Source of the DNA: Haloterrigena gelatinilytica
Lineage (GTDB): Archaea; Halobacteriota; Halobacteria; Halobacteriales; Natrialbaceae
Reading direction: 5' to 3'
DNA length: 64,000 nucleotides
NCBI RefSeq assembly: GCF_013342145.1
Contig: NZ_JABUQZ010000001.1
Span: forward strand, 2,666,001 to 2,730,000
Below the pieces are notes generated by a model, which ran no database searches, was not told the origin of the DNA, and worked only from the letters and a program-made list of their open reading frames with translations. Below, piece by piece: positions 1 to 64,000 of the stretch. Every line of letters begins with the position of its first letter. Positions within the stretch are counted from its first letter, which is position 1. Made by a program: the position numbers and the translations under genes.

Positions 1-118
1 AAGGCGTCTTTCGTTGGTCTCGGCACGGCTGAACGAACGCGACGAAGCTGCCGAAATTCGTGCGCCGATCTTTTGTCAACCCGGAAAGCACTTATCCTTG
101 CTTTCCGACCGTCGTCGT

Positions 119-781
119 ATGAAACGCCGCCCGCTCCTCGCGACCGCCAGCGCCGCTGCGTTCGGTCTCGCCGGCTGTCTCGGCGCGTTCGCCCGCGAGG
201 GAGACATCGAATACGAGACGTGTCCTAACACGATCGTCCGCGTCGGTTCGCTCTCCGACCCCGCGGAAGCGGAGGTAATCGACGCCCTCGAGAACGGCGG
301 CTACGAGACCGAGGACGAACTGGTCCTCGCGGAGACGGTCGACGTCGACGAGTCGTACCTTCGGTGGTGCGACCGGTATTACGCGGCCGTAGTTGAACGC
401 GACGGCGACGACGTCACTCGGCTGCGACTCGAGGAGACCGCGCCGCCGGCCGATCCCGTGCGGATCGAGAACGGGACCGACGAAGCGGTGACGCTCGAGG
501 TCCGGATCGAATACGAGGAGGAGCCACTGCTCGAGCGGACGGTCGCCGTCTCGGCGAACGAGTCTGCCGCGCTCGACGGTCCGGACTACCGGTTCGGGAG
601 CTACCGCGCCGAGATCGAGATCCCGGCGCGTTCGGAGCGAGTCGTCGAGACCTGGACGGTCGACGAGGGAAGCTTTCAGGCGTTCGTCGACGTCGACGCC
701 GACGACCTACAGGTGGCCCAGGGGTACGCCCAGGTCGCCACCTGCGAGTGGAACGAGGACGGCGATCTCGTCGACTCCTGA
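119..781 (+). CDS. Predicted lipoprotein, unrecognised
   Basis: A 220-residue secreted protein. It starts with Met-Lys-Arg-Arg, a hydrophobic stretch and the lipobox LAGC (lipid Cys20), so it is probably exported and lipid-anchored on the outer face of the membrane. The frame is open upstream to base 14, but those 35 residues lack signal-peptide character and would bury the signal, so the ATG at 119 is chosen. The mature part is acidic and has three further cysteines (in TCPN, RWCD and ATCEW). Its latter half, with alternating hydrophobic residues, suggests a beta-sandwich. No enzymatic motif is visible. The next gene, cysK, is convergent. Confidence 0.7.
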   Translation: MKRRPLLATASAAAFGLAGCLGAFAREGDIEYETCPNTIVRVGSLSDPAEAEVIDALENGGYETEDELVLAETVDVDESYLRWCDRYYAAVVERDGDDVTRLRLEETAPPADPVRIENGTDEAVTLEVRIEYEEEPLLERTVAVSANESAALDGPDYRFGSYRAEIEIPARSERVVETWTVDEGSFQAFVDVDADDLQVAQGYAQVATCEWNEDGDLVDS

Positions 782-789
782 GTCTCCGC

Positions 790-1737
790 TCACTCGTCCG
801 CGTACAGATCCGTCGAGAGGTACCGTTCCCCGGTGTCGGGGAGGACGGTGACGACCAGCTCGTCGGGGTGCTCGGACGCGTACTCGGCCGCGGCCGACAG
901 CGCCGCGCCCGCGGAGATGCCGACCAGCAGGCCCTCGGTGCGGCCCAGCTTTCGGGATGCTTCCTTCGCGTCGGCCGCCTCGACCGCACGAACCTCGTCG
1001 ATCAGTTCGGTCCGCAGAATGTCGGGGACGAAGCCGGGACCGATCCCCTGGATATCGTGGCCGTCGGAACTGAGTTCCGAGAGGGTCGGCGATTCGGCGG
1101 GTTCGACGGCGACCGACGTGAGGTCGGTCTTCCCCCGTTCTTCCTTGATGTACTCCGAGACGCCGGTGATGGTGCCGCCGGTGCCGACGCCCGCGACGAC
1201 CGCGTCGACCGCGCCGTCGGTGGCCTCCCAGATTTCGGGACCGGTCGTCTCCCGGTGGGCCGCCGGGTTGGCCTCGTTCTCGAACTGCCGGGCCATGATC
1301 GCGTCCTCGCGCTCGGCGACGAGCTCCTCGGCGCGCTCGTTCGCGCCGCCCATCCCGTCCTCGGCCGGCGTCAACTCGAGGTCGGCGCCCAACGCCCCCA
1401 GCAACTGGCGGCGCTCGGTCGACATCGAGGACGGCATCGTCAGCACGCAGTCGTAGCCGCGGGCGGCACAGACCGCGGCCAGCCCGATGCCGGTGTTGCC
1501 GCTGGTCGATTCGACGACGGTGTCGCCGGGCTCGAGCGCGCCCGCCCGCTCGGCGGCGTCGACGATCGCCCGCGCGATCCGGTCCTTGACCGAATAGGGG
1601 TTGTGCGACTCGAGCTTTCCGAAACAGTTGTCGGCGAACGCGTCCAGTCGCAACAGCGGCGTTCGGCCGATCAGTTCGTCGACGGTCTCGGCGGCGTCGA
1701 TCTCGGTCTCGGCCGCGGAGTCGACTGCTGGTGCCAT
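790..1737 (-). CDS. cysK: Cysteine synthase (O-acetylserine sulfhydrylase family)
   Basis: A 315-residue PLP enzyme of fold type II, of the kind that makes cysteine from O-acetylserine and sulfide in the cytoplasm. The PLP lysine is Lys51 in NPYSVKDR, the substrate Asn loop is STSGNTG, and the phosphate-binding loop is GTGGTITG. The length is typical of the family. The open frame continues upstream to 2025, but that extension runs through the divergent lipoprotein gene and is Arg/Ser-rich. The ATG at 1737 lies about 22 residues before the conserved IGRTPLLRL. Cystathionine beta-synthase-type activity cannot be excluded from sequence alone. Confidence 0.93.
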   Translation of the reverse strand: MAPAVDSAAETEIDAAETVDELIGRTPLLRLDAFADNCFGKLESHNPYSVKDRIARAIVDAAERAGALEPGDTVVESTSGNTGIGLAAVCAARGYDCVLTMPSSMSTERRQLLGALGADLELTPAEDGMGGANERAEELVAEREDAIMARQFENEANPAAHRETTGPEIWEATDGAVDAVVAGVGTGGTITGVSEYIKEERGKTDLTSVAVEPAESPTLSELSSDGHDIQGIGPGFVPDILRTELIDEVRAVEAADAKEASRKLGRTEGLLVGISAGAALSAAAEYASEHPDELVVTVLPDTGERYLSTDLYADE

Positions 1738-1867
1738 CAGTTCAGAGACGCGCGACGACACCACTACCAGTTGTCCCGAATCGGTTCGGGTGGTGGGGGC
1801 GCTCGCGGTTCGACGGGCCATCCGAGCGGGGGTGGGGCTTTTTTCCGCCACTCGTCGTCCGTCGGCT

Positions 1868-2623
1868 ATGAATCGACGACAGTTCCTCGCGGTCTCGAGC
1901 GTCGGGCTCGCGGCGGCGATAGCAGGCTGTGTCGGAGACGTGCGCAGTGACGCCGACGGCGAGGCGCCGACGGAATCGACGACCGACGAGCGCGAGCGCG
2001 CGGACCGCGGCGAGATCGCGGTCACTGCCAGCGGCGACGTCGAGGCGGAACCCGACCGGGCAGTCGTGACCGCGGGCGTACAGGCGAGCGGCGAGAGCGC
2101 CGACGCCGTGACCGACGAACTGGCGACGGGGGCGGACGATCTTCGGGAAACGTTCGCCGACCTCGGAATCCCGCCGGAGGACGTCGAGGAGGGCCAATAC
2201 CGGGTTCATCCGGAACGCGAGCGGGACGCCGAGGGGTTCGAGGGAGCGCACTCGTTCGAGGTGACGATCACCGACGTCGACCGCGTCGGCGAGGTCATCG
2301 ACGTGGCGATCGAAGCCGGCGCCGACGACGTCGGACGCGTGAACTTCGCGCTGCAGGCGGAGACGCGAGCGACGCTGCGACGGGACGCGATCGACGCCGC
2401 GCTCGCTACCGCCGACGAGGAGGCGGCCCACGTCGCCGACAACCGGAACGTCGACCTCGAGGGAACGACGGCCGTCACGACCGCCGATGTTCGAGTTCGG
2501 CCGGTCGAAGGGCATCTCGCGAGCGGTGACGCGGCGGCGGAGGCGGCGCCGCCGACGGAGATCGAGGCCGATCCCGTCAGCGTGAGCGCCAGCGTGACGG
2601 TCACGTACGCGTTTGTCGAGTAA
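1868..2623 (+). CDS. SIMPL-domain (DUF541) lipoprotein
   Basis: A 251-residue protein starting MNRRQFLAVSS, with twin-Arg and the lipobox IAGC, so it is exported and probably lipidated. After an acidic linker, the segment from ITASGDVEAEPDRA to the C-terminal VSVSASVTVTYAF matches the SIMPL/DUF541 fold, whose members are periplasmic or surface proteins of uncertain function. The ATG at 1868 is chosen because the upstream open frame overlaps the divergent cysK promoter and lacks a signal. The iron-regulated unit begins 86 bases downstream on the same strand. Confidence 0.82.
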   Translation: MNRRQFLAVSSVGLAAAIAGCVGDVRSDADGEAPTESTTDERERADRGEIAVTASGDVEAEPDRAVVTAGVQASGESADAVTDELATGADDLRETFADLGIPPEDVEEGQYRVHPERERDAEGFEGAHSFEVTITDVDRVGEVIDVAIEAGADDVGRVNFALQAETRATLRRDAIDAALATADEEAAHVADNRNVDLEGTTAVTTADVRVRPVEGHLASGDAAAEAAPPTEIEADPVSVSASVTVTYAFVE

Positions 2624-2690
2624 CACGGACGACCGAGCGGCGCCGCCGCAACGATTTCGGCCAGCCAAAAACCGAACGACTTTTGAATTG

Positions 2691-2704
2691 TTAGGTCAGC
2701 CTAA
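2691..2704 (+). promoter_or_regulatory. Iron box 1 (DtxR/Idr-type operator)
   Basis: TTAGGTCAGCCTAA is a dyad (TTAGG, 4 bases, CCTAA) matching the core bound by DtxR-family iron-dependent repressors. It ends 5 bases before the start codon of a siderophore-binding lipoprotein and follows an AT-rich TATA-like stretch at about 2680-2690. A bound repressor would therefore cover the transcription start. Repressor identity (Idr1/Idr2/SirR-like) is inferred. Confidence 0.85.
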
Positions 2705-2709
2705 AGCGT

Positions 2710-3897
2710 ATGAAATCGATACGGCGACTCGAGCGAAGTCGGCGGGAGGTCGTGGCGACGGGAATCGCCGCCGGGAGCGCGGCGCTGGCCGGCTGCATCA
2801 CCGGCGACGGCTCGGGCTCGGAGGACGGCGACTCCTACACGGTGTCGATGGCGCCGATGGGGGACGTCGAGTTCGATTCCGTCCCCCGGGACGCCTTCGT
2901 CACGTTCGCCCACTACGCGGACATGGCGGTCGCGCTGGGCCACGGCGACGCGGTGAATACGCTGTTCGCGCCCGAGATGTCGGGGTCGACGATGTCGATG
3001 TTCTACGACCGGCTCGAGGGCGTTTCCTTCGACGGCGAGTCGCTGCCCCACCCGCTCGAGGACGGAGTGGTCGAAGAGGACCTCTACGAGTACGACAGCG
3101 ACGTCCACTTCCTGGATCCGTCGTACGTCCTGACCACCGAGGACGACTGGTCCGAAGCCGAGATCGATACCGTCGCCGAGCAGGTCGGTCCCTGGTTCGG
3201 AAACTTCCACAGCGGCGTTCACAGCGAGCCCGCGGCGGCCTACGCCGACAGCTACGAGTACTACACGCTCTGGGAACTCTTCGAGCGGATCGCCGAGGTC
3301 TTCCAGGAGCGGGGGCGCTACGAGGCGCTGAAGGACGTCTACGACGAGACGCGGTCCCAGATCGAGTCGAACCTGCCGCCCGAAGACGAGCGGCCGACGG
3401 TCGCGCGGGTCACGCTGGGGCCGGACGGACAGGACGTCTTCTACTCCTACCACATCAACACGGACGGCTTCTGGCAGGCCGAGACGCGGCCGCTCGGCGC
3501 TCACGACGCGCTCGGCGACGTGGAATGGTCGGGCGACTGGGGCGAGGTCGACTACGAAACGATGCTCGAGGCCGATCCCGACGTCATCCTCCACCTGTGG
3601 GGGATCACGTCGCGGTACGCCATCGAGGATATCCGCGAACGGCTCGAGGACCACTCCGCGGGAAGCGAGTTGACGGCCGTCCAGAACGACCGCGTCGTCG
3701 CCAGCGGGATGCGCTACCAGGGACCGATCATGAACCTGTTCCAGCTCGAGATGACGGCAAAGCAGCTCTATCCCGACCGGTTCGGCGAGTGGCCGAGGCA
3801 CGAATCCGGGCAGTCGTATCCCGAGATTCCGGCCGACGAACGGCTGTTCGACCGCGATCGCGTCGCGGAGATCGTGACCGACGGCGCCGCGGAGTAA
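2710..3897 (+). CDS. Siderophore/iron ABC transporter substrate-binding lipoprotein (copy 1)
   Basis: A 395-residue lipoprotein with the lipobox LAGC (Cys29). The mature chain has the layout of FepB/BtuF-like binding proteins: an N-terminal lobe starting YTVSMAPMGDVEF, a long linking helix (residues about 195-230) and a C-terminal lobe ending in FDRDRVAEIV. It should capture a ferric chelate outside the cell and pass it to an ABC importer. No permease or ATPase gene lies in the window, so the importer must be elsewhere. The gene is preceded by iron box 1 and followed 2 bases later by a flavoprotein gene, so the two are cotranscribed. It is clearly paralogous to the lipoprotein at 4926-6035. 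Confidence 0.87.
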   Translation: MKSIRRLERSRREVVATGIAAGSAALAGCITGDGSGSEDGDSYTVSMAPMGDVEFDSVPRDAFVTFAHYADMAVALGHGDAVNTLFAPEMSGSTMSMFYDRLEGVSFDGESLPHPLEDGVVEEDLYEYDSDVHFLDPSYVLTTEDDWSEAEIDTVAEQVGPWFGNFHSGVHSEPAAAYADSYEYYTLWELFERIAEVFQERGRYEALKDVYDETRSQIESNLPPEDERPTVARVTLGPDGQDVFYSYHINTDGFWQAETRPLGAHDALGDVEWSGDWGEVDYETMLEADPDVILHLWGITSRYAIEDIRERLEDHSAGSELTAVQNDRVVASGMRYQGPIMNLFQLEMTAKQLYPDRFGEWPRHESGQSYPEIPADERLFDRDRVAEIVTDGAAE

Positions 3898-3899
3898 CG

Positions 3900-4880
3900 A
3901 TGGCGAACGGAGCCGATACCGACGGGTTCGACGTCGACGTCGCCGTCGTCGGCGGCGGCCCAGCCGGCTGTTCGGCCGGCGTCTTCACCGCGCGGTACGG
4001 CCTCGAGACGGTCGTCTTCGACCGCGGCTCCTCCTCGCTGCGCCGGTGTGCCTGCCTCGAGAACTACCTCGGGTTCCCCTGCGGGATCGACGCCGAGCGG
4101 TTCCTCGAGTTGGCCCAAACTCACGCCAGGGAGGCGGGGTGTCGAATCCGCGAGGAACTCGTGGACTCCGTCGTCGCGCTCGCGGGGAACGGCGAAATCG
4201 AGGACGCGGCGGATAGCGAGGGGTTCCGACTCGAGACTCAGGGCGGCGACCCCGTGACGGCGCGGTTCGTGATCGCGGCGACGAAGTACGACGGGTCGTA
4301 CCTCCGCGGACTGGACGACGACGAGGCGCTGTTCGTCACCGAAGAAGGCGCCGACGGGAGCGTCGAGCGGTTCGACCGCGCGTATCCGGACGACGACGGC
4401 CGGACGCCGGTCGCGGGACTCTACGTCGCCGGCCCGCTGGCTGGAAGCGGCGATCAGGCGATTATCGCGGCCGGCCACGGCGCGACAGTGGCCCGGACGC
4501 TGCTCCGGGACCTGCGCCGCGAGGAGGGGTACTGGGATCGCTTCGCGAAACGGTACGACTGGCGCCGGTACCTCGAGAACCGAGACGAGGAGTGGGCCGA
4601 CCCCGAGCGCTGGGTCGAACTCTTCGACGAGACCGCGCCCGAGGACCGCGACGCCGGAGACGTTCGACGCCTCGCCGAGTCCTACGCGGCCGAGCGCGAC
4701 GAGAGCTACCTCGAGGCCGAAACCGCGGCTCGGCGAACCGAGCGCGGCCAGCGACGGCTCGCGGACGCGCTCGACGACGAGGTGCTGCTCGAGGCCGTCG
4801 ACAACGAGGCGATCCGCGAGCGGGCGGCGGCACTCGAGGGCGGCAACGCGCGGTCGGACGCCGACCCGGTCGACGACTGA
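3900..4880 (+). CDS. Thioredoxin-reductase-like FAD protein of the iron operon
   Basis: A 326-residue flavoprotein. The N-terminal FAD motif is VAVVGGGPAGCSAG (residues about 13-26), the LENYLGFP segment resembles thioredoxin reductases, and the closing FAD motif is GLYVAGPLAGSGDQAI. A second Rossmann (NAD(P)H) motif and the usual CxxC are not seen, so the middle domain is reduced. A roughly 120-residue charged C-terminal extension rich in Glu and Arg follows. The coupling to a siderophore-binding lipoprotein under an iron box suggests reductive iron release or siderophore modification, which is inference. The gene starts 2 bases after the lipoprotein stop. Confidence 0.78.
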   Translation: MANGADTDGFDVDVAVVGGGPAGCSAGVFTARYGLETVVFDRGSSSLRRCACLENYLGFPCGIDAERFLELAQTHAREAGCRIREELVDSVVALAGNGEIEDAADSEGFRLETQGGDPVTARFVIAATKYDGSYLRGLDDDEALFVTEEGADGSVERFDRAYPDDDGRTPVAGLYVAGPLAGSGDQAIIAAGHGATVARTLLRDLRREEGYWDRFAKRYDWRRYLENRDEEWADPERWVELFDETAPEDRDAGDVRRLAESYAAERDESYLEAETAARRTERGQRRLADALDDEVLLEAVDNEAIRERAAALEGGNARSDADPVDD

Positions 4881-4896
4881 TCAATCGATACAACTT

Positions 4897-4910
4897 TTAG
4901 GTGAGCCTAA
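4897..4910 (+). promoter_or_regulatory. Iron box 2 (DtxR/Idr-type operator)
   Basis: TTAGGTGAGCCTAA differs from iron box 1 at one central position. It lies 16 bases upstream of the second siderophore-binding lipoprotein and just after the flavoprotein stop, so the second copy has its own iron-responsive promoter. Confidence 0.85.
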
Positions 4911-4925
4911 AAAATATCGGGCGTG

Positions 4926-6035
4926 ATGAGATCGTCCGAAACGACGCGACGGAAGTTCATCGGCGCGGGGGCCGCCACCGGCGGCGCGCTCCTCGCGGGC
5001 TGTATCAGCGGCGACCCAACGGACGGCTCGAGCGGCGAGACGTACACGGTCTCGATGGAGCCGATGGGCGAGGTCGAATTCGATGGGGTGCCCGAGCGGT
5101 GGACGGCGCTGTTGCCCAGTTACGCGGATATGGCGTTCGCGCTCGGCGGCGGGCAGACGCTCGGCATTCAGAACCGCGAGCGGTTCGGGACCGAGGTCTA
5201 CGACGAACTGCCCGGCATCGAGTTCGACGAAGACGAGGTCGCGGAACTGACCGAAGGCGGCGTCGACACGGAGCTGTTTTACGAGATGAACGCCGACGCC
5301 CATTTCATCGATCCACACATACTGACACACTGGTACGACTGGGATCGCGACGACGTCGATCAAGTCAGAACCGACGTCGGCCCCTTCTTCGGCAACTTCA
5401 TTCGCCGCCACAGTGACGAGTGGCACGACTACCGCTACTACGACCTCTACGAGGCCCTCGAACTGATGGCCGAGGTGTTCCAGGCGCGAGACCGCTACGA
5501 TGCGCTCGTCGATCTTCACGAAACGATGCTCGAGACGCTCGACGAGCGATTACCGCCGGACGACCAGCGACCGACCGCGATGCTCGTCTATCCGGCCGAG
5601 TCGGGAGACGAGTTCTACCCCTTCCGATTCGACGACGGCGGGATCAGCACCAAGCAGTGGCGAGATCTCGGACTGACCGACGCGCTCGCGACGATCGACG
5701 TGGGACACTACAGATACGGCGATCGAAGCACGGTCGATCTGGAGACCCTCCTCGAGATCGATCCCGAGGTACTGCTGGTTCGCAACCACGGCGGGGACTC
5801 CGAGTCGGAGTTCCGAGAAGCGGTCGTCGAGCCGTTGCGGGACGATCCGGCCGCCAGCAAGGTCCGAGCGGTCGAGGACGATGCCGTCTACAACGCCGGC
5901 TACCTCGACCAGGGACCGATCATCAACTTCTACCACACCGAACGCGCCGCGACGGACATCTATCCCGACGCGTTCGACGACGCGACGCTGTTCGACCGCG
6001 AACGAGTCGCGGAGATCGTTTCCGGCGAGTTCTGA
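4926..6035 (+). CDS. Siderophore/iron ABC transporter substrate-binding lipoprotein (copy 2)
   Basis: A 369-residue paralogue of the lipoprotein at 2710. It has a twin-Arg leader (TTRRKF) and lipobox LAGC (Cys26). It aligns with copy 1 along its whole length: YTVSMEPMGEVEF at the front, the VGPFFGNF block, the AEVFQARDRY helix, QGPIINF, and FDRERVAEIV at the end. A GTG at 4923 directly precedes the ATG and is an alternative start. The sequence is divergent enough to suggest a different ligand preference. It is preceded by iron box 2 and followed immediately by a remnant of a second flavoprotein gene. Confidence 0.86.
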   Translation: MRSSETTRRKFIGAGAATGGALLAGCISGDPTDGSSGETYTVSMEPMGEVEFDGVPERWTALLPSYADMAFALGGGQTLGIQNRERFGTEVYDELPGIEFDEDEVAELTEGGVDTELFYEMNADAHFIDPHILTHWYDWDRDDVDQVRTDVGPFFGNFIRRHSDEWHDYRYYDLYEALELMAEVFQARDRYDALVDLHETMLETLDERLPPDDQRPTAMLVYPAESGDEFYPFRFDDGGISTKQWRDLGLTDALATIDVGHYRYGDRSTVDLETLLEIDPEVLLVRNHGGDSESEFREAVVEPLRDDPAASKVRAVEDDAVYNAGYLDQGPIINFYHTERAATDIYPDAFDDATLFDRERVAEIVSGEF

Positions 6036-6325
6036 ACCGCGGCCATCAGCGTCGGTACGTCGGCTACTGGCAGCGGTACCTCCGGAATCGAGACGCGGAG
6101 TGGGCCGACCTCGAGCCGTGGATCGATCTCTTCGTGGCGGCGGCTCCCAACGACCGCGACGCGAACGAAATCCGACGTCTCGCCGAGTCCGACGTCGCCG
6201 AACGCGACGACACCAATATCAACGACGAGACCGCGACGCGGCGAGACGAACGGGACCAGCGACGGCTCGCGCAGGCGCTCGAGCGTATCCGCGAGCGGGC
6301 GGCAAAACTCGAGCGATCGGAATAG
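6036..6325 (+). pseudogene. C-terminal remnant of a duplicated iron-operon flavoprotein
   Basis: Directly after the copy 2 lipoprotein stop, the frame ending at 6325 reads GYWQRYLRNRDAEWADLEPW and then RRLAESDVAERDD. This matches the last roughly 110 residues of the flavoprotein at 3900-4880 (there RYLENRDEEWADPERW and RRLAESYAAERDE). The FAD-binding part is absent and a short internal piece around the GYW junction is missing. No credible start codon lies in the homologous part. It is best read as the decayed second copy of a duplicated lipoprotein-flavoprotein pair. Confidence 0.82.
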
Positions 6326-6362
6326 CGAATCGTCACTCCGACTGACTGTTCACGGCGAGTCC

Positions 6363-6806
6363 TCACCGAGCGACGACCGGCGGCCGGTAACGTCCGACTT
6401 TCTCGCTCAGCCAGTCCCCGATTCGCGACCCGATCATCGCCGCCAGACCGGCGAAGACGAACATACCGACGACGGCCACGATTGCGAGGACCGTCTGAAG
6501 TACCCGCGACACCACCGGTCCGCCGAGTTCGACGTGGACGAACCACAGTATATCGACCAGCATCCACAGCGCCGGCAACAGACCGATGAGACCGGCCCGA
6601 AAGCCGACTCGAGAGCGGACAGCCGACGGTCCTTCGTACAGGTAGCCGGCGACGAGTCCGCCGAACACTACCGGCAAGAGGCCGATTTCACTTCCCGTCT
6701 GCCAGTAGGTGACCGTCGTGAACGGGAGCGAGGCGAGGCCGCCGACGATCGCGTACCGCCAGCTGTCGTCGGCTAGCAGGGATCGGCGACTGCGATCACG
6801 GGTCAT
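6363..6806 (-). CDS. DUF5518-like small membrane protein
   Basis: A 147-residue protein with about four hydrophobic segments and Gly-rich turns (AIVGGLASLPFTTV, YWQTGSEIGLLPVVFGGL). This is the pattern of the haloarchaeal DUF5518 membrane family, of unknown function. The ATG at 6806 (MTRDRSRR) is chosen over one 24 bases upstream because an AT-rich promoter-like stretch (tataaatattgtaaat) begins at about 6828 and would be too close to the upstream start. Confidence 0.72.
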   Translation of the reverse strand: MTRDRSRRSLLADDSWRYAIVGGLASLPFTTVTYWQTGSEIGLLPVVFGGLVAGYLYEGPSAVRSRVGFRAGLIGLLPALWMLVDILWFVHVELGGPVVSRVLQTVLAIVAVVGMFVFAGLAAMIGSRIGDWLSEKVGRYRPPVVAR

Positions 6807-6997
6807 ACGTATCGATATAGTTGCCGACACTATAAATATTGTAAATAGAATACGAACGGCCTGTCCCGTGATCGACCGGCGATGCGGTTCCGACTCGCGT
6901 CGCGGTCGCGGCGGTCCAGTCGCTACGGGGAGATCAGATCAAGCGACGAACGGTAAATGATAGCAGCCGAAAGCCGCGGTTCACTCGTGGTCGCCGA

Positions 6998-8074
6998 TCA
7001 GTCGTCGGCGGGGACGGCCTGCTCCGATCGCGAGTCGGCCATCGCGAGGACGTCGTCGAAGAAGTCGAGGGTGTCCTCCGGACCGGGGTTGGCTTCGGGG
7101 TGGTACTGGCGGGTGATGACGTCGTACTCGATGCCGTCGATGCCCTCCGGCGTGTCGTCGTTGACGTTGATCTGCGTGACCTCGAGGTGCTCGCCGGGTT
7201 CGGCGACCGTGTAGCCGTGGTTCTGGGTGGTCATGACGACCTGGCCGGACGCTAAGTCGAGGACGGGCTGGTTGACGCCGCGGTGACCGAAGTCCATCTT
7301 CTCGGTCGTGCCGCCAAGCGCCTCGGCGACGATCTGCTGGCCGAGACAGATGCCGGCGACGGGCGTGTCCTCGACGAACTCCTCGACGAGGTGGATCGCC
7401 TGCTCGAAGTTGACCGGGTCGCCGGGGCCGTTGGAGATGAAGAGGACGTCGGGGTCGACGGCCTCGACGTCGGCGACGCTGGCGTCGTGGGGGAGCACGT
7501 GGACCTCGGCGTCGCGGGCGAGCAGCGAGTCGACGATCGAGCCCTTCGCGCCGCAGTCGACCAGCGCGACGGTCTGGCCGTCGTTGTCGGCGCCGTAGAC
7601 CTCGGTCTCGTCGACGCTGACCTGTTCGCCGATCTCGGTGTGGTCGCTCATCGCCTCGCAGGCCTCGAGTTGCTCCTTGGCGTCTTCCTCGGTGACGTCC
7701 TCGCCGACGGCGATGCCGCACTTCATGGCGCCGCCGTCGCGGATCGTGGTGACGACCTCTCGCGTGTCGAGGTGGTCGACCGCCGGGACGCCCTCGCTCT
7801 CGAGCCACTCGGCGACGTCCTCGGTGAACTCCTTTGCGAGCGCGGCGCGCGGATGGACGCGGTCGTCCTCGAACCGCTCCTCGCGGACGCCGTAGTTACC
7901 GATCAGCGGGTACGAGAAGGTCAGGACCTGCTCCTCGTAAGAGGGGTCGGTCAGACTCTCTTCGTATCCCGTATACGCTGTGGTGAAAACGAGTTCCCCG
8001 CGAGCCGTGCCCGGAGCGCGACCACGTCCCTCGAGTACGCGGCCGTCTTCCAGTGCGACGTAGGCTTCCGTCAT
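6998..8074 (-). CDS. carA: Carbamoyl-phosphate synthase small (glutaminase) subunit
   Basis: A 358-residue class I glutamine amidotransferase subunit that hydrolyses glutamine and channels ammonia to CarB for pyrimidine and arginine synthesis. The N-terminal CarA domain runs to about residue 150. The amidotransferase domain has the nucleophile Cys243 in GICLGQQ and the His325/Glu327 pair in YHPEANPG. carB is not in this window. A divergent Lrp-family gene lies about 100 bases away with inverted-repeat candidates between, so control by that regulator is likely (inference). Confidence 0.96.
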   Translation of the reverse strand: MTEAYVALEDGRVLEGRGRAPGTARGELVFTTAYTGYEESLTDPSYEEQVLTFSYPLIGNYGVREERFEDDRVHPRAALAKEFTEDVAEWLESEGVPAVDHLDTREVVTTIRDGGAMKCGIAVGEDVTEEDAKEQLEACEAMSDHTEIGEQVSVDETEVYGADNDGQTVALVDCGAKGSIVDSLLARDAEVHVLPHDASVADVEAVDPDVLFISNGPGDPVNFEQAIHLVEEFVEDTPVAGICLGQQIVAEALGGTTEKMDFGHRGVNQPVLDLASGQVVMTTQNHGYTVAEPGEHLEVTQINVNDDTPEGIDGIEYDVITRQYHPEANPGPEDTLDFFDDVLAMADSRSEQAVPADD

Positions 8075-8125
8075 TACGATCTACGTATCGGATGGACCAT
8101 CATAAGTGTTGTCTTCGAAGCTCAG

Positions 8126-8140
8126 TTACGATTTTCGTAA
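8126..8140. promoter_or_regulatory. Inverted repeat between carA and Lrp gene (candidate operator)
   Basis: TTACGA-TTT-TCGTAA is a perfect 6-base dyad with a 3-base centre in the divergent promoter region. A related imperfect copy (TTACGATCTACGTAT, 8074-8088) overlaps the carA start. Spacing and symmetry fit a dimeric HTH regulator such as the adjacent Lrp. Confidence 0.5.
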
Positions 8141-8176
8141 TCGGTAAGTGCAGGACACACGTAGTCACGCATCTCC

Positions 8177-8590
8177 ATGGACGACCTGGACCGACAGATC
8201 CTCGATCAGCTTCGGCGAGACGGCCGCACGCCCTACACCGAAATCGCCGACGAGGTCGGGACGAGCGAGGGAACCGTCCGCAACCGCGTCGAACGGATGA
8301 TCGACGAAGACGTCATCGAACGCTTCACCATCTCGACCCGGACGGGCAACGTCCAGGCGATGATCGAGCTCAGCGTCGCGGTCGACGTCGACACGAAGGC
8401 CGTCTCCGAGCGCATCGCCGAGTGGGACGAAGTGGACTTCGTCTGGATGGTCTCCGGCGAGCAGGACGTCGTGCTCGTCGTCGACGCCGCGGACACGCGC
8501 GGGGTCAACGATCTCATCACGAAGGCCCGCGATCAGGAGGAGGTCGTGAGCACGAAAACGCGGCTCATCCTGGACGAGGAACTGGGTTAA
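8177..8590 (+). CDS. Lrp/AsnC-family transcriptional regulator
   Basis: A 137-residue protein. The N-terminal winged helix begins MDDLDRQILDQLRRDGR, with the recognition region EVGTSEGTVRNRVERM. The C-terminal part is a RAM/ligand-sensing domain (DFVWMVSGEQDVVLVVDA). It is divergent from carA, suggesting control of carbamoyl-phosphate synthesis and itself, probably in response to an amino acid. Its TAA overlaps the stop of the convergent PHP gene by two bases. Confidence 0.93.
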   Translation: MDDLDRQILDQLRRDGRTPYTEIADEVGTSEGTVRNRVERMIDEDVIERFTISTRTGNVQAMIELSVAVDVDTKAVSERIAEWDEVDFVWMVSGEQDVVLVVDAADTRGVNDLITKARDQEEVVSTKTRLILDEELG

Positions 8591-9366
8591 TCGTCGCCGC
8601 TGGACCCGGATTCTTCCGTCCCCGCGGTAGCTCCGCCTTCGTCCGCCGCGTCCTCGGCGGTCTCCTCGCCGGGCGGCGTTCCCACGCCCGGCGTCGGTCG
8701 CTCGATCGCGTCGATCACGCGTTTCCGGCGGTGGATCGTCCGATAGCCCCGGCGCAGCAGTCGGTCCAGTAGCGAGTCGGAGACCCGGGCGCTCACCCGG
8801 CCGTCGCGGATCGCGTCGACGATCGACTCGGGGGTGAGCCGATCGGCCTCGACGACCGTGTACGCCCGCCCCACCTCGAAGGGGTAGTGGGCGTCGCTGC
8901 CGCCGACCAGCGGGAGGTCGCGTTCCTCGGCCAGTTGCTCCACGAGCGGCCGCGAGCGCGGGTGTTTGCCGTTGACTTCGATCGCGTCGAAGGGGATGTC
9001 CTCGAGTTCCCGCACCGTGCTGTTCCGGAAGGGGTGGGCGACGATCGCGGCGCAGCCCCGGTCGTGTGCCAGCGCGACCGCCTCCTCGGGGGAGAGCGCG
9101 CCGGGTTTGGTCGCTTCCGGCGGGTCGGGCCCGACGACGAGGACGTGGCCGCGGTCGGTCGTGATCTCGATCCCCGGCAGCGTCTGCGCGCCGCCGGGCG
9201 GATCCAGCGGCGTGTAGTAGTCGTGGTTGGTCGTCGCGACGCCCGCGAGGCCGCGGCGATCGGCGGCCCGGGCGAGCAGTCGGACGCCCAGCGGGTCGAA
9301 GCGGTCGCCGAGGCGCCGACGACCGTGAAAGAACCTCGTGTGCGCGTGGAGGTCGACGGAGTACAT
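8587..9366 (-). CDS. PHP-domain phosphoesterase
   Basis: A 259-residue metal-dependent phosphoesterase-like protein. PHP motifs run in order: DLHAHTRFFH at the N-terminus, TTNHDY, IVAHPFRN and GGSDAHYP, which supply the His/Asp ligands for a trinuclear metal site. The last 40 residues are acidic and low-complexity. The much longer open frame (to 10935) runs through the divergent kinase gene and is not coding. The start at 9366 gives the canonical PHP N-terminus. The substrate is unknown. Confidence 0.85.
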   Translation of the reverse strand: MYSVDLHAHTRFFHGRRRLGDRFDPLGVRLLARAADRRGLAGVATTNHDYYTPLDPPGGAQTLPGIEITTDRGHVLVVGPDPPEATKPGALSPEEAVALAHDRGCAAIVAHPFRNSTVRELEDIPFDAIEVNGKHPRSRPLVEQLAEERDLPLVGGSDAHYPFEVGRAYTVVEADRLTPESIVDAIRDGRVSARVSDSLLDRLLRRGYRTIHRRKRVIDAIERPTPGVGTPPGEETAEDAADEGGATAGTEESGSSGDD

Positions 9367-9420
9367 GGAAGGGCAAACGCCGGGCAGACCCTTTTGCGTG
9401 CGGCCGGCATCTCCTGTAGT

Positions 9421-10368
9421 ATGGGATCCGACGGCGCGAGCGACCGCGTTCTGGTTCTCAACCCGGTGAGCGGGAGCGGAGACCACGTGGACGAGGTCGT
9501 CGAACTGGCGGCCGATCACGGCTTCGAGATTCGAAAGACCGAGGAAGGCGGCGACGCGAAGCGATTCGCCCGCGAGGCCGCCCCCGAGGCCGATCTGGTC
9601 GCCGCGGCCGGCGGGGACGGGACGGTCAACGCCGTCGCCAACGGCGTCGCAGCGGCGGCCGCCCTCGAGTCGACGACCGTCGGGGTCGTCCCCGCGGGGA
9701 CGGGCAACAACTTCGCCTCGAACATCGGAGTCCGAGGACTCGAGCACGCGTTCGACGTGATCGAGGACGGCCGCCGTCGGCGGATCGACCTCGGGATCGC
9801 GAACGACCGCGTCTTCGTCAACTCCTGTGTCGGCGGGATCACCGCCGCGGCCAGCGGCGAGACGTCCTCGGAGAGCAAGGCGGAACTCGGCGTGCTCGCG
9901 TACGTGAAGAACACGATCGAGACGGTCGGCGAGTTCGACTCGCTCCCGCTGCGGGTGAAGACGGCCGCGGGGCCGAACGGGGAGCGAGCGCGGGCCTGGG
10001 AGGGCAGGGCCCTGTTCGTCCTCATCGGCAACTGCCGGCGCTTCACCGGCGCGCGGACCGCCCAGGCCGACGTCGAGGACGGGCTGTTCGAGGTCACGAT
10101 CGTCGAGGACGCCGCGGTCACGGAACTGCTCGGCGGCGCGGCCCGACAGGGGCTGCTCGACGCCGATAGCGACTGCATCATCACGCGGCGGACGCCGTCG
10201 CTCGAGATCGAGAGCCGGCGCGACGCCGTCGAGTACAGCCTCGACGGCGAGATGCTCGAGACCGAGACGCTTCACCTCGAGACCGACGCGAGCGCGCTCG
10301 AGATCGCCGTCGGAGACGAGTATCGGATCGACCCGGACGAGGAGGCGACGAACGGCGGGCTCGTCTGA
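9421..10368 (+). CDS. Diacylglycerol kinase-family lipid kinase (YegS/BmrU-like)
   Basis: A 315-residue protein with the DAGK catalytic signature: NPVSGSG near the N-terminus, AAGGDGTVNAV (the nucleotide-binding GGDGT) and VPAGTGNNFASN. The C-terminal beta-domain ends with DGEMLETETLHLE. Such enzymes phosphorylate lipid hydroxyls; in archaea a role in ether-lipid metabolism is plausible but unproven. The ATG at 9421 is preceded by a short intergenic gap shared with the divergent PHP gene. Confidence 0.88.
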   Translation: MGSDGASDRVLVLNPVSGSGDHVDEVVELAADHGFEIRKTEEGGDAKRFAREAAPEADLVAAAGGDGTVNAVANGVAAAAALESTTVGVVPAGTGNNFASNIGVRGLEHAFDVIEDGRRRRIDLGIANDRVFVNSCVGGITAAASGETSSESKAELGVLAYVKNTIETVGEFDSLPLRVKTAAGPNGERARAWEGRALFVLIGNCRRFTGARTAQADVEDGLFEVTIVEDAAVTELLGGAARQGLLDADSDCIITRRTPSLEIESRRDAVEYSLDGEMLETETLHLETDASALEIAVGDEYRIDPDEEATNGGLV

Positions 10369-10449
10369 CGCGCACACCGCGGGGTTGAACCGCGCGCACC
10401 GCCGCGGCGAGACGATACTGGTTTCAAGACCCGCTGTGATTGTGGGGGT

Positions 10450-11010
10450 ATGAGTACGCCACAGGACGACCTTTCCCACGAGAACGCCGAACAGGACGTG
10501 ATCGCCGTCGACGCCGACGACACCGAACTCGAGCTCGTCAACCGGCTCGAGGCCCACACCGGCGACGGAATTCGCCACCGAGCGTTTACGTCGCTGGTCT
10601 TCGACGGCGAGGGGAACATTCTGCTGGCCCAGCGAGCCCCCGACAAGCGACTCTGGGGAACCTACTGGGACGGAACCGTCGCCTCCCACCCCGTCGAGGG
10701 ACAGAGCCAGGAGGAAGCGACGCGCCAGCGACTCGAGGAGGAACTCGGGATCACCCCCGACCAGTACGGCGACCTGCGGCTGACCGACCGCTTCGAGTAC
10801 AAGCGCTACTTCGAGAACGCGGGCGTCGAACACGAGGTCTGTGCCGTCCTGCAGCTGACCCTGTCCGATCGCGACCTCGATCCCGACGAGGAGGAGGTCG
10901 CGGGCCTGATGTGGGTCCCCTACGAGCGACTCCACTCGAACCCCGAATGGTACCGCCAGCTCCGCCTCTGTCCCTGGTTCGAGATCGCGATGCGACGCGA
11001 CGTCCGGTAG
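10450..11010 (+). CDS. idi: Isopentenyl-diphosphate delta-isomerase, type I (Nudix fold)
   Basis: A 186-residue Nudix protein that interconverts IPP and DMAPP to start isoprenoid (archaeal lipid and carotenoid) synthesis. Motifs are LLAQRAPDKRLWGTYWDG, the VASHP loop, a Nudix-like helix EEATRQRLEEELGI, and EHEVCAV carrying the conserved catalytic Glu. The position of the bacterial catalytic Cys (NxxCxHP-type loop) is Ala78 here. The gene stands alone after the lipid-kinase gene. Confidence 0.9.
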   Translation: MSTPQDDLSHENAEQDVIAVDADDTELELVNRLEAHTGDGIRHRAFTSLVFDGEGNILLAQRAPDKRLWGTYWDGTVASHPVEGQSQEEATRQRLEEELGITPDQYGDLRLTDRFEYKRYFENAGVEHEVCAVLQLTLSDRDLDPDEEEVAGLMWVPYERLHSNPEWYRQLRLCPWFEIAMRRDVR

Positions 11011-11254
11011 CGCCGTCGATCGCGATCCGATAGCGTCATTCTGACACGTCCGCCGAATCGGCCGATCCCGAACCCCGACGTCACCGAACGCCGAGCGCCG
11101 GCCGTTCGGACGGCTCGAGGACGTAACTCCCGCGGTTTTCCCGAACGAGAATTGGGAGACGAGACGGTCGTCTCTCGACGACGGACACCGTCTAGAAACA
11201 GTACACTAGCGGGAGGTTTATTAGTGAGTGCCCACACATGAAGGATAGACTGCG

Positions 11255-12628
11255 ATGGTCAGTGATACGTTCAGGCGTCTTCTCCGGGGGAGCGTCGCCA
11301 CTTCGTCCGCGTCGGCGGGGAGTTCGACCGCGACGGGATCGACGGCGGAGACGGGACCGTCGCCCGAATCGGCGCGACCCGAGGGCGAGCCGCTGGATAT
11401 CTGTCTGTTGAGCTACCGATCGAACCCCTACTCCGGCGGCCAGGGCGTCTACGTGAAGTACCTGAGCCGAGCGCTGACCGACCTCGGACACTCGGTCGAC
11501 GTGATTTCGGGGAAGCCCTACCCCGAACTCGACGACGACGTCGGGCTGGTGAAGTTGCCCGGCGAGAACGTCGTCGACGAACTCGACCGACTGGGACAGT
11601 TCGATCCCTCTTATCTCCGCGATCCACTGGCGATGTACGAGTGGCTGAGCGCGCTCACCGGCGGCTTCCCCGACCCCTACGCCTTCGGCCGCCGCGTCGT
11701 CGACTACTTCGAGAAACTGCAACCCGAGTACGACGTGATCCACGACAACCAGTCGCTGTGTTACGGGCTGCAGACGTTACGCGAACGGGGCCACCCCGTG
11801 GTGGCGACGGTTCACCACCCGATCACCGTCGACCGCGACGTCGCCCTCGCCGCGGCCGACGGCTGGGGCGAGCGGCTGCTGATCCGCCGCTGGTACCGGT
11901 TCCTCCGGATGCAACGCGAGGTCGTCCGCGACCTCCCCCACGTCCTGACCGTCTCCGAAGCGGCCAAGCGCCGCACCGTCGCCGACTTCGGCGCCGACCC
12001 CGACGCGCTCCGCGTCGTCCACAACGGGATCGACACCGACCTGTTCGAACCCGTCGACCGAGAGAACGACCGCCCGCGCGTGATGACGACCGTCAGCGCC
12101 GACGTGCCGCTGAAGGGCGCTCGCTATCTGCTCGAGGCCTTCGCCGACGTTCGCGAGCACGTCGACGCCGAACTCGTCGTCGTCGGCGAGTTCGACGAGG
12201 GCGGCGACTGCGAGCGACTGGTCTCGACGCTGGGCATCGAGGACGCCGTCGAGACCCACAGCGAGATCAGCTACGACCGGATGATCGAACTCTACGGCAC
12301 CGCCGACGTCGCCGTCGTCCCCTCGCTGTACGAGGGCTTCGGCCTCCCGGCGGGCGAGGCGATGGCCTGTGGCGTCCCGGTCGTCGCCACCACCGGCGGC
12401 GCCTTGCCCGAGGTAGTCGGCGACGCCGGCGTCCTCGTCGAACCGGGCGACGTCGGCGAGATGGCCGGCGCGATCCGCGAGTTGCTCGCGGACGACGCCC
12501 GCCGCGATCGGCTAGGCGAGCGGGCCCGCGAGCGCATCGTCGAGGAGTTCGACTGGGAGCGAGCCGCCCGCGAGACCGTCCGCACGTACCGAACCGCGAT
12601 CGAGGCCCGACAGACGCGGGAGGCTTGA
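11255..12628 (+). CDS. GT4-family glycosyltransferase
   Basis: A 457-residue GT-B glycosyltransferase. The N-terminal domain has YSGGQGVYVKYLSRAL (acceptor side, glycine loop). The C-terminal domain has VHNGIDTDLF and the nucleotide-sugar signature YEGFGLPAGEAMACGVPVV. It is probably retaining and works on a membrane lipid or surface glycan. It is first in a block with a methyltransferase 2 bases downstream. A TATA-like gtttattag at about 11216-11224 precedes it. The Ser/Thr/Gly-rich first 35 residues are poorly conserved in character. Confidence 0.9.
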   Translation: MVSDTFRRLLRGSVATSSASAGSSTATGSTAETGPSPESARPEGEPLDICLLSYRSNPYSGGQGVYVKYLSRALTDLGHSVDVISGKPYPELDDDVGLVKLPGENVVDELDRLGQFDPSYLRDPLAMYEWLSALTGGFPDPYAFGRRVVDYFEKLQPEYDVIHDNQSLCYGLQTLRERGHPVVATVHHPITVDRDVALAAADGWGERLLIRRWYRFLRMQREVVRDLPHVLTVSEAAKRRTVADFGADPDALRVVHNGIDTDLFEPVDRENDRPRVMTTVSADVPLKGARYLLEAFADVREHVDAELVVVGEFDEGGDCERLVSTLGIEDAVETHSEISYDRMIELYGTADVAVVPSLYEGFGLPAGEAMACGVPVVATTGGALPEVVGDAGVLVEPGDVGEMAGAIRELLADDARRDRLGERARERIVEEFDWERAARETVRTYRTAIEARQTREA

Positions 12629-12630
12629 TC

Positions 12631-13353
12631 ATGGAGACGATCGATTTCGACCGGATAACGCTGACCCCCGGGATGCGCGTCTTAGACGTCGGCTGCGGGG
12701 AGGGCCGACACGTCCACGCCGCCGCCCTCGAGAACGTCCGGGAGGTCGTCGGCGTCGACATCGGACGAGAGAACCTGACCGCCGCTCGCGAGGACTACGA
12801 CGAATACATCGCCCCGGAGACGGACGTCCCGGTCACGTTCGCCGCTGGCGACGCGCTTCGGCTCCCCTTCGAGGACGGCGCCTTCGACGTCGTCTGCTGT
12901 ACCGAAGTCCTCGAGCACATTCCCGACTACGAGTCGGCGCTGGACGAACTCCGTCGGGTCTGCAAGCCGGGGGGGACGCTCGCGGTCAGCGTCCCCCGCG
13001 AGGGTCCCGAACGGATCTGCTGGGCGCTGTCCGAGGAGTACCACCAGGTCGAGGGCGGCCACGTCCGCATCTTCGACCGGGATGAACTGCGGGCCGCGAT
13101 CGAGCGACGGGGCTTCCGCCGGATCGACGACCACTTCGCCCACGCCCTGCACGTCCCCTACTGGTGGCTGAAGTGTCTCTGGTGGGACCGCGACCGGCGC
13201 GGCGAGGCGCCGCTTCCCCTGCGGGCCTACGATCGCTTCCTCGAGTGGGACGTCCTCGAGTCGCCCCGGCCGGTGCGATTGCTCGAGCGCGCGCTGGATC
13301 CCCTCCTAGGAAAGAGCGTCGTCTACTACTTCGAACTGGAGGGGCCAGCGTGA
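12631..13353 (+). CDS. Class I SAM-dependent methyltransferase
   Basis: A 240-residue methyltransferase. Motif I is VLDVGCGEGRHVHAA and the post-motif region is DVVCCTEVLEHIPDYESAL, as in the Methyltransf_11/UbiE-like group. It starts 2 bases after the glycosyltransferase stop, and its TGA overlaps the GTG of the next gene (GTGA), so translation of the three genes is probably coupled. A sugar or glycolipid O-methyl substrate is inferred from context. Confidence 0.9.
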   Translation: METIDFDRITLTPGMRVLDVGCGEGRHVHAAALENVREVVGVDIGRENLTAAREDYDEYIAPETDVPVTFAAGDALRLPFEDGAFDVVCCTEVLEHIPDYESALDELRRVCKPGGTLAVSVPREGPERICWALSEEYHQVEGGHVRIFDRDELRAAIERRGFRRIDDHFAHALHVPYWWLKCLWWDRDRRGEAPLPLRAYDRFLEWDVLESPRPVRLLERALDPLLGKSVVYYFELEGPA

Positions 13354-14405
13354 ACGACGGCCCCGGGCCGCGGTCGCTGTCCGACTGGGGCCTCGAGCCC
13401 GCGGTCGACCACATCGAGCGCGTTCAGCGCGCGGACGGGCTGATCCTCTGGTACCCCGATGGCCCCGCCGACCCCTGGGACCACGTCGAGAGCGCGATGG
13501 CGCTATCGATCGCCGGCCGCAACGAGGCCGCCCGCCGCGCCTACCGCTGGGTGGCCGACGCCCAACACGACGACGGCGCGCTGTGGGCGACCTACGGCGA
13601 CAGCGAGGACGACGACGGCGCCCACGACGGCGACGAACCGCGCAAGGAGACCCACCGGAGCGCCTACGTCGCCGTCGGCGCCTGGCACCACTATTGCTGT
13701 ACCGAGGACCGCGACTTTCTCGAGAACCTGTGGCCGACCGTCCGCGACGCCCTCGCCTTCGCCTGCGACCACCAGGCCCCGACCGGCGAGATCTACTGGA
13801 CCGTCGACCCCGACGGCGAGGTCTACGAGGACGCGCTGATCGCCGGCTGCGCCTCCATCTACAAGAGCCTCGCCTGCGGCGCGGCGATCGCGGACGCTCT
13901 CGGCCGCACCGAGGCACGGGATCGGTGGCTCGAGGCCCGCGCCGACCTCGGCGCGGCGATCCGAACCCGGCCCGACCGGTTCGACCGCACCTGGGAGAGC
14001 AAGTCGCGGTACGCGATGGACTGGTTCTACCCGGTCCTCTGTGGCGTCGTGATCGGCGATTCCGCGCGGGACCGTCTCGACGCCGGCGCGGATCGGTTCC
14101 TCGAGGAAGAGTTGGGCTGTCGCTGCGTCGCCGACGAGCCGTGGGTGACCGTCGCCGAGTCCTGCGAACTCGTGCTCTCGCTGGCCGCGGTCGGCCGGAC
14201 GGAGCGTGCGCGTGAGATCCTCGAGTGGCTCTTTCAGTGGACCGACGACGAGGGGATCTTCTGGACGGGCTACCAGTTCGAGGACGAGGCGTTCTGGCCG
14301 GGCGAACGGCCGACGTGGACCGGCGCGGCCGCGGTGCTGGCTGCCGATGCGTTGTCGGGATTGTCGGGGGCTGCGGATCTCTTCACCGACCCGCGTCCGG
14401 AGTGA
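13350..14405 (+). CDS. Alpha/alpha-barrel (six-hairpin) protein of the glycan cluster
   Basis: A 351-residue protein with repeated helical hairpins rich in Trp and aromatic pairs (RRAYRWVADAQHDDGALWATY, DWFYPVLCGVV, WLFQWTDDEGIFWTGYQ). This is typical of the (alpha/alpha)6 toroid shared by glycoside hydrolases and prenyltransferases; homologues are often labelled prenyltransferase. Acidic and aromatic residues suit sugar binding. The GTG start overlaps the methyltransferase stop. The context favours trimming or modifying the same glycan, but the activity is unknown. Confidence 0.75.
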   Translation: MNDGPGPRSLSDWGLEPAVDHIERVQRADGLILWYPDGPADPWDHVESAMALSIAGRNEAARRAYRWVADAQHDDGALWATYGDSEDDDGAHDGDEPRKETHRSAYVAVGAWHHYCCTEDRDFLENLWPTVRDALAFACDHQAPTGEIYWTVDPDGEVYEDALIAGCASIYKSLACGAAIADALGRTEARDRWLEARADLGAAIRTRPDRFDRTWESKSRYAMDWFYPVLCGVVIGDSARDRLDAGADRFLEEELGCRCVADEPWVTVAESCELVLSLAAVGRTERAREILEWLFQWTDDEGIFWTGYQFEDEAFWPGERPTWTGAAAVLAADALSGLSGAADLFTDPRPE

Positions 14406-14459
14406 GATCGGATCGGTGACGCTCCTCGAGTCGAGACGGGATCGTTCGGTGCGGACGCG

Positions 14460-14594
14460 TTATCTGTCCGTGAACGCTCTGAGTACGCCCCCGGCGAGTA
14501 TCAGCGTCGCTCCGAAAACGATCCCCAACGGCGGCGGGAGCGGCGTGAGCCGCACGAGCCCGACGAGTATGACGATGGTCGAGAGTCGAACCAC
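14460..14594 (-). CDS. Small hydrophobic membrane protein (44 aa)
   Basis: A short reading frame with a GTG start at 14594, just after a GGGGAG tract, reading VVRLSTIVILVGLVRLTPLP and then GIVFGATLILAGG, and ending AFTDR. Two hydrophobic segments are separated by a Pro-rich turn, as in haloarchaeal small two-helix membrane proteins. It is convergent with the glycan-cluster gene ending at 14405. The coding call rests on composition only. Confidence 0.45.
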   Translation of the reverse strand: MVRLSTIVILVGLVRLTPLPPPLGIVFGATLILAGGVLRAFTDR

Positions 14595-15037
14595 GGCTCC
14601 CCTAGCACGAACACACTGAAAAGGCCGCTGCGCGGTTACTCAAGCGGCGAGTCGGACGCGCGTCGCTCGCTGTGGCTACGACGCGTTCGCTCACTCCGTC
14701 CCCACGGACGACGGAATTCGTGCGATTCCCGTAGGGACAGCGCGGATGGAGGTGGGGAGTCGTACCTGGCGCTACTCACCGTCAGATAGCGGCATCGTCT
14801 ACGACGAACTCAACGAGTGAAAGAACGACGAAGCCTTCCGCCAAGAGAACGCTTTCCAGGAATCCATACTGGAAGGGATAAACGGAGAGTCCGAGGAAAA
14901 TCAACGCACCGATGAATGCGATCACGCTGATCAAAATCGTCTGCGTCATCTGCTTCATACGCCAGCTACGGGACTACAGTAAAAAATGTACGTATATCAA
15001 CTGATTCGCCGCCACCTACACGAGTTCGCGTCGAGCG
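14595..15037. other. Intergenic region with one small ORF; remainder unassigned
   Basis: Between the glycan block and the methyltransferase at 15038, only the 58-residue ORF (14782-14958) looks coding. Bases 14620-14780 and 14990-15037 show no tRNA-like fold, repeat or operator that I can support. Confidence 0.5.
14782..14958 (-). CDS. Small two-helix membrane protein (58 aa)
   Basis: An ATG at 14958 (MKQMTQTILISVIAFIG) opens a 58-residue frame with two hydrophobic segments (residues about 8-28 and 36-52) around a YPFQYG turn and an acidic tail (VDDAAI). Codon use is AT-richer than its neighbours. The AT-rich stretch agggactacagtaaaaaatg (about 14969-14988) could hold its promoter. It has no recognisable family; signal-peptide-like behaviour cannot be excluded. 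Confidence 0.6.
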   Translation of the reverse strand: MKQMTQTILISVIAFIGALIFLGLSVYPFQYGFLESVLLAEGFVVLSLVEFVVDDAAI

Positions 15038-15766
15038 CTATCGTGATTGCCGCCCGATTCCCGTATCACAGACCACGCACGACTGCAATCCGTTTTCCTC
15101 GGTAAACCGATCGAACAGTCGCGAGAGGCGTACGTCGTGACTCGCCAGCACCCCGCCCGACTCGAGGTGGGAGAGCGCCGTCTCGTACTCGAAGCGCATG
15201 TGGGGCAGCCGGTGGTCCGAGTCGTGCAAGAACAGATCGAGCGGCCCGACGCGCTCGAGAAGGGCCGGCAGCACCTCGCGCGCGTCCCCGCGATGGAGCC
15301 GCCAGCGGTCGCGACACCGGTCCGGAATCAGGTGGCCGTAGTCGAACCGACCGGGCGGGCCGCCGGGCAGATCCACCGCGTGCAGCGTCCCGCCGCCGTT
15401 TCGCTCCATCGCCGCCAGAATATGCGCGTCGAACGAGCCGAACAGAACCCCGGTTTCGACGGCGGTCTCGACCTCGAGGGCGCGACAGACGACGTACAGC
15501 GTCGCGCCGTCGCGCCAGTGGGTGGTGTCGGTGGCGACGCCGGCCTCGTGAATCTCCGCCACGCGGTCGGCGTAGGCGTCGTGGAACCACTCGAGGGAGT
15601 CGTACTCGCGTTCGTACTCCCGCAGTTCGGCAATGGATGCCGGGAGTACCGCGGCCAGCCGCTCGGCTCGCTCGTCGGTCTCCCGGCCGTAATCGAGTCG
15701 CCGACGCTCGAGGCCCAGCCGGGCCTTGCGAAGGGCGTAGATCGCGTCTCGAAGAGTGCTCGTCAC
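15038..15766 (-). CDS. Class I SAM-dependent methyltransferase (Methyltransf_24-like)
   Basis: A 242-residue protein. Motif I is VETGVLFGSFDAHILAAM, with HAVDLPGG next and a central LFLHDSDHRLPHMRFEYETAL. These are features of Methyltransf_24/cephalosporin-hydroxylase-like methyltransferases that often act on sugars. It starts with GTG at 15766, overlapping the stop of the upstream sulfatase-like gene (GTGA on the minus strand), so the two are translationally coupled. The helical N-terminal 80 residues are charged. Confidence 0.82.
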   Translation of the reverse strand: MTSTLRDAIYALRKARLGLERRRLDYGRETDERAERLAAVLPASIAELREYEREYDSLEWFHDAYADRVAEIHEAGVATDTTHWRDGATLYVVCRALEVETAVETGVLFGSFDAHILAAMERNGGGTLHAVDLPGGPPGRFDYGHLIPDRCRDRWRLHRGDAREVLPALLERVGPLDLFLHDSDHRLPHMRFEYETALSHLESGGVLASHDVRLSRLFDRFTEENGLQSCVVCDTGIGRQSR

Positions 15767-16839
15767 CGGTAGCCCAGCGCCTCGAGGCGCGATTCGATCT
15801 CGTCACCGCTGTCGGAACCGCCCGCTCCCGTCCCGCGTCCCTCGCGGATCGCGTCGGGGAGCGCCGGATCGCAGGTACCCAGATCCCGTCCCTCGCGGAC
15901 GACCCACGGGACGCGCCGCAACGCGGGCACGGGCGTTCCGGGCGGGTGCGACCAGACGCCGAGTTCGCCGAGCGCGTTGCCGTGATCGCTGGTCATCGCG
16001 ACCCGGCCGTCGCAGTTCTCGAGGAGGCGCGCGACGTCGTCTAGCACCCACTCGAGGTTGTCCCGGTAGGCCCGCCAGACCGCCTCGAAGGACAGATCGC
16101 CGTCGCGGACCCGCAGCCAGGGATCGTTCATCGAGCCCTCGTCGTCGTCGGCCTCGGCGAAGGCCTCGAGGGCCTCCCGCTCTTCGGCCGTGAGATCCTC
16201 GAGGTCGAGGTCCTCGTCCGCCGGGTCGTCGCCGTCCTCGCCGCCGGCGAACTGCCCCCAGTGTTCGATGTCGGCCGAGCCGAAGAACCACTCCGGGCGG
16301 GATCGGAACGGGGCATGGGGTTGCATGTAGTGGACGAGGACGCGATCGACGCCGAGTTCCTCGCGACGGCGCCAGATCGCGATCGCGGCGTCGGTCAGCG
16401 ACTCGGGCGGGATCGTCGAGATGCCGCCGTCGACCCAGTCGTCCCGCCAGGCCTCGTGGAAGACGCCGAAGTCGGCCTCGGAGAGCGGTAACACCTCGTC
16501 GGAGGTGACGAGGATGTGCTCGCAGGACTGGGAGGAAAAGGGGTTGCCGGTCACGTACGCGGTGCGAGCCATCTCCTCGCGGTAGGCGGGTGCGAAGGTT
16601 CGGTCCATCCACTCGGCCGACTGCGAGCCGACCGACCACAGCGAGTCGACCCCGTCGGGTCCGGGCAGGGCCTCGTGGCCGGCCGCGGCCGCCTCGCGCA
16701 TGAGGTCGAGCCGGCAGCCGTCGAGAATACAACAGACGTCCCACTCGCGGTCCCAGACGGCGGTCGCGGGTACGAGACGGGAGAGCGCGCGGCCGAAACG
16801 ACCGGTCGCGATCGTCTCGGATAGCGTCGCGATATCCAT
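15763..16839 (-). CDS. Sulfatase / alkaline-phosphatase-superfamily protein
   Basis: A 358-residue protein of the haloarchaeal sulfatase-like group. It has CCILDGCRLDLM near the N-terminus (metal-binding Asp region), YVTGNPFSS, VHYMQPHAPF and the metal motif MTSDHGNALGE near residue 290. A classical CxPSR formylglycine site is not seen, so true sulfate-ester hydrolysis is uncertain; phosphoester or sulfo-group transfer are alternatives. An acidic insert lies at about residues 195-235. The ATG at 16839 is chosen because the longer frame upstream is not protein-like. It is coupled to the methyltransferase downstream. Confidence 0.8.
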   Translation of the reverse strand: MDIATLSETIATGRFGRALSRLVPATAVWDREWDVCCILDGCRLDLMREAAAAGHEALPGPDGVDSLWSVGSQSAEWMDRTFAPAYREEMARTAYVTGNPFSSQSCEHILVTSDEVLPLSEADFGVFHEAWRDDWVDGGISTIPPESLTDAAIAIWRRREELGVDRVLVHYMQPHAPFRSRPEWFFGSADIEHWGQFAGGEDGDDPADEDLDLEDLTAEEREALEAFAEADDDEGSMNDPWLRVRDGDLSFEAVWRAYRDNLEWVLDDVARLLENCDGRVAMTSDHGNALGELGVWSHPPGTPVPALRRVPWVVREGRDLGTCDPALPDAIREGRGTGAGGSDSGDEIESRLEALGYR

Positions 16840-17053
16840 CGGCGTTGACTCCTGTATACTGGCTGGAGACGATTCTGTTAGTAGCTTTTGATCGGCGAAC
16901 CGAACGGTCGTCGATGCCGAGGCCATCGTCGCCGCGGACGCTAGCGGATCGAATCGCGACACGGGGCGGAGATATGCGATTCGGTAACAAGGCTTATTAT
17001 ACGGTAGTTCGTAGCGTCGGTCGTGGACCGATGAAAACGGTCCGTGTGACGTA

Positions 17054-17377
17054 ATGAGTTCCCAACCACCGGAAACCGAGACGCACGAAGTCACGCTCTC
17101 CAGAGACGAGCAATGGGTCGTTCACGCCATTCTCGCGGACTATATCGACGACGCTATCGATTCCGACGAGACCCCGCCGGCGTGGGCGGTCGAACTGCTC
17201 GAGGCCGTCGAGTCCGGAGACAACACGGAGGTACTCACCGGACTCCAGACCCGACGACTCGCCGACGCGATGGGTGACTATCTCGAGCGCGAAGGGATTC
17301 CGGACCGGGACCGCGTCCACGGATCGGACGTCGCCGACCGACTCGAGGCCCACCTCGAGTCCCACGGGACGGCGTAG
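17054..17377 (+). CDS. Conserved haloarchaeal small acidic protein
   Basis: A 107-residue, strongly acidic, helical protein (VTLSRDEQWVVHAILADYID, then LLEAVESGDNTEVLTGLQ). The even charge spacing and amphipathic helices suggest a real soluble protein, and similar short proteins are common in haloarchaea. No catalytic motif is seen and the function is unknown. It is divergent from the sulfatase-like gene. Confidence 0.7.
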   Translation: MSSQPPETETHEVTLSRDEQWVVHAILADYIDDAIDSDETPPAWAVELLEAVESGDNTEVLTGLQTRRLADAMGDYLEREGIPDRDRVHGSDVADRLEAHLESHGTA

Positions 17378-17503
17378 TCCGTCCCGAACAACGGCTAAAG
17401 GCGACGAAACGCGGTCGGACGACCGCGAACGTATTTTGCGGAATCGGGGAGGGACTGAGACGACCGTCCGCGGCGGGTACCGCGAGCGCAGATTGGCGCT
17501 CGA

Positions 17504-17809
17504 TCAGGGACGAGTGGTGCCCCAGACGGCGGTGAGCGCGAGCAACACCGCGGGGAACAGCGGCAGCGACAGCAGTGCGAAGCGGTAGCCGACGTCGGGC
17601 GGCCAGAAGGTGATCGCCGCCGGCGCGACGATAAAGGTGAGGACGATCATCCCGACGACGGTCCAGCCGCGCCAGTCGAACTCCCGGTCGGCCGCCTCGG
17701 GATGGGGCGGTTCGGCGGTCGAATCGTCGTCCGCGACGTCCGCACGCTCTCCGTCCTCGTCGAACGTGGCGGGGTCGTGGACGTAGCCGCCCTCGTCGCT
17801 CGAGTTCAC
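17504..17809 (-). CDS. Small two-helix membrane protein
   Basis: A 101-residue protein with a GTG start at 17809 (VNSSDEGGYVHDP). An acidic cytoplasmic-type N-terminus of about 45 residues is followed by DWRGWTVVGMIVLTFIVAPAA and a second helix LLSLPLFPAVLLALTAVW. This resembles a family of haloarchaeal small membrane proteins of unknown role. The upstream open frame extends to 18115 but is Arg/Ser/Thr-rich without promoter support. Confidence 0.7.
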   Translation of the reverse strand: MNSSDEGGYVHDPATFDEDGERADVADDDSTAEPPHPEAADREFDWRGWTVVGMIVLTFIVAPAAITFWPPDVGYRFALLSLPLFPAVLLALTAVWGTTRP

Positions 17810-18007
17810 ACGCGGGGCTTGCGAGGCAGCGGTAAAAGTCCTCACGGTTCCGGTGGGATTTCGCGCCGCGGCCGAACCAGTTCGGCGTATGACTCGAGTT
17901 GGCCGCCGAAGCCGATTTGAACGGAGACACAACGCGACTCGAGTCGCCGTCACCGCTGTCTCGTGGACAGTCAAGTTACTTGTACTGCAACGACGACCGA
18001 TCACAGC

Positions 18008-18253
18008 ATGGGAACGTGGCTGCGGACGCTGACGAAGGTCCACCACTACCACTATCCCGTTCTCGCCTGTGGCGGGCTGATCGTAACGGTCGTGTGCTCC
18101 AGTCCGGGAACGCACCAGTACGCCGTCGGACCGATCACGGTCGACGCCTTCTACAGTTCGCTGCTAACGTTCGGGGCGCTGTTGGTCCTCTCGGTGACTG
18201 ATACGTACGATCCGGAAGACTACGGACTCGAGTCGGACGACGCCGAGCGGTAA
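18008..18253 (+). CDS. Small membrane protein
   Basis: An 81-residue protein: MGTWLRTLTKVHHYHYPVL, a hydrophobic segment (LACGGLIVTVVCS), a second segment (FYSSLLTFGALLVLSV) and an acidic tail (EDYGLESDDAER). The His/Tyr-rich N-terminus is unusual. It is unrecognised and lies between two minus-strand genes. Confidence 0.6.
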   Translation: MGTWLRTLTKVHHYHYPVLACGGLIVTVVCSSPGTHQYAVGPITVDAFYSSLLTFGALLVLSVTDTYDPEDYGLESDDAER

Positions 18254-18304
18254 CGGCGCTATCTCGGCAGCGCCGAGCCGACTCCGAATAGCCGTCGGCG
18301 ATCC

Positions 18305-19330
18305 CTAGAGTTCGCTGTCCGGTCGCACGACGACCTTGCCGAACCCTTCGCGGTTCTCGATGATCTCGTGAGCGCGCGGGGTCTCGCTCATCGGCAGTTC
18401 CTCGCGAATCGCGGGCTCGAAGGTGCCGTCCCAGACGAGGTCCATCACTTCGTCGACCTGATCGGGCGTCGCCATCGTCGAGCCGATGATCTGGAGCTGG
18501 TTCCAGAAGATCCGCGGGATGTCGGTCTCGGGATTGCCCCCGCCGGTGCCGCCGCAGGTGACCAGCCGACCGCCCTTGGTGAGGCTCTTCAGCGAGTCCT
18601 GCCAGGTGGGCGCGCCGACGTGTTCGACGACGACGTCGACGCCGCGGCCGTCGGTCTCCGAGAGCACCCAGTCGGCGAAGTCCTCGTCCTCGTAGTTACA
18701 GACGTGGTCGGCGCCGTGCTCGCGGGCGTAGTCGAGCTTCTCCTCCGTACTGCCGGTCGCGTACACCTCCGCGCCCGCGTAGTCGGCGATCTGTAAGGCG
18801 GCGTGGCCGACCCCGCCGCTGGCGCCAAGCACGAGCACTTTCTCGCCGGCCTGGAGCTCCGCGCGGTCGATCAGCATCCGCCAGGCGGTCTGGAACACCA
18901 GACAACTCGAGCCGGCGACCGCCCAGTCGACGTCCTCGGGGACCGGAATCAGATTGTCCTCGGGAACGGCGGCGTACTCGGAGTGGACGCCCTGGACGTG
19001 CTCGCCGATGATGTGGAATCGAGGATCGAGCGTCGGATCGTCCATCCGCAGGTCGCCGACGCCGGCGGAGACCGCGACGCGGTCGCCCTCCTCGAAGCGG
19101 GTGACGTCCGGGCCGACCTCCTCGACGACGCCGGCGGCGTCGCTGCCCGGAACGTGGGGCATCTCGAGGTCGATCCCCGGCATTCCCCGCCGCGTCCAGA
19201 TGTCCAGGTGGTTGAGCGCGGCCGCCTTGATGTCGACCAGCACCTCGTCGCGGTCGACCTCCGGATCGGGGTACTCCCCGTACTCGATGACGTCCGTGTC
19301 GCCGTGTTCGGTGATCTTGACTGCCTGCAT
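18305..19330 (-). CDS. MDR-family zinc-type alcohol dehydrogenase / quinone oxidoreductase
   Basis: A 341-residue medium-chain reductase. The N-terminal catalytic domain has ALNHLDIWTRRG and GSDAAGVVEEVG. The nucleotide-binding fold has VLVLGASGGVGHAALQIA, with ATGSTEEKLDYA following, which suggests NADPH. The structural zinc cysteines are not obvious, so it is closer to NADPH:quinone reductases than to true zinc alcohol dehydrogenases. The ATG at 19330 (MQAVKITEHG) is the family-like N-terminus; 16 extra upstream residues were rejected. The substrate is unknown. Confidence 0.87.
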   Translation of the reverse strand: MQAVKITEHGDTDVIEYGEYPDPEVDRDEVLVDIKAAALNHLDIWTRRGMPGIDLEMPHVPGSDAAGVVEEVGPDVTRFEEGDRVAVSAGVGDLRMDDPTLDPRFHIIGEHVQGVHSEYAAVPEDNLIPVPEDVDWAVAGSSCLVFQTAWRMLIDRAELQAGEKVLVLGASGGVGHAALQIADYAGAEVYATGSTEEKLDYAREHGADHVCNYEDEDFADWVLSETDGRGVDVVVEHVGAPTWQDSLKSLTKGGRLVTCGGTGGGNPETDIPRIFWNQLQIIGSTMATPDQVDEVMDLVWDGTFEPAIREELPMSETPRAHEIIENREGFGKVVVRPDSEL

Positions 19331-19399
19331 ACTCGCGTATGACGGAAACTCCGGCCATAACAGTTGGGCTACCAGCACTCTGTCGGCCGTCGATCGATC

Positions 19400-19416
19400 G
19401 CTTTGCGCTGCAAAGC
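19400..19416. promoter_or_regulatory. Inverted repeat upstream of ABC exporter operon
   Basis: GCTTTGC-GCT-GCAAAGC is a perfect 7-base dyad, followed by another CTTTGC at 19419-19424 and a TATA-like aactattatg at 19431-19440, ahead of the operon start at 19472. It is a plausible operator for the winged-helix regulator encoded at the operon's end. Confidence 0.5.
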
Positions 19417-19471
19417 TACTTTGCGACGGAAACTATTATGTGTCACAGACGTGTCATCTGACGTAGAAACG

Positions 19472-20368
19472 ATGTCAACAGAGACACAAAACGGCCGCGG
19501 ATCCGACGCCGACCGCGAGCGGAATCGACGGGACCGAGAACCCACACGAGAACGGGATCGAGATCCACGACGCTGGCTCGCGCAGGCGAGTGCGTTCACC
19601 AGACGGAGCCTTCAGGAGGTGCGCAACAGCTGGCTGCTGCTGGGGTGGGTGATCGCGTTTCCGGCGATCATGTACCTCTTCTTCGTCGCGCAGGGAACGG
19701 ACGGGCCGGCGACGGCCGACGCGATCATCTCGATCGGAATCGGCGTGATGGGCGCGCTCTTCGTCTGCCTCTACCTCTTCGGCGATCAGCTCGCGGGCGA
19801 CCTCGAGGACCGGCGGTACGCGGCCTACCGGTCGATGCCGCTCTCGCCCGCGGCCGATCTGGCCGGGCGGATGGCCGCCGGCCTCGTCCTCGCGACGGCG
19901 GCGTTCGCGGCGACGATCCTCGCGGGGGTGGCGACCGGCGCCGAGTACGGCCTCCGCGGGCCCGAGTCGATTCCGATCGTCGTCGTCGCTGGACTGCTGA
20001 CCTGCGTCTTCTGGATGGTCGTCGCGATCCCGATCGTGCTGGCCGCGGACAACGAGTCCGTCGCCGAGTGGGTCAGCTCGCTGGTCGCGGTCGCCGCGTT
20101 CGTCCTCACCGGCTTCAACGGCGCGCTGCCCGCCCAGTCGCCTATCGAGGGCGAACTGCTGAACTACCTCCCGAACGCCCTGCCGACGCGGCTGCTGGTC
20201 TACCACCTCGTCCCCGCCGAGAACTGGACGGAACTCGGCGCCGCGCCCCCGGCGATGCCGACCGGCCTCGAGTTCGTCGCGCTGCTGGCCGGCTACGCGA
20301 TCGTCGCGCTGGTCGCCGGCACGGTCCTGTTGAACCGGTACGCCTACGACCGGGGGTGGTGGCCGTGA
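19472..20368 (+). CDS. ABC-2 type transporter permease
   Basis: A 298-residue membrane protein. About 40 charged Arg/Asp/Glu residues precede roughly six hydrophobic segments, beginning NSWLLLGWVIAFPAIMYLFF; GDQLAGDLEDRRYAAYRSMP is the typical ABC-2 cytosolic loop. It should form the exporter channel for the ATPase encoded next, whose GTG overlaps its stop. The frame is open upstream to 19364, but MSTETQ at 19472 fits the promoter spacing. The cargo is unknown. Confidence 0.88.
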   Translation: MSTETQNGRGSDADRERNRRDREPTRERDRDPRRWLAQASAFTRRSLQEVRNSWLLLGWVIAFPAIMYLFFVAQGTDGPATADAIISIGIGVMGALFVCLYLFGDQLAGDLEDRRYAAYRSMPLSPAADLAGRMAAGLVLATAAFAATILAGVATGAEYGLRGPESIPIVVVAGLLTCVFWMVVAIPIVLAADNESVAEWVSSLVAVAAFVLTGFNGALPAQSPIEGELLNYLPNALPTRLLVYHLVPAENWTELGAAPPAMPTGLEFVALLAGYAIVALVAGTVLLNRYAYDRGWWP

Positions 20369-21276
20369 GCGACGCCGTCGTCACCGCCAGCGGGGTCCGG
20401 AAATCCTTCGACGAGGAGGGCGTCCTCGAGGACGTCGACCTCACCGTCAGGGACGGCGAGCTACTGGTCCTGATGGGGCCCAACGGCGTCGGCAAGTCGG
20501 TGTTGCTCTCCTGTCTGGCCGGCAGCGACCGTCCGACCGAGGGCAGCGTGTCCGTCTTCGACGAGCCGGCCACCGCACGCGCGGACACGACGAGTTTCCT
20601 CCTGCAGGACGCGCTCTGCCACGCGAAGCTTACCGGCCGGGAGAACGTCGCGTTCTACGACCGGCTCCACCCCGGGTTCACCGACGCGTGGCGCGACTAC
20701 GCCGACCGGCTCGGGATCGCCGAGGACCTCGAGAGGCCCGTCGAGGACTACTCCGGCGGGATGGAGCGCAAGCTCGAGCTCTCGATCGCGGCGAGCATCG
20801 ACGTCCCGATCTACCTCTTCGACGAACCGACCGCGGCGCTGGACCTGCCGACGGTCCAGACGGTTCACGACCTGTTCCGCGAGAAGCAGGCCGCGGGGAA
20901 GACGCTCGTCGTCGCCAGCCACCGCCCGATGGACGCCGACATCGCCGACCGGGTCGCCTTCCTCTCAGACGGCGAAATCGCCGCCGTCGGCACGCCGGAC
21001 GAGCTGTTAGCGTCGCTCCCGCCGATCCTCGAGACCGGGACCGCTCACGCGGGCGCGCTGACCGACGCGATCCGCGGGGATCCCTACGCGGTCGCGGGCA
21101 ACGTCCGGGGGTTCCTGCCGGCCGACGGCGACGACCCCGATCCCGCCGTCGACGACGTCGCGGCCGCGACCGACATCGACCCGGACGCTCTGGAGGTCGT
21201 CGAGCCGACGTACACCGACCTGTTTAACTACCACACGAGCACTGGTCCGGACGAACGCCCGTCCCACGACCGATGA
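20365..21276 (+). CDS. ABC transporter ATP-binding protein
   Basis: A 303-residue ATPase: Walker A GPNGVGKS, Q-loop SFLLQDA, signature YSGGMERK, Walker B IYLFDEPT and H-loop ASHRPMD. The C-terminal extension of about 70 residues after residue 230 is acidic. It starts with GTG, overlapping the permease stop by 4 bases, and its TGA overlaps the ATG of the next membrane protein. It drives the ABC-2 exporter. Confidence 0.93.
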   Translation: MSDAVVTASGVRKSFDEEGVLEDVDLTVRDGELLVLMGPNGVGKSVLLSCLAGSDRPTEGSVSVFDEPATARADTTSFLLQDALCHAKLTGRENVAFYDRLHPGFTDAWRDYADRLGIAEDLERPVEDYSGGMERKLELSIAASIDVPIYLFDEPTAALDLPTVQTVHDLFREKQAAGKTLVVASHRPMDADIADRVAFLSDGEIAAVGTPDELLASLPPILETGTAHAGALTDAIRGDPYAVAGNVRGFLPADGDDPDPAVDDVAAATDIDPDALEVVEPTYTDLFNYHTSTGPDERPSHDR

Positions 21277-21896
21277 CCGACGGTACCGAAGACGTCGATC
21301 CGGCCGCCCTCGAGGCGGAGCTCGCCGAGATCAAGAGAGCGATCGGACTCGCGGAGGACCACCCCTACTGGTGGCGGTCCTGGCTCGTCGAAGGCGTCGG
21401 CGCCGGCCTCTGTTTCGCCCTCGTGCAGTTCTGGCTCCGCGGCGGTCCTCAACTGCCGATCCTGGCCGCGTTCGTCGGCCTGCTGGGCCTCGAGACGCTC
21501 GTCAAACGCCGGATTAGAGCGGCCTACGAGCCGCCGACGGCGGGGTTGCCTGACCAGCGTCTCTGGCTCCTCGCGGTCCTCGCCGCCATCGGCGCGCTGC
21601 TCGTCGGCCTCCTGCCGGTGTTCGACACGCTCGGCGAGCGGAACGCGGTCCGGCTGGCGCTGGTCTCCGCGGGGGCGATCGTCGGCGCCGGCTACGTCTA
21701 CATGGGCCAGCTGCTCGGCGCGTGCGACATCCGGGCGGCCGACCGCTACGCCTTCTACGCCGGCGGCGCGTGGATCCTCGTGCTCGTCGCCGCCATCCCC
21801 CACGTCCCCGCCGCCGAGGGCTGGGAGTACGCCGTCTTGGGGCTCGGTATCGCCGTCCAGCACGTCGCCGCCTACGTCGTCCTCGCCCGGCGCTAA
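21273..21896 (+). CDS. Membrane protein of the ABC exporter operon
   Basis: A 207-residue protein. An acidic coiled N-terminus (ALEAELAEIKRAIGLAED) is followed by about five to six hydrophobic segments (GVGAGLCFALVQFWL, LLAVLAAIGALLVGLL, AGAIVGAGYVYMGQLLG). The ATG overlaps the ATPase stop (ATGA). The pairing with a small winged-helix protein immediately after recalls bacterial two-gene modules of regulator plus membrane sensor. Function unknown. Confidence 0.75.
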   Translation: MTDGTEDVDPAALEAELAEIKRAIGLAEDHPYWWRSWLVEGVGAGLCFALVQFWLRGGPQLPILAAFVGLLGLETLVKRRIRAAYEPPTAGLPDQRLWLLAVLAAIGALLVGLLPVFDTLGERNAVRLALVSAGAIVGAGYVYMGQLLGACDIRAADRYAFYAGGAWILVLVAAIPHVPAAEGWEYAVLGLGIAVQHVAAYVVLARR

Positions 21897-21897
21897 C

Positions 21898-22194
21898 ATG
21901 GAATTCGACAAACTCGTCCACCAACCGACCCGCCTGCGCATCTTCGCCCACCTCTACGCCAACGGCGAGGCGAGTTTCACGGCGCTGACCGAGGAACTCG
22001 AGATCACCGAGGGGAACCTCGCCAGCCACATCGAGCGGATGGAGGACGCCGACTGCGTCGCCGTCGACAAGGAGTTCGTCGACCGCAAACCGCGGACCAC
22101 CTACCGGCTCACCGAGCGCGGCGAGGAACTCTTCGAGGACCACATCGACACCCTCGAGGCGCTGATCGACGGCCTCGAGGCCGACGATTCGTAG
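21898..22194 (+). CDS. Winged-helix transcriptional regulator
   Basis: A 98-residue single-domain winged helix (HTH_34/MarR-like): MEFDKLVHQPTRLRIFAHLY, then FTALTEELEITEGNLASHIERM as the recognition helices and RTTYRLTERGEELFEDH as the wing. It lies one base after the membrane-protein stop and is the last gene of the exporter operon, so it probably autoregulates through the dyad at 19400-19416 (inference). Confidence 0.88.
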   Translation: MEFDKLVHQPTRLRIFAHLYANGEASFTALTEELEITEGNLASHIERMEDADCVAVDKEFVDRKPRTTYRLTERGEELFEDHIDTLEALIDGLEADDS

Positions 22195-22252
22195 CGCGCC
22201 GCGGGTCGTCGAGTGGGCAGTGTTTTACTCGCCGGCTCTCGAACGACGGGGT

Positions 22253-22984
22253 ATGACCGAGACGGACTCGAGCGAGGAGCGACAGCGGGGGGCGACCGAG
22301 GAACCGGCGCCGGACGAGGAACGCGACGCGGGCGAGCACCCGCCCGTCGAGGGGGACGACACCGACGAGGGATCGCTCGGCGCCGGCGTCGTCACGATCG
22401 CGACGGATCGATCGCTCGAGTCCGACGGCGCCGGCGAGGCGATCGTCGCGGGACTCAAGAAGGTCGACCACCGGGTGGTCACGCGGGAACACATCGGGAG
22501 CGATCACGACCGCATCCAGTCGATCGTCTCGCGGATGCTCGACCGCGACGACGTCGACGTCATCGTCACCGGCGGGGCGACCAGCATCGAGCCGAGCGAC
22601 GTCACCATCGAGGCCGTCGAACCGCTGCTCGAGAAGCGACTGGCCGCCTTCGAGGACCTGTTCACCTCGATGGCCTACGAGGCGGTCGGCACGCGCGTCG
22701 TCGCGGCGCGGACGATCGCGGGCGTCACCGAGGGAACGCCGGTGTTCTGTCTCCCCGGCAACGAGGACGCGGCGCGGATGGGCCTCGAGGAGATCGTCCT
22801 CCCGGAGATCCACAATCTCGTCAGCCTCGCGCGCGAAGACATCGCCCAGGACAGGTGGGCCGTCGACGAGGCCGCGCTCGAGGAGGGCGAGGCGACCGGA
22901 GAAGGAGGCGAACGCGAGGGCGAGGACCCCAAGAGCGAAACGGCCGTGGAACCCGCGTCCGAACCCGACGACGGAGGCGAGTGA
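22253..22984 (+). CDS. MoaB/MogA-like molybdopterin-binding protein
   Basis: A 243-residue protein. Residues about 40-195 form the MoCF-biosynthesis fold: VVTIATDRSLESDGAG, DVDVIVTGGATSIEPSDVT (the GG[TA]xxxxxD pterin-binding motif) and GTPVFCLPGNEDAARMG. Acidic low-complexity tails flank both ends and are longer than in bacterial MoaB. The likely role is MPT adenylylation or binding in molybdenum/tungsten cofactor synthesis. The ATG at 22253 follows a short gap. The next gene starts 1 base after its stop. Confidence 0.85.
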   Translation: MTETDSSEERQRGATEEPAPDEERDAGEHPPVEGDDTDEGSLGAGVVTIATDRSLESDGAGEAIVAGLKKVDHRVVTREHIGSDHDRIQSIVSRMLDRDDVDVIVTGGATSIEPSDVTIEAVEPLLEKRLAAFEDLFTSMAYEAVGTRVVAARTIAGVTEGTPVFCLPGNEDAARMGLEEIVLPEIHNLVSLAREDIAQDRWAVDEAALEEGEATGEGGEREGEDPKSETAVEPASEPDDGGE

Positions 22985-22985
22985 G

Positions 22986-23726
22986 ATGGGCGATTCGGAC
23001 ACCGCCGACGCCGCCGACGGCGTCGACAAGGAGACGATCCGCCAGCGCGTCTGGGACGACCTCGAGGAGAGCGGCGAGGCGCGGTTCCCCTTTCCGCCCC
23101 ACGGCCGGATTCCGAACTTCGCGGGCGCGGACGACGCCGCCGAGCGACTGGCCGAACAGCCGGAGTGGCGCGACGCGACGACGATCAAGGCCAACCCCGA
23201 CGCGCCCCAGTTGCCCGTCCGGCGGGCGGCGTTGCGCGCGGGAAAGACCGTCTACATGGCCGTTCCGCGACTCGCCGACGAAAAGTGTTTCCTGAAACTC
23301 GACCCCGACGTACTCGCGGACTACGACGCGGCGACGACGGTTTCGGGGTCCTCGAAACACGGCGAGCGGGTCGGCCCCGACGCGGTCGAGGAGATCGATC
23401 TGATCGTCTCGGGCAGCGTGGCGGTCACCGACGACGGCGGGCGGATCGGCAAGGGGGAAGGCTACAGCGACCTCGAGTACGCCATCCTACGAGGGCTGGG
23501 CCTCGTCGACGACTCGACGGCGGTCGCGACGACGGTTCACGAACGGCAACTCGTCGACGACCCCGTCGCGATCGGGGACCACGACGTCGCGATGGACCTC
23601 GTCGTCACGCCCGAACGGACGATCCGCCCCGAAAGCCGCGCGCAGCCGTCCGGGATCGACTGGGACCTGCTCGACGAGGGCCGTCTCGAGGAGATTCCGG
23701 TCCTCCGGCGGTTGCAGTCGTCGTAA
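22986..23726 (+). CDS. 5-formyltetrahydrofolate cyclo-ligase family protein
   Basis: A 246-residue protein. The basic N-terminal region VDKETIRQRVWDDLEESGEA, TIKANPDAPQLPVRRAALRAGK and the phosphate-binding GKGEGYSDLEYA are the hallmarks of MTHFS (ATP-dependent conversion of 5-formyl-THF to methenyl-THF). It ends in VVTPERTIRP. Haloarchaeal members diverge from characterised enzymes, so the exact pterin substrate is uncertain. It is coupled to the MoaB-like gene. Confidence 0.83.
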   Translation: MGDSDTADAADGVDKETIRQRVWDDLEESGEARFPFPPHGRIPNFAGADDAAERLAEQPEWRDATTIKANPDAPQLPVRRAALRAGKTVYMAVPRLADEKCFLKLDPDVLADYDAATTVSGSSKHGERVGPDAVEEIDLIVSGSVAVTDDGGRIGKGEGYSDLEYAILRGLGLVDDSTAVATTVHERQLVDDPVAIGDHDVAMDLVVTPERTIRPESRAQPSGIDWDLLDEGRLEEIPVLRRLQSS

Positions 23727-24232
23727 GTCGGTTCGCCGGATCGGTTCGGAGCCGTCGCTGCGATCGGACAGCGACCGTCGAATCGGAAGTACTGAGAACC
23801 ATCCCGAGGGCCGGAAATACCCCGGCGCCTCGAGTGCCAACCGCAGGGTGTGGGGACGCAGGCGGGTGCAAGGCCTGCGTCGGTACCGGGAATCGGTACG
23901 GTGTGGCAGTGGTGGGGGAAGGGTGCTGTGGGTGGATTGGAAGTCACGGGTGCAGGCGGTGGATGCCTCGGTGGGGTCTGCCCGTCGACCTCCATCTATC
24001 GATAGCCGCGGATCCCACTTCAACGGGGGCGATGGTATTCGACGGTTATCCCGGATTCCGTCGATTTCAATCCCAGTTTACGCGGCCGAGATCGGGCGTG
24101 TGACGGTTTATACCGCCACATCTCCTTTCAACGTACAGTTATTCGTGAACGTCGGGAACGCGTCGATTCGAAGTCGACGCGAACGGCGACGATCCGCGCC
24201 GATCCGCACAAAAGGGAAGCCGCCGCGAGCGG
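23727..24232. other. Non-coding region with hairpins; G-rich plus strand
   Basis: No convincing ORF is seen in about 500 bases. The first part (23806-23899) holds three hairpins. From 23900 to 23990 the plus strand is strikingly G-rich (ggtgggggaagggtgctg, gtgggtggattgg), unlike the C/G-balanced coding DNA around it. A TATA-like tttatacc lies at about 24107-24114. The guanine runs could form a quadruplex in RNA or DNA. Confidence 0.5.
23806..23899 (+). ncRNA. Candidate structured RNA (three consecutive stem-loops)
   Basis: Three stems occur in a row. Stem A: GAGGGCCGG (23806-23814) pairs with CCGGC-G-CCTC (23822-23831). Stem B: GACGCAGGC (23855-23863) pairs perfectly with GCCTGCGTC (23873-23881) around a 9-base loop. 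Stem C: GTACCG (23883-23888) pairs with CGGTAC (23894-23899) around GGAAT. There is no reading frame and no obvious SRP or RNase P motif. The strand is not determined, because perfect stems fold on either. Confidence 0.3.
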
Positions 24233-24559
24233 CTAGCTGGTCAGTTCGTCGGCGACGATCCCGGCGTCCATCAACTGCGGGTCGAGGGCGAGGTCGAGCT
24301 GGCCCTTGACGAACTCCGGGACCGTGTCCCGGGCGTAGACGACCGTTCGAATGTCGTCCGAGAGGTCGCAGACGATCGGGATCGTCGTCGCCTGCCCGAT
24401 GTCGGTCAGGACGTACAGATCGGCGTCGACGATCCCGGCCTCCTCGAGGGCGGGCCGGGAGATGACGCCGTTGAGGCGGGCGACGGTGGCCCCCTCAGCC
24501 TCGAGGGCGGCGGCGATGTCGTCCTCGTCGGGGCCGGCGACGATTGCGTCCGTGCTCAT
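24233..24559 (-). CDS. Small Rossmann-like haloarchaeal protein of the pyrG-guaA operon
   Basis: A 108-residue protein with alternating beta-alpha units ([59 protein letters not shown]), resembling half of a TrkA-N/NAD-binding fold. Homologues have been labelled CTP synthetase, probably from neighbourhood, but it has none of that enzyme's motifs. Its ATG overlaps the GMP synthase stop (ATGA). A regulatory nucleotide-binding role is possible. Confidence 0.75.
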
Positions 24560-25473
24560 TCGTACTCGATTGTCGCTGGCGGTTTGTGGGTCACGTCGTA
24601 GACGACGCGAGCGACGTTGTCGTTCTGGCCGGTGATTCGCGACTGGATGCGCTGGAGGGTGTCCCAGTCGATCTCCTGTGCGCGGGCGGTCATCCCGTCG
24701 CGGGACTCGACCGAGCGGACGGAGACGACCCAGCCGTGCACGCGGTTGTCGCCTTTCACGCCCGTCGCCTTGCCGATGACGGCTGCGAGCGCTTGCCAGG
24801 GCTCGTACTCCTCGAGTTCCTCCTCGACGACGTGGCAGGCGTGGCGGGCGACCTCGAGTTTCTCCTCGGTGACCTCGCCGATGACGCGGACGGCGAGCCC
24901 GGGACCGGGGAACGGCATCCGTTCGGCGACGATCTCGTCGAGCCCGAGGTGGCGCGCGACCTCGCGGACCTCGTCCTTGTAGAGGTCGCGGACGGGTTCG
25001 ACGATCCCCTCGAAGTCGACGACCTCCGGCAGGCCGCCCACGTTGTGGTGGGACTTGATCCCGCCCTCGCTCTCGATGCGGTCGGGGTAGATCGTCCCCT
25101 GGACGAGGTAGTCGGCCTCGGCGTCTTTCGCCTCGCGCTCGAACTCGCGGATGAACTGCTCGCCGATGATCTCCCGCTTCTCCTCGGGGTCGGTGACGCC
25201 CGAGAGGGCCTCGAGGAACCGATCCTTGGCGTCGACGATCCGCAGCGACTCCATGTAGTCGAAGGTCTCGCGGATCTGGTCGGTCTCGCCTTTCCGCATC
25301 AGGCCGGTGTCGACGTACACCGGAGTGAGCCGGTCGCCGATGGCCTCGTAGGCCAGGGCGGCGGCGACCGACGAGTCGACCCCGCCCGAGAGCGCGATGA
25401 CGGCGTTTTCGTCGCCGATTTCGTCACCGATCTCTGCAACTGCTTCCGGAACGAACGTGTCTGTGTCTACCAT
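24556..25473 (-). CDS. guaA: GMP synthase, ATP-pyrophosphatase subunit (GuaAb)
   Basis: A 305-residue subunit of the archaeal two-part GMP synthase (XMP + ATP + ammonia to GMP). The N-type ATP-PPase P-loop is [30 protein letters not shown] and [11 protein letters not shown] follow, and the C-terminal dimer domain ends [10 protein letters not shown]. The glutaminase subunit is a separate gene outside the window, as usual in archaea. The start overlaps the pyrG stop (ATCAG region), giving a tight operon. Confidence 0.95.
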
Positions 25474-27167
25474 CAGTGGGTAACCTCCGTTTCCGCGTCG
25501 GTGTCGGTGTCAGCATCCGCGTCTGCAGGCTCGGTCCCCGCTGCGTCGGACTGTTCGAGGACGGCCTCGACCAGTCCCAGGAACGGCGGGCTCGGCTGGC
25601 CGGGACGGGACGTGTACTCGGGGTGGAACTGCGTCCCGACGAAGTAGGGGTGGGTCTCGAGTTCGAGGATCTCCATCCGGTTGCCCGCGGTGCCGGAGAA
25701 GACGAGCGGCTCGTCCTCGAAGGCGTCGAAGTACTCGGGGTTGACCTCGTAGCGGTGGCGGTGTCGCTCCGAACACGAGGTGTCGCCGTAGAGGTCGTAG
25801 GCGAGCGTCTCGGGTTCGATGACGGTCGTGTGCTCGCCGAGTCGCATCGTCCCGCCCATGTCCTCGACCTCGTACTGCTCCGGCAGAATGTCGATGACCG
25901 GGTGGGGCGTGTCCTCGACCATCTCGGCGGAGTGGGCGTCCTCGAGGCCCAGCACGTTCCGGGCGTACTCGACGACGGCCATCTGGAAGCCCAGACAGAG
26001 TCCGAGGAACGGGATATCGTTCTCGCGGGCGTAGCGAACGGCCTCGATCTTGCCCTCGGAGCCCCGCATTCCGAAGCCGCCGGGGACGATGATTCCGTCC
26101 ATGCCCTCGAGTTGGCCGTCGTGGCCGTCGGCCAGTTCGTCGGCCGGGACCCAGTGGCGCTCGACGTCGACGCCGACCTCGAAGCCGGCGTGTTTCAGCG
26201 ACTCGTGGATCGACATGTACGCGTCCTCGAGGTCGTACTTGCCGACCAGCGCGATGTCGACCTCGCCGTCCTTCTCGGTGGTGACGATCTCCCGCCACTC
26301 GTTGGCCCGCTCGCCCGCGGGCAGGGCCTCGTCGGCCAGCCCGAAGTGCTCGAGGACGTACTGGTCTAAGCCCTCCTCTTCGACCATCAGTGGGACGTGG
26401 TAGACGTCCTCGACGTCGGGATTGGAGAAGACGGCTTCCGTCGGAATGTCACAGAACAGCGCGATCTTCTCCTTGGTCTCGGGGTCGAGTCGGTCCTCGC
26501 AGCGGCCGACGATGATGTCGGGCTGGAGGCCGATCGAGCGGACCTCCTTGACCGAGTGCTGGGTCGGCTTGGTCTTCTGCTCGCCGTTCTTCGAGTACGG
26601 GACGAGCGTGACGTGGGTGAAGAGGACGTTCTCCTCGGGTTCCTCGTGGGCGAACTGGCGCAGCGCCTCGAGGTAGGGCATCCCCTCGATGTCCCCCACG
26701 GTACCGCCGACTTCGATGATACAGACGTCGGTGCCTTCCGCGGCCTCTCGGATGCGACGCTTGATGTCGTCGGTGATGTGGGGGATGATCTGGACCGTCT
26801 TGCCCAGATAGTCGCCGGCGCGCTCCTGCTCGATGACGTGCTGGTAGGTCTTCCCCGTGGTGATGTTGTGGTCCGAGGTCATGTCGATGTCGAGGAACCG
26901 TTCGTAGTTCCCCAGATCGAGGTCGACCTCGCCGCCGTCCTCGAGGACGTACACCTCCCCGTGTTGGTAGGGGTTCATCGTCCCCGCGTCGACGTTCAGG
27001 TACGGATCGATCTTCACCGCGGTGACGTCGAACCCGGCGTTTTTGAGGAGACGGCCGGTGCTCGCGGCCGTAATCCCCTTGCCGAGCCCCGACATGACGC
27101 CGCCGGTGACGAAGATGAACTTGTTCCCCAGCGAGGGGTCATAATGAGTGTCCGATTCCGTCGGCAT
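25473..27167 (-). CDS. pyrG: CTP synthase
   Basis: A 564-residue enzyme converting UTP to CTP with glutamine. The N-terminal synthetase domain opens [15 protein letters not shown] (P-loop), with [19 protein letters not shown] and [10 protein letters not shown]. The C-terminal class I amidotransferase domain has [11 protein letters not shown], nucleophile Cys in FLGLCLGFQ and [16 protein letters not shown] roughly 25-residue Asp/Thr tail is a halophilic extension. The ATG at 27167 ([11 protein letters not shown]) is preferred to an upstream start 45 bases away. Confidence 0.97.
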
Positions 27168-27306
27168 ACCGAGTGTGCGCGCGACCGGTTGAAAACGATT
27201 TCGGGACCGCACCGTCTCCGACAGGCGTTGTCATCCCGAACGATGATAGATTCGGCCGTGGCCGTTTCCCGAAACCGCGACCGGAAAGAAAGGCGACTAT
27301 CGGCGA

Positions 27307-27732
27307 CTACGGCTCCTCGTCCATGGGCGCCTTCCCCTGCGGGTCGTCTTCCTTGGACACCTTCCCCTCGGCTTCCGACTCCGTGACCTCCATGTCCTGC
27401 ACTTCGACGATTTCGGCCTGCTCCACGAACTCGATGCCGCCGCCCATGCGCAACTGGAGCGTCCGCCCGGGAAGGTCCGGATCGTCCTCGTCGGTCGGTT
27501 CTTGCGGGACGGAGACGGCGGTAACCCCTTCGATCGTGACGGAGCGACGCTCGATCGGGTCGCCCTCGTACTCGACCGTGTCCCACGTCTCGACGTCGAA
27601 CTCGTCCATGTCCTTGCCGAAGTAGTCCTCCGCGTCCGGGTTGACCGTATCTTCGGTCTGGGACTCGCCCGTCGTCCTGTTATCGTCGAACTGAACCTCC
27701 TCGTGCTTGTACTGCCGGAGATGAACGAGCAT
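27307..27732 (-). CDS. Conserved haloarchaeal acidic protein
   Basis: A 141-residue, very acidic protein. It starts MLVHLRQYKHEEVQFDDN, has DYFGKDMDEFDVETWDTVEY in the centre and ends in a Glu/Asp/Lys-rich tail (KEDDPQGKAPMDEEP). The middle part (RRSVTIEGVTAVSVP, GRTLQLRMGGGIEFVE) looks like a small beta-barrel. No known motif is visible. A start 15 bases upstream is also possible. It is monocistronic between pyrG and a divergent membrane-protein gene. Confidence 0.68.
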   Translation of the reverse strand: MLVHLRQYKHEEVQFDDNRTTGESQTEDTVNPDAEDYFGKDMDEFDVETWDTVEYEGDPIERRSVTIEGVTAVSVPQEPTDEDDPDLPGRTLQLRMGGGIEFVEQAEIVEVQDMEVTESEAEGKVSKEDDPQGKAPMDEEP

Positions 27733-27951
27733 GAGACTAGCCACCACCAGTACCTAGTTAATGCTTGTAGTGGAAGGCTCAACCAATTCATGAGTGCCCG
27801 CGGTGGATCGTCGGTCGAACGGGCTATGTGATCGCCGGCGAACTGTTCTCGAGCCTCGACCGCGCCGATAGCGGTCCCGTCTTCGAGTACAGACGGTGCA
27901 CCTCGAGACCGTCGCTCGTCGAACGGAGATGTCGACTAGGACTCATTTCCC

Positions 27952-27965
27952 TATTTATTTTATAC
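27952..27965 (+). promoter_or_regulatory. TATA-like element for the membrane protein at 27990
   Basis: The AT-rich tatttattttatac lies 25-38 bases before the chosen GTG start, the spacing expected for a leaderless haloarchaeal transcript. It therefore supports the GTG at 27990 over the ATG at 27828. Confidence 0.6.
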
Positions 27966-27989
27966 CGCGCGTTCGTACACCGAGACACT

Positions 27990-28892
27990 GTGGCGTCTCA
28001 CGAACGACGACCCGCCCTCGAGTTCGACGAGCCGGACACCGGCTTTCAGGCCGGATTCGGATTCTACGTCGGTCTCGTCGCGGCCGGCGTCGCGGCGAGC
28101 GCGGGACTTCTGGCCGGAGCCTCCACCGCGACGCTGCTCGGCATCCTGCCGTCGACGGTGACGGCGGTCGCGATCGCCGGCCACATCCTCACGAGGCGGG
28201 CCCGCGGCCTGCCCGAGCGGATCGGTCGGAGCCGGTGGCGCCGACTGGCCTGCTACGCGCCGCCGATCGCGTTCGCGGCGACGCTGGCCGCCCCCCTCGT
28301 CACGTCGATCGAGGCGACCGGCCGGTTCGTCGCCCTGATGCTCGTCGTGACGCTCGTCACCGGCGTCACGGCGTACGGCGTCGATCGGATGGCCCGCAAT
28401 CGGTACATCGACGCGCTCACCGCCGACGAGCCGACCGCGGTCTGGACGTGGCGACGGACCGGCCTCACCGCCGGCGGAATCGTGTTCGGCGCCTGTCTGG
28501 TGATCACGATCGGCGGCGGCCTCTACAGCACGATCGCGTGGGGGCTGAGCGTCGGTCCGTTCATGGTCTTCTACGGGCTCATCTTTCTCCTCCAGTGGTA
28601 CGGTATCGGTGGCGACTGGCACAATTTCGACCAGAACGAACAGGCGACTCCGCCGACGATCCGCGCCCACGAGGCCGGACTCGTCGTCGAGCGATCCGTC
28701 TCGAGCACGTTCGTCCCGTGGGACGACGTCGCGGACGTGCGGCTGACCGACGACGAACTCGTCTTCGAGCGCCGGTGGCTCGACCTGCGCTGTGACCGCG
28801 CGGCGATCGACGACCCCGAGGCGACCTTCGAGGGAATCCAACGCGCCCGCGGGCGAGCGGACGCGACGCGGCAACCGAATCTCGCGGATTGA
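27990..28892 (+). CDS. Multi-pass membrane protein with PH-like C-terminal domain
   Basis: A 300-residue protein from a GTG (VASHERRPALEFDEP). About six hydrophobic segments follow (FGFYVGLVAAGVAASAGLL, FVALMLVVTLVTGVTAYGV, GPFMVFYGLIFLLQWYGIGG). A cytosolic domain of about 85 residues (IRAHEAGLVVERSVSSTFV, WDDVADVRLTDDELVFERR) has the look of a bacterial PH-type fold. The promoter position supports this start. The function is unknown. Confidence 0.72.
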   Translation: MASHERRPALEFDEPDTGFQAGFGFYVGLVAAGVAASAGLLAGASTATLLGILPSTVTAVAIAGHILTRRARGLPERIGRSRWRRLACYAPPIAFAATLAAPLVTSIEATGRFVALMLVVTLVTGVTAYGVDRMARNRYIDALTADEPTAVWTWRRTGLTAGGIVFGACLVITIGGGLYSTIAWGLSVGPFMVFYGLIFLLQWYGIGGDWHNFDQNEQATPPTIRAHEAGLVVERSVSSTFVPWDDVADVRLTDDELVFERRWLDLRCDRAAIDDPEATFEGIQRARGRADATRQPNLAD

Positions 28893-28918
28893 AGGCACAT
28901 CCGTCCGTGGCCTCTCGC

Positions 28919-29356
28919 ATGACCGACCTCACCGTTACCGTCGGCGACCGAACGCTCGCGGCCGCCTGGACCGACGACGCTCCTGAAACGCGGGCCGCGC
29001 TCGAGGGGGTCCTGCCGGTCGCCGGCGACGCCGTCCGCTGGGGCGACGAGTTGTACGTCGACGTCTCGCTCGACGTACCGCCCGAAAACGCCCGCGAGGT
29101 CGTCCCCGAGGGCGCCATCGCGTACTGGCCGGCCGGCGAGAAACTGTGTTTGTTTTGGGGCGAGACGCCCGCGAGCCGTGCGAGGTCTGAGCGGAGCGAA
29201 GACCTCGATATGGCGAGCGGTGACGACGGAACCGCGAGCCAGAACGGCGAACCGCGCGCCGCCGCGCCCGTTACCGTCGTCGCTCGAGTCGAGGACTGCG
29301 CCGCGCTGGTCGATCTCGAGGGCGGGGCGCGACTGCGACTCGAGCGCGCGGCGTGA
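28919..29356 (+). CDS. Cyclophilin-like fold protein with in-frame palindromic insertion
   Basis: A 145-residue protein: MTDLTVTVGDRTLAAAWTDD, AVRWGDELYVDVSLDVPPE, IAYWPAGEKLCLFWGETPAS. This is the pattern of the Cyclophil_like (TM1367-like) family of small beta-barrels. Between the barrel strands, residues about 85-100 (SRARSERSEDLD) are encoded by a palindromic repeat element; the following 25 residues are low-complexity. The C-terminal strand VTVVARVEDCAALVDLEGGA completes the fold. The role is unknown. Confidence 0.75.
   Translation: MTDLTVTVGDRTLAAAWTDDAPETRAALEGVLPVAGDAVRWGDELYVDVSLDVPPENAREVVPEGAIAYWPAGEKLCLFWGETPASRARSERSEDLDMASGDDGTASQNGEPRAAAPVTVVARVEDCAALVDLEGGARLRLERAA
29181..29207. 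repeat. Palindromic repeat element inside a coding gene
   Basis: CGAGGTCT (29181-29188) and AGACCTCG (29200-29207) flank the core gagcggagcga. The left flank ccgtgcgaggtct recurs at 35150-35162 at the start of the hairpin array. The element adds in-frame codons to the cyclophilin-like gene and is a REP/MITE-like candidate. Confidence 0.65.
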
Positions 29357-29365
29357 GTTCCGTCG

Positions 29366-29569
29366 TCAGGTGCGATTCCGCGGCGCCCGCTCCGGCGTCC
29401 GCGTTCGGCCGCCGCCCCTCGAGAGGAGCAGCCACTGGGGAGCGCCCAGCAGCGCGAGCAACGCGGCGGCGCCGAGAACGACCGTCGTCGAGTCGATCGC
29501 GAGCCCGTAGAAGAGCGCGGTTCCGAGCGCGACGTACGACGTGGCGAGTAGCCAGACGATGCGATTCAT
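29366..29569 (-). CDS. Small two-helix membrane protein
   Basis: A 67-residue protein: MNRIVWLLATSYVALGTALF is the first helix and VVLGAAALLALLGAPQWLLL the second, with a basic tail rich in Arg. This is a typical haloarchaeal small membrane protein. It is convergent with the cyclophilin-like gene 9 bases away. Confidence 0.65.
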   Translation of the reverse strand: MNRIVWLLATSYVALGTALFYGLAIDSTTVVLGAAALLALLGAPQWLLLSRGGGRTRTPERAPRNRT

Positions 29570-29653
29570 GGGAGTTATACGGAATATGTCACGATAAGGA
29601 TAGCGGCCGAACGGTCGTCGCTTCCGACGGGAACGAGGGCGTTCGCGCCGGCG

Positions 29654-31453
29654 CTACTTGCCCCAGAACGGATCCCGGCTGCGCTGCTTGTCGAGGTACA
29701 TGTTCAGCGCCTCGAGTTCGTCTGCGGGGATCTCGTCGGCGAGTTCCTGCTCTAAGATTTTCGCGTGTTTCTCGGGGATCTGAATCCAGAGCTCGTCGTC
29801 CTCCTCGATCTGGCGGCCGACGGTCGGACCGTCGATGGCGACGGAGACCCGGTTGCCGGCCCGGGCTTCGTCGACGTCCTCGCCCTGCTCCTGAATGCCC
29901 TTGATCTGGCCGACGCGTTCGGGCTCGTTGCCCTCGAACTTCACGACGGTGGCGTTGTTCTGGACGGTCCCGGAGTTGACCTCGACGCCGACGACCGCGG
30001 GATCGTTCTGGCGGAACGTGTGGTCCGGCAGGATGCGAAAGCGGGCGGGCCGCGAGATGTTCTCGAGGATGGTGTCCTGCTGGGCCTGTTCGATCCCCTC
30101 GACGTACTCGTCGTACTCCTCGACGAGCTGGTAGATGACCTCGTCGGTGAAGATCGTCACGTCGTCGGTCTCGGCGCGGTGCTCGGCGTCGGAGAGGACG
30201 TCGACGTTGAACCCGAGGATGACCTGCTGTTTCGGATCCTCGGCCGTCGACGCGACCGAGATGTCACGCGGCGCGACGTCGCCGACCTCCGCGCGGACGA
30301 TCGGCACCTCCGCCTCGTCTAAGGCGTCGGCCATGGCCTCGAGGCTTCCCAGCGTGTCGGCCTTGACGACGACGCCCTCTTCGGCGGTGTCGACCGCGAT
30401 CGAGGCGAGTTCGGCCTGCACTTCCTCGATGACCTCGTCGAGGTCCCGATCGCGGACGACCCGGACGGGCGCGCCGGCCATCGCGTCGCCGAGTTCAGGC
30501 GCGGCGACCTTGATGCCGGCCGCGGCGCCGACCTCGTCGACGTTCTCGAAGCGGCTCTCGGTTCGGATCTCCGCGAGCGGTCGGGGCTGGAGCAGCGCGC
30601 GGACCTCGGTGACGATCGGGTCGTTCTGTCCGCCGACGACGATCGTGTCGTCTTCCTTGATCGTCCCGTCGTAGAGGACGATGTCGACCGTCTTCCCGAA
30701 CCCCTTCTCCTCTTTGACCTCGAGGACGGTGCCGACGCCGGGGCCGGAGACGTCGATCTCCATCTCCTCTTTCATATAGCGCTGGGAGAGGCCCATCATC
30801 ACGGTCAGCAGGTCCGGGACGCCCTCGCCGGTCATCGCCGAGACGGGGACGACGCCGACGTTGCGCTGGAAGTTTTGGACGCGCCAGTAGAGGTCGGCGG
30901 AGAACCCCTCGTCGCTCAGATTGCCGATGATCTCGTAGAGGCTCTCGTCGAGTCGCTGGCGGACGCGGTCGGACTGGGACTCGTAGGTGTCGTTGATCGG
31001 CGCGTCCTCGTTGGGGTCCCAGCCGGGGACGGTGTCGATCTTGTTCGCCGCGACGATGAAGGGCGTCTGGGAGCGCTTGAGGATGTCCAGCGCCTCGAGC
31101 GTCTGGGGCTGGAAGCCGTCGTTAACGTCGACGACGAGGATGGCGATGTCAGCGAGCGCGCCGCCCCGCGAGCGCAGCGTCGTAAAGGAGTGGTGGCCCG
31201 GCGTGTCGATAAAGAGCAGGCCGGGCAGGTCGAAGTCGTCGGGATCGACGAGGTCGCCCGCGATCGAGGAGATGATGTCGAGCGGGACGGCCGTCGCGCC
31301 GATGTGCTGGGTGATGGCGCCCGCTTCGCCCTCGATCACCGCGGAGCCGCGTATTTTGTCGAGGAGACTGGTCTTGCCGTGATCGACGTGGCCGAGGACG
31401 GCCACGATCGGAGTTCTGAGAGATGTGGGGTCGTGCGTATCCGTATTCGACAT
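29654..31453 (-). CDS. infB: Translation initiation factor aIF5B (IF2-like GTPase)
   Basis: A 599-residue GTPase that promotes subunit joining and initiator tRNA placement. G1 is GHVDHGKTSLLD, G2/switch I ITQHIGAT, G3 DTPGHHSF and G4 NKID. The beta-barrel, domain III and the C-terminal domain follow, ending in YLDKQRSRDPFWGK. The length equals other archaeal aIF5B proteins and no intein is seen. Upstream, gggtttaac on the minus strand (about 31503-31511) is a likely promoter. Confidence 0.97.
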   Translation of the reverse strand: MSNTDTHDPTSLRTPIVAVLGHVDHGKTSLLDKIRGSAVIEGEAGAITQHIGATAVPLDIISSIAGDLVDPDDFDLPGLLFIDTPGHHSFTTLRSRGGALADIAILVVDVNDGFQPQTLEALDILKRSQTPFIVAANKIDTVPGWDPNEDAPINDTYESQSDRVRQRLDESLYEIIGNLSDEGFSADLYWRVQNFQRNVGVVPVSAMTGEGVPDLLTVMMGLSQRYMKEEMEIDVSGPGVGTVLEVKEEKGFGKTVDIVLYDGTIKEDDTIVVGGQNDPIVTEVRALLQPRPLAEIRTESRFENVDEVGAAAGIKVAAPELGDAMAGAPVRVVRDRDLDEVIEEVQAELASIAVDTAEEGVVVKADTLGSLEAMADALDEAEVPIVRAEVGDVAPRDISVASTAEDPKQQVILGFNVDVLSDAEHRAETDDVTIFTDEVIYQLVEEYDEYVEGIEQAQQDTILENISRPARFRILPDHTFRQNDPAVVGVEVNSGTVQNNATVVKFEGNEPERVGQIKGIQEQGEDVDEARAGNRVSVAIDGPTVGRQIEEDDELWIQIPEKHAKILEQELADEIPADELEALNMYLDKQRSRDPFWGK

Positions 31454-31757
31454 GGTGAACCACCCGAGAAGGTCTTATCTAAGGGGTCGGTAGAGCGGTA
31501 GTTAAACCCATCGTCATCCGCGCTGTTCTCGCCGGTCTGACTGGTCGCTCGACGCGAAACTGAGTCCGTCCGAACCGGCGCCGATCGGACGCCCCTCGAG
31601 CGACCGCTATCGGACCGGATCCGTGTCGCGTCGAGGGAGCCCGAACCGAGTCGAATCGCCGTTCGGCGGTCTCGCTCGTGCGATGCGACGACGGCGGGTA
31701 GGACGCCTCGCTATCTACCCCGTGGACTTTAATACCGATTAGTAAGTACGGGTATGC
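31454..31757. other. Divergent promoter region of infB and the PRC-barrel/nob1 pair
   Basis: About 300 bases without an ORF. The left end carries the infB leader and TATA-like region (about 31503-31511). The right end has ctttaataccgatta (about 31727-31741) about 17-31 bases before the PRC-barrel ATG. The middle is featureless. Confidence 0.5.
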
Positions 31758-32003
31758 ATGAGCGATATACTCGCTGAAAATCTCTCGGGGAAGTCCGTCA
31801 TGGGTTCCGACGGCACCGAGCTCGGATTGCTCTATAACATCACCATGGATCTCAAATCCGGCAAGCTCCACGACCTCGTTATCGATCCCGACGACGAGAT
31901 CTCCCCGCGAACGGTCGACTTCGACGTCGACGACGCGGGCCGATTCCTCGTCCCCGTCAACCGCGTTCAGGCGGTCAAAGACTACATCGTCGTCCAGCGC
32001 TAA
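31758..32003 (+). CDS. Stand-alone PRC-barrel protein
   Basis: An 81-residue single PRC-barrel: LSGKSVMGSDGTELGLLYNI at the start, KLHDLVIDPDDE in the middle and FLVPVNRVQAVKDYIVVQ at the end. Haloarchaeal stand-alone PRC-barrels include the SepF-associated division proteins CdpB1 and CdpB2, and PRC-barrels also occur in the ribosome-maturation factor RimM. Its position beside nob1 (start 4 bases after this stop) and infB could fit either role. Orthology to a Cdp protein is inference. Confidence 0.88.
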   Translation: MSDILAENLSGKSVMGSDGTELGLLYNITMDLKSGKLHDLVIDPDDEISPRTVDFDVDDAGRFLVPVNRVQAVKDYIVVQR

Positions 32004-32007
32004 CGGT

Positions 32008-32466
32008 ATGTACGTTCTCGACTCCTCGGCGTTTATCCACGACTTTCACACGACAGAACAGACTGCAACCATCCCCCTCGTCCGCGAAGAACTCGAGGAC
32101 GAGAGCGCCTATCGCTACGACGCGATGGAGGGCTCGGGGATGCACATCCACATTCCGAACGACGACACCACCGAGAAAGTCCAGCGCGCGGCCCGCGAAT
32201 CGGGCGATCTCGACGTCCTCTCCGACACCGACGTTCGGCTCATCGCGGCGAGTTTCGAACTCGACGGGACGCTCGTCACCGACGACTACGCGATGCAAAA
32301 CGTCGCGGAGAAGTTAAACGTCGACGTCGAAGTGATCGCTCGCGAGGGCATCGACGAACAGCGCCACTGGCGCTACCAGTGTCAGGGCTGCGGTCGCGAG
32401 TTCGACGAACAGAAGGACCGCTGCCCGATCTGCGGCTCGGAACTGGCGCGGAAGAACCCCTCGTAA
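32008..32466 (+). CDS. nob1: Ribosome-maturation endonuclease Nob1
   Basis: A 152-residue PIN-domain nuclease that makes the 3' end of 16S rRNA. The N-terminal MYVLDSSAFIHDF carries the catalytic Asp4/5 region, DTDVRLIAASFEL and VTDDYAMQNVA supply further acidic residues, and the C-terminal zinc ribbon is CQGC...CPICGSEL. The length is typical of archaeal Nob1. It is cotranscribed with the PRC-barrel gene. Confidence 0.95.
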   Translation: MYVLDSSAFIHDFHTTEQTATIPLVREELEDESAYRYDAMEGSGMHIHIPNDDTTEKVQRAARESGDLDVLSDTDVRLIAASFELDGTLVTDDYAMQNVAEKLNVDVEVIAREGIDEQRHWRYQCQGCGREFDEQKDRCPICGSELARKNPS

Positions 32467-32496
32467 TTCGGCTCTCGCCGTCGGTACCCCGTTTTC

Positions 32497-33621
32497 TCAC
32501 ACGAGATATTCGACGAACAGCAACGCGTTGTAACAGCCGTGGACCAGCGCGGGCACCAGCAGGTTGTCCGTCCGTTCGTAGATCGTCCCGAGGATCAACC
32601 CGAGCGCGAACACCAGCGCGAGGCTCGCGAGCATCGCGCCCGGTCCCGCGGTCGCGTACGCGAACAGGTGGACGATCATGAAGACGAGGCTCCCGACGAG
32701 GACGGCGCCGGCGCGGGAGAAGTGTTCGTAGAGGCTCTTCTGGATCACGTTCCGGTAGAACAGCTCCTCGAACGGCCCGACGAACAGGAGCATCGACGGG
32801 ACGGCGACCATCGCCAGTTCGGGGTTCTCGGCCAGCCGCTGGGTCGTGGTGTGGTCCGAGGCGTCGATGCCGAGCGCCGTCATGACCTGCGAAATCCCGA
32901 TGTTCGCTGCAAAGAGCAGGACGAGACCGAGGACGATCCAGCCGACCGTCCGGAGCGTCGGCCGCTCGAGGTCGATGAACGACCGGTCGCGGCCGCGGTA
33001 GGCCAGGTAGCCCGCCGCGACCCCGCCGAGGCCGACCGCGTAGGCGGGGTACTCGACCAGCGACTGCTGGAGCGGCGTGGGTTCGCCGACGAGGACGGTC
33101 ACCGGCAGCGAGAGGAACACCGTCGCGATCGAGAGGCTGAACAGACCGACGACGGCGAGTACGCACATCTCGACCGTCCGCGCGAGCCGGCGGTACAACC
33201 CCGGACCCGAGACGCCGCCGCGGTCGGCGATACCGACGCCGACCGCGCCGATCGCGGCGACCAGGGCGACGAACAGCGACGAGACCGCCCCCTCGAGGCC
33301 CGGGACGACGACCGATCCCAGGACGCCCTGGGTGATCGCGTACCCCGACAGGACGACGACGAGGAGGCTCCCGGCGGCGGCGGCCGCCCCGGCGACGCGC
33401 CGCTCGAGCAGGCCGTGGCGGCGACCGACGAACGCGCCCGTGGCGACGAGGGCGCCGACCGCCGCGAGCCAGACCGCGGGGGCGTCGACGCCGCGGCGGA
33501 CCGGCAGCACGAGCGCGGCGAGAACGACGGCCGAGAGGACGGTTCCGACGGTCGGGACGACGTCGGACGCGGCCGAGCCGGCGTCACCGTCGCCGTCGGC
33601 GGTCCGGGTGAGATCGCTCAT
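32497..33621 (-). CDS. CPBP-family intramembrane metalloprotease
   Basis: A 374-residue membrane protein with about nine hydrophobic segments. The CPBP/Abi motifs are GPFEELFYRNVIQ (the EExxxR motif), FMIVHLFAYATA and ALVHGCYNALLF (the HxxxN motif), in order near the C-terminus. Such enzymes process prenylated or other membrane proteins; the archaeal substrate is unknown. The ATG at 33621 (MSDLTRTADG) is chosen over one 39 bases upstream. It is convergent with nob1. Confidence 0.88.
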   Translation of the reverse strand: MSDLTRTADGDGDAGSAASDVVPTVGTVLSAVVLAALVLPVRRGVDAPAVWLAAVGALVATGAFVGRRHGLLERRVAGAAAAAGSLLVVVLSGYAITQGVLGSVVVPGLEGAVSSLFVALVAAIGAVGVGIADRGGVSGPGLYRRLARTVEMCVLAVVGLFSLSIATVFLSLPVTVLVGEPTPLQQSLVEYPAYAVGLGGVAAGYLAYRGRDRSFIDLERPTLRTVGWIVLGLVLLFAANIGISQVMTALGIDASDHTTTQRLAENPELAMVAVPSMLLFVGPFEELFYRNVIQKSLYEHFSRAGAVLVGSLVFMIVHLFAYATAGPGAMLASLALVFALGLILGTIYERTDNLLVPALVHGCYNALLFVEYLV

Positions 33622-33687
33622 ACGTGAGTCTTCGAGCGCGAACCCATAGGCGCACCGCAACGCGGTCGGGTCCGGGACTGAATCCGG

Positions 33688-34989
33688 CTACCGCTCGATA
33701 CGAAGCTCCGTCTTCTCGGCGACGGCGTCGGCCTCCTCGAAGTCTCCGCCGCCGAGCAGGCCGCGGGTAGCCTTCTTGGCCCACTCGACGGCCGGCTGTT
33801 CGAACGTGTTGACGCCGTACAGTTCGCCCGCGAGGACGCAGGCCGCCTCCATCCCGTAGAGGAGGCCGCCGAGTTCGTACTCGTCGACGCCCTCGAGTTC
33901 GAGCCGGACGTTCGGCCGGCCGGCCGCCGCGAGGCTGGCCTCGGTGGCCTCGAACTCCGCCTCGAGCAGTTCGCCGAGCGTCGCGTCGCCGAGGTACGCC
34001 AGTTCGTCGACGTCGGTGTCGGGGATCGACCGGTCGTCGGTCTCGCCCGGCGAGACGAAGGTGACGAGTTTGTCCCGCGGGCCCGCCCGGTAGAGCTGCA
34101 ACTGAGAGTGCTGGTCGGTCACGCCGAGCGCCCGCGCCGGCGTCTGCCCGAGGTCGTCCTTGCCGAGGCTCTCGGCCCACAGCTGGGCGAACCACTCGGC
34201 GAAGGTCTCGAGCGACTCCGCGTAGGGGACCATGGCGTTGACGGCGGCGCCGCGCTGGTCGAGCGCGTAGGCCGTCGCCCCGTAGGCGTAGGCCGGGCAG
34301 TCGAACAGCGAGCCGGTCAGGCTCTCGCGCTCGGCGGCGGCGCCCTCGAGTAAGGCCTCGAGATCGTGGCCGCAGACGGCCGCCGCGACCATGCCGACCG
34401 CCGACAGCGCCGAGAAGCGGCCCGGAACGCCGTCGGGGACCTTCAGCGACGGGAGGTCGTGCCGGTCCGCGAGGTTCCGGAGCGGGCCGGACTCGCCGGT
34501 CGTCACGATCGTGCGCTCGGTCCAGTCGACGCCCGCGGCCTCGAAGGCGTCGCGAACGACGAGGAAGTTCGCCAGCGTCTCCGCCGTCGTTCCCGACCGC
34601 GAGACCACGTTGATCGCCGTCTCCTCGAGGGGGAGTCGCTCGAGGTGACTCGAGACCCACTCGGGGTCGACGTTGTCGAGGTAGACGGCCTCGGTGTCGC
34701 TCTCGTCGGCGAGCGCGTCCGTGATCGTCGCCGCGCCGAGCGCGCTGCCGCCGATGCCGACCGTGATCAGGGCCTCGGCGTCGGCGACCGGCTCGACGGC
34801 CGCCCGGATCTCGTCCGGATCGGTTCGTTCCGGGAGGTTGAGGGCCTCGTAGCCGTGCTCCGACTGTTCCATCCCCGCGACGATGCGCTCGTGGGCGTCC
34901 GCGACCTGCTCGTCCAGGCGCTCGAGGGACTCCCTCGAGGCGCCCGGCGACGCGACCGACGCGAGCGCGTTACCGATATCGACGTTCAT
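33688..34989 (-). CDS. pgi: Glucose-6-phosphate isomerase
   Basis: A 433-residue sugar isomerase of the SIS fold interconverting glucose-6-P and fructose-6-P. The sugar-phosphate loop is ITVGIGGSALGAATI, SRSGTTAETLANF is the second SIS motif, LGVTDQHSQLQLY holds the catalytic His region, and GVNTFEQPAVEWAKK carries the conserved Gln/Lys near the C-terminus. The length suits haloarchaeal PGI. It is monocistronic and preceded by the hairpin array. Confidence 0.95.
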   Translation of the reverse strand: MNVDIGNALASVASPGASRESLERLDEQVADAHERIVAGMEQSEHGYEALNLPERTDPDEIRAAVEPVADAEALITVGIGGSALGAATITDALADESDTEAVYLDNVDPEWVSSHLERLPLEETAINVVSRSGTTAETLANFLVVRDAFEAAGVDWTERTIVTTGESGPLRNLADRHDLPSLKVPDGVPGRFSALSAVGMVAAAVCGHDLEALLEGAAAERESLTGSLFDCPAYAYGATAYALDQRGAAVNAMVPYAESLETFAEWFAQLWAESLGKDDLGQTPARALGVTDQHSQLQLYRAGPRDKLVTFVSPGETDDRSIPDTDVDELAYLGDATLGELLEAEFEATEASLAAAGRPNVRLELEGVDEYELGGLLYGMEAACVLAGELYGVNTFEQPAVEWAKKATRGLLGGGDFEEADAVAEKTELRIER

Positions 34990-35506
34990 ACGCGAGAGGG
35001 CTACCGCCTGTGATAAAGGCGTTCCGTGATGGGATCGCTCGCCGGCGAGACAACGAGGGTTCGTCTCGACTGGCTCGTTGGAACTGAGCCCCGACTGCGG
35101 TGGCGCGCGCTGTCGGCCGGACGAGTGATAACGAGTCCGGCCGATGGAACCGTGCGAGGTCTTCGTGAGTGTAACGAACGAAGTCGTTCGAGACGGCTTT
35201 GCCGTCTCGTGATGCGAAAAATCCCTGATTTTTCAGCAGCTTGTCAGAATTCACTCTGACAGTGGATGAGCGACGGGAGGGAGCGTTAGCGCGGGACCGA
35301 GGTCCCGCGAACCAGCCGAACGGGTGCTTCGCACCCGTGAGGAGAAATCGGCTGGGGAGGGTGTGGAAATCCCCGTTGCCACGAGAGCAGAACGCTTCTC
35401 TTTCCAGCCGCTCCGATCGAAGCTCCCGTTCCACTTCCGATCCGCGACCGCCCGTTCGAGAATCGAAGCCGAAACCCGGAAACCGATCCGCCCGCTACGA
35501 CCGCTC
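34990..35506. other. Intergenic region between pgi and a DUF5812-like gene
   Basis: Over 500 bases with no credible ORF. The first 120 bases carry the pgi promoter side, the centre is the hairpin array, and the last 150 bases (35356-35506) lead into the next gene with no clear feature. The short frames here run straight through the hairpins and have no conserved character. Confidence 0.6.
35113..35355. repeat. Array of seven inverted repeats (hairpin cassette)
   Basis: Perfect or near-perfect dyads: 35113-35122/35135-35144 (10 bp), 35175-35181/35184-35190 (7), 35189-35197/35201-35209 (9, TTT loop), 35216-35223/35227-35234 (8, CCT loop), 35242-35248/35255-35261 (7), 35290-35298/35301-35309 (9), and 35320-35327/35331-35338 (8, TTC loop). 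The last is nested in an outer stem 35312-35319/35348-35355. The stems differ in sequence, so this is not a CRISPR. It shares ccgtgcgaggtct with the element at 29181. Confidence 0.85.
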
Positions 35507-35980
35507 ATGACCGAACAGACGAGCACGTTCGTCGTCACTCACGCCGAGAGCGAGTCGGCCGTCATCCGCGACGTCGAGACCGCCCAGGTCCACACGCTCG
35601 GCTCGAACCCCGGCCTCGAGATCCACGACGTCCTCGAGGCGACCGTCGCCCCCGAGCCGCCCCTGGAGGTCACCTGGCAGGTGATCGACGTCGCCGACCG
35701 CCGGTCGATCGAACTGGTCGACAGCGACCTCGCTCCGACCCAGCACGCGACGGAGCTGGCCGCCGACGCCGACGTCGGCGACCTGATTCAGGAGGAGCGG
35801 GCCGGCACCGGTGAGATCCACGTCTTCCGCGTTCCCGAAGCCGAGGTGGAGTCGGCGGCCCAGGACGTCCTCGAGGACGAGGAGACCATCGCGCGGGCGG
35901 CCCGCCTCGAGGCGGTCCGCGTCGAGGTCCGTCGCTCGGCCGACGACGGCGTGTTGAGCGTGCGGTATCTGCCCGACTGA
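35507..35980 (+). CDS. Conserved haloarchaeal protein (DUF5812-like)
   Basis: A 157-residue acidic protein: TFVVTHAESESAVIRDVETA, VHTLGSNPGLEIHDVLEATV, LEVTWQVIDVADRRSIEL, and a C-terminal helical part with EDEETIARAARLEAVRVEV. An OB/TRAM-like beta N-terminal domain is plausible. It resembles the haloarchaea-specific DUF5812 family, of unknown function. The start at 35507 is used because the upstream open frame passes through the hairpin array. Confidence 0.72.
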   Translation: MTEQTSTFVVTHAESESAVIRDVETAQVHTLGSNPGLEIHDVLEATVAPEPPLEVTWQVIDVADRRSIELVDSDLAPTQHATELAADADVGDLIQEERAGTGEIHVFRVPEAEVESAAQDVLEDEETIARAARLEAVRVEVRRSADDGVLSVRYLPD

Positions 35981-36032
35981 GGCGCTCTCTTCGTTACTTG
36001 GGCTCGATTCGATCGGCTCGACTCCGGACCGC

Positions 36033-36365
36033 TCAATCGTCCTCGAGCTCGCCGTCGTCGCGAGCCGCGTAGCTGATCGCCGTTTCGTCGGTGATTTCGG
36101 CACCGCCGTCGACGCGTTCGACCCGCAGCGACACGTCCCGCGTGGTCCCGCAGCCGACGCCGACGAACTCCTCCCAGACGTCGCCCGCGCGGGCCTCGCC
36201 GTGGGTTTTGTGGAGGTACGACCGAAACGACTGCTTCTCGAGTTGTCGGCGGCCAGCCTCCGAGAGGGCGGCCGGGTACGAGACCACGATGCGTTCGGCG
36301 CCGGTCGCGTCGGAGCGATCGGACCGGTCGTCCGCGACTCCGGACCGCTGGTCGGACTCGGTCAT
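36033..36365 (-). CDS. Conserved haloarchaeal protein (DUF5807-like)
   Basis: A 110-residue protein. An acidic start (MTESDQRSGVADDRSDRSD) is followed by AERIVVSYPAALSEAGRRQL, FRSYLHKTHGEARAGDVWEE and GVGCGTTRDVSLRVERV. The alternating pattern suggests a compact alpha/beta fold. It has two neighbouring Gly-Cys-Gly residues but no clear catalytic signature. It is convergent with the DUF5812-like gene; family assignment is by recollection only. Confidence 0.65.
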   Translation of the reverse strand: MTESDQRSGVADDRSDRSDATGAERIVVSYPAALSEAGRRQLEKQSFRSYLHKTHGEARAGDVWEEFVGVGCGTTRDVSLRVERVDGGAEITDETAISYAARDDGELEDD

Positions 36366-36486
36366 GATACCCGACCGAAGGGCCTCGAGCGGCTTCAGCC
36401 TACGGTATTTCTCACCCTCGGTACGGTTGAAACATGCTGCATAAATTGAGAAGGCTTACCTCAGGGGCCCACAAGTGGTCACGTAT

Positions 36487-37371
36487 ATGGGGTATTTCGA
36501 CGTACCGGACCGTTCCTACACCCGGTACAGCAACCGCCAACTCGCGGCGGTGCCGCTTGCGGTACTCGCGGTTGCATTGCTCGTTCTCACCGGCACGTTC
36601 CTCATGACGGGCGCGCCGGTACCGCTGGGGATGGACTTCGCCGGCGGTTCCGAACTGACTATTCAGACGACCTCCTCCCAGGAGGAGATCGCGAACGCCT
36701 TCGACGAGGAACCCGAGTCGATTCAGTCGGTTTCCGCGCCCGACTCCCAGAACCAGTACGTCGTCCAGTTCACCTCGACCGACCTCGAGTCGCTGAGCCA
36801 GCAGGCCGAGCAGAACTTGGAACAGGACGGCGACGCGGACATCGTCCAACTCGAGTCGACGGTGTCGGGGAGCTTCGGGAAACAGACCCAGCGGACGGCG
36901 CTGCTGGGCGTCGCCGTGGCCTTCGTCGGGATGAGCGTCATCACCTTCCTGCTGTTCCGGACGTTCGTGCCGTCGATCGCCATCGTCCTCTCCGCGTTCT
37001 CGGATCTGGTGATCCCGCTGGCGTTCATGACGGTCGCCGACATCTCGCTGTCGCTGGGGACCGTCGCCGCCTTGCTGATGTTGATCGGGTACTCGGTCGA
37101 CTCCGACATCCTGTTGAACAACCACATCCTGCGTCGCCAGGGTGACTTCTACGAGAGCACCCACCGCGCGATGCGGACCGGGATCACGATGACGGTGACG
37201 TCGATGGCGGCGATGCTCGTCATGGGCATCGCCGCGGGACTGTTCGGCGTCGAGTTGCTCTCGTCGATCGGGATCGTCCTCTTCGTCGGACTCGCGGCCG
37301 ACCTGATGAATACGTATATGCTCAACCTGAGTCTGCTTCGCTGGTACAAGTTCGAGGGGATTCGATCATGA
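36487..37371 (+). CDS. secF: Protein-export membrane protein SecF
   Basis: A 294-residue RND-type protein with six membrane segments. The N-terminal MGYFDVPDRSYTRYSNRQ precedes helix 1; LGMDFAGGSELTI is the SecD/F D1-type motif. The large exterior domain (about residues 65-130) is followed by helices with FSDLVIPLAFM and GYSVDSDILLNNHILR, the conserved SecF proton-path region. secF precedes secD, as usual in archaea. The start at 36487 is preferred over 36475 (MVTYMG). Confidence 0.95.
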   Translation: MGYFDVPDRSYTRYSNRQLAAVPLAVLAVALLVLTGTFLMTGAPVPLGMDFAGGSELTIQTTSSQEEIANAFDEEPESIQSVSAPDSQNQYVVQFTSTDLESLSQQAEQNLEQDGDADIVQLESTVSGSFGKQTQRTALLGVAVAFVGMSVITFLLFRTFVPSIAIVLSAFSDLVIPLAFMTVADISLSLGTVAALLMLIGYSVDSDILLNNHILRRQGDFYESTHRAMRTGITMTVTSMAAMLVMGIAAGLFGVELLSSIGIVLFVGLAADLMNTYMLNLSLLRWYKFEGIRS

Positions 37372-38984
37372 CCGGCCCGGTCGCGTTCGTCAAAAATCAC
37401 TGGCGGCTACTGCTGCTGGTCGTCTTCATCACCGGCTCGATGGTCTCCCTGTTCGTCCCCGGCGGCGTCATGGGAGGCAACGACTACGTCGAGACCCAGG
37501 ATAGCGGGGCGACGAACCTCGAGTACGGGCTCGACCTCGAGGGCGGGACGCGAATAAGCGCCCCCGTCACCGGAATGACCGCCGAGAACATCGACGCGGG
37601 CGCCGTCAACGATGACGGCACCGTCGATCAGGAACGGCTGACCGAAATCGAGCGCACGCTGTACGACGAAACCGGCCTCGAGACGGGGAACGTCCGCGTC
37701 AGCGTCGACGACGACGGAAACGCCCACGCCGAGCTGTTCACCGAGAACGTGAGCGAGGAGGAGTTCGCCGCCGCGCTCGCCGAGGCCGGCGTCGAGGTCG
37801 ATCCCGACGAGGACATCCGCGAGGGCGTGACGGCGGAGACGCGCCAGCGGATGGTCGATACGATCCAGTCGCGGATCAACGCGGCCGGCCTCTCGGGCGG
37901 CAACGTCTACGAGTCGGCCAGACTCGGCGGCGGCTACTACATCGTCACCGAGGCGCCGGACATGGGCGCCGACGAGCTTCGAGAGCTGCTCGCCGAGCGA
38001 GGTGTCGTCGAAGTGCAGGCCTACTACCCGACCGAGAACGGTACCCAGGAGAACGAGACGGTCCTGTCCGACGACGATATCGAGAACGTCGATCCCCCGA
38101 CGACCGACAGGAACGGAAACGATATCGTTCCTGTGCAGGTCGACAGCAACGCCGCGCCGGAGTTCCAGTCGCGGCTGAACGAACTCGGCTTCACCGATGA
38201 GGGGGTCGGTCAGTGCGGGCTCCGGGGCGACGGCGAGAGCATCAACTTCGACCACGAGGGAGAGCGGTACTGTCTCCTGACGGTCATCGACGGCGAGGTC
38301 ATCGACGCCCACTCCATGGGTCCCGATCTGGCGAGTTCGATGCGAGCCGGCTCCTGGGAGAACGATCCCACGTTCCAGATGGGCGCACAGAACCTCGAGC
38401 AAGCGCAGACGCTCTCGGTGAACCTCCAGTCCGGTTCGCTGCCCGCGCCGCTGGACTTCGGTGAGGCCCAGACCTACTCGCTGTCGCCGGCGCTGGCCGA
38501 CCAGTTCAAGCTCTACTCGCTGGTGATCGGCGGGCTGGCAGTGATCACGGTCAGCGGCGTCGTCTTCCTGCGCTACCGGAACCCGCGGGTCGCCGCGCCG
38601 ATGATCGTCACCGCGATGTCGGAGGTGGTCATCCTGCTCGGCTTCGCGGCGCTGATACGTATGCCGCTCGATCTCTCTCACGTCGCCGGCTTCATCGCCG
38701 TGGTCGGCACCGGGGTAGACGACCTGGTCATCATCGCCGACGAGGTGATGGACCAGGGCGACGTCAGCTCGAGGCGGGTGTTCGAATCCCGCTTCCGGAA
38801 GGCGTTCTGGGTCATCGGCGCCGCCGCGGCGACGACGGTCATCGCCATGTCGCCGCTGGCCGTCCTGAGCCTCGGGGATCTGCGCGGGTTCGCCATCATC
38901 ACCATCCTCGGCGTGCTCGTCGGCGTGCTCGTCACCCGGCCCGCCTACGGGGACATCCTCCAGCGGCTGCTGACGGACAAGTAA
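37368..38984 (+). CDS. secD: Protein-export membrane protein SecD
   Basis: A 538-residue partner of SecF that uses the membrane potential to help pull translocated chains outward. Helix 1 is LLLLVVFITGSMVSLFV; LDLEGGTRISAPVTG is the D1 motif; a large acidic exterior domain spans about residues 60-360. Five C-terminal helices contain HVAGFIAVVGTGVDDLVIIA. The ATG overlaps the secF stop by four bases. The insert with GENGTQ-like low-complexity sequence is haloarchaeal. Confidence 0.95.
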   Translation: MTGPVAFVKNHWRLLLLVVFITGSMVSLFVPGGVMGGNDYVETQDSGATNLEYGLDLEGGTRISAPVTGMTAENIDAGAVNDDGTVDQERLTEIERTLYDETGLETGNVRVSVDDDGNAHAELFTENVSEEEFAAALAEAGVEVDPDEDIREGVTAETRQRMVDTIQSRINAAGLSGGNVYESARLGGGYYIVTEAPDMGADELRELLAERGVVEVQAYYPTENGTQENETVLSDDDIENVDPPTTDRNGNDIVPVQVDSNAAPEFQSRLNELGFTDEGVGQCGLRGDGESINFDHEGERYCLLTVIDGEVIDAHSMGPDLASSMRAGSWENDPTFQMGAQNLEQAQTLSVNLQSGSLPAPLDFGEAQTYSLSPALADQFKLYSLVIGGLAVITVSGVVFLRYRNPRVAAPMIVTAMSEVVILLGFAALIRMPLDLSHVAGFIAVVGTGVDDLVIIADEVMDQGDVSSRRVFESRFRKAFWVIGAAAATTVIAMSPLAVLSLGDLRGFAIITILGVLVGVLVTRPAYGDILQRLLTDK

Positions 38985-39173
38985 GCGGACGGACACGCAG
39001 CGGTCGTTTTCGCGGAGACCGGCTTTCACTCGAGGACCTTCGACTCTCGGCGTAGGGACGTACGGTATTACTTTTTCCCGTCGGATCACTCGAGCCGCGA
39101 ATCGGTTAGCCGACGCCTCGCTTGACGCCGACGAGACGCAGTTGTGGTGGCGGTGGAAACGGATCGCCCGCGT

Positions 39174-39281
39174 TCACGTTCCGTCTCGACACCGCGGACA
39201 CCAATCGACCGTCCCGTCGTCGCCGTAGGCGCGCTCGAAGTCGAGAGAAACGGGGTTCTCGCAGTTAGTACAGACTGGCAT
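39174..39281 (-). CDS. 35-residue zinc-ribbon-like micro-protein
   Basis: A short frame starting MPVCTNCENPVSLDFERAYG and ending VDWCPRCRDGT. The two CxxC knuckles (CTNC and CPRC, 22 residues between them) form a four-Cys zinc site, as in the very small haloarchaeal CPxCG zinc-finger proteins. It starts with ATG at 39281 between secD and the antiporter gene. It is too short for ordinary gene callers, but the conserved-type Cys spacing supports coding. Confidence 0.72.
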   Translation of the reverse strand: MPVCTNCENPVSLDFERAYGDDGTVDWCPRCRDGT

Positions 39282-39378
39282 ATCGAACACTGCAATTGAT
39301 CCGGCCAACGGCAAGAACGGGGCGCCTGCAAGTGCAGCGGAACGTCGGCGTGGCTCTCGTCGAGTCCCCTCCCTCGTC

Positions 39379-40392
39379 TCACGTCGGGACGACGGTCGTC
39401 ACGCCGACGCTCTCGAGTATCAGCCAGCCGACGAACAGGCCGTAGAGACCGAGCAACAACCGCGCCTCGCGTTCGGACAGCAGCATATCGGTTCGAATGA
39501 CGGTGAAGAAGACGATCGTCGCCAGGATCAGAAACCCCATCATCGGGACGATGTGCGTGAAGGTGATCGGCAGGGCGCCGGCGACCAGTATGCCCGCCGG
39601 CACCGCGACGAGCAGGTCGAAGACGTTGCTCCCGAGCACGTTCGCGAGGCTGACCGCGGACCGTCCCGACCGGGCGGCGGCGATGCTGACGAACGCGTCC
39701 GGAATGCTCGAGCCCGCGGCGACGACGGTCATCCCCCAGAGGAACGCGGGGGTGCCGAAGGCGTCGCCGAGGCCGACCGCGGCCCGGACCAGCCCCTCGA
39801 CGCCGACGATGATCAGCACCAGCCCGAGCCCGAACCAGAGCCAGGCTCGGCCGAGGGAGATGTCGGTGTCCGCTACCGTTTCGTCCTCGGTGGTGTCCAG
39901 ATACTGGGTGAAGACGTAGAGCCCGTACAGGACCAGCGGAAACAGCGCGAGCGGGCGGGTGACGTTCCCCTGGAGTCCCGCCCCCTCGAGCGGGTAGTAG
40001 ATGACCGCCAGCGAGAACGTCAACAGCAGGGAAGCGACCGCGAGCATGTAGAACAGCGCCTCCTTGTACACCAGCTCCCGACCCGTCGACATCCCGTCGC
40101 CGTCGGCCGCCAGCACCGACGCGGCCGGGACGACGAGCAGGTTGAACACCGCCGAGCCGACGATGGCGCCGACGCCGATCTCGAACTCCGCGTGTAACAG
40201 CGTCGAGACGAGTACGCTCACCAGTTCCGGCATGCTCGAGCCCGCGGCGGCGATGATCGCCCCCTGGACGACCGCCGGCACGCCGTACCCCGTCGCGAGG
40301 CGGTTCGCGGACGTCTCGAGCCACGTGCTACCCTTCCAGACGACGGCCGTTCCGACGGCGGCGAGCGCGAGCAGGCCGACCACGTCGAGCAT
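39379..40392 (-). CDS. Calcium/sodium-type cation antiporter (CaCA family)
   Basis: A 337-residue membrane protein with two homologous halves. Alpha-1 is AAAGSSMPELVSVLVSTLL with IGVGAIVGSAVFNLLVVP, and alpha-2 is VVAAGSSIPDAFVSIAAA with ANVLGSNVFDLLVAVP, the inverted repeats of YrbG-type Na+/Ca2+ exchangers. About ten hydrophobic segments and a short acidic central loop (DTTEDETVADTD) are present. It probably extrudes Ca2+ in exchange for Na+, but ion selectivity is not provable here. Confidence 0.92.
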   Translation of the reverse strand: MLDVVGLLALAAVGTAVVWKGSTWLETSANRLATGYGVPAVVQGAIIAAAGSSMPELVSVLVSTLLHAEFEIGVGAIVGSAVFNLLVVPAASVLAADGDGMSTGRELVYKEALFYMLAVASLLLTFSLAVIYYPLEGAGLQGNVTRPLALFPLVLYGLYVFTQYLDTTEDETVADTDISLGRAWLWFGLGLVLIIVGVEGLVRAAVGLGDAFGTPAFLWGMTVVAAGSSIPDAFVSIAAARSGRSAVSLANVLGSNVFDLLVAVPAGILVAGALPITFTHIVPMMGFLILATIVFFTVIRTDMLLSEREARLLLGLYGLFVGWLILESVGVTTVVPT

Positions 40393-40504
40393 GCTCGAGA
40401 CTGACTCGAGCGGGCGTATAAAACGGTCGACACGTCGTCGAACGCGATCGGGCTCGAACGAACGCCCTCGAGAAAGGGGAGGCGAAACGGCGGTCGACGC
40501 CCGG

Positions 40505-41248
40505 TCAGAACCGCTCGAGACCCGTCTGTTGGGCCTCGGCGAGCAGGTCCTCGCAGGTCGACCACGACTCCCGCGCGAACGGGGGGAGCTCGCCGTGCTC
40601 GTCGACGTAGGACGCGAGGAACTCGCGGGTGTTCGGATCGCTCGGGTAGCCGCTGCCGACGGACTCGTACCCGTCGACGCGGTCCGCGAGGGCGGCGACG
40701 TGGGCGTCGCGTTCGACCTTGGCGACGACGCTGGCCGCGCCGACGATCGGCGACTCGTCGTCGGCGCCGTGGCGCGCCTCGATCTCGAGGGCGTCCGGAA
40801 GCGAGTCCGACGTCGACGGGAGGGACGTACAGGCCTCCCTGACGCGGCGAGCGAAGCGGTCCTCGTCGGTGTCGCAGGCGTCGCAGAGTCCGGTGATCGG
40901 GGCCGGCTCGACGGCGTCGGCCTCGAGCGTGCCAGGGTCGGATCCGCCCGGCTCGAAGTCGAGCCCCGCGAGCGCGCCCCCGATCGCCTCGGCGTGGGCC
41001 GCGACGGCCAGCGAGTTCATGTCCGTCTCCGGGTCGTCGATGCGCGCGGGCGTGATCTCCGCGACGCCGACGCGAACGCGGTCGTCCTCGCGGATCGTCG
41101 CCGCCAGTTCCTCGCGGCGTTCGGGCGCGAGTCGTTTGGAGTCCGCGATTCCGTCGGGGAGCGCCGCGGGGTCCTCGCAGTGGACCGCCGCGGCGAACAT
41201 CGACCCGAGCGCGGGTCCCTTGCCGGCTTCGTCGACGCCGAATGGCAT
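40505..41248 (-). CDS. rnhB: Ribonuclease HII
   Basis: A 247-residue enzyme that cuts RNA in RNA-DNA hybrids, removing primers and misinserted ribonucleotides. It has MPFGVDEAGKGPALGSM (the DEAGKG catalytic motif), LPDGIADSKRLAPERR and ASVVAKVERDAHVAAL, and the fourth acidic residue lies in the GSGYPSDPNTREFL region. A Cys-containing acidic insert at about residues 118-130 (GLCDACDTDEDR) is a haloarchaeal extra. It sits between the antiporter and pus10. Confidence 0.95.
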   Translation of the reverse strand: MPFGVDEAGKGPALGSMFAAAVHCEDPAALPDGIADSKRLAPERREELAATIREDDRVRVGVAEITPARIDDPETDMNSLAVAAHAEAIGGALAGLDFEPGGSDPGTLEADAVEPAPITGLCDACDTDEDRFARRVREACTSLPSTSDSLPDALEIEARHGADDESPIVGAASVVAKVERDAHVAALADRVDGYESVGSGYPSDPNTREFLASYVDEHGELPPFARESWSTCEDLLAEAQQTGLERF

Positions 41249-41333
41249 GCCTCGAGGATCCGTCGCCGACGGCTAAACCGTTGCGCTGTTCGGTCGCGAC
41301 TCGAAGAAGATTCGCCGTCGGCAACCGCTCCCG

Positions 41334-42707
41334 TCAGGCGTCCGCCGCGGCCGCCTCGCCGTCGTCCCGCGGCTCGTCGAGGAAGTACTCCTCGAGTTCG
41401 AACGGTTCGTCCTCGCCTTCGACGCCGAACACGTCCAGCGCCGTGACCTCGGCGTCGATCTCGAGCAGGCCGGCCAGGCTCGGCTCCGTGCGGCCGTCGT
41501 CGCTGCTGATCAGTTCCTTGACGTAGAGGCCGCCTTCGCCGTGGAGGCGGACCTCGGCCTCGGTCGGCGACCGCAACTCGCCGTCGATGTCGTAGACGGT
41601 TCGCTCGCGGGTGAGGTCGGCCCGCCGGTGGTCGACGCGCTGGGGGGTGTCCTGCTGGACGGTCGTTCCCGTCAGTTCCTCGAGGGCGGCCTCGAAGTCG
41701 GCCTCGTCGACGGGGTCGGCGAACTCGACGTCGGCGCGGTACCGCTTGCTCGCGTCGTGTTCCTTGACGCGCTCGACCATCTCGTAGGTCGCGAGCCGGA
41801 GGCCCTCGACCTCGACGCTCCCCTCGGCGGCGTCGTTGATCTCGCGCTCGAGTTCCGCCGGGTCGGGATCGCGGATCTTAGGGCGTTTGACCTCGAGGAC
41901 GAACGGGCGCCCCTCCTCGAGCATTCGGGCGTCGACGTCCTCGCGGCCGGCGCCGTGGAAGGTCCCCTCGTCGCCGTCCATCGCGTCGACGACGTGGGGC
42001 CGAACCGTCTGTTCGACGCTGGTGTCGTACATGTACCCGGAGCCGCCGCAGTAGTCGCAGGGTTCCTCGCCGTCGTCGCTCAACTGGGTTCCGCTGCCAC
42101 CGCACTCCCGGCAGGGCCACTCCGTTTGGGGGATGTCCCGCTCGAGTTTGCGGTACCGGCCGTAGACGAAGGCGGGGTTGAGCTGGACGTCGACCGCGTG
42201 ACCCGTCACCGTCTCGGACTCGAGGGCCTCGAGGGGATCGAACGCCGCGAGGTCGACGATGGCGAGGACGTCGGGCCGGTCGAAGTCGACGTCGGTACCG
42301 GTCTTCGCGCCGACGCGACGGCCGACCTCGCGGTTGACCTCGCGCTTGAACGACTCGCCGACGTCCGGCTCGAGGCCGGCGTCCTCCCGGAGGAGCCGGT
42401 CGTTTTCCTCGACCAGCGGCGGGACGCGGCTCCCGACCTGGTAGGTCGCGAAGTCGGCATCCTCGAGGGCGTCGACGACGGTCTCGGCGATCGCGTCGAC
42501 GGTACCCGAGTACCCCTCGCAGACCCAGCAGTCGGCGGGCTCGTCGGGCTCGAAGTCGTCGTCGTCTTCCATCGCGATCGTCGTCCGCAGCGCCCGGCCG
42601 CGCTCGGCGTTGGTCAGTCCGAAGCTCCGCTCGGCGAAGGGGCGACCGAGACAGGAGTCACAGACCGGCCCCGTCTCGAGCAGCGCGCGGGCGTCTTCCG
42701 TGATCAT
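41334..42707 (-). CDS. pus10: tRNA pseudouridine(54/55) synthase Pus10
   Basis: A 457-residue archaeal Pus10, which makes pseudouridine 54 and 55 in the T-loop. The N-terminal THUMP-like domain contains a zinc site, VCDSCLGRPFAERSFG with CWVCEGYSG. The middle has a second CREC/CDYC-type zinc pair. The catalytic domain includes GAGREDVDARML (the catalytic Asp) and FVLEVKRPKIRDPD. The product is the substrate of TrmY, encoded 2.5 kb away. Confidence 0.95.
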   Translation of the reverse strand: MITEDARALLETGPVCDSCLGRPFAERSFGLTNAERGRALRTTIAMEDDDDFEPDEPADCWVCEGYSGTVDAIAETVVDALEDADFATYQVGSRVPPLVEENDRLLREDAGLEPDVGESFKREVNREVGRRVGAKTGTDVDFDRPDVLAIVDLAAFDPLEALESETVTGHAVDVQLNPAFVYGRYRKLERDIPQTEWPCRECGGSGTQLSDDGEEPCDYCGGSGYMYDTSVEQTVRPHVVDAMDGDEGTFHGAGREDVDARMLEEGRPFVLEVKRPKIRDPDPAELEREINDAAEGSVEVEGLRLATYEMVERVKEHDASKRYRADVEFADPVDEADFEAALEELTGTTVQQDTPQRVDHRRADLTRERTVYDIDGELRSPTEAEVRLHGEGGLYVKELISSDDGRTEPSLAGLLEIDAEVTALDVFGVEGEDEPFELEEYFLDEPRDDGEAAAADA

Positions 42708-42878
42708 ATCACGGGAATCGGGCGGCCGCGGGTAACACGTTTTCCCTTCGGCCCGTCGGCACGGCGCCGCTCGGATCGCTCTCGCGGCCGGTACGTCATT
42801 CCCTCTCAGGATAATGTATTGATAAGCAGACTCTCAAGTGGCCCGGACGTTCAAATGGATCGAGTGCTAGCCTCGGCT

Positions 42879-43991
42879 ATGAACGGACACGCACCGGACC
42901 GTCGCGAGTTCCTCGCGCTCGCCGGTACCGGCCTCGTCGGCGCCGTCGCCGGCTGCGCCCAACCCACCTCCAGCGACTCGGTTGAGGGCTCGTCCTCGCA
43001 CTCGGTTTCGCGGGAGATCGATCCCGACGAGCGCGCCGACGGCTCGACGTACACCGACGTCTACGAGGCGGTCATCGACTCGGTCGCACAGGTGCGGGCG
43101 CTGGGCGCCGGGAGCCCGTACGGCGACGGGAGCGGCGGCCAGGGCTCGGGCTTTCTCGTCGGCGACTCCCACCTCGTCACGAACGAGCACGTCGTCGCCG
43201 GCGCCGACACCGTCGACCTCCAGTACATCAACGGCGACTGGTCGGCCACCGAGATCGTCGGCGCCGATTTCTACAGCGACCTGGCCGTCCTCGAGGTCGA
43301 CCACGTCCCCGACGAGGCGACGCCACTCGAGTTGGCCGCCGAGCGCTCCGTCGTCGGCCAGGAGGTGCTCGCGATCGGCAACCCCTACGGGTTCGAGGGC
43401 TCCATGTCCAAGGGGATCGTCAGCGGCGTCAATCGCACGCTCGACATGCCGGACCGGACGTTCTCGTTTTCGAACGCGATCCAGACCGACGCCGCGGTCA
43501 ACCCCGGCAACAGCGGCGGGCCGCTGGTCAACCTAGACGGCGAGGTCGCCGGCGTCATCACCGCCGGCGGCGGGGACAACATCGGCTTCGCGATCCCGTC
43601 TGCGGTCGCGAGTCGAGTCGTCCCGTCGCTGATCGAGACCGGAAGCTACGACCACTCCTACATGGGGATCACCCTCGCGACCGTCGACCGATACATCGCC
43701 GAGGCCAACGACCTCCCCGAGGCGACCGGCGTCATCGTCACCGGCGTCGAGTCCGGTGACCCGGCCGACGGCGTCCTCCGGGCCGCAACGCCTCGCCCGC
43801 GCGACTCGATCCCCGTCGGGGGCGACGTCATCTACGCCATCGACGGCGAGCCGATTCCCGACCGCCACGCGCTCTCGAGCCACCTCGCCTTGCGGACCAG
43901 CCCGGGGGACGCGATCGAACTCGAGTGCTGGCGCTACGGCGACGAGACCGCGGTCTCGCTGACGCTCGGGGAGCGACCCCCGGCCAACTGA
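42879..43991 (+). CDS. HtrA/DegP-type trypsin-like serine protease lipoprotein
   Basis: A 370-residue surface protease. Twin-Arg DRREFLALAG and lipobox VAGC (Cys26) indicate Tat export and lipidation. The trypsin-like domain has His104 (TNEHVV), Asp134 (YSDLAVL) and Ser212 (GNSGGPL). A single C-terminal PDZ domain follows (ATGVIVTGVESGDPADGVL, then GDVIYAIDGEPIPDRHAL). The likely role is quality control of exported proteins. Met at 42879 is preferred over the in-frame ATG at 42855, since it gives a compact signal. Confidence 0.9.
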   Translation: MNGHAPDRREFLALAGTGLVGAVAGCAQPTSSDSVEGSSSHSVSREIDPDERADGSTYTDVYEAVIDSVAQVRALGAGSPYGDGSGGQGSGFLVGDSHLVTNEHVVAGADTVDLQYINGDWSATEIVGADFYSDLAVLEVDHVPDEATPLELAAERSVVGQEVLAIGNPYGFEGSMSKGIVSGVNRTLDMPDRTFSFSNAIQTDAAVNPGNSGGPLVNLDGEVAGVITAGGGDNIGFAIPSAVASRVVPSLIETGSYDHSYMGITLATVDRYIAEANDLPEATGVIVTGVESGDPADGVLRAATPRPRDSIPVGGDVIYAIDGEPIPDRHALSSHLALRTSPGDAIELECWRYGDETAVSLTLGERPPAN

Positions 43992-44267
43992 GGCGGGCGC
44001 CGGCGACCGGTTCCGTCGGGACGATGAACCGATCGAAACCGTTTGAAACGACCGCCTAGACGAACGTAATCGATGGTGTCGAGACGATAACCCGGTGTAG
44101 ACGGCCCGTACAAGTTAGATTTCGTTTCTGTCTCGAGTTCGTGAACGACTGCGTTGAACTGGGAGTCAATCGGCCGTAATCAACAGGCAGTGGGGTTTAG
44201 CAGGTCGATAACAATAGGTGAGACTCCGGTAGCTATCGGTAGCGCGATCACCCATCGCCTGTCACGT

Positions 44268-44459
44268 ATGACTCCCGACGCCGACACCGCCCGTCCGACC
44301 GACGCACCGCTGACCGACCTCGATCACGTCACGATCGAGAACGACGACGCTCCCGACGAGTGTGCGATCTTCCCGCGGGAGGCGAGCGACGAGAAACTGG
44401 ACGCCGCCTGGATCGTCGCCTACGACGACGGGTTCGTCTCGCTCGAATCGATGCGCTAG
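44268..44459 (+). CDS. Small haloarchaeal protein (DUF7511-like), copy A
   Basis: A 63-residue acidic protein with VTIENDDAPDECAIFPREAS, then LDAAWIVAYDDGFVSLESMR. The same D-x-C-x-(I/L)-x-P-R...A-W-(I/L)...V-x-L-E-x-x-R pattern occurs in the protein at 56901-57140, so both belong to one small haloarchaea-specific family. The function is unknown. A small membrane-protein gene begins 10 bases downstream. Confidence 0.75.
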   Translation: MTPDADTARPTDAPLTDLDHVTIENDDAPDECAIFPREASDEKLDAAWIVAYDDGFVSLESMR

Positions 44460-44468
44460 GTCCCGACG

Positions 44469-44657
44469 ATGCACCTCGGAAACTCCGTCACCGCCGCCGG
44501 GTTCTGGATCGGCACCCTGCTGCCGGTCGCCTACCTGCCGGTCTTTCTCTCCGGCGTCGACTCCGCCGGCTCCCTCTCGCTGGTCGTCTGCCTCCTCGCG
44601 ATCCACGCCCTCGCGCTGATCGTCGGCCACGATTACTCCGGATCGCGATCGCGGTGA
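44469..44657 (+). CDS. Small membrane protein
   Basis: A 62-residue protein with two hydrophobic segments (AAGFWIGTLLPVAYLPVFL and LSLVVCLLAIHALALIVG) and a short basic tail. It is linked to the DUF7511-like gene 10 bases upstream, so the two are probably one transcript. It is unrecognised beyond being a typical haloarchaeal small membrane protein. Confidence 0.6.
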   Translation: MHLGNSVTAAGFWIGTLLPVAYLPVFLSGVDSAGSLSLVVCLLAIHALALIVGHDYSGSRSR

Positions 44658-44808
44658 CGGACCGAGGTACCGGCTATCGGGACGACTTCGGCACCGGCTG
44701 TTCGATGCCTTCGCGCGGTCGACTCGACCGTCCGTGCGTCGCGTGACTCGGCAAAAATAGTGCAGGCCATCCGGATCGCTCGCGGGCTCTCGCGGACGCG
44801 TTGATCGC

Positions 44809-44994
44809 TTACTCGCCCGGCTGCCACAGCTGGGCGTGGGGCGTGTCGCAGCTGTCGCAGACCGCCGCCCGTTTGTCCTTGTAGCGTCCGCGCTCGAGTT
44901 CGCCGTCCGAACAGTACGGACACGGTCTGCCTTCGAGGATCGCGATCAACTGCGGATCTTCGCCGTCGGTCGCTGACGACTGTGATTTCGCCAT
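44809..44994 (-). CDS. Small CPxC zinc-finger protein (HVO_A0556-like)
   Basis: A 61-residue protein with EGRPCPYCSDGELERG and AAVCDSCDTPHAQLWQPGE. The two CxxC pairs (CPYC and CDSC) should bind one zinc. This pattern matches the HVO_A0556-type haloarchaeal zinc-finger family as I recall it. The ATG at 44994 (MAKSQSSATDG) is preferred to a start 42 bases further upstream. It could act in nucleic-acid or protein interactions; no direct evidence. Confidence 0.75.
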   Translation of the reverse strand: MAKSQSSATDGEDPQLIAILEGRPCPYCSDGELERGRYKDKRAAVCDSCDTPHAQLWQPGE

Positions 44995-45205
44995 ATGTAC
45001 CATAGCTCTCCCGAGAGGAGGGAAACGGTTGGCCATGCCTATGCAGCGTTACGACCGGGGACGACACCGCACGACGGCGGCGTGGATCGACGGTATTCGC
45101 GGGCGACAGACGCGACGGCTGGGCTCTCGATTCGAGACGAGCGGTCGACGGCGACCGGTCGCGGCGAACCGTGGCGGCTATCCCCGCGGCCCGCCGCGTA
45201 CCGGT

Positions 45206-45805
45206 ATGCGCCAGTTCGTCTGCATCGGCCACGACGTCCCGACCGACCCCGACTTCTCGCTGGACGACCTCGCGGGCGGGGCCGGTCGCCTCGACGCGCT
45301 CTGTCGATCGATCACCGCCTCGTTCGTCACCTCCCACGGGATCCGCGAGGACGTCCGGACCCACCTCGTCGTCCGGGACGAGCTCACGATCACCTTCGAC
45401 GGGAGCGAACTCCGCCGGCTCAACCCCGACGAGCGAAGCACCGCGGCGCTGGTACGGACCGCCCTCGAGCACCGCGACGAGGCCATCGGCGCCCTCCCGG
45501 CCGAGCCGAGTCCCGGCATCGAAGTGTACCGGCGCGGCTTCGAGGAAACGCTCGAGGAAGTCGCCGACGGAACCGTGGTGCAGCTACACGAGGACGGCAA
45601 GGCCGTAGTCGACGTCGGCGTCGACGGCCTCGAAGACCCCGTGTTCGTACTCTCTGACCACCGGGACTTCACCGACGCGGAGGAACGGGTGCTCGAGGAC
45701 GCCGTCGATCGGCGCCTGCGGCTGGGTCCGGAGCTGTTGCACGCCGATCAGGCGATCACCGTCGCGCACCACTATCTGGACACCGAGGGCTACGAGCGGT
45801 TTTAG
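45206..45805 (+). CDS. trmY: tRNA pseudouridine(54)-N1-methyltransferase TrmY
   Basis: A 199-residue SPOUT methyltransferase that converts pseudouridine 54 to N1-methylpseudouridine in archaeal tRNA. The N-terminal MRQFVCIGHDVPTDPDFSLDD is characteristic of the family. The trefoil-knot SAM site lies in DPVFVLSDHRDFTDAEERVL followed by RRLRLGPELLHADQAITVAHHYLD. The ATG at 45206 is family-like; the earlier open frame is Arg-rich and not coding. Pus10, which makes its substrate, is encoded 2.5 kb upstream. Confidence 0.94.
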   Translation: MRQFVCIGHDVPTDPDFSLDDLAGGAGRLDALCRSITASFVTSHGIREDVRTHLVVRDELTITFDGSELRRLNPDERSTAALVRTALEHRDEAIGALPAEPSPGIEVYRRGFEETLEEVADGTVVQLHEDGKAVVDVGVDGLEDPVFVLSDHRDFTDAEERVLEDAVDRRLRLGPELLHADQAITVAHHYLDTEGYERF

Positions 45806-45895
45806 GCGCGGACTCGAGTGTGCGAATCGCTACCGAGCGAAGCGATAGACGCTTTCGGAAGCGTTAAACAATCGGGGACTCTCACTCACAAATGC

Positions 45896-45968
45896 GGGCC
45901 GGTGGGGTAGCTTGGTATCCTTCGGCCTTCGGGTGGCCGTAACCGCAGTTCGAATCTGCGCCGGCCCA
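45896..45968 (+). tRNA. tRNA-Pro (anticodon CGG)
   Basis: A 73-nt cloverleaf. The acceptor GGGCCGG (45896-45902) pairs with CCGGCCC (45961-45967), and A is the discriminator base. The anticodon stem is CGGCC/GGCCG around TTCGGGT, placing CGG after T33 and G37 after it. The T-arm is CGCAG-TTCGAAT-CTGCG. No intron and no encoded CCA are seen. A TATA-like gttaaaca (45863-45870) lies about 26-33 bases upstream. The D-arm has two Ts before the anticodon stem, slightly unusual. Confidence 0.92.
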
Positions 45969-46418
45969 CTTTTCCCGCATTTCACAACCCCGAGCGACAG
46001 CGAGTCGCGTTCGTGAGCGGGCAGAAATGCAGCCGCAAAGATTCGAGCCAGCAAACCGAGCGAAGCGAGGGTTGCGCTGTTCGAATCTGCGCCGGCCCAC
46101 TTCTCCCGCACCGCAACACGAGGAGCGGAGCGTGGCGCAGTAGTGTACCGAGACGTCGAATAACGGACCCCGTGACAGAAGCGGTGGGTGCCTTTCAATA
46201 CGCGATTCGATTCTACAACCTGCAACGCGAGCAGAGAGACCGTATCGCAGTAAAACCGAGGCGGCGGTTGATTCGATCCTCGTCTCCGCAATGGGACAGG
46301 TTATGCGATTCCGCGGGATCGGCCGGGAGAGACGCACGGTCGTCGGCCGTGCTCTGTCGCCTGACGAAGGACGGCGAGGGCATCGCCGACTCGGCGACGA
46401 TCGGTGGCCCCTGGGTCG
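45969..46418. other. Intergenic region after tRNA-Pro with repeats
   Basis: It holds the duplicated tRNA end and short inverted elements with GAGCG(A/G)AGCG cores at 46058-46069 (arms GCAAACC/GGTTGC) and 46123-46132 (arms CACG/CGTG). A similar core is at 45835-45845, before the tRNA. From 46135 to 46418 nothing recognisable is seen; short ORFs there have no conserved character. No integrase gene remains. Confidence 0.6.
46079..46110 (+). repeat. Second copy of the tRNA-Pro 3' end (att-like direct repeat)
   Basis: gttcgaatctgcgccggccc and the following bases to 46110 repeat 45948-45979 (T-loop to about 11 bases beyond the tRNA), with one C/T difference, 131 bases apart. Duplicated tRNA 3' ends mark integrase-mediated insertions. 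Here the copies are separated only by a palindromic stretch, so the element, if any, has been lost. Confidence 0.75.
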
Positions 46419-47744
46419 TTAGTTACCCGAGGGGATGAAGTGACCGTCCTTGAGTTCGTTCACGACGCGCGTCTCGCTCCCCCGCAGTTGCACCTTCAGG
46501 CTCGGCGCGAGCGTGCCACCGAACAGGTCCTTCTGCTCCTCCGGGGGGAGGTGGCCGACCTCGTCGAGGCTGATCTCGCCCCGCGACGTGTCGTCGAGCC
46601 CGCGGAAGTTCTCGAAGCTTTCGACCAGCACGTCGTTCCCGTGGGGCATCGCCAGCCACGAGTACGCTTGGAAGGGCGCCGATTCGGGGTTCGCGACGAC
46701 GAGACCGCTGCCGTTGAGCGGTTCGTAGTCCCCGTAGAGCGAATCGCTCACGAACCCGTACAGCGCGTCGGGACCCTGGAGGCCGGGTGCGAACGTGAAC
46801 TCGTGGCTGAGGACGAACAGGTACCACTTCCCGTCGTTGAACACGTAGTGCGGTCGCTCGAGTTGCTGGTTGACCTCGATCGCCTCCAGGTTCGGCGGGA
46901 GGAGTTCCCACTCGGTGAGCGAGTCGTTCGTCGCTCGCATCACGCCGACGTTCCCGTTGTAACTTCGGGGATCGGACGGACTGTCGCTTCCCGTCGGCGT
47001 GTTCCCTTCGAAGACGAGCAGGTCTTCGCCGGTCTCGGGGTGCTGGAAATACCACGGGTCGCGGAACGCGTAGACGATGCCTTGCTCCCGGGATTGTTCC
47101 AGCGTCTGGTAAAGCTCGCCGTCGGCCGCACCGATGATGGTGTGCTCCTGCGTACCGGTCAGTTCGACCCCTCGCGGACCCGTTTCGAGCGAGGCTCCCT
47201 TGGCGAGTGCGAGCCGCTGTCGGAACTCCGGCTCCGGACTGGTAGCCGTATAGAAGTGGTAGATCTGGTCCTCGCTCTCGTCGTACATCGCGGAGCCGGC
47301 CCACTGGTGGTGGCCGAGCGGGTTCTCGAAGGCCGTACCTCCTTCCCGCCAACTGTGGCCGTTCCGGGAGTAGAAATAGCGGATGGTCGCCTCGTTGTGT
47401 CGATCGCCAGGCACGAGGTCTTTCGACGCCGTGAGCGAGAAGACGATCTGCCAGCCGTCGATCTTCGCGATCGAACCGTCGCGATGTCGGAGCGGCCACG
47501 TGTCCCAGATCCAGTAGTCGTCCGAAATCGGCTCCGCTCCGTCGTCGATTACCGGTGCGGTGGTCGCGTCCGTGCGTTCGATATTCGACGCGTGTTCCGC
47601 CGTCCACTCGCTCGCGTCACCGGGTTCGACGGCGGCGACGGAACCGGTACCGAACGAGAGCCCGAGCCCGGCCGCACCGATCGCACCGGTCGTTTTTAGA
47701 ACGTTTCGCCTGTTCAACTCAGTTGAACTAGTCTCGTCGGACAT
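46419..47744 (-). CDS. GH68 fructosyltransferase (levansucrase/inulosucrase type)
   Basis: A 441-residue secreted enzyme. Twin-Arg NRRNVLKTTG and a hydrophobic stretch ending SVAA indicate Tat export and release. GH68 residues are all present: nucleophile Asp81 in WDTWP, HHQWAGSA, the transition-state Asp229 in FRDP, and acid/base Glu296 in LERPHY, with VFEGNT. It should split sucrose and build levan or release glucose/fructose outside the cell. The coding DNA looks less GC-extreme than its neighbours, and an AT-rich leader precedes it. Together with the adjacent tRNA repeat this suggests acquisition. Confidence 0.93.
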   Translation of the reverse strand: MSDETSSTELNRRNVLKTTGAIGAAGLGLSFGTGSVAAVEPGDASEWTAEHASNIERTDATTAPVIDDGAEPISDDYWIWDTWPLRHRDGSIAKIDGWQIVFSLTASKDLVPGDRHNEATIRYFYSRNGHSWREGGTAFENPLGHHQWAGSAMYDESEDQIYHFYTATSPEPEFRQRLALAKGASLETGPRGVELTGTQEHTIIGAADGELYQTLEQSREQGIVYAFRDPWYFQHPETGEDLLVFEGNTPTGSDSPSDPRSYNGNVGVMRATNDSLTEWELLPPNLEAIEVNQQLERPHYVFNDGKWYLFVLSHEFTFAPGLQGPDALYGFVSDSLYGDYEPLNGSGLVVANPESAPFQAYSWLAMPHGNDVLVESFENFRGLDDTSRGEISLDEVGHLPPEEQKDLFGGTLAPSLKVQLRGSETRVVNELKDGHFIPSGN

Positions 47745-47850
47745 TACACTCCAAATATTTACTCACTAAATAATAGTAACTTCGATCAGTTTTATTTCCT
47801 GTTGAAGATAGTTTATTTATATTATGAACAATCAAAACTGCACTTGTTCG
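47745..47850 (-). promoter_or_regulatory. AT-rich promoter region of the levansucrase-type gene
   Basis: About 100 bases upstream of the GH68 start are unusually AT-rich for this genome (ttatttatattatgaac, ttttatttcc). Several TATA-like hexamers make the exact core promoter unclear. The composition fits a transferred promoter. Confidence 0.45.
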
Positions 47851-47880
47851 CCGGCGGTCGTAACGGTGTGCCACTCGCCC

Positions 47881-49461
47881 TCACTCGAGTTCGATCTCGA
47901 TCAGCGCCAACTCGTCCGACGGCACGGCCTCGCTAAACGCCGCCTCCACTTCGTCCCATCCCTCCGGCCGGTACGCCTCGATGCCGAAGCTCTCCGCGAA
48001 CGTCACCAGATCCGGGTTCGACAGTTCGGTCCCGGTGTGCTCACCCCGATGCGAGTCCTGTTTCTGGGAAATGAGGCCGTAGTCGTCGTCGTTGAACACG
48101 ACCGTCGTAAAGCGACAGCCCAGTCTCGAGGCGGTCTCGAGTTCCGCCGCGTTCATCATGAACCCGCCGTCGCCGGTCCCGGCCACCACGTTCGCGTCCG
48201 TCGTCAGATCCGCTGCCAGCGCGCCCGGGACCGCGATACCCATGCTGGCCAGCCCGTTCGAGATCACGCAGGTGTTGGGCTCGTAGGTCGGGAACGACTG
48301 GGCGATCGCCATCTTGTGGCTGCCGACGTCCGAGACGAGCACGTCCGAATCGGCCATGGCCTCGCGCAACAGCGGCAGGCAGTTCCGGACGGTGATCGGA
48401 TCGTCGTCGGCCGGCGGCTCGGTCACCGACTCGAGCAACTGCTCGTGGAGGTCGTCGCACCACAGCGAACAGGCCGCGTCGGACAGGCGCTCGTCGATGG
48501 CCGCCAGCGCGGCGCCGACGTCGGCGACGATCTCCACGTCTGGGTTGTAGTGGCGGTAGACCTCCGCGGGTTCGTAGTCGACGTGGACGATGGTCTTCTC
48601 GAGGTCGGGGTTCCAGCCCGCCGGATCGTGCTCGGCGATGTCGTAGCCGACCGCGATCACGCAGTCGGCGCGGTCGATCGCCAGCGCGGCCTCCTCGTCG
48701 GGCCCCGAGTCGAGCGTCATCAGCGAGGCCGCCTCGCGGTCCGAGATCGCCCCCTTCCCCATGTAGGTTTCGACGACGGGGATCCCGACGCGGTCGACCA
48801 GCGACCGAATGGTCTGGGACGCGCGCGTCCGCACGGCGCCGTTGCCCGCCAGCAGGATCGGGCGCTCGGCTTCCTCGAGCAGCCGCGCCGCGCGCGCGGC
48901 CGACTGGTCGTCCGGGTCCGGTCGGCGCACGGGGTCGCGCGTCTCGATCGGCTCCGCGTCGATCTCCTCGGCGGCGACGTCCTCGGGGAACTCGAGGTGG
49001 GTCGCGCCGGGCTTCTCGTATTCGGCGAGTTTGAACGCCTTGCGGACCGACTCGGGCGCGATTTCGGGCTCGCCGATCCGGGTGTTCCAGGCGACGATGG
49101 GCTCGAAGACGTCGACGACGTCAAGCGCCTGGTGGCTCTCCTTGTGCAGTCGCTCGCGACCCCCCTGGCCGGTGACGGCGACGACCGGGCTCTTGTCCAG
49201 TTGGGCGTCGGCGACGCCGGTCATGAGGTTCGTCGCGCCGGGGCCGAGCGTCGACAGGCAGACGCCGGCCTCGCCGGTCAGCCGCCCGTGGACGTCGGCC
49301 ATGAACGCCGCCCCCTGTTCGTGGCGCGTCGGGAGAAAGCGGATCGACGACTCGCGCAGCGCGAACAGCAGATCCTCGATCTCTTCGCCCGGCACGCCGA
49401 AGACGCGCTCGACGCCTTCCGCCTCGAGACAGTCGACGAGCAACTCGGCTGTGGTCGCCAT
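47881..49461 (-). CDS. Acetolactate synthase-like thiamine-diphosphate enzyme
   Basis: A 526-residue ThDP enzyme. The N-terminal PYR domain has FGVPGEEIEDLLFAL with the catalytic Glu in RHEQGAAFMAD. The central domain has AGNGAVRTRASQTIRSLVD. The PP domain has the GDG motif GTGDGGFMMNAAELETA and VFNDDDYGLI. It is probably catabolic AlsS-like or a related decarboxylase: no ilvN regulatory subunit is adjacent and it ends without the long ILV5-type tail. The ATG at 49461 matches the family start. It sits beside the levansucrase-type gene but has its own promoter. Confidence 0.85.
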   Translation of the reverse strand: MATTAELLVDCLEAEGVERVFGVPGEEIEDLLFALRESSIRFLPTRHEQGAAFMADVHGRLTGEAGVCLSTLGPGATNLMTGVADAQLDKSPVVAVTGQGGRERLHKESHQALDVVDVFEPIVAWNTRIGEPEIAPESVRKAFKLAEYEKPGATHLEFPEDVAAEEIDAEPIETRDPVRRPDPDDQSAARAARLLEEAERPILLAGNGAVRTRASQTIRSLVDRVGIPVVETYMGKGAISDREAASLMTLDSGPDEEAALAIDRADCVIAVGYDIAEHDPAGWNPDLEKTIVHVDYEPAEVYRHYNPDVEIVADVGAALAAIDERLSDAACSLWCDDLHEQLLESVTEPPADDDPITVRNCLPLLREAMADSDVLVSDVGSHKMAIAQSFPTYEPNTCVISNGLASMGIAVPGALAADLTTDANVVAGTGDGGFMMNAAELETASRLGCRFTTVVFNDDDYGLISQKQDSHRGEHTGTELSNPDLVTFAESFGIEAYRPEGWDEVEAAFSEAVPSDELALIEIELE

Positions 49462-49854
49462 GGACGTCCCGTCCACGGCGCCGTCATTAATCGCCCGCCC
49501 TGCACACACGGCGTCGGCGGGGCGACCGAAAACCGCTCGCTACAGCGGCGGACCGCTCTTCGCCGGCGAGTAGGGGCTGCCGACAGACGACGCGGCGTCC
49601 GGTCGTCGCGTCCGAGCTGGGGCGGGGAGCGGCCCCCTGCTAGCGGTTCGAAATTGAAGGTGGACGTTACGGACGATAGCAGCCGATTTCTTCCGGGAGG
49701 CGCGGTCGAATACAACTCGATCGGCGGCGCGCTCAGCGGCCGAAACCGATTATCGAGAGCCGTTGCGCGTTCGACACTACAGTCGCGCTATAACAATGGT
49801 CGACTCTCCGGGAGTGTTCGGTAGCCGCGACCGTTGGGTTGCGGGAGTTCAACG
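49462..49854. other. Intergenic region, divergent promoters
   Basis: About 390 bases with no supported ORF. A TATA-like cattaatcg (about 49483-49491) serves the minus-strand synthase. A cgctataacaa at about 49787-49797 probably drives the plus-strand secreted protein. The middle is GC-rich with no repeat. Confidence 0.5.
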
Positions 49855-50916
49855 ATGTCAGAGGACGATCTACTTTCACGGCGACAGAGTCTGCTCGGAA
49901 TCGGCGCTGTGGGGACGGCCCTCGGCGGGAGCGCCCTCGGCGTTTCGGGCGTCTTCGACGGCGACGAGACGGACGGAAAAAAGACCGACGGGAAGAAACG
50001 GGCAGCCGGCGACGACAAAAAAGACGACGATCGGGACGACGAGGCGGCGACGAAAGCCGGCCTCGACCTCGAGGTCGTCTGCCACGAGAGCGGCGAGGCG
50101 GCGGTCCGCGTCCGGAACGAGCGCTCGGTGGAAGCGACGCTCAGCTGGAAGGTCGACGTCGACGGGCTCGAGCTCGGCGACCTCGATACGGCTGCCCTCG
50201 AGGAGGTGGATCCGGACGACTTCGACGAGGACGATACGGCCGCGCTCGAGGCCTACGCCCGATCCCAGGGGATGAACGTCGACGCCGACGATCTCGAGCG
50301 TCTCGAGGGGAAGCGGATCGAACTTAACGGCACGACGCTCGATCTGGGCAAGCGGACGATCGACCTCGAGGAACTCGCCGAGGAGAAGGGCGTCGACCTC
50401 GAGGACGCGGAGTTCGACCTCGACAAGCTCTACGGGACGGTCACGGTCCCGAAGGGCGGCGTCGAGTCGTTCCGAGCCGTCGCCCTCTCGAAGGATTCGG
50501 CGGTCGAACTCTACTACGACGGGAAGCGGATCGAGTCGGTCAGCGTCGACACGGCGGCGTGCCGGGAGTCGACGATGGCGGACAAGATCGACCTCGAGGC
50601 GGTCTGTCACCGGACGCGAACGCGAAACGACGGGAACGGTGCCGGCGACGGCGACACCGGCGGCGTCGAGAAGACGACGGAAGCCAAGTTCTGCGTCCAC
50701 AACCACGGCAAGGAGGACGTGACGCTCGGTTGGACCGTCAACGGCGACGAGCAGGGCGGCGAGTGCCACGTCGACGCTAAGGGATCGGACTCGTTCTGGG
50801 TGACCGTGCTCGACGACCGGAAGACGTCCGTGACCGTCACCTACGACGGCGAGGCGGTCGACACGGAGAAGGCCGACACCGACGCGGAGTGTACGGACGA
50901 CCACGGCGACGCGTAA
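49855..50916 (+). CDS. Secreted protein with two Cys-containing beta-sandwich repeats
   Basis: A 353-residue protein. It has a twin-Arg-like start (SRRQSLLGIG), a hydrophobic stretch, then an Asp/Lys-rich linker (residues about 40-65). Two related domains open DLEVVCHESGEAAVRVRNE and DLEAVCHRTRT...AKFCVHN; each has an SWKVD/GWTVN strand and a VTV strand pattern and ends in a Cys. Long Glu/Asp helices insert in the first. It is probably exported by Tat and surface-exposed. No catalytic motif; function unknown. Confidence 0.72.
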   Translation: MSEDDLLSRRQSLLGIGAVGTALGGSALGVSGVFDGDETDGKKTDGKKRAAGDDKKDDDRDDEAATKAGLDLEVVCHESGEAAVRVRNERSVEATLSWKVDVDGLELGDLDTAALEEVDPDDFDEDDTAALEAYARSQGMNVDADDLERLEGKRIELNGTTLDLGKRTIDLEELAEEKGVDLEDAEFDLDKLYGTVTVPKGGVESFRAVALSKDSAVELYYDGKRIESVSVDTAACRESTMADKIDLEAVCHRTRTRNDGNGAGDGDTGGVEKTTEAKFCVHNHGKEDVTLGWTVNGDEQGGECHVDAKGSDSFWVTVLDDRKTSVTVTYDGEAVDTEKADTDAECTDDHGDA

Positions 50917-51058
50917 TCGGCGCGACGCGTCTCCGGTTCCAGCGCTGCTTTTAATGCGCCACCGATCGACGCGTGGAGCCACTCTGGTGCGTGCGTACGC
51001 CCCGCTTACCCGCCTCGAGACCCGAAGATCCTTTAGCGACTGCTCGGATACCCTGAGT

Positions 51059-51559
51059 ATGGCTGCCGACGGACTCGACGAGATCGATTACGGAATCCTC
51101 CATCTTCTCCAACAGAACGCTCGAGCGACCACGCCGGTCGATATGGCCGAACAGCTGCCGGTGACGGACACGACGATCCGCAACCGGATCGAACAGCTCG
51201 AGGACGACGGGATCATCGAGGGCTACGTGCCGATCATCGACTACGAGAAGGCCGGGTTCCCGATCCGCCTCCAGTTTTCCTGTACGGCCGCGACCGACGA
51301 GCGCCAAGAGGTCGCCGAGCGGGCGCTCGAACTCCCCCAGATAGTCAAGGTCGACGAGATGCTGAGTGCGCGAGAGAACATTCAGGCGCTGGCGGTCGCG
51401 AACAACACCGAAGAGGTAAACGAGATCACGAGCCGTCTGGACGACCTCCCGCTGACGATCGAGCGGGAACGGCTGTTGCGGAAGACGCGGAGTCGTCCCG
51501 TCGACTTCTTCGCCGGGGATGTCGGCGAAGAACAGCGACCCGGCGATTTCCGAGAATAA
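51059..51559 (+). CDS. Lrp/AsnC-family transcriptional regulator (second)
   Basis: A 166-residue protein. The N-terminal HTH begins LDEIDYGILHLLQQNARAT, with PVTDTTIRNRIEQLEDDGII as the recognition helix region, followed by a RAM-like domain (GFPIRLQFSCTAATDERQEV, VKVDEMLSARENIQALAV). The basic C-terminal extension (RLLRKTRSRPVDFFAGD) is longer than in the regulator at 8177. The target is unknown; there is no divergent partner. Confidence 0.88.
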   Translation: MAADGLDEIDYGILHLLQQNARATTPVDMAEQLPVTDTTIRNRIEQLEDDGIIEGYVPIIDYEKAGFPIRLQFSCTAATDERQEVAERALELPQIVKVDEMLSARENIQALAVANNTEEVNEITSRLDDLPLTIERERLLRKTRSRPVDFFAGDVGEEQRPGDFRE

Positions 51560-51868
51560 ATTCCCTCCGAGAAACTTCGAAAATCCAAACTAGAATAAGT
51601 ACCTCCTTTTCTTCCAAATAGATTAGGGACGGGCTTTTTGTATTGCCGAACAAGTCGTGGACAATGACTGTCGTATCGAACCGAATACAGCTACCGTCCA
51701 CACACAGCTACCTTGATCAGAAGCACCGATTGCGACGAGAGCGAGAATCGTTTCCCGACCGGCGCGGCGCAACCTGACTACCCATGAACGCCACTCGACC
51801 CCGCCCCGAGACCGTCGCTGGCCACGTCCGGCCGATAGTCACCGCTATCTCCTCACGAGCGTCGATCG
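51560..51868. other. Intergenic region, AT-richer, unassigned
   Basis: About 310 bases. The first 100 (to about 51660) are AT-rich for this genome and T-rich (cctccttttcttcc, ctttttgtattg), which may include the terminator of the Lrp gene. No ORF over 40 residues shows conserved character. Confidence 0.4.
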
Positions 51869-52099
51869 ATGAGTGAGGATCTGTACCGGTGCGTCTGTTA
51901 CACCTGCGGCACGGAACGGCTCATCGAGGGACTCGAGGACGCCCAGACGTTTTTCAACCGCCACGCCGAGCGCAGCCACGAGGTGGAACTGCTCAACCAG
52001 CAGACTCGGCGCCAGTATTCGGAACCGTCGGCCGCCGACGAGACTCCGTCGGACGAATCGCCCGACGGCGCGCCGGAGACCGAATCCGACGACGCGTGA
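51869..52099 (+). CDS. Small zinc-ribbon-like protein
   Basis: A 76-residue protein starting MSEDLYRCVCYTCGTERLIE. The cysteines CVCYTC and the pair HAERSH suggest a C2H2-type zinc site (CxxC and HxxxxH), followed by VELLNQQTRRQY and an acidic tail. The length and layout fit the many small haloarchaeal zinc-finger proteins. The function is unknown. Confidence 0.68.
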   Translation: MSEDLYRCVCYTCGTERLIEGLEDAQTFFNRHAERSHEVELLNQQTRRQYSEPSAADETPSDESPDGAPETESDDA

Positions 52100-52134
52100 C
52101 GGCGACGGGTTCGACCGGACGACCTGCGCGGCGA

Positions 52135-52542
52135 TCAGCTCGTGTCCTGTGCGTCGACGACTTCGTCGACGCGGATCCGCAGAATAACCCGCTCGGTTTC
52201 GATGGGCATTCCGTACTCGTCTTCGCCCGTGTAACGCTGAGCGAGTTCGTCGATGTGCTCTCGAGCCCCCTCGGTCGTGACCTCCTCGACCTCCCCGATG
52301 ATCGAGAGTCGCCGGTAGGGGTTCTCGGGGTCGACCATGCTGACGCCGACCGACGGATCCTCGCGGACGTTGCGCTCCTTGCGGCGACCGCGTTCGGTGT
52401 TGACCAGGAGCCGGTCGTCGTCGGCGTCGTAGTCGATCCAGACCGGCGTGACGTGGGGATCGGTGTCCTCGGTCAGCGTCGCGACGTGCGCGAACGTTTG
52501 CTTCTCGAATAGGTCGTGGAAGGCGTCGGGGATTGCTGTCAC
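52135..52542 (-). CDS. Pyridoxamine-phosphate-oxidase-fold protein (F420/flavin-binding family)
   Basis: A 135-residue split-barrel protein: FEKQTFAHVATLTEDTDPHV, TPVWIDYDADDDRLLVNTER, RKERNVREDPSVGVSMVDPE. This is the pattern of F420-dependent PPOX/Rv1155-like proteins. The start is taken as GTG at 52542, which places the conserved PDAFHDLFEKQTF at the N-terminus; the longer form from 52596 adds 18 residues without such character. The substrate is unknown. Confidence 0.82.
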   Translation of the reverse strand: MTAIPDAFHDLFEKQTFAHVATLTEDTDPHVTPVWIDYDADDDRLLVNTERGRRKERNVREDPSVGVSMVDPENPYRRLSIIGEVEEVTTEGAREHIDELAQRYTGEDEYGMPIETERVILRIRVDEVVDAQDTS

Positions 52543-52665
52543 GGGCGGCGATTCGCTCGCGTTCGGCTTTTGCCTACTGCCTACATTGAGAGGCACGCTC
52601 GCCTCGATCCACGCCCGGAACGGGCGGAAGATTGATAGCTATCGTCGGGAATCCGCAGCTAACAC

Positions 52666-52914
52666 ATGTACGCGCACAATCCCGAGCGCGACGCGATCTG
52701 GAACGACGCCCTCGAGTGGATGATCTGTCGGGGACTCCCGCTCCGTCCCCGCGAGATCGAGGGCTACGATCCGGGGCTCGTCCGGGACGTGCTGGAAACG
52801 ATGGTCCTCGAGGGCTGGGTCGCCTACGACGACCGCGGGGACTTCTTCGAGCCCGGACCTCGAGTCGAGCGGTTCGACGCCGGCGTGGAGTCCGCTCGTC
52901 GACCCACCTGGTAA
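52666..52914 (+). CDS. Small conserved haloarchaeal protein
   Basis: An 82-residue protein (MYAHNPERDAIWNDALEWMI, LRPREIEGYDPGLVRDVLET, EGWVAYDDRGDFFEPGPRV). The helix-turn arrangement could be a minimal winged helix, but no diagnostic motif is present. It is an independent gene between divergent and co-oriented neighbours. Confidence 0.6.
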   Translation: MYAHNPERDAIWNDALEWMICRGLPLRPREIEGYDPGLVRDVLETMVLEGWVAYDDRGDFFEPGPRVERFDAGVESARRPTW

Positions 52915-53060
52915 CCCGACGGGCTGCGGAGCATCCGGACCCAGCGTCCGACTCGGACCGCCTTCCTCCTCGAGTCGACCCGTCGCCGTTCGACCTCGCG
53001 GACCCGACACACGCGAGTGTCGGCTCAGAACTTATCGGACGCGGAATACTTGCACGTGAT

Positions 53061-53417
53061 ATGAGTCCACAGCAGCGGACGCGACGACGGCTGTTGCAGG
53101 TAACGGGTGCGACGGCGGCGACGGCGCTAGTCGCCGGCTGTGGCGGCCCGGGCAGCGGTGGCGGCGAGGAGGACGACGAACCGGCCGCCGAAGAGGGAAC
53201 GGGGAACGGACAGGACCAGGACGAAGACGAGGGGCTCGTCAACGACAGCGACGGGGGCAATCCCGAAGTCGGCGAGGACGAGGACGGGAGCCCGACGAGA
53301 GAGGAAGACGGAGACGCCGGTAACGATAGCGGCGGCGAGGACGCCGGTAACGATAGCGGCGGCGAGGACGCCGGTAACGATAGCGGCGGCGAGGGCAACG
53401 ACAGCGAATCGGAGTGA
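53061..53417 (+). CDS. Small acidic lipoprotein with tandem repeats
   Basis: A 118-residue protein starting MSPQQRTRRRLLQVTGATAA with the lipobox VAGC. After the lipid Cys the chain is almost entirely low-complexity: Gly/Glu/Asp/Asn, with three copies of DAGNDSGGE near the end. It is anchored to the surface with a flexible acidic tail. Asn-Asp-Ser triplets could be N-glycosylation sites. No folded domain is visible. Confidence 0.65.
   Translation: MSPQQRTRRRLLQVTGATAATALVAGCGGPGSGGGEEDDEPAAEEGTGNGQDQDEDEGLVNDSDGGNPEVGEDEDGSPTREEDGDAGNDSGGEDAGNDSGGEDAGNDSGGEGNDSESE
53313..53393 (+). repeat. 27-base tandem repeat, three copies, in a lipoprotein gene
   Basis: gacgccggtaacgatagc plus the next nine bases repeat exactly at 53313, 53340 and 53367, encoding DAGNDSGGE three times. 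The copies are identical, so copy number probably varies by slippage. Confidence 0.85.
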
Positions 53418-53539
53418 CGTAACGGTCCGCAGCGTCGGCTCGAGACGCGGGATCCGAACTCGAGGAGCGGGGCAGCTACGGGTCCGCGGTCGCGCTATCG
53501 CGCCAATACCAATCCCTGCGCGGGTTCTATCGGGTCCGC

Positions 53540-54493
53540 ATGCGACGGCGGACGTATCTCGCGACGGCGACCGCGACGGGGGTCGCGCTGGCCGGCTGCG
53601 CGGAGTTGGGGTGGAACGGGTCGAACACGGAGCCCGACGAGCGGGCGACCGATACCCCGCCGCCGCTCGAGGGACGACGAAACCGGAACGATCGACGGCT
53701 TTTCCGACTTCGGCGCGTGGTCGGCGGTCGCCGGACGGGCGTCGCTGGTCGACGACGCGTCCGTCGGCGAACGGTCTCTTCTCCTCGAGGCCGACGCCGA
53801 ACGCGAACTCCGGCTTGACGATTTGTACCTCGTCTCCCGGCCCGACGAGGGACTGGCTCCCTCCAGTTCGACGGCGGCGACGAGTCGATCCACGACGAGG
53901 CGCTTCCGCTGCTCGAGGAGTACGGCTACTCGGCGACGGCGTTCGTGCCGACGGATCCGATCCGCGCGTCGGCCGGCCACGACGGGGATCGGCTGACGGA
54001 ATCGCAACTCGAAACGCTCGCCGACGCCGGCTGGACGATCGGCAGCGACACGGCCAACGGGCGGCTGCTTCCGGACCTCGACCCCGACGAACGGGCCGCC
54101 CAGCTGACCGACGCGCGGGAGTGGCTCGAGAACGAGGGACACGGGGACGGCGCCCGGTTCGTCTCCTATCCGGCCGGACGGTACGACGCCGCCTCGCTCG
54201 ACCTCGTCGACGAGACCTACGACCTCGGGTTCGCCGCGGGCCAGCCGGTTCAGGGCCGCGTCGTCGATGCGGCTCGCTACCCGCGCGCCGTCGACCCCGA
54301 GGCCCCCGAAGCACTGCTCGAGCGAACGGCCGATCTGGGCGGGATCACCGTGCTTTGTTACCACGGACTCGCGGGCGACGCGGTCGACCGCTTCGAGGAA
54401 ACGATGACGTACCTCGACGCGCTCGTCGCCGAGGGCGACCTCGAGGTCGCGGGACCGGAGACGCTCGCGTCCGAGTACGCCGAGACCGAGTAG
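53540..54493 (+). pseudogene. Polysaccharide deacetylase lipoprotein, disrupted
   Basis: The N-terminal lipoprotein signal (LAGC) is in frame to about 53670. The reading then continues in another frame from about 53679 (ETGTIDGFSDFGAWSAVAGR to LDDLYLVSRPDEGL). It returns to the first frame at about 53864 with FDGGDESIHDEALPLLEEYG and runs through the NodB-type C-terminal domain (DAGWTIGSD, FVSYPAGRYD, TVLCYHGL). The middle sugar-binding region is much shortened, and the catalytic FDDG is FDGG. Two frame changes and the loss make a broken gene more likely than an error. Confidence 0.75.
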
Positions 54494-54592
54494 GTTCGGA
54501 ACGCCGGTCGCCGGTCGGATCGCCGCGGCCGTCCGACGGCCGAACCGAGCGGAGACGCAACTGGTATCGGGCTTCGGTCCCTCTCACGACTG

Positions 54593-55324
54593 ATGACCGA
54601 GGGACTCGAGACGGACGTCGAGGGGATGGCGGACGTCGCCCAGCGACGCGACGAACTGGCGGCCCGCGTTCGGACCCACGCCGGCGAAATCGCGCGGGAA
54701 CTCGCCGTCTTTCAGGGCGGCGACTACGGCCAACAGGCGTTCCAGACCGACGCCGGAACCTGGACGATCAAGTACGAGGCCGGGGACGTCCAGTACCTCC
54801 GGTTCGAGCCGAAATCGGGCGAGGAGACCTACGTCGTCTCGAGTAAACAGCCGCCCGAACCCGAGGCGCTCGAGACGGCGATGGCCGACTACGGGGCGTT
54901 CGTCGCCGCGTACAACGAGTACGTCCGCTCCTTCGAGGGACTGCTCGCGGACGTTCCGGACGAGTTCCCCGTGATCGAATCGACGGCCGAGTTGGTCGCC
55001 GAACGCGATCGGATTCTCGAGCGGATCCGCGACGTCGGGAACGCGATGGCGAGCGAACTCCACCGCTACGAGGGCGAGTACGGCACCTACGCGACGACGG
55101 TATCGGGCAGTCGCTGGGAGCTCAAGTTCGACGGCGACACCGCGAGCTACCTGAGAGTCGGCGGGTCGGACGGCGTCTACCTCATCTCGCAGTACGGCCC
55201 CCCGCCGGCGACCGAGGTCCGTCGGCTCGCCGACGACGTGGCCGCGTTCGTCGAGTCGTTCAACGAACACGTCGAGGACCTCGAGGCGGATCTCTCGACG
55301 GTGTCGCTGAGCGGAGATCGGTAA
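54593..55324 (+). CDS. Haloarchaeal protein with two repeated profilin-like domains
   Basis: A 243-residue protein formed by an internal duplication. Repeat 1 (residues about 15-115) has RRDELAARVRTHAGEIAREL, GTWTIKYEAGDVQYLRFEP and YGAFVAAYNEYVRSFEGLL. Repeat 2 (about 124-230) has ERDRILERIRDVGNAMASEL, SRWELKFDGDTASYLRVGG and VAAFVESFNEHVEDLEADL. No signal peptide or catalytic motif is seen; it is cytosolic and the function is unknown. Confidence 0.72.
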   Translation: MTEGLETDVEGMADVAQRRDELAARVRTHAGEIARELAVFQGGDYGQQAFQTDAGTWTIKYEAGDVQYLRFEPKSGEETYVVSSKQPPEPEALETAMADYGAFVAAYNEYVRSFEGLLADVPDEFPVIESTAELVAERDRILERIRDVGNAMASELHRYEGEYGTYATTVSGSRWELKFDGDTASYLRVGGSDGVYLISQYGPPPATEVRRLADDVAAFVESFNEHVEDLEADLSTVSLSGDR

Positions 55325-55478
55325 GCGATCTGCTGTTCGGTTCCGCTACTTCGCTGTAGGCGCTGCTTTCGCTCGTTACGAGCCGTCTACACCGATCCGC
55401 CTCGAGTAAACGAGACGACAATCAGGTAAACTGACTGCGCTGTTTTTGCCCGTTTCGCGCCCCCCTTATCGACGTAGT

Positions 55479-56693
55479 ATGACACTATCACGACGTTCGA
55501 CGATCAAGGCGATCGGTGTCGTCGGTACCGGATCGGCAATCACAGGAACCGCTTTGGCCATCAACGAACACGAAGACGACGAACGGGAGGCCGACGAAAC
55601 GACGGCCGACGACGAGGAGCTCGGCGCGATCCGCGTCGGCCACTTCTCGCCGGACGCCCCGAACGTCGACGTCTACGTCGACGATCAGCAGATCCTCTCG
55701 GACGTCGGCTACGGGGACCTCACGCCGTATCTCGAGATCGTTCCGGGCACGTACTCGATCGCGATCACGGCCGCCGGTGACGACCAGCCCGTCTACGAGG
55801 GCACCATCGCCGTCGACTCGGAGTTCTACACGGCCGCCGCTCTCGGCGAACTCGAGGGCGAGTCCGCCGGCGCCGCGGGAGACGACATGGACGTCTCCGC
55901 GTACGACGCAGCCACCGACACCGCCGGAAACGAGTCGGAGAACGTCTCGGACGGCGGCAGCGCGCTCGCCAACGAGACGGACGGGACCGGCGAGATGGGC
56001 GATATCGAGAGCGAGACCGACGCGGGCACGTTCGACGTCCTGCTGCTCGTCGATTCCCCGTCGGACGACGTCGAAGCGGGGACGGCTCCGCTCCGAGTCG
56101 TGCACGCGGTGCCGGACGCCCCGGCGATCGACGTCGCCGAGGGAGAGACCGGTGCGCTGATCTTCGAAGACGTCGCCTTCACCGAGCCGTCCGGCTACGT
56201 GCCGGTGGAGCCCGGGAGCCAGACGCTCGAGCTCTTCCCGGCCGGCGAGAGCGCCGGGATGGGCGAGGAGACGTCTGCCAACGGCAACGAGAGCGCCAGC
56301 GGTAACGAGACCGACGACGAGACCGTCGGCGAGGTCGACGTCATCTCCCAGCCCGACCCCGTCGTCAGCGTCGAACTCGACCTCGAGGCGGACACGGCGT
56401 ACACGGCCTTCGCCATCGGCTACCTCGCGGAGCTGGACGACGAGACGGTAACGGCCGAGCAAGCGGCGTCGATGACCGACGAGACGGACGACGAGGACCG
56501 CTCGTTCAGCGTGCTCGCCGCCGTCGACGGCGAACCGGGCAGCGAGACGGCGACCGACGACTCGAGCGGCGAAAACGAGAGCGTGACGGCCGACGACGCG
56601 ACGGAAGCGACCGACGACGAACTGACGGCCGACGACGCGTTAAACGAGACGGGCGAAGAGACCGAGAACGAGTCGACGACGGCCGACTACTGA
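55479..56693 (+). CDS. Secreted DUF4397 double-domain protein
   Basis: A 404-residue protein. It has a Tat-like start (LSRRSTIKAIGVVGTGSAIT). Two DUF4397 beta-sandwich domains follow: AIRVGHFSPDAPNVDVYVDD with YLEIVPGTYSIAIT, then LRVVHAVPDAPAIDVAEGE with YVPVEPGSQTLELF. They are separated and followed by acidic Asn/Glu/Thr-rich linkers with NES/NET sequons. It is likely a surface-exposed glycoprotein of unknown function. Confidence 0.82.
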   Translation: MTLSRRSTIKAIGVVGTGSAITGTALAINEHEDDEREADETTADDEELGAIRVGHFSPDAPNVDVYVDDQQILSDVGYGDLTPYLEIVPGTYSIAITAAGDDQPVYEGTIAVDSEFYTAAALGELEGESAGAAGDDMDVSAYDAATDTAGNESENVSDGGSALANETDGTGEMGDIESETDAGTFDVLLLVDSPSDDVEAGTAPLRVVHAVPDAPAIDVAEGETGALIFEDVAFTEPSGYVPVEPGSQTLELFPAGESAGMGEETSANGNESASGNETDDETVGEVDVISQPDPVVSVELDLEADTAYTAFAIGYLAELDDETVTAEQAASMTDETDDEDRSFSVLAAVDGEPGSETATDDSSGENESVTADDATEATDDELTADDALNETGEETENESTTADY

Positions 56694-56900
56694 GGTTCGG
56701 ACGCCGCTACCGGTCGTTCGATCCGTTTTTATCGGGGCTTTCGAGGGTCCTCGGATAGCGGCTCGTCTCGGTCGTCTCGATCGACCGCTGCACCCGGAAA
56801 CGCGTCGCCGACCGGTCGTTCGTGACCGGTTTCCAGCAGATGCCGTTTTGTCCGTGCCGCTCCTATAGACGGTGTTGCGTCACTGACGCTTCGGACGATC

Positions 56901-57140
56901 ATGGACGAGCTACCCGACCCACGGACGGAATCCGACACGGCCGGCGCGCGGACGACCGATACCGACGACCCTCGAGACGGTCCCGAACGGGACGTCCGCC
57001 TCGAGGCGGTCGTCGTCCGCTACAGCGCCGACAGCGATCGCTGTACGCTCGTGCCGCGGGACGGACCACCTGAGGCGATGCTGACGGCGTGGCTCAGCGC
57101 GGATCTGGAGACGGTCGTCGACCTCGAGGACGCTCGGTAA
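56901..57140 (+). CDS. Small haloarchaeal protein (DUF7511-like), copy B
   Basis: A 79-residue protein. A disordered acidic N-terminus is followed by VRLEAVVVRYSADSDRCTLV, then PRDGPPEAMLTAWLSADLET and VVDLEDAR. This is the same core as the 63-residue protein at 44268, with longer spacing before the conserved Cys. The function is unknown. Confidence 0.75.
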   Translation: MDELPDPRTESDTAGARTTDTDDPRDGPERDVRLEAVVVRYSADSDRCTLVPRDGPPEAMLTAWLSADLETVVDLEDAR

Positions 57141-57243
57141 CGGAGACAACGACGGCGAACCGGGTGCGACGGCTACTCGGTGACGGTCGATCCGCTACGG
57201 ACGGCCGCGACGGCGTGTCGAGATGAAAGGCGCTCAGGAGCGG

Positions 57244-57519
57244 TTAGACGTCGACGTACTGGTCGACCCACTCCTGGCGACGCCGGAGGGCTCGTCGCCC
57301 CTTCGGCGTCAGCGCGTAGTAGTTCGTTCGCCGGTCGAGTTGCCCCTTCTCGACGAGTTCCTTCTCGACGAGCGTGTCGAGGTTGGGATACAGCCGGCCG
57401 TGGGTGACCGGCTGATCGATGTATGTGTTGATGTCGTCGAGTATCTCCTGACCGGACGGCCGATCCTTCCCTGCGATCACGTACAGCAAGTCACGTTGGA
57501 AGCCAGTTAGCTGATCCAT
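57244..57519 (-). CDS. PadR-family transcriptional regulator
   Basis: A 91-residue winged helix of the PadR type: TGFQRDLLYVIAGKDRPSGQ, EILDDINTYIDQPVTHGRLY (recognition helix), PNLDTLVEKELVEKGQLDRR (the PadR wing) and YYALTPKGRRALRRR. It lacks the C-terminal dimer helix bundle of PadR-s2 and is a small form. The targets are unknown. Confidence 0.9.
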   Translation of the reverse strand: MDQLTGFQRDLLYVIAGKDRPSGQEILDDINTYIDQPVTHGRLYPNLDTLVEKELVEKGQLDRRTNYYALTPKGRRALRRRQEWVDQYVDV

Positions 57520-57695
57520 GGATCACCCTCTGAGTGACGACCTTCTCTCATCTGTGACTTTGTTATAGAGCGGGTACGGACGGCCGTCACGGCGGAACGT
57601 CGGACATAGACACAGTAACGACCGCTATCATCGACCGGATTCGGTCCGCCTCCCGTGACGGGGCGTTTTTGAGAGCCACGGCCGTACGGCCCGGT

Positions 57696-58250
57696 ATGCC
57701 GACGGATCCACTCGCCTGGGAGACCCGCGATCGCCAAATAGCCTACACTTGTCCGGGCTTCGACGTCGTTAACGAACGCGTTCGACTGCCCGACGGCACC
57801 GAAACCGAGTTCGACTACCTCTCGGAACCCGCCAGCGTCTGCATCCTCCCGTTTACCCCCGACGGTGACGTCGTCTGCATCGAGGAGTGGCGCCAGGCCG
57901 TCGGCCGCGTCAACCGCGGGCTCCCCGTCGGCGGCACCGAACCCGACGACGACGACCTCGAGGCCGCCGCCCGGCGCGAACTGGCCGAGGAGACCGGCCA
58001 CGAGGCCGAGAGCCTCGAGCGACTGGTGACCGTCGAACCGGCCAACGGCATCGCCGACGCCGTCTTGCACGTCTTCGTCGCCCGCGGCTGTCGGCCGACC
58101 GCCGAACAGAAACTCGACCACAACGAGAGCATTCGGGTGGCACCGACGGCGTTCGAGGACCTGCTCGAGGCCGTCCGCGAGGGCGAGATCCGCGACGGCC
58201 GGACCGTTCTCGCCGTCTCCTACCACCGGCTGTTCGACGCGGAGGCGTAG
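57696..58250 (+). CDS. Nudix hydrolase (ADP-ribose pyrophosphatase type)
   Basis: A 184-residue Nudix protein. VCILPFTPDGDVVCIEEWRQ and AVGRVNRGLPVGGTEPDD lead into the Nudix box, with its GG at PVGGTE and the diagnostic ARRELAEETGHEAES (RE-x2-EE-x-G). This layout matches ADP-ribose/NDP-sugar pyrophosphatases. The extended N-terminus ETRDRQIAYTCPGFDVVNER is family-like. It probably clears nucleoside diphosphate derivatives in the cytoplasm. Confidence 0.9.
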   Translation: MPTDPLAWETRDRQIAYTCPGFDVVNERVRLPDGTETEFDYLSEPASVCILPFTPDGDVVCIEEWRQAVGRVNRGLPVGGTEPDDDDLEAAARRELAEETGHEAESLERLVTVEPANGIADAVLHVFVARGCRPTAEQKLDHNESIRVAPTAFEDLLEAVREGEIRDGRTVLAVSYHRLFDAEA

Positions 58251-58381
58251 CCTCGAGTACGGTCGATCGACGGCGACGGTCGCAAAAATGATCTGGGCCG
58301 GGTTGCCGATCGGTCGGCCGTCGCCGGCGATCGGACCGACCGCGCTCGCGTTCGAGTCGACTGCGTCGACGCTACTCCGTC

Positions 58382-59467
58382 CTACTCCGTCTCGTTCCCC
58401 TCGTTCCCGCTAACGGTTTCGTTCGCTTCGCTGCCCGCCTGCACGGCGGCCTCGAGGTCGGCCGCGTCCTCGAGGGTGACGGTGTCGGCGTTCATCGTCT
58501 CGATCGAGATCGCCGTCGCGGAGGCCTCGGAGACGGTTTCGCCGGTCTCGTTACCGGCCGTCTCGTCCTCCGACGCCGTCTCGTTCATCACCGAGTCGTT
58601 GTCCGCGCTCTGGTTGTCGCCCTCCTCGGTCTGGTTCCCGTCCGCGGTCGAGTCCGCCTCCTCGATGGTTTGGATCGACAGCGTATCGATCGAGACGGTT
58701 TCGACGTCGAACTGTTCGATGGTGAGTTCCTCGATCTCCTCGTCGGCCGACGCGTTGCCGGCGTCGCCCTCCGACTCGTCGTCGCCGCCGAAGATGTCAC
58801 CGATGAAGTCGCCGACCTGACTGAGGATCCCGCCGTCCTCCTCGGTTTCGATGGTATCGATCGTCATCTGCTGGACGTTCATCGTCTCGATGGTCAGGTT
58901 CTGGACGGCGACCGTCTCGGCGTCGTCGCTGATCACCGCGTCCCCGTCGGACGCGTTCTCACCGGTTTCGTTCCCGTCGGACGCGTTCTCGCCGGCGCTG
59001 CCCACCTGCTCGCCGTCGAACTGGAGGTCCGTCAGCGAGACGTTCTCGAGCGCGAGTCGCTCGAGTTCGACGTTGGTGATGTTCACGCCGCTCGCGGTGT
59101 CGTTCTCGTCCTCGCCCCCGGCGTCGGTCTCGTTCCCGCTCTCGTTTTCGCCCTCGTCGCTCCGTTCGACCGACTCGTTGAGTTGCTCGAGGTCCTCCTG
59201 TGCGGCGTCGAGCTGGTCGACGTTCAACTCCTCGATCGTCGCGTTCTCGACGGTCGCGTTCTCGAGTTCGAGCGTCGCGACCTGCACGTTCTCGAGTTCG
59301 AGCGTCGCGACCTGCACGTTCTCGAGTGTCGCCGCGGTGCCCGCATCGCTCGTGTCTCCGGCGTCGGCGTTCGTTCCCGTCGCGGCCCCCGCGAGGGCGG
59401 GACCCCCCGCGAGCGCGACCGCCACTGCGACGAACACCGCGCCGACCGAGTGCGCTCGTGAAGTCAT
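58382..59467 (-). CDS. Secreted acidic repeat protein, beta-helix-like (paralogue 1)
   Basis: A 361-residue secreted protein. The signal peptide (VFVAVAVALAGGPALAGA) is followed by stacked short repeats such as LENVQVATLELENVQVATLE and LENATVENATIEELNV. Further ones are VQNLTIETMNVQQMTIDTIE and LTIEQFDVETVSIDTLSIQ, with alternating branched and polar residues, as in right-handed beta-helices. Acidic low-complexity linkers rich in NES/NET sequons sit between them. It is probably a glycosylated surface protein. It shares the signal, repeat style and upstream flank with the paralogue at 59786. Confidence 0.75.
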   Translation of the reverse strand: MTSRAHSVGAVFVAVAVALAGGPALAGAATGTNADAGDTSDAGTAATLENVQVATLELENVQVATLELENATVENATIEELNVDQLDAAQEDLEQLNESVERSDEGENESGNETDAGGEDENDTASGVNITNVELERLALENVSLTDLQFDGEQVGSAGENASDGNETGENASDGDAVISDDAETVAVQNLTIETMNVQQMTIDTIETEEDGGILSQVGDFIGDIFGGDDESEGDAGNASADEEIEELTIEQFDVETVSIDTLSIQTIEEADSTADGNQTEEGDNQSADNDSVMNETASEDETAGNETGETVSEASATAISIETMNADTVTLEDAADLEAAVQAGSEANETVSGNEGNETE

Positions 59468-59785
59468 TGCGATCGGACGTACCAGTCGGGTCCGGCTAAA
59501 ACGGGGCGACCGTTACAGAATTCTCGCGGAGAAACGCCGCATTTGAACGCGACCAGCAGCCGCTAATCAGCCGTTCGTTCGCGGGTCGACCGGCGTCTCG
59601 TCCCGCACTCGAGCCGGTTGAGAACGGTAATCCGCGTCCATCGGCGACCGGACGTAGCGACGGCGCTCGCGGTTCGTTCGCCGTTGGCGACGGGCGGCGT
59701 CGCCGCTCGCGATCAGCAGCGGCCCGGAAAAAAGCGCAGTTGCAGGGTCGTCGGAACCGAATCGATCGCGTTGCGTTCGTTCCGA
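59468..59785. other. Intergenic region between the paired acidic genes
   Basis: About 320 bases. The first 70 (to about 59540) form the promoter side of paralogue 1, with the shared minus-strand block cgttttagccgg (about 59494-59505) also found upstream of paralogue 2. The rest lacks ORFs or repeats. Confidence 0.5.
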
Positions 59786-61288
59786 TCAGCCCAGCAGTCC
59801 GCCGTCGTCCTCGGAGTCGCTCTCGGATTCCGTGTCGTTGTCTTCCTCGGTCGCGTTGTCTTCCGTCTCGTTGGCTTCGCTCGCCGTCACGTTGTCTTCG
59901 GGCTCCTCGCTCCCGATCTCGTCGAGTTCGCTCGCGTCGCCGAACGTCAGCGTGTCGACGGTCGAGTTACCGATGGTAATCGAGGACGCGGAGAGGTTGG
60001 AGATGGTTTCACCCTCGCTCTCGTTGTCCATTTCCGTCTCGTTGTCTTCGGTCGCGTTGTCTTCGGTCTCGTTGTCGTCGAGACCGATGCCGTCATCTTC
60101 GTCGTCCTGGATCGCTGCGCCCGTCTCGGACGTGTTGTCCTCCTCGTCGTCGCCGAGGATACCGAGACCGTCGTCCTCGGACTCGTTGTCCTCGCTCTCG
60201 TTCATCGCCGAGTCGTTCTCGGACGCGTTCATCTCGCCGTCGGCTTCCTCGACGGAGGTGACGTTCATCGATTCGATCGTGATCTCCTCGACGTCGAAGT
60301 GTTCGATCGTGACGTTCTCGAACTCTTGCGTCGCGTTTTCGCTCTCGTTGTCCTCGGTTGCGTTGTCCTCGGTCTCGTTGTCTTCCTCGTCGAGGCCGAT
60401 GCCGTCGTCCTCGTCGTCCTGGATCGCCGCAGCGGTGTCGGTCTCGTTGTCTTCCTCGTCGGAGATGCCGAGACCGTCCTCGGACTCGTTGTCTTCCTCG
60501 TCGGAGATGCCGAGACCGTCCTCGGACTCGTTGTCCTCGCTCTCGTTCATCGCCGAGTCGTTCGCGGACGCGTTCATCCCGGCGTCTTCGCCGACGTTCA
60601 GCTCGTCGACGGTCAGCTCCCCGACGTCCATCGTCTCGATGGTCAGGTTCTGGATCGTGACCTCCTCGGTGCTTTCGTTGATCAGACTCTGACCGGCGGA
60701 TTCGTTTTCGGTCTCGTTATCTTCGGTCTCGTTGTCTTCGGTCTCGTTGTCGTCGAGACCGATGCCGTCGTCTTCGTCGTCCTGGACCGCCGCAGCGGTG
60801 TCGGACTCGTTATCTTCCTCGTCGGAGATGCCGAGACCGTCCTCGGACTCGTTGTCCTCGCTCTCGTTCATCGCCGAGTCGTTCTCCGACTCGTTCATCT
60901 CCTCGAACTCCTCGAGTTCGACGTCCTCGAGTTCGAGCTGTTCGAACTGGATGTCGGTGAGGTTCGCTTCGCCGGTCGCGTTACCGTCCTCGGAGGCGTT
61001 CGTCTGGTTTCCGTCCAGTTCCTCCTGCAGTGCCGACACGTTCGCGTCGAACTCCTCGACGTTCAGCTCCTCGATCGTCGCGTTCTCGACGGTGACGTTA
61101 TCGAGCTCGAGCGTCTCGACCTGCACGCTCTCGAGTGTCGCGCTCGACTCGCCAACGTCTCCGGCGTCGCCCATGTCTCCGGCGTCATCGTTCGCGCCCG
61201 ATGACGCACCGGCCAGGGCAGGACCCCCGGACAGTGCGACCATCAGTGCGACGAACGCGACGCCGAGCTTCTGTAGTCGTGAAACCAT
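59786..61288 (-). CDS. Secreted acidic repeat protein with three long modules (paralogue 2)
   Basis: A 500-residue protein. The signal peptide (ALMVALSGGPALAGA) precedes beta-helix-like stretches (VQVETLELDNVTVENATIEE, TIQNLTIETMDVGELTVDEL, ENVTIEHFDVEEITIESMN). Between them are three long acidic modules of about 65-80 residues. Each contains DSAMNESEDNESED, GLGISDEEDNE or GLGILGDDEEDN, and QDDEDDGIGLD followed by NET/EDN repeats. The middle module carries an internal duplication of SEDGLGISDEEDNE. It is probably surface-attached and glycosylated; the function is unknown. Confidence 0.75.
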   Translation of the reverse strand: MVSRLQKLGVAFVALMVALSGGPALAGASSGANDDAGDMGDAGDVGESSATLESVQVETLELDNVTVENATIEELNVEEFDANVSALQEELDGNQTNASEDGNATGEANLTDIQFEQLELEDVELEEFEEMNESENDSAMNESEDNESEDGLGISDEEDNESDTAAAVQDDEDDGIGLDDNETEDNETEDNETENESAGQSLINESTEEVTIQNLTIETMDVGELTVDELNVGEDAGMNASANDSAMNESEDNESEDGLGISDEEDNESEDGLGISDEEDNETDTAAAIQDDEDDGIGLDEEDNETEDNATEDNESENATQEFENVTIEHFDVEEITIESMNVTSVEEADGEMNASENDSAMNESEDNESEDDGLGILGDDEEDNTSETGAAIQDDEDDGIGLDDNETEDNATEDNETEMDNESEGETISNLSASSITIGNSTVDTLTFGDASELDEIGSEEPEDNVTASEANETEDNATEEDNDTESESDSEDDGGLLG

Positions 61289-61639
61289 TGCGATGGTTCC
61301 TACCACCGGTTTCCGGCTAAAACGAGGCGACTGTTTCGAGATTATCTCGGGGAAAAGCAGTGTTGGAACCGTGCAACGGTCCCTAATCTCGCGTTCACCT
61401 GTCTCGATCGATGACTGTCACGGGACCGGAGTAGAACGAGCCGAATCGGATGGTAATTGTCACCTCGGTGAGTATAATCGAACTTGTGCTTGCAGGCGAT
61501 GGCGGATTATATCAGACCGGACGGAACGAGACGTTTACCGACGCGTTCGGGGCGGACGTTTCCGAAACGGATAGTGTTCCGACAGCTGATCGGTCGCAAA
61601 CCTTCACTGACTTACGTCCGACGGCCGAAGGGGCGGTCG
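61289..61639. other. Intergenic region, divergent promoters of acidic paralogue 2 and tgtA
   Basis: About 350 bases. The shared block ccggctaaaacgaggcg (61313-61329) upstream of the minus-strand gene includes its TATA-like region. AT-rich patches ggattatatcagacc (about 61503-61517) precede tgtA. Otherwise there is nothing recognisable. Confidence 0.5.
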
Positions 61640-63115
61640 ATGCGCGAGTGCTTCGAACTCCGGGACACCGACGCGGGCGGACGTATCGGCGAGCTCACCG
61701 TTCCGCGGGCCGACGTCACCGTCGAAACGCCGGCGTTGCTCCCGGTGATCAATCCGAATCTGGACACGATCGCCCCTCGTCGCCTCGCCGACGAGTTCGG
61801 GGCCGAGATCCTCATCACGAATTCGTATATCATCCACGGGACCGACGACGTCCGCGAGCGGGCCCTCGAGGACGGCCTCCACGAGCTGCTCGATTTCCCG
61901 GGCGCGATCATGACCGATTCGGGCTCCTTCCAGCTCTCCGAATACGGCGACATCGACGTCACGACCGAGGAGATCCTCGAGTTCCAACACGAGATCGGCT
62001 CCGACATCGCCACGCCCGTCGACATCCCGACGCCGCCGGACGTCCCCCGCGAGCGAGCCGAGGCGGAACTCGAGACGACCCAGGAGCGCCTCGAGATCGC
62101 CGAGGGCGTCGACACCGGCGAGATGCTCGTGTCGGCGCCCGTGCAGGGATCGACCTACCCCGACCTCCGCGAGGCGGCCGGCCGCCACGCCGACGGCACC
62201 GACCTCGACGTGTTCCCCGTCGGGGCGGTCGTTCCGCTGATGAACGACTACCGCTACGACGACATGGTCGACGCCGTCGCCGCCGCCAAGCGCGGCCTGG
62301 GCGCCGACGCGCCGGTCCACCTCTTCGGCGCCGGCCACCCCATGATGTTCGCGCTCGGCGTCGCGATGGGCTGTGACCTGTTCGACTCCGCCGCCTACGC
62401 GCTCTACGCCCGCGACGACCGCTACCTCACGGTCCGGGGCACGCGGCTGCTCGAGGACCTCGAGTACCTGCCGTGTTCGTGTTCCGTCTGCACCGGCCAC
62501 TCGCCGGACGACCTCCGCGCGCTTCCCGACGACGAACGCGAGGAGGAGTTGGCCGCTCACAACCTCCACGTCACGTTCGCGGAGATCCGCCGGATCAAAC
62601 AGGCCATCCGCGCGGGCAACCTGCTGGAACTGGTCGAGCAACGCGCCCGCTCGCACCCGACGATGCTCGACGGCTACCGAGCGCTGCTCGACCACGCCGA
62701 CCAGCTCGAGCGCTCGGATCCCGTCTCGAAGGGCGCGTTCTTCCACGTCTCGTCGGAGAGCGCCCGCCGCCCCGAGGTCGTCCGCCACCACCGGCGCCTC
62801 GAGCGCCTCTCCGTCCCCGACTCGCTGTTTCTCACCGAGGGACAGCCGGCCCGAGGCGACGAGTTCGACGACTCCTGGCGGGTCGAACCGCCGTTCGGCC
62901 CCTTCCCGCGGGCGCTCTCGCGGTCCTACCCGCTCACGGCCGAAGTTCCCGAGCGGACCGACCGCGCGGCCCTGTCGGCCGCGGCGGACGGCGTCGCGCG
63001 ACTCGCCGAGGTGAACCCCGACGCCGACCTCGCGCTCGGCCACCGCGGCTGGCCCGCCGGCGTCCTCGAGCGCGTTCCCGAGTCCGTCGAGTTGATCGAT
63101 CTCACGTCGGATTGA
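61640..63115 (+). CDS. tgtA: tRNA-guanine(15) transglycosylase (archaeosine TGT)
   Basis: A 491-residue enzyme that exchanges guanine 15 of archaeal tRNA for preQ0 on the way to archaeosine. The catalytic TIM-barrel has Asp93 in MTDSGSFQL and Asp249 in [12 protein letters not shown], both conserved in archaeal TGTs. The zinc site is CSCSVC at residues 279-284 with the partner His further on. The length covers the catalytic domain and the first C-terminal domain; a PUA domain is not visible, as in the split haloarchaeal form. The start at 61640 (MRECFELRD) is family-like. Confidence 0.95.
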
Positions 63116-63273
63116 TCGCCGCTCTCGAGCCGTTCAGGCATTAACGACCGCCGTGACGAACGCGAGGAAAGCGAACGCGGTTTCGACGACTCTCCGCGAT
63201 ACGTAATTGAAAAGCAGTAATTCAGCGATCGGCTGACGCGGAGACTGCGGCAGCGTCGCGGACGACCGGCGCT

Positions 63274-63630
63274 TCAGGCGCCGGTCGGGGAGTCGCCGAG
63301 TCGATCGGCGCGGCCGGCCGAAATCGGCTCGGCCGCCGCCGGGGTGCCGTCGATCGTGATCTCGAGGTCGGACCCGCACTCGACGACGATCGCGTGGCCG
63401 TCGTAGGTGAACTCGAGACGACCGCGGCGCGGACCGCCCGTTCGCGTCGGCGCGAAGAGGGCGTCCAGGGCATCGGGATCGATCGACTCGTAGAGGGGCG
63501 GTAGCTCGGTCGGCTCGACGTCGCGCTCGGTCGCGACCGCAGTGACGACGGCGATGCTGATGTCCCCGTCGAACCCGTCGTCGATCGAACCGATGAATGA
63601 ATTACTCACGTCGTACTCAACCGTTCCCAT
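63274..63630 (-). CDS. HalOD1 domain protein
   Basis: A 118-residue protein carrying haloarchaeal output domain 1: SIAVVTAVATERDVEPTELP, PLYESIDPDALDALFAP, GRLEFTYDGHAIVVECGS. HalOD1 occurs alone or fused to signalling receivers in haloarchaea and is thought to relay signals. The tail is disordered. The AT-rich run just upstream (about 63635-63690) is the likely promoter. Confidence 0.86.
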   Translation of the reverse strand: MGTVEYDVSNSFIGSIDDGFDGDISIAVVTAVATERDVEPTELPPLYESIDPDALDALFAPTRTGGPRRGRLEFTYDGHAIVVECGSDLEITIDGTPAAAEPISAGRADRLGDSPTGA

Positions 63631-63744
63631 CCATAAAAGGGTAGCGGGTATATCGGGGTTACCGAAATAGTATCGGTATTCATCTCGGTTTCCGAAAAAT
63701 ACCGCCGGTTTCGGAGCGGAGTCGAGACCAATCGGGGCTCGCAG

Positions 63745-64000
63745 TTAGCTATCGACGGCGTCGGTTCCGAAGTGATCGAACGGCTGGCGGTACTCGGCTT
63801 TGATGAGTTCCTCCGCCTCGATCTCGAGTCCGGCGCGCTGGAGGCGGCTGACGGCGGTCGTGATCTCCTCGCTGTTCTCGGCGGCGAGATCGACCCGGAG
63901 GTTCCGGTGTCCGGTCATGAGTTCGCGGACGCCGACCACGCCGTCGACCCCGAGGGCGGTCTCCGCCAGGTCGCCGCGCTCGTGGATCGGCACCGTACAC
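63745..64000 (-). CDS. C-terminal part of a probable Lrp/AsnC-type regulator (truncated by window end)
   Basis: The visible 80-odd residues read TVPIHERGDLAETALGVDGV, then VVGVRELMTGHRNLRVDL, then LSRLQRAGLEIEAEELIK-like helices ending FDHFGTDAVDS. The RELMTG(H/R)RNL pattern is typical of the C-terminal part of haloarchaeal Lrp-like regulators as I recall them. The frame continues past the window edge, so the DNA-binding part lies outside. Confidence 0.6.
   Translation of the reverse strand, partial: CTVPIHERGDLAETALGVDGVVGVRELMTGHRNLRVDLAAENSEEITTAVSRLQRAGLEIEAEELIKAEYRQPFDHFGTDAVDS

Follow-up and report, generated by a model that had tools for sequence, protein, structure and literature searches.

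REP-like mobile palindromes with a dedicated transposase are well known in bacteria, and the units of BIMEs (bacterial interspersed mosaic elements) are REPs of ~35 bp. REPINs and REP sequences, associated with RAYT transposases, are multicopy intergenic palindromes of bacteria that are thought to move as folded single-stranded DNA (PMC3116915). The SMR-A repeats (small mobile repeats) of Haloquadratum walsbyi are about 110 bp long, have no transposase, produce no target duplication and insert into the palindromes of other elements, and the PATEs (palindrome-associated transposable elements) of Haloquadratum are related to the ends of IS605 and carry palindromes near their termini (PMC3119063). 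Here, we analysed a hairpin array of Haloterrigena gelatinilytica; coordinates refer to the window, that is, the whole analysed stretch of 64,000 nt, unless the chromosome is named. We assign a probability of roughly 0.7 to the reading that this array is a copy of a haloarchaeal family of protein-free, non-autonomous mosaic mobile repeats with a folding plus strand. A search of the open literature for the conserved motif of this family and for haloarchaeal palindromic repeats gave the Haloquadratum PATE and SMR work as the only near match (PMC3119063), an absence that is not proof of novelty; as far as the open literature goes, this is apparently miniature mobile DNA of an undescribed kind.

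A hairpin array within a longer repeat unit

The hairpin array at 35113-35355 is confirmed as real and consists of the following structures:
35113-35144, perfect dyad, 10 bp
35161-35183, tandem-GA hairpin, 6 bp
35189-35209, perfect dyad, 9 bp
35216-35234, perfect dyad, 8 bp
35242-35261, perfect dyad, 7 bp
35290-35309, perfect dyad, 9 bp
35320-35338, perfect dyad, 8 bp
35312-35355, plus strand, nested outer stem CCAGCCGA / TCGGCTGG, joining the inserted module B to the conserved 3′ motif; imperfect in other copies

The original prediction, made from the window alone, had counted seven perfect dyads of 7-10 bp with short loops throughout. Six are indeed perfect over at least 7 bp and the seventh reaches only 6 bp; most loops are short, the exceptions being one of 12 nt (GAGTGATAACGA) and another of 6 nt. 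The last dyad is nested in an outer stem as predicted, CCAGCCGA at 35312-35319 pairing with TCGGCTGG at 35348-35355. Dyads of at least 7 bp occur on average 0.48 times, and at most three times, per non-overlapping 243-base interval of the 64 kb, leaving the density of the array unmatched. The suggested folding of both strands showed 35100-35390 to be far more stable than shuffled sequences (z = -7.6 and -6.7), and likewise when folded as DNA. The hairpins of the region form no direct-repeat family, in agreement with the earlier view that this is neither CRISPR nor a tandem repeat; both are ruled out because there are no identical or near-identical direct repeats among them.

The 243-base span first proposed is not the natural unit. 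Because genomic copies have the same left and right ends and different interiors, the unit is longer and has conserved ends:
35095-35396, plus strand, whole interspersed element (CTGCG-GTGGCGCGCGCTG ... GTTGCCACGAGAGCAGAACGC), its ends common to many copies of the own genome and to relatives; the outer limits are approximate

Its neighbours are pgi (33688-34989, minus strand) on one side and, on the other, a conserved gene whose start is at 35509; the two genes are divergent.

Copies, distribution and genomic setting

A BLAST search of the own genome, with 35100-35400 as query, yielded 74 matches with a common left end (CTGCG-GTGGCGCGCGCTG), a common right end (GCGAATCGGCTGGGGAGGGTGTGG...GTTGCCACGATAGCAG) and differing interiors. 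A covariance model gave 65 matches there, which correspond to about 57 distinct copies after joining split copies and omitting the weakest, all of them on the 4.29-Mb chromosome, which carries seven Cdc6/Orc1 genes. Five congeners have >50 matches per genome, and the exact pattern of the right end was found in at least 120 stretches across many genera of Halobacteria, including Natrinema, Natronococcus, Haladaptatus, Halorussus, Halococcus, Halogranum, Halobium and Halolamina. The recurrence search that had been suggested for haloarchaeal genomes was thus clearly positive, both in the own genome and across the Halobacteria. With the covariance model, the family was present in 55 of 116 sampled Halobacteria genomes and in none of 66 genomes from other classes of the same phylum. 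Copy numbers from this class search are lower bounds, as strict filters were used and at most 32 candidates were scored per genome; within one genus they range from 0 to at least 32, and the element is therefore dispensable. No phage record contained the element, the exact pattern had no match in 2.9 million viral contigs and plasmids were nearly free of it (two partial megaplasmid matches), which led us to reject a phage or plasmid origin.

The pgi spacer lacks the element in most relatives; in one genome (G029), it is occupied by a minimal element whose H1 hairpin differs. In five genomes of the same genus (G001-G005), the spacer between pgi and the conserved gene is about 2 kb long and holds other sequence in place of the element.

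None of about 167 copies had its right-end motif inside a predicted gene, gene calls being codon-usage predictions made for this analysis. The gaps that contain the element are convergent in 39 cases, tandem in 61 and divergent in 15, compared with 36, 164 and 109, respectively, among element-free gaps of at least 120 bp (p = 7e-9). The element is intergenic, shuns divergent gaps and hence promoter regions, and is tolerated mostly behind genes. It has no sense or antisense preference relative to the neighbouring genes (+E+ 43, -E- 39); a 3′-UTR element is ruled out, as orientation is independent of gene direction.

Copies also occur as close neighbours, which in four genomes were tail-to-tail in 13 cases, head-to-head in one and tandem in none, with about 0.9 expected. 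Short, variable unique sequence separates the tails of paired elements; on the own chromosome, tail-to-tail pairs lie at 177 kb, 611 kb, 859 kb, 1690 kb, 1826 kb and 4121 kb. Identity within pairs was 0.75 vs. 0.73 for random copies (p = 0.33, 10 pairs), and inverted duplication was rejected as the origin of pairs, their members being no more alike than random copies. Enrichment in convergent gaps, depletion in divergent ones and the 13 of 14 neighbours in tail-to-tail arrangement would suit a cis-acting transcript 3′ end or an element of chromosome topology, such as a terminator, an insulator or a BIME-like gyrase site. We consider this quite improbable, however, given an orientation unrelated to gene direction, genomes of the same genus without the element and a window copy that lies between divergent genes.

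We also observed a second interspersed haloarchaeal family, with a conserved GGGTGGGACTGAAAGGGGC followed by variable hairpins and often GGGGCTTTC further along (loci L035, L042, L046, L052, L058, L077, L102, L106, L107 and L115). In Haladaptatus, it adjoins the right end of the window-type element.

Pairing on the plus strand

According to two alignments (A1, A2), a minimal copy of ~150 bp comprises the conserved ends, a stem P1, a hypervariable hairpin H1, a stem P3 and a G-rich 3′ motif. The corresponding features in the window are:
35104-35109, plus strand, P1 5′ strand CGCGCG, pairing with 35151-35156; covarying, and paired in 99.5% of cells across 71 copies
35113-35144, plus strand, H1 hypervariable hairpin; its cap GA-GT-GATA-AC-GA is a tandem G-A plus a GNNA loop
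35151-35156, plus strand, P1 3′ strand CGTGCG; the family form is CGYGCG
35265-35273, plus strand, P3 5′ strand GATGAGCGA, with covarying two-pair steps split by near-invariant tandem G-A
35346-35366, plus strand, most conserved motif of the family, AATCGGCTGGGGAGGGTGTGG, comprising the 3′ strand of the P3 base and a G-rich tract; near-invariant in A1 and A2
35367-35396, plus strand, right tail ...CCCCGTTGCCACGAGAGCAGAACGC, kept within the own lineage; where two elements form a tail-to-tail pair, each tail points toward the other

P3 is built of Watson-Crick steps, each two or three pairs long, in alternation with tandem G-A; the G-A columns are kept in 71/71, 70/71, 68/71 and 68/71 copies, and the intervening pairs covary (GC/GC, AC/GT, GT/AC). 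Over P1 and P3 together, 98.3% of cells are paired and double-sided changes number 83 vs. 20 in shuffles, slid registers being far worse; with H1 added, the figures are 218 vs. 80. The H1 stems vary between copies with pairing kept, so that nearly any stem occurs, often capped by GA-NN-loop-NN-GA. Two further pairings, P0 (left GTGG with CCAC of the tail) and P4 (inside the tail), are highly paired but lack covariation and hence are not claimed.

On the plus strand, G-T exceeded A-C by 86 to 2 in P1 and P3 of A1, by 52 to 0 in P1 of A2 and by 31 to 15 in H1. Because mutation alone would make G-T and A-C equal, this points to selection on the folded plus strand. The asymmetry is compatible with RNA and single-stranded DNA alike and does not tell them apart. 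Among the apical loops, C(GNA)G triloops and C(GNNA)G tetraloops are seen most often; the third position of the tetraloops holds 20 pyrimidines and 12 purines, hence no purine preference. Both are stable hairpin loop types of DNA, and RNA would favour GNRA; the balance tilts toward single-stranded DNA without being settled. For the near-invariant GGYTGGGGAGGGYGTGG at 35346-35366 and its homologues, we note that it could be a candidate two-tetrad G-quadruplex, a fold that would benefit from the high K+ concentration inside haloarchaeal cells.

So strongly conserved a pairing could equally indicate a functional RNA. The family would then be a multicopy structured non-coding RNA, transcribed from the plus strand and folding into P1, H1 and P3, with the inserted modules as peripheral expansions and transcripts having 5′ ends near GTGGCGCGCG. 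The covariation and the wobble asymmetry agree with it, as does one P1 position (pair 14-73), at which G-U is the most frequent pair in the 71 copies (G-U 36, G-C 30, A-U 4). Against an RNA speak the loops without GNRA bias, an orientation to neighbouring genes that is not fixed, sister species with zero copies, and a module found outside elements, where it disrupts a gene. There is also no Rfam match above the gathering score, by which a known Rfam family is rejected. On balance, we regard an RNA as unlikely, and for the folded form itself we favour single-stranded DNA over RNA by a modest preference.

Module insertions, mobility and known systems

The window copy equals a minimal element plus two modules:
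35160-35264, plus strand, module A, about 105 bp, lying between P1 and P3; its four hairpins are 35161-35183, 35189-35209, 35216-35234 and 35242-35261
35286-35345, plus strand, module B, about 60 bp, interrupting the 3′ strand of P3; its two hairpins are 35290-35309 and 35320-35338

They occupy exactly the positions at which insertions were seen at two other sites. At locus L002, a ~105-bp insert (TCTTCGTGAG...CAGTG) separates GAGG from GATGAG in the own copy and is missing from G001 and G002, and at locus L016 the own genome and G001 have a minimal element to which G002 adds a ~60-bp insert (TTAGCGCGGAACC...GAGGAGA) between GAGCG and AATCGG. Module B also occurs alone, at chromosome 63327-63387 (L024:1504-1564), as a 58-bp insertion near the C-terminus of a regulator-like gene, where the resulting frameshift substitutes another sequence for the original C-terminus; the gene is uninterrupted in G001-G004. 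Within the own genome, matches that cover all of module B share 84-91% identity with the window copy. For both modules, any target duplication could span 0-2 bp at most. Mobility of modules A and B, which are mostly seen inside elements and not only there, is thus well supported by these sequence comparisons.

A third type, module C, is represented by a 63-bp two-hairpin insertion at 29171-29233, in frame in a conserved gene, with the sequence CGAGGTCT-GA-GC-GGA-GC-GA-AGACCTCG followed by a second tandem-GA hairpin. It is common to the own genome, G001 and G002, and missing from G003 and G004; hairpins of this type are also nested in H1 loops at chromosome positions 859510 and 1773737. This corrects the prediction that the palindromic feature at 29181 is kin to the start of the array, as it is a separate module inside a gene. 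The 13-mer behind that link, CCGTGCGAGGTCT, is indeed present at 29176 and again at 35150, yet in the array it is internal and not the start, straddling the junction of core and module A (ten bases of core, then TCT as the first bases of the module). What survives of the predicted "modular mobile or structural cassette" is the recurrence and the precise insertion of modules, not its unit size, its start or the link to 29181.

Hairpins might instead arise by mutational turnover, template switching perfecting the palindromes and gene conversion copying the modules with no mobile element involved. Stems of orthologues do differ by paired substitutions (L002 site) and recombination among copies is possible, but module B interrupts a coding gene whose sequence around the insertion has no evident homology to elements, and palindrome correction would erase the conserved tandem G-A mismatches; this is a very improbable explanation.

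Non-autonomous mobile DNA would suit the dispersal, the uneven copy number among genomes, the modules inserted into elements and genes and the avoidance of promoters. That one folded strand is conserved agrees with a single-stranded form being recognised. Under the mosaic mobile repeat reading, the plus strand would fold when single-stranded into P1, H1, a tandem G-A P3 and the G-rich 3′ motif, the folded strand would be mobilised by an enzyme encoded elsewhere, and the window copy would have been enlarged by precise insertion of the mobile hairpin modules A and B. That the whole element is mobile, and that it moves via a folded single strand, is what we infer from these patterns: full copies are old and diverged, with recent insertion visible for the modules only, and no transposition intermediate, clean empty site of a whole element, target duplication or mobilising enzyme was found. 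A Y1 transposase (PF01797), RAYT included, had no match in the own genome.

That result bears on the possibility that the family consists of degenerate IS200/IS605 ends, i.e. PATEs mobilised by a TnpA Y1 transposase, which would place GTGGCGCGCGCTG or GGGGAGGGTGTGG near the ends of some IS605 element of Halobacteria. Haloarchaea are rich in IS605 and in transposase-free PATEs with near-terminal palindromes (PMC3119063), and the single-strand polarity agrees. Apart from the lacking PF01797 match, however, the conserved ends of the family are unlike derived IS ends, and the own TnpB loci have no flanking 3′ motif or left end beyond chance-level partial matches (the right-end motif with two mismatches at L188, left-end-like sequence only at L185). 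We judge this origin improbable, and a TnpB/omega-RNA scaffold is ruled out, as the motif is missing from these loci.

More tentatively, and with considerable doubt, mobile hairpins could be nested class-wide, a folding element of ~150 bp being moved single-stranded by a non-Y1 enzyme and serving as landing pad for smaller modules; if true, this would be a new route for making and spreading structured non-coding DNA. The family would be an archaeal counterpart of the bacterial repeats, with dozens of intergenic sites per genome, selection for the folding of one strand and growth by insertion of smaller hairpins. It makes the origin and spread of structured non-coding DNA without its own enzyme testable in culturable haloarchaea, and the covariance model can annotate otherwise blank sequence.

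Among known systems, BIMEs are likewise mosaics of palindromic units with conserved connecting motifs between genes, but the haloarchaeal modules insert within a folded core. With REPINs, the element shares intergenic palindromic repeats, over-represented inverted doublets and compensatory stem changes (PMC3116915); it differs in a multi-helix core and a unit length of at least ~150 bp, in a genome without RAYT/Y1 match and in pairs that are tail-to-tail, with variable spacers and members no more alike than random copies (75% vs. 73%). SMR-A are also short, transposase-free archaeal repeats, and modules A and B, seen as precise insertions inside elements, may resemble them in the way they insert; SMR-A are homogeneous, commonly >95% identical, and have inverted terminal repeats (PMC3119063), whereas the modules are hairpin mosaics with variable stems and do not combine terminal inverted repeats with so high an identity. 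PATEs, like the element, are non-coding, palindromic, heterogeneous, multicopy and targets for smaller insertions, but the haloarchaeal element is filled with palindromes throughout, and the own TnpB loci gave no link to IS605. The best reading of this comparison is that the element may work like a REPIN, SMR or PATE, which is a matter of likeness and not of membership.
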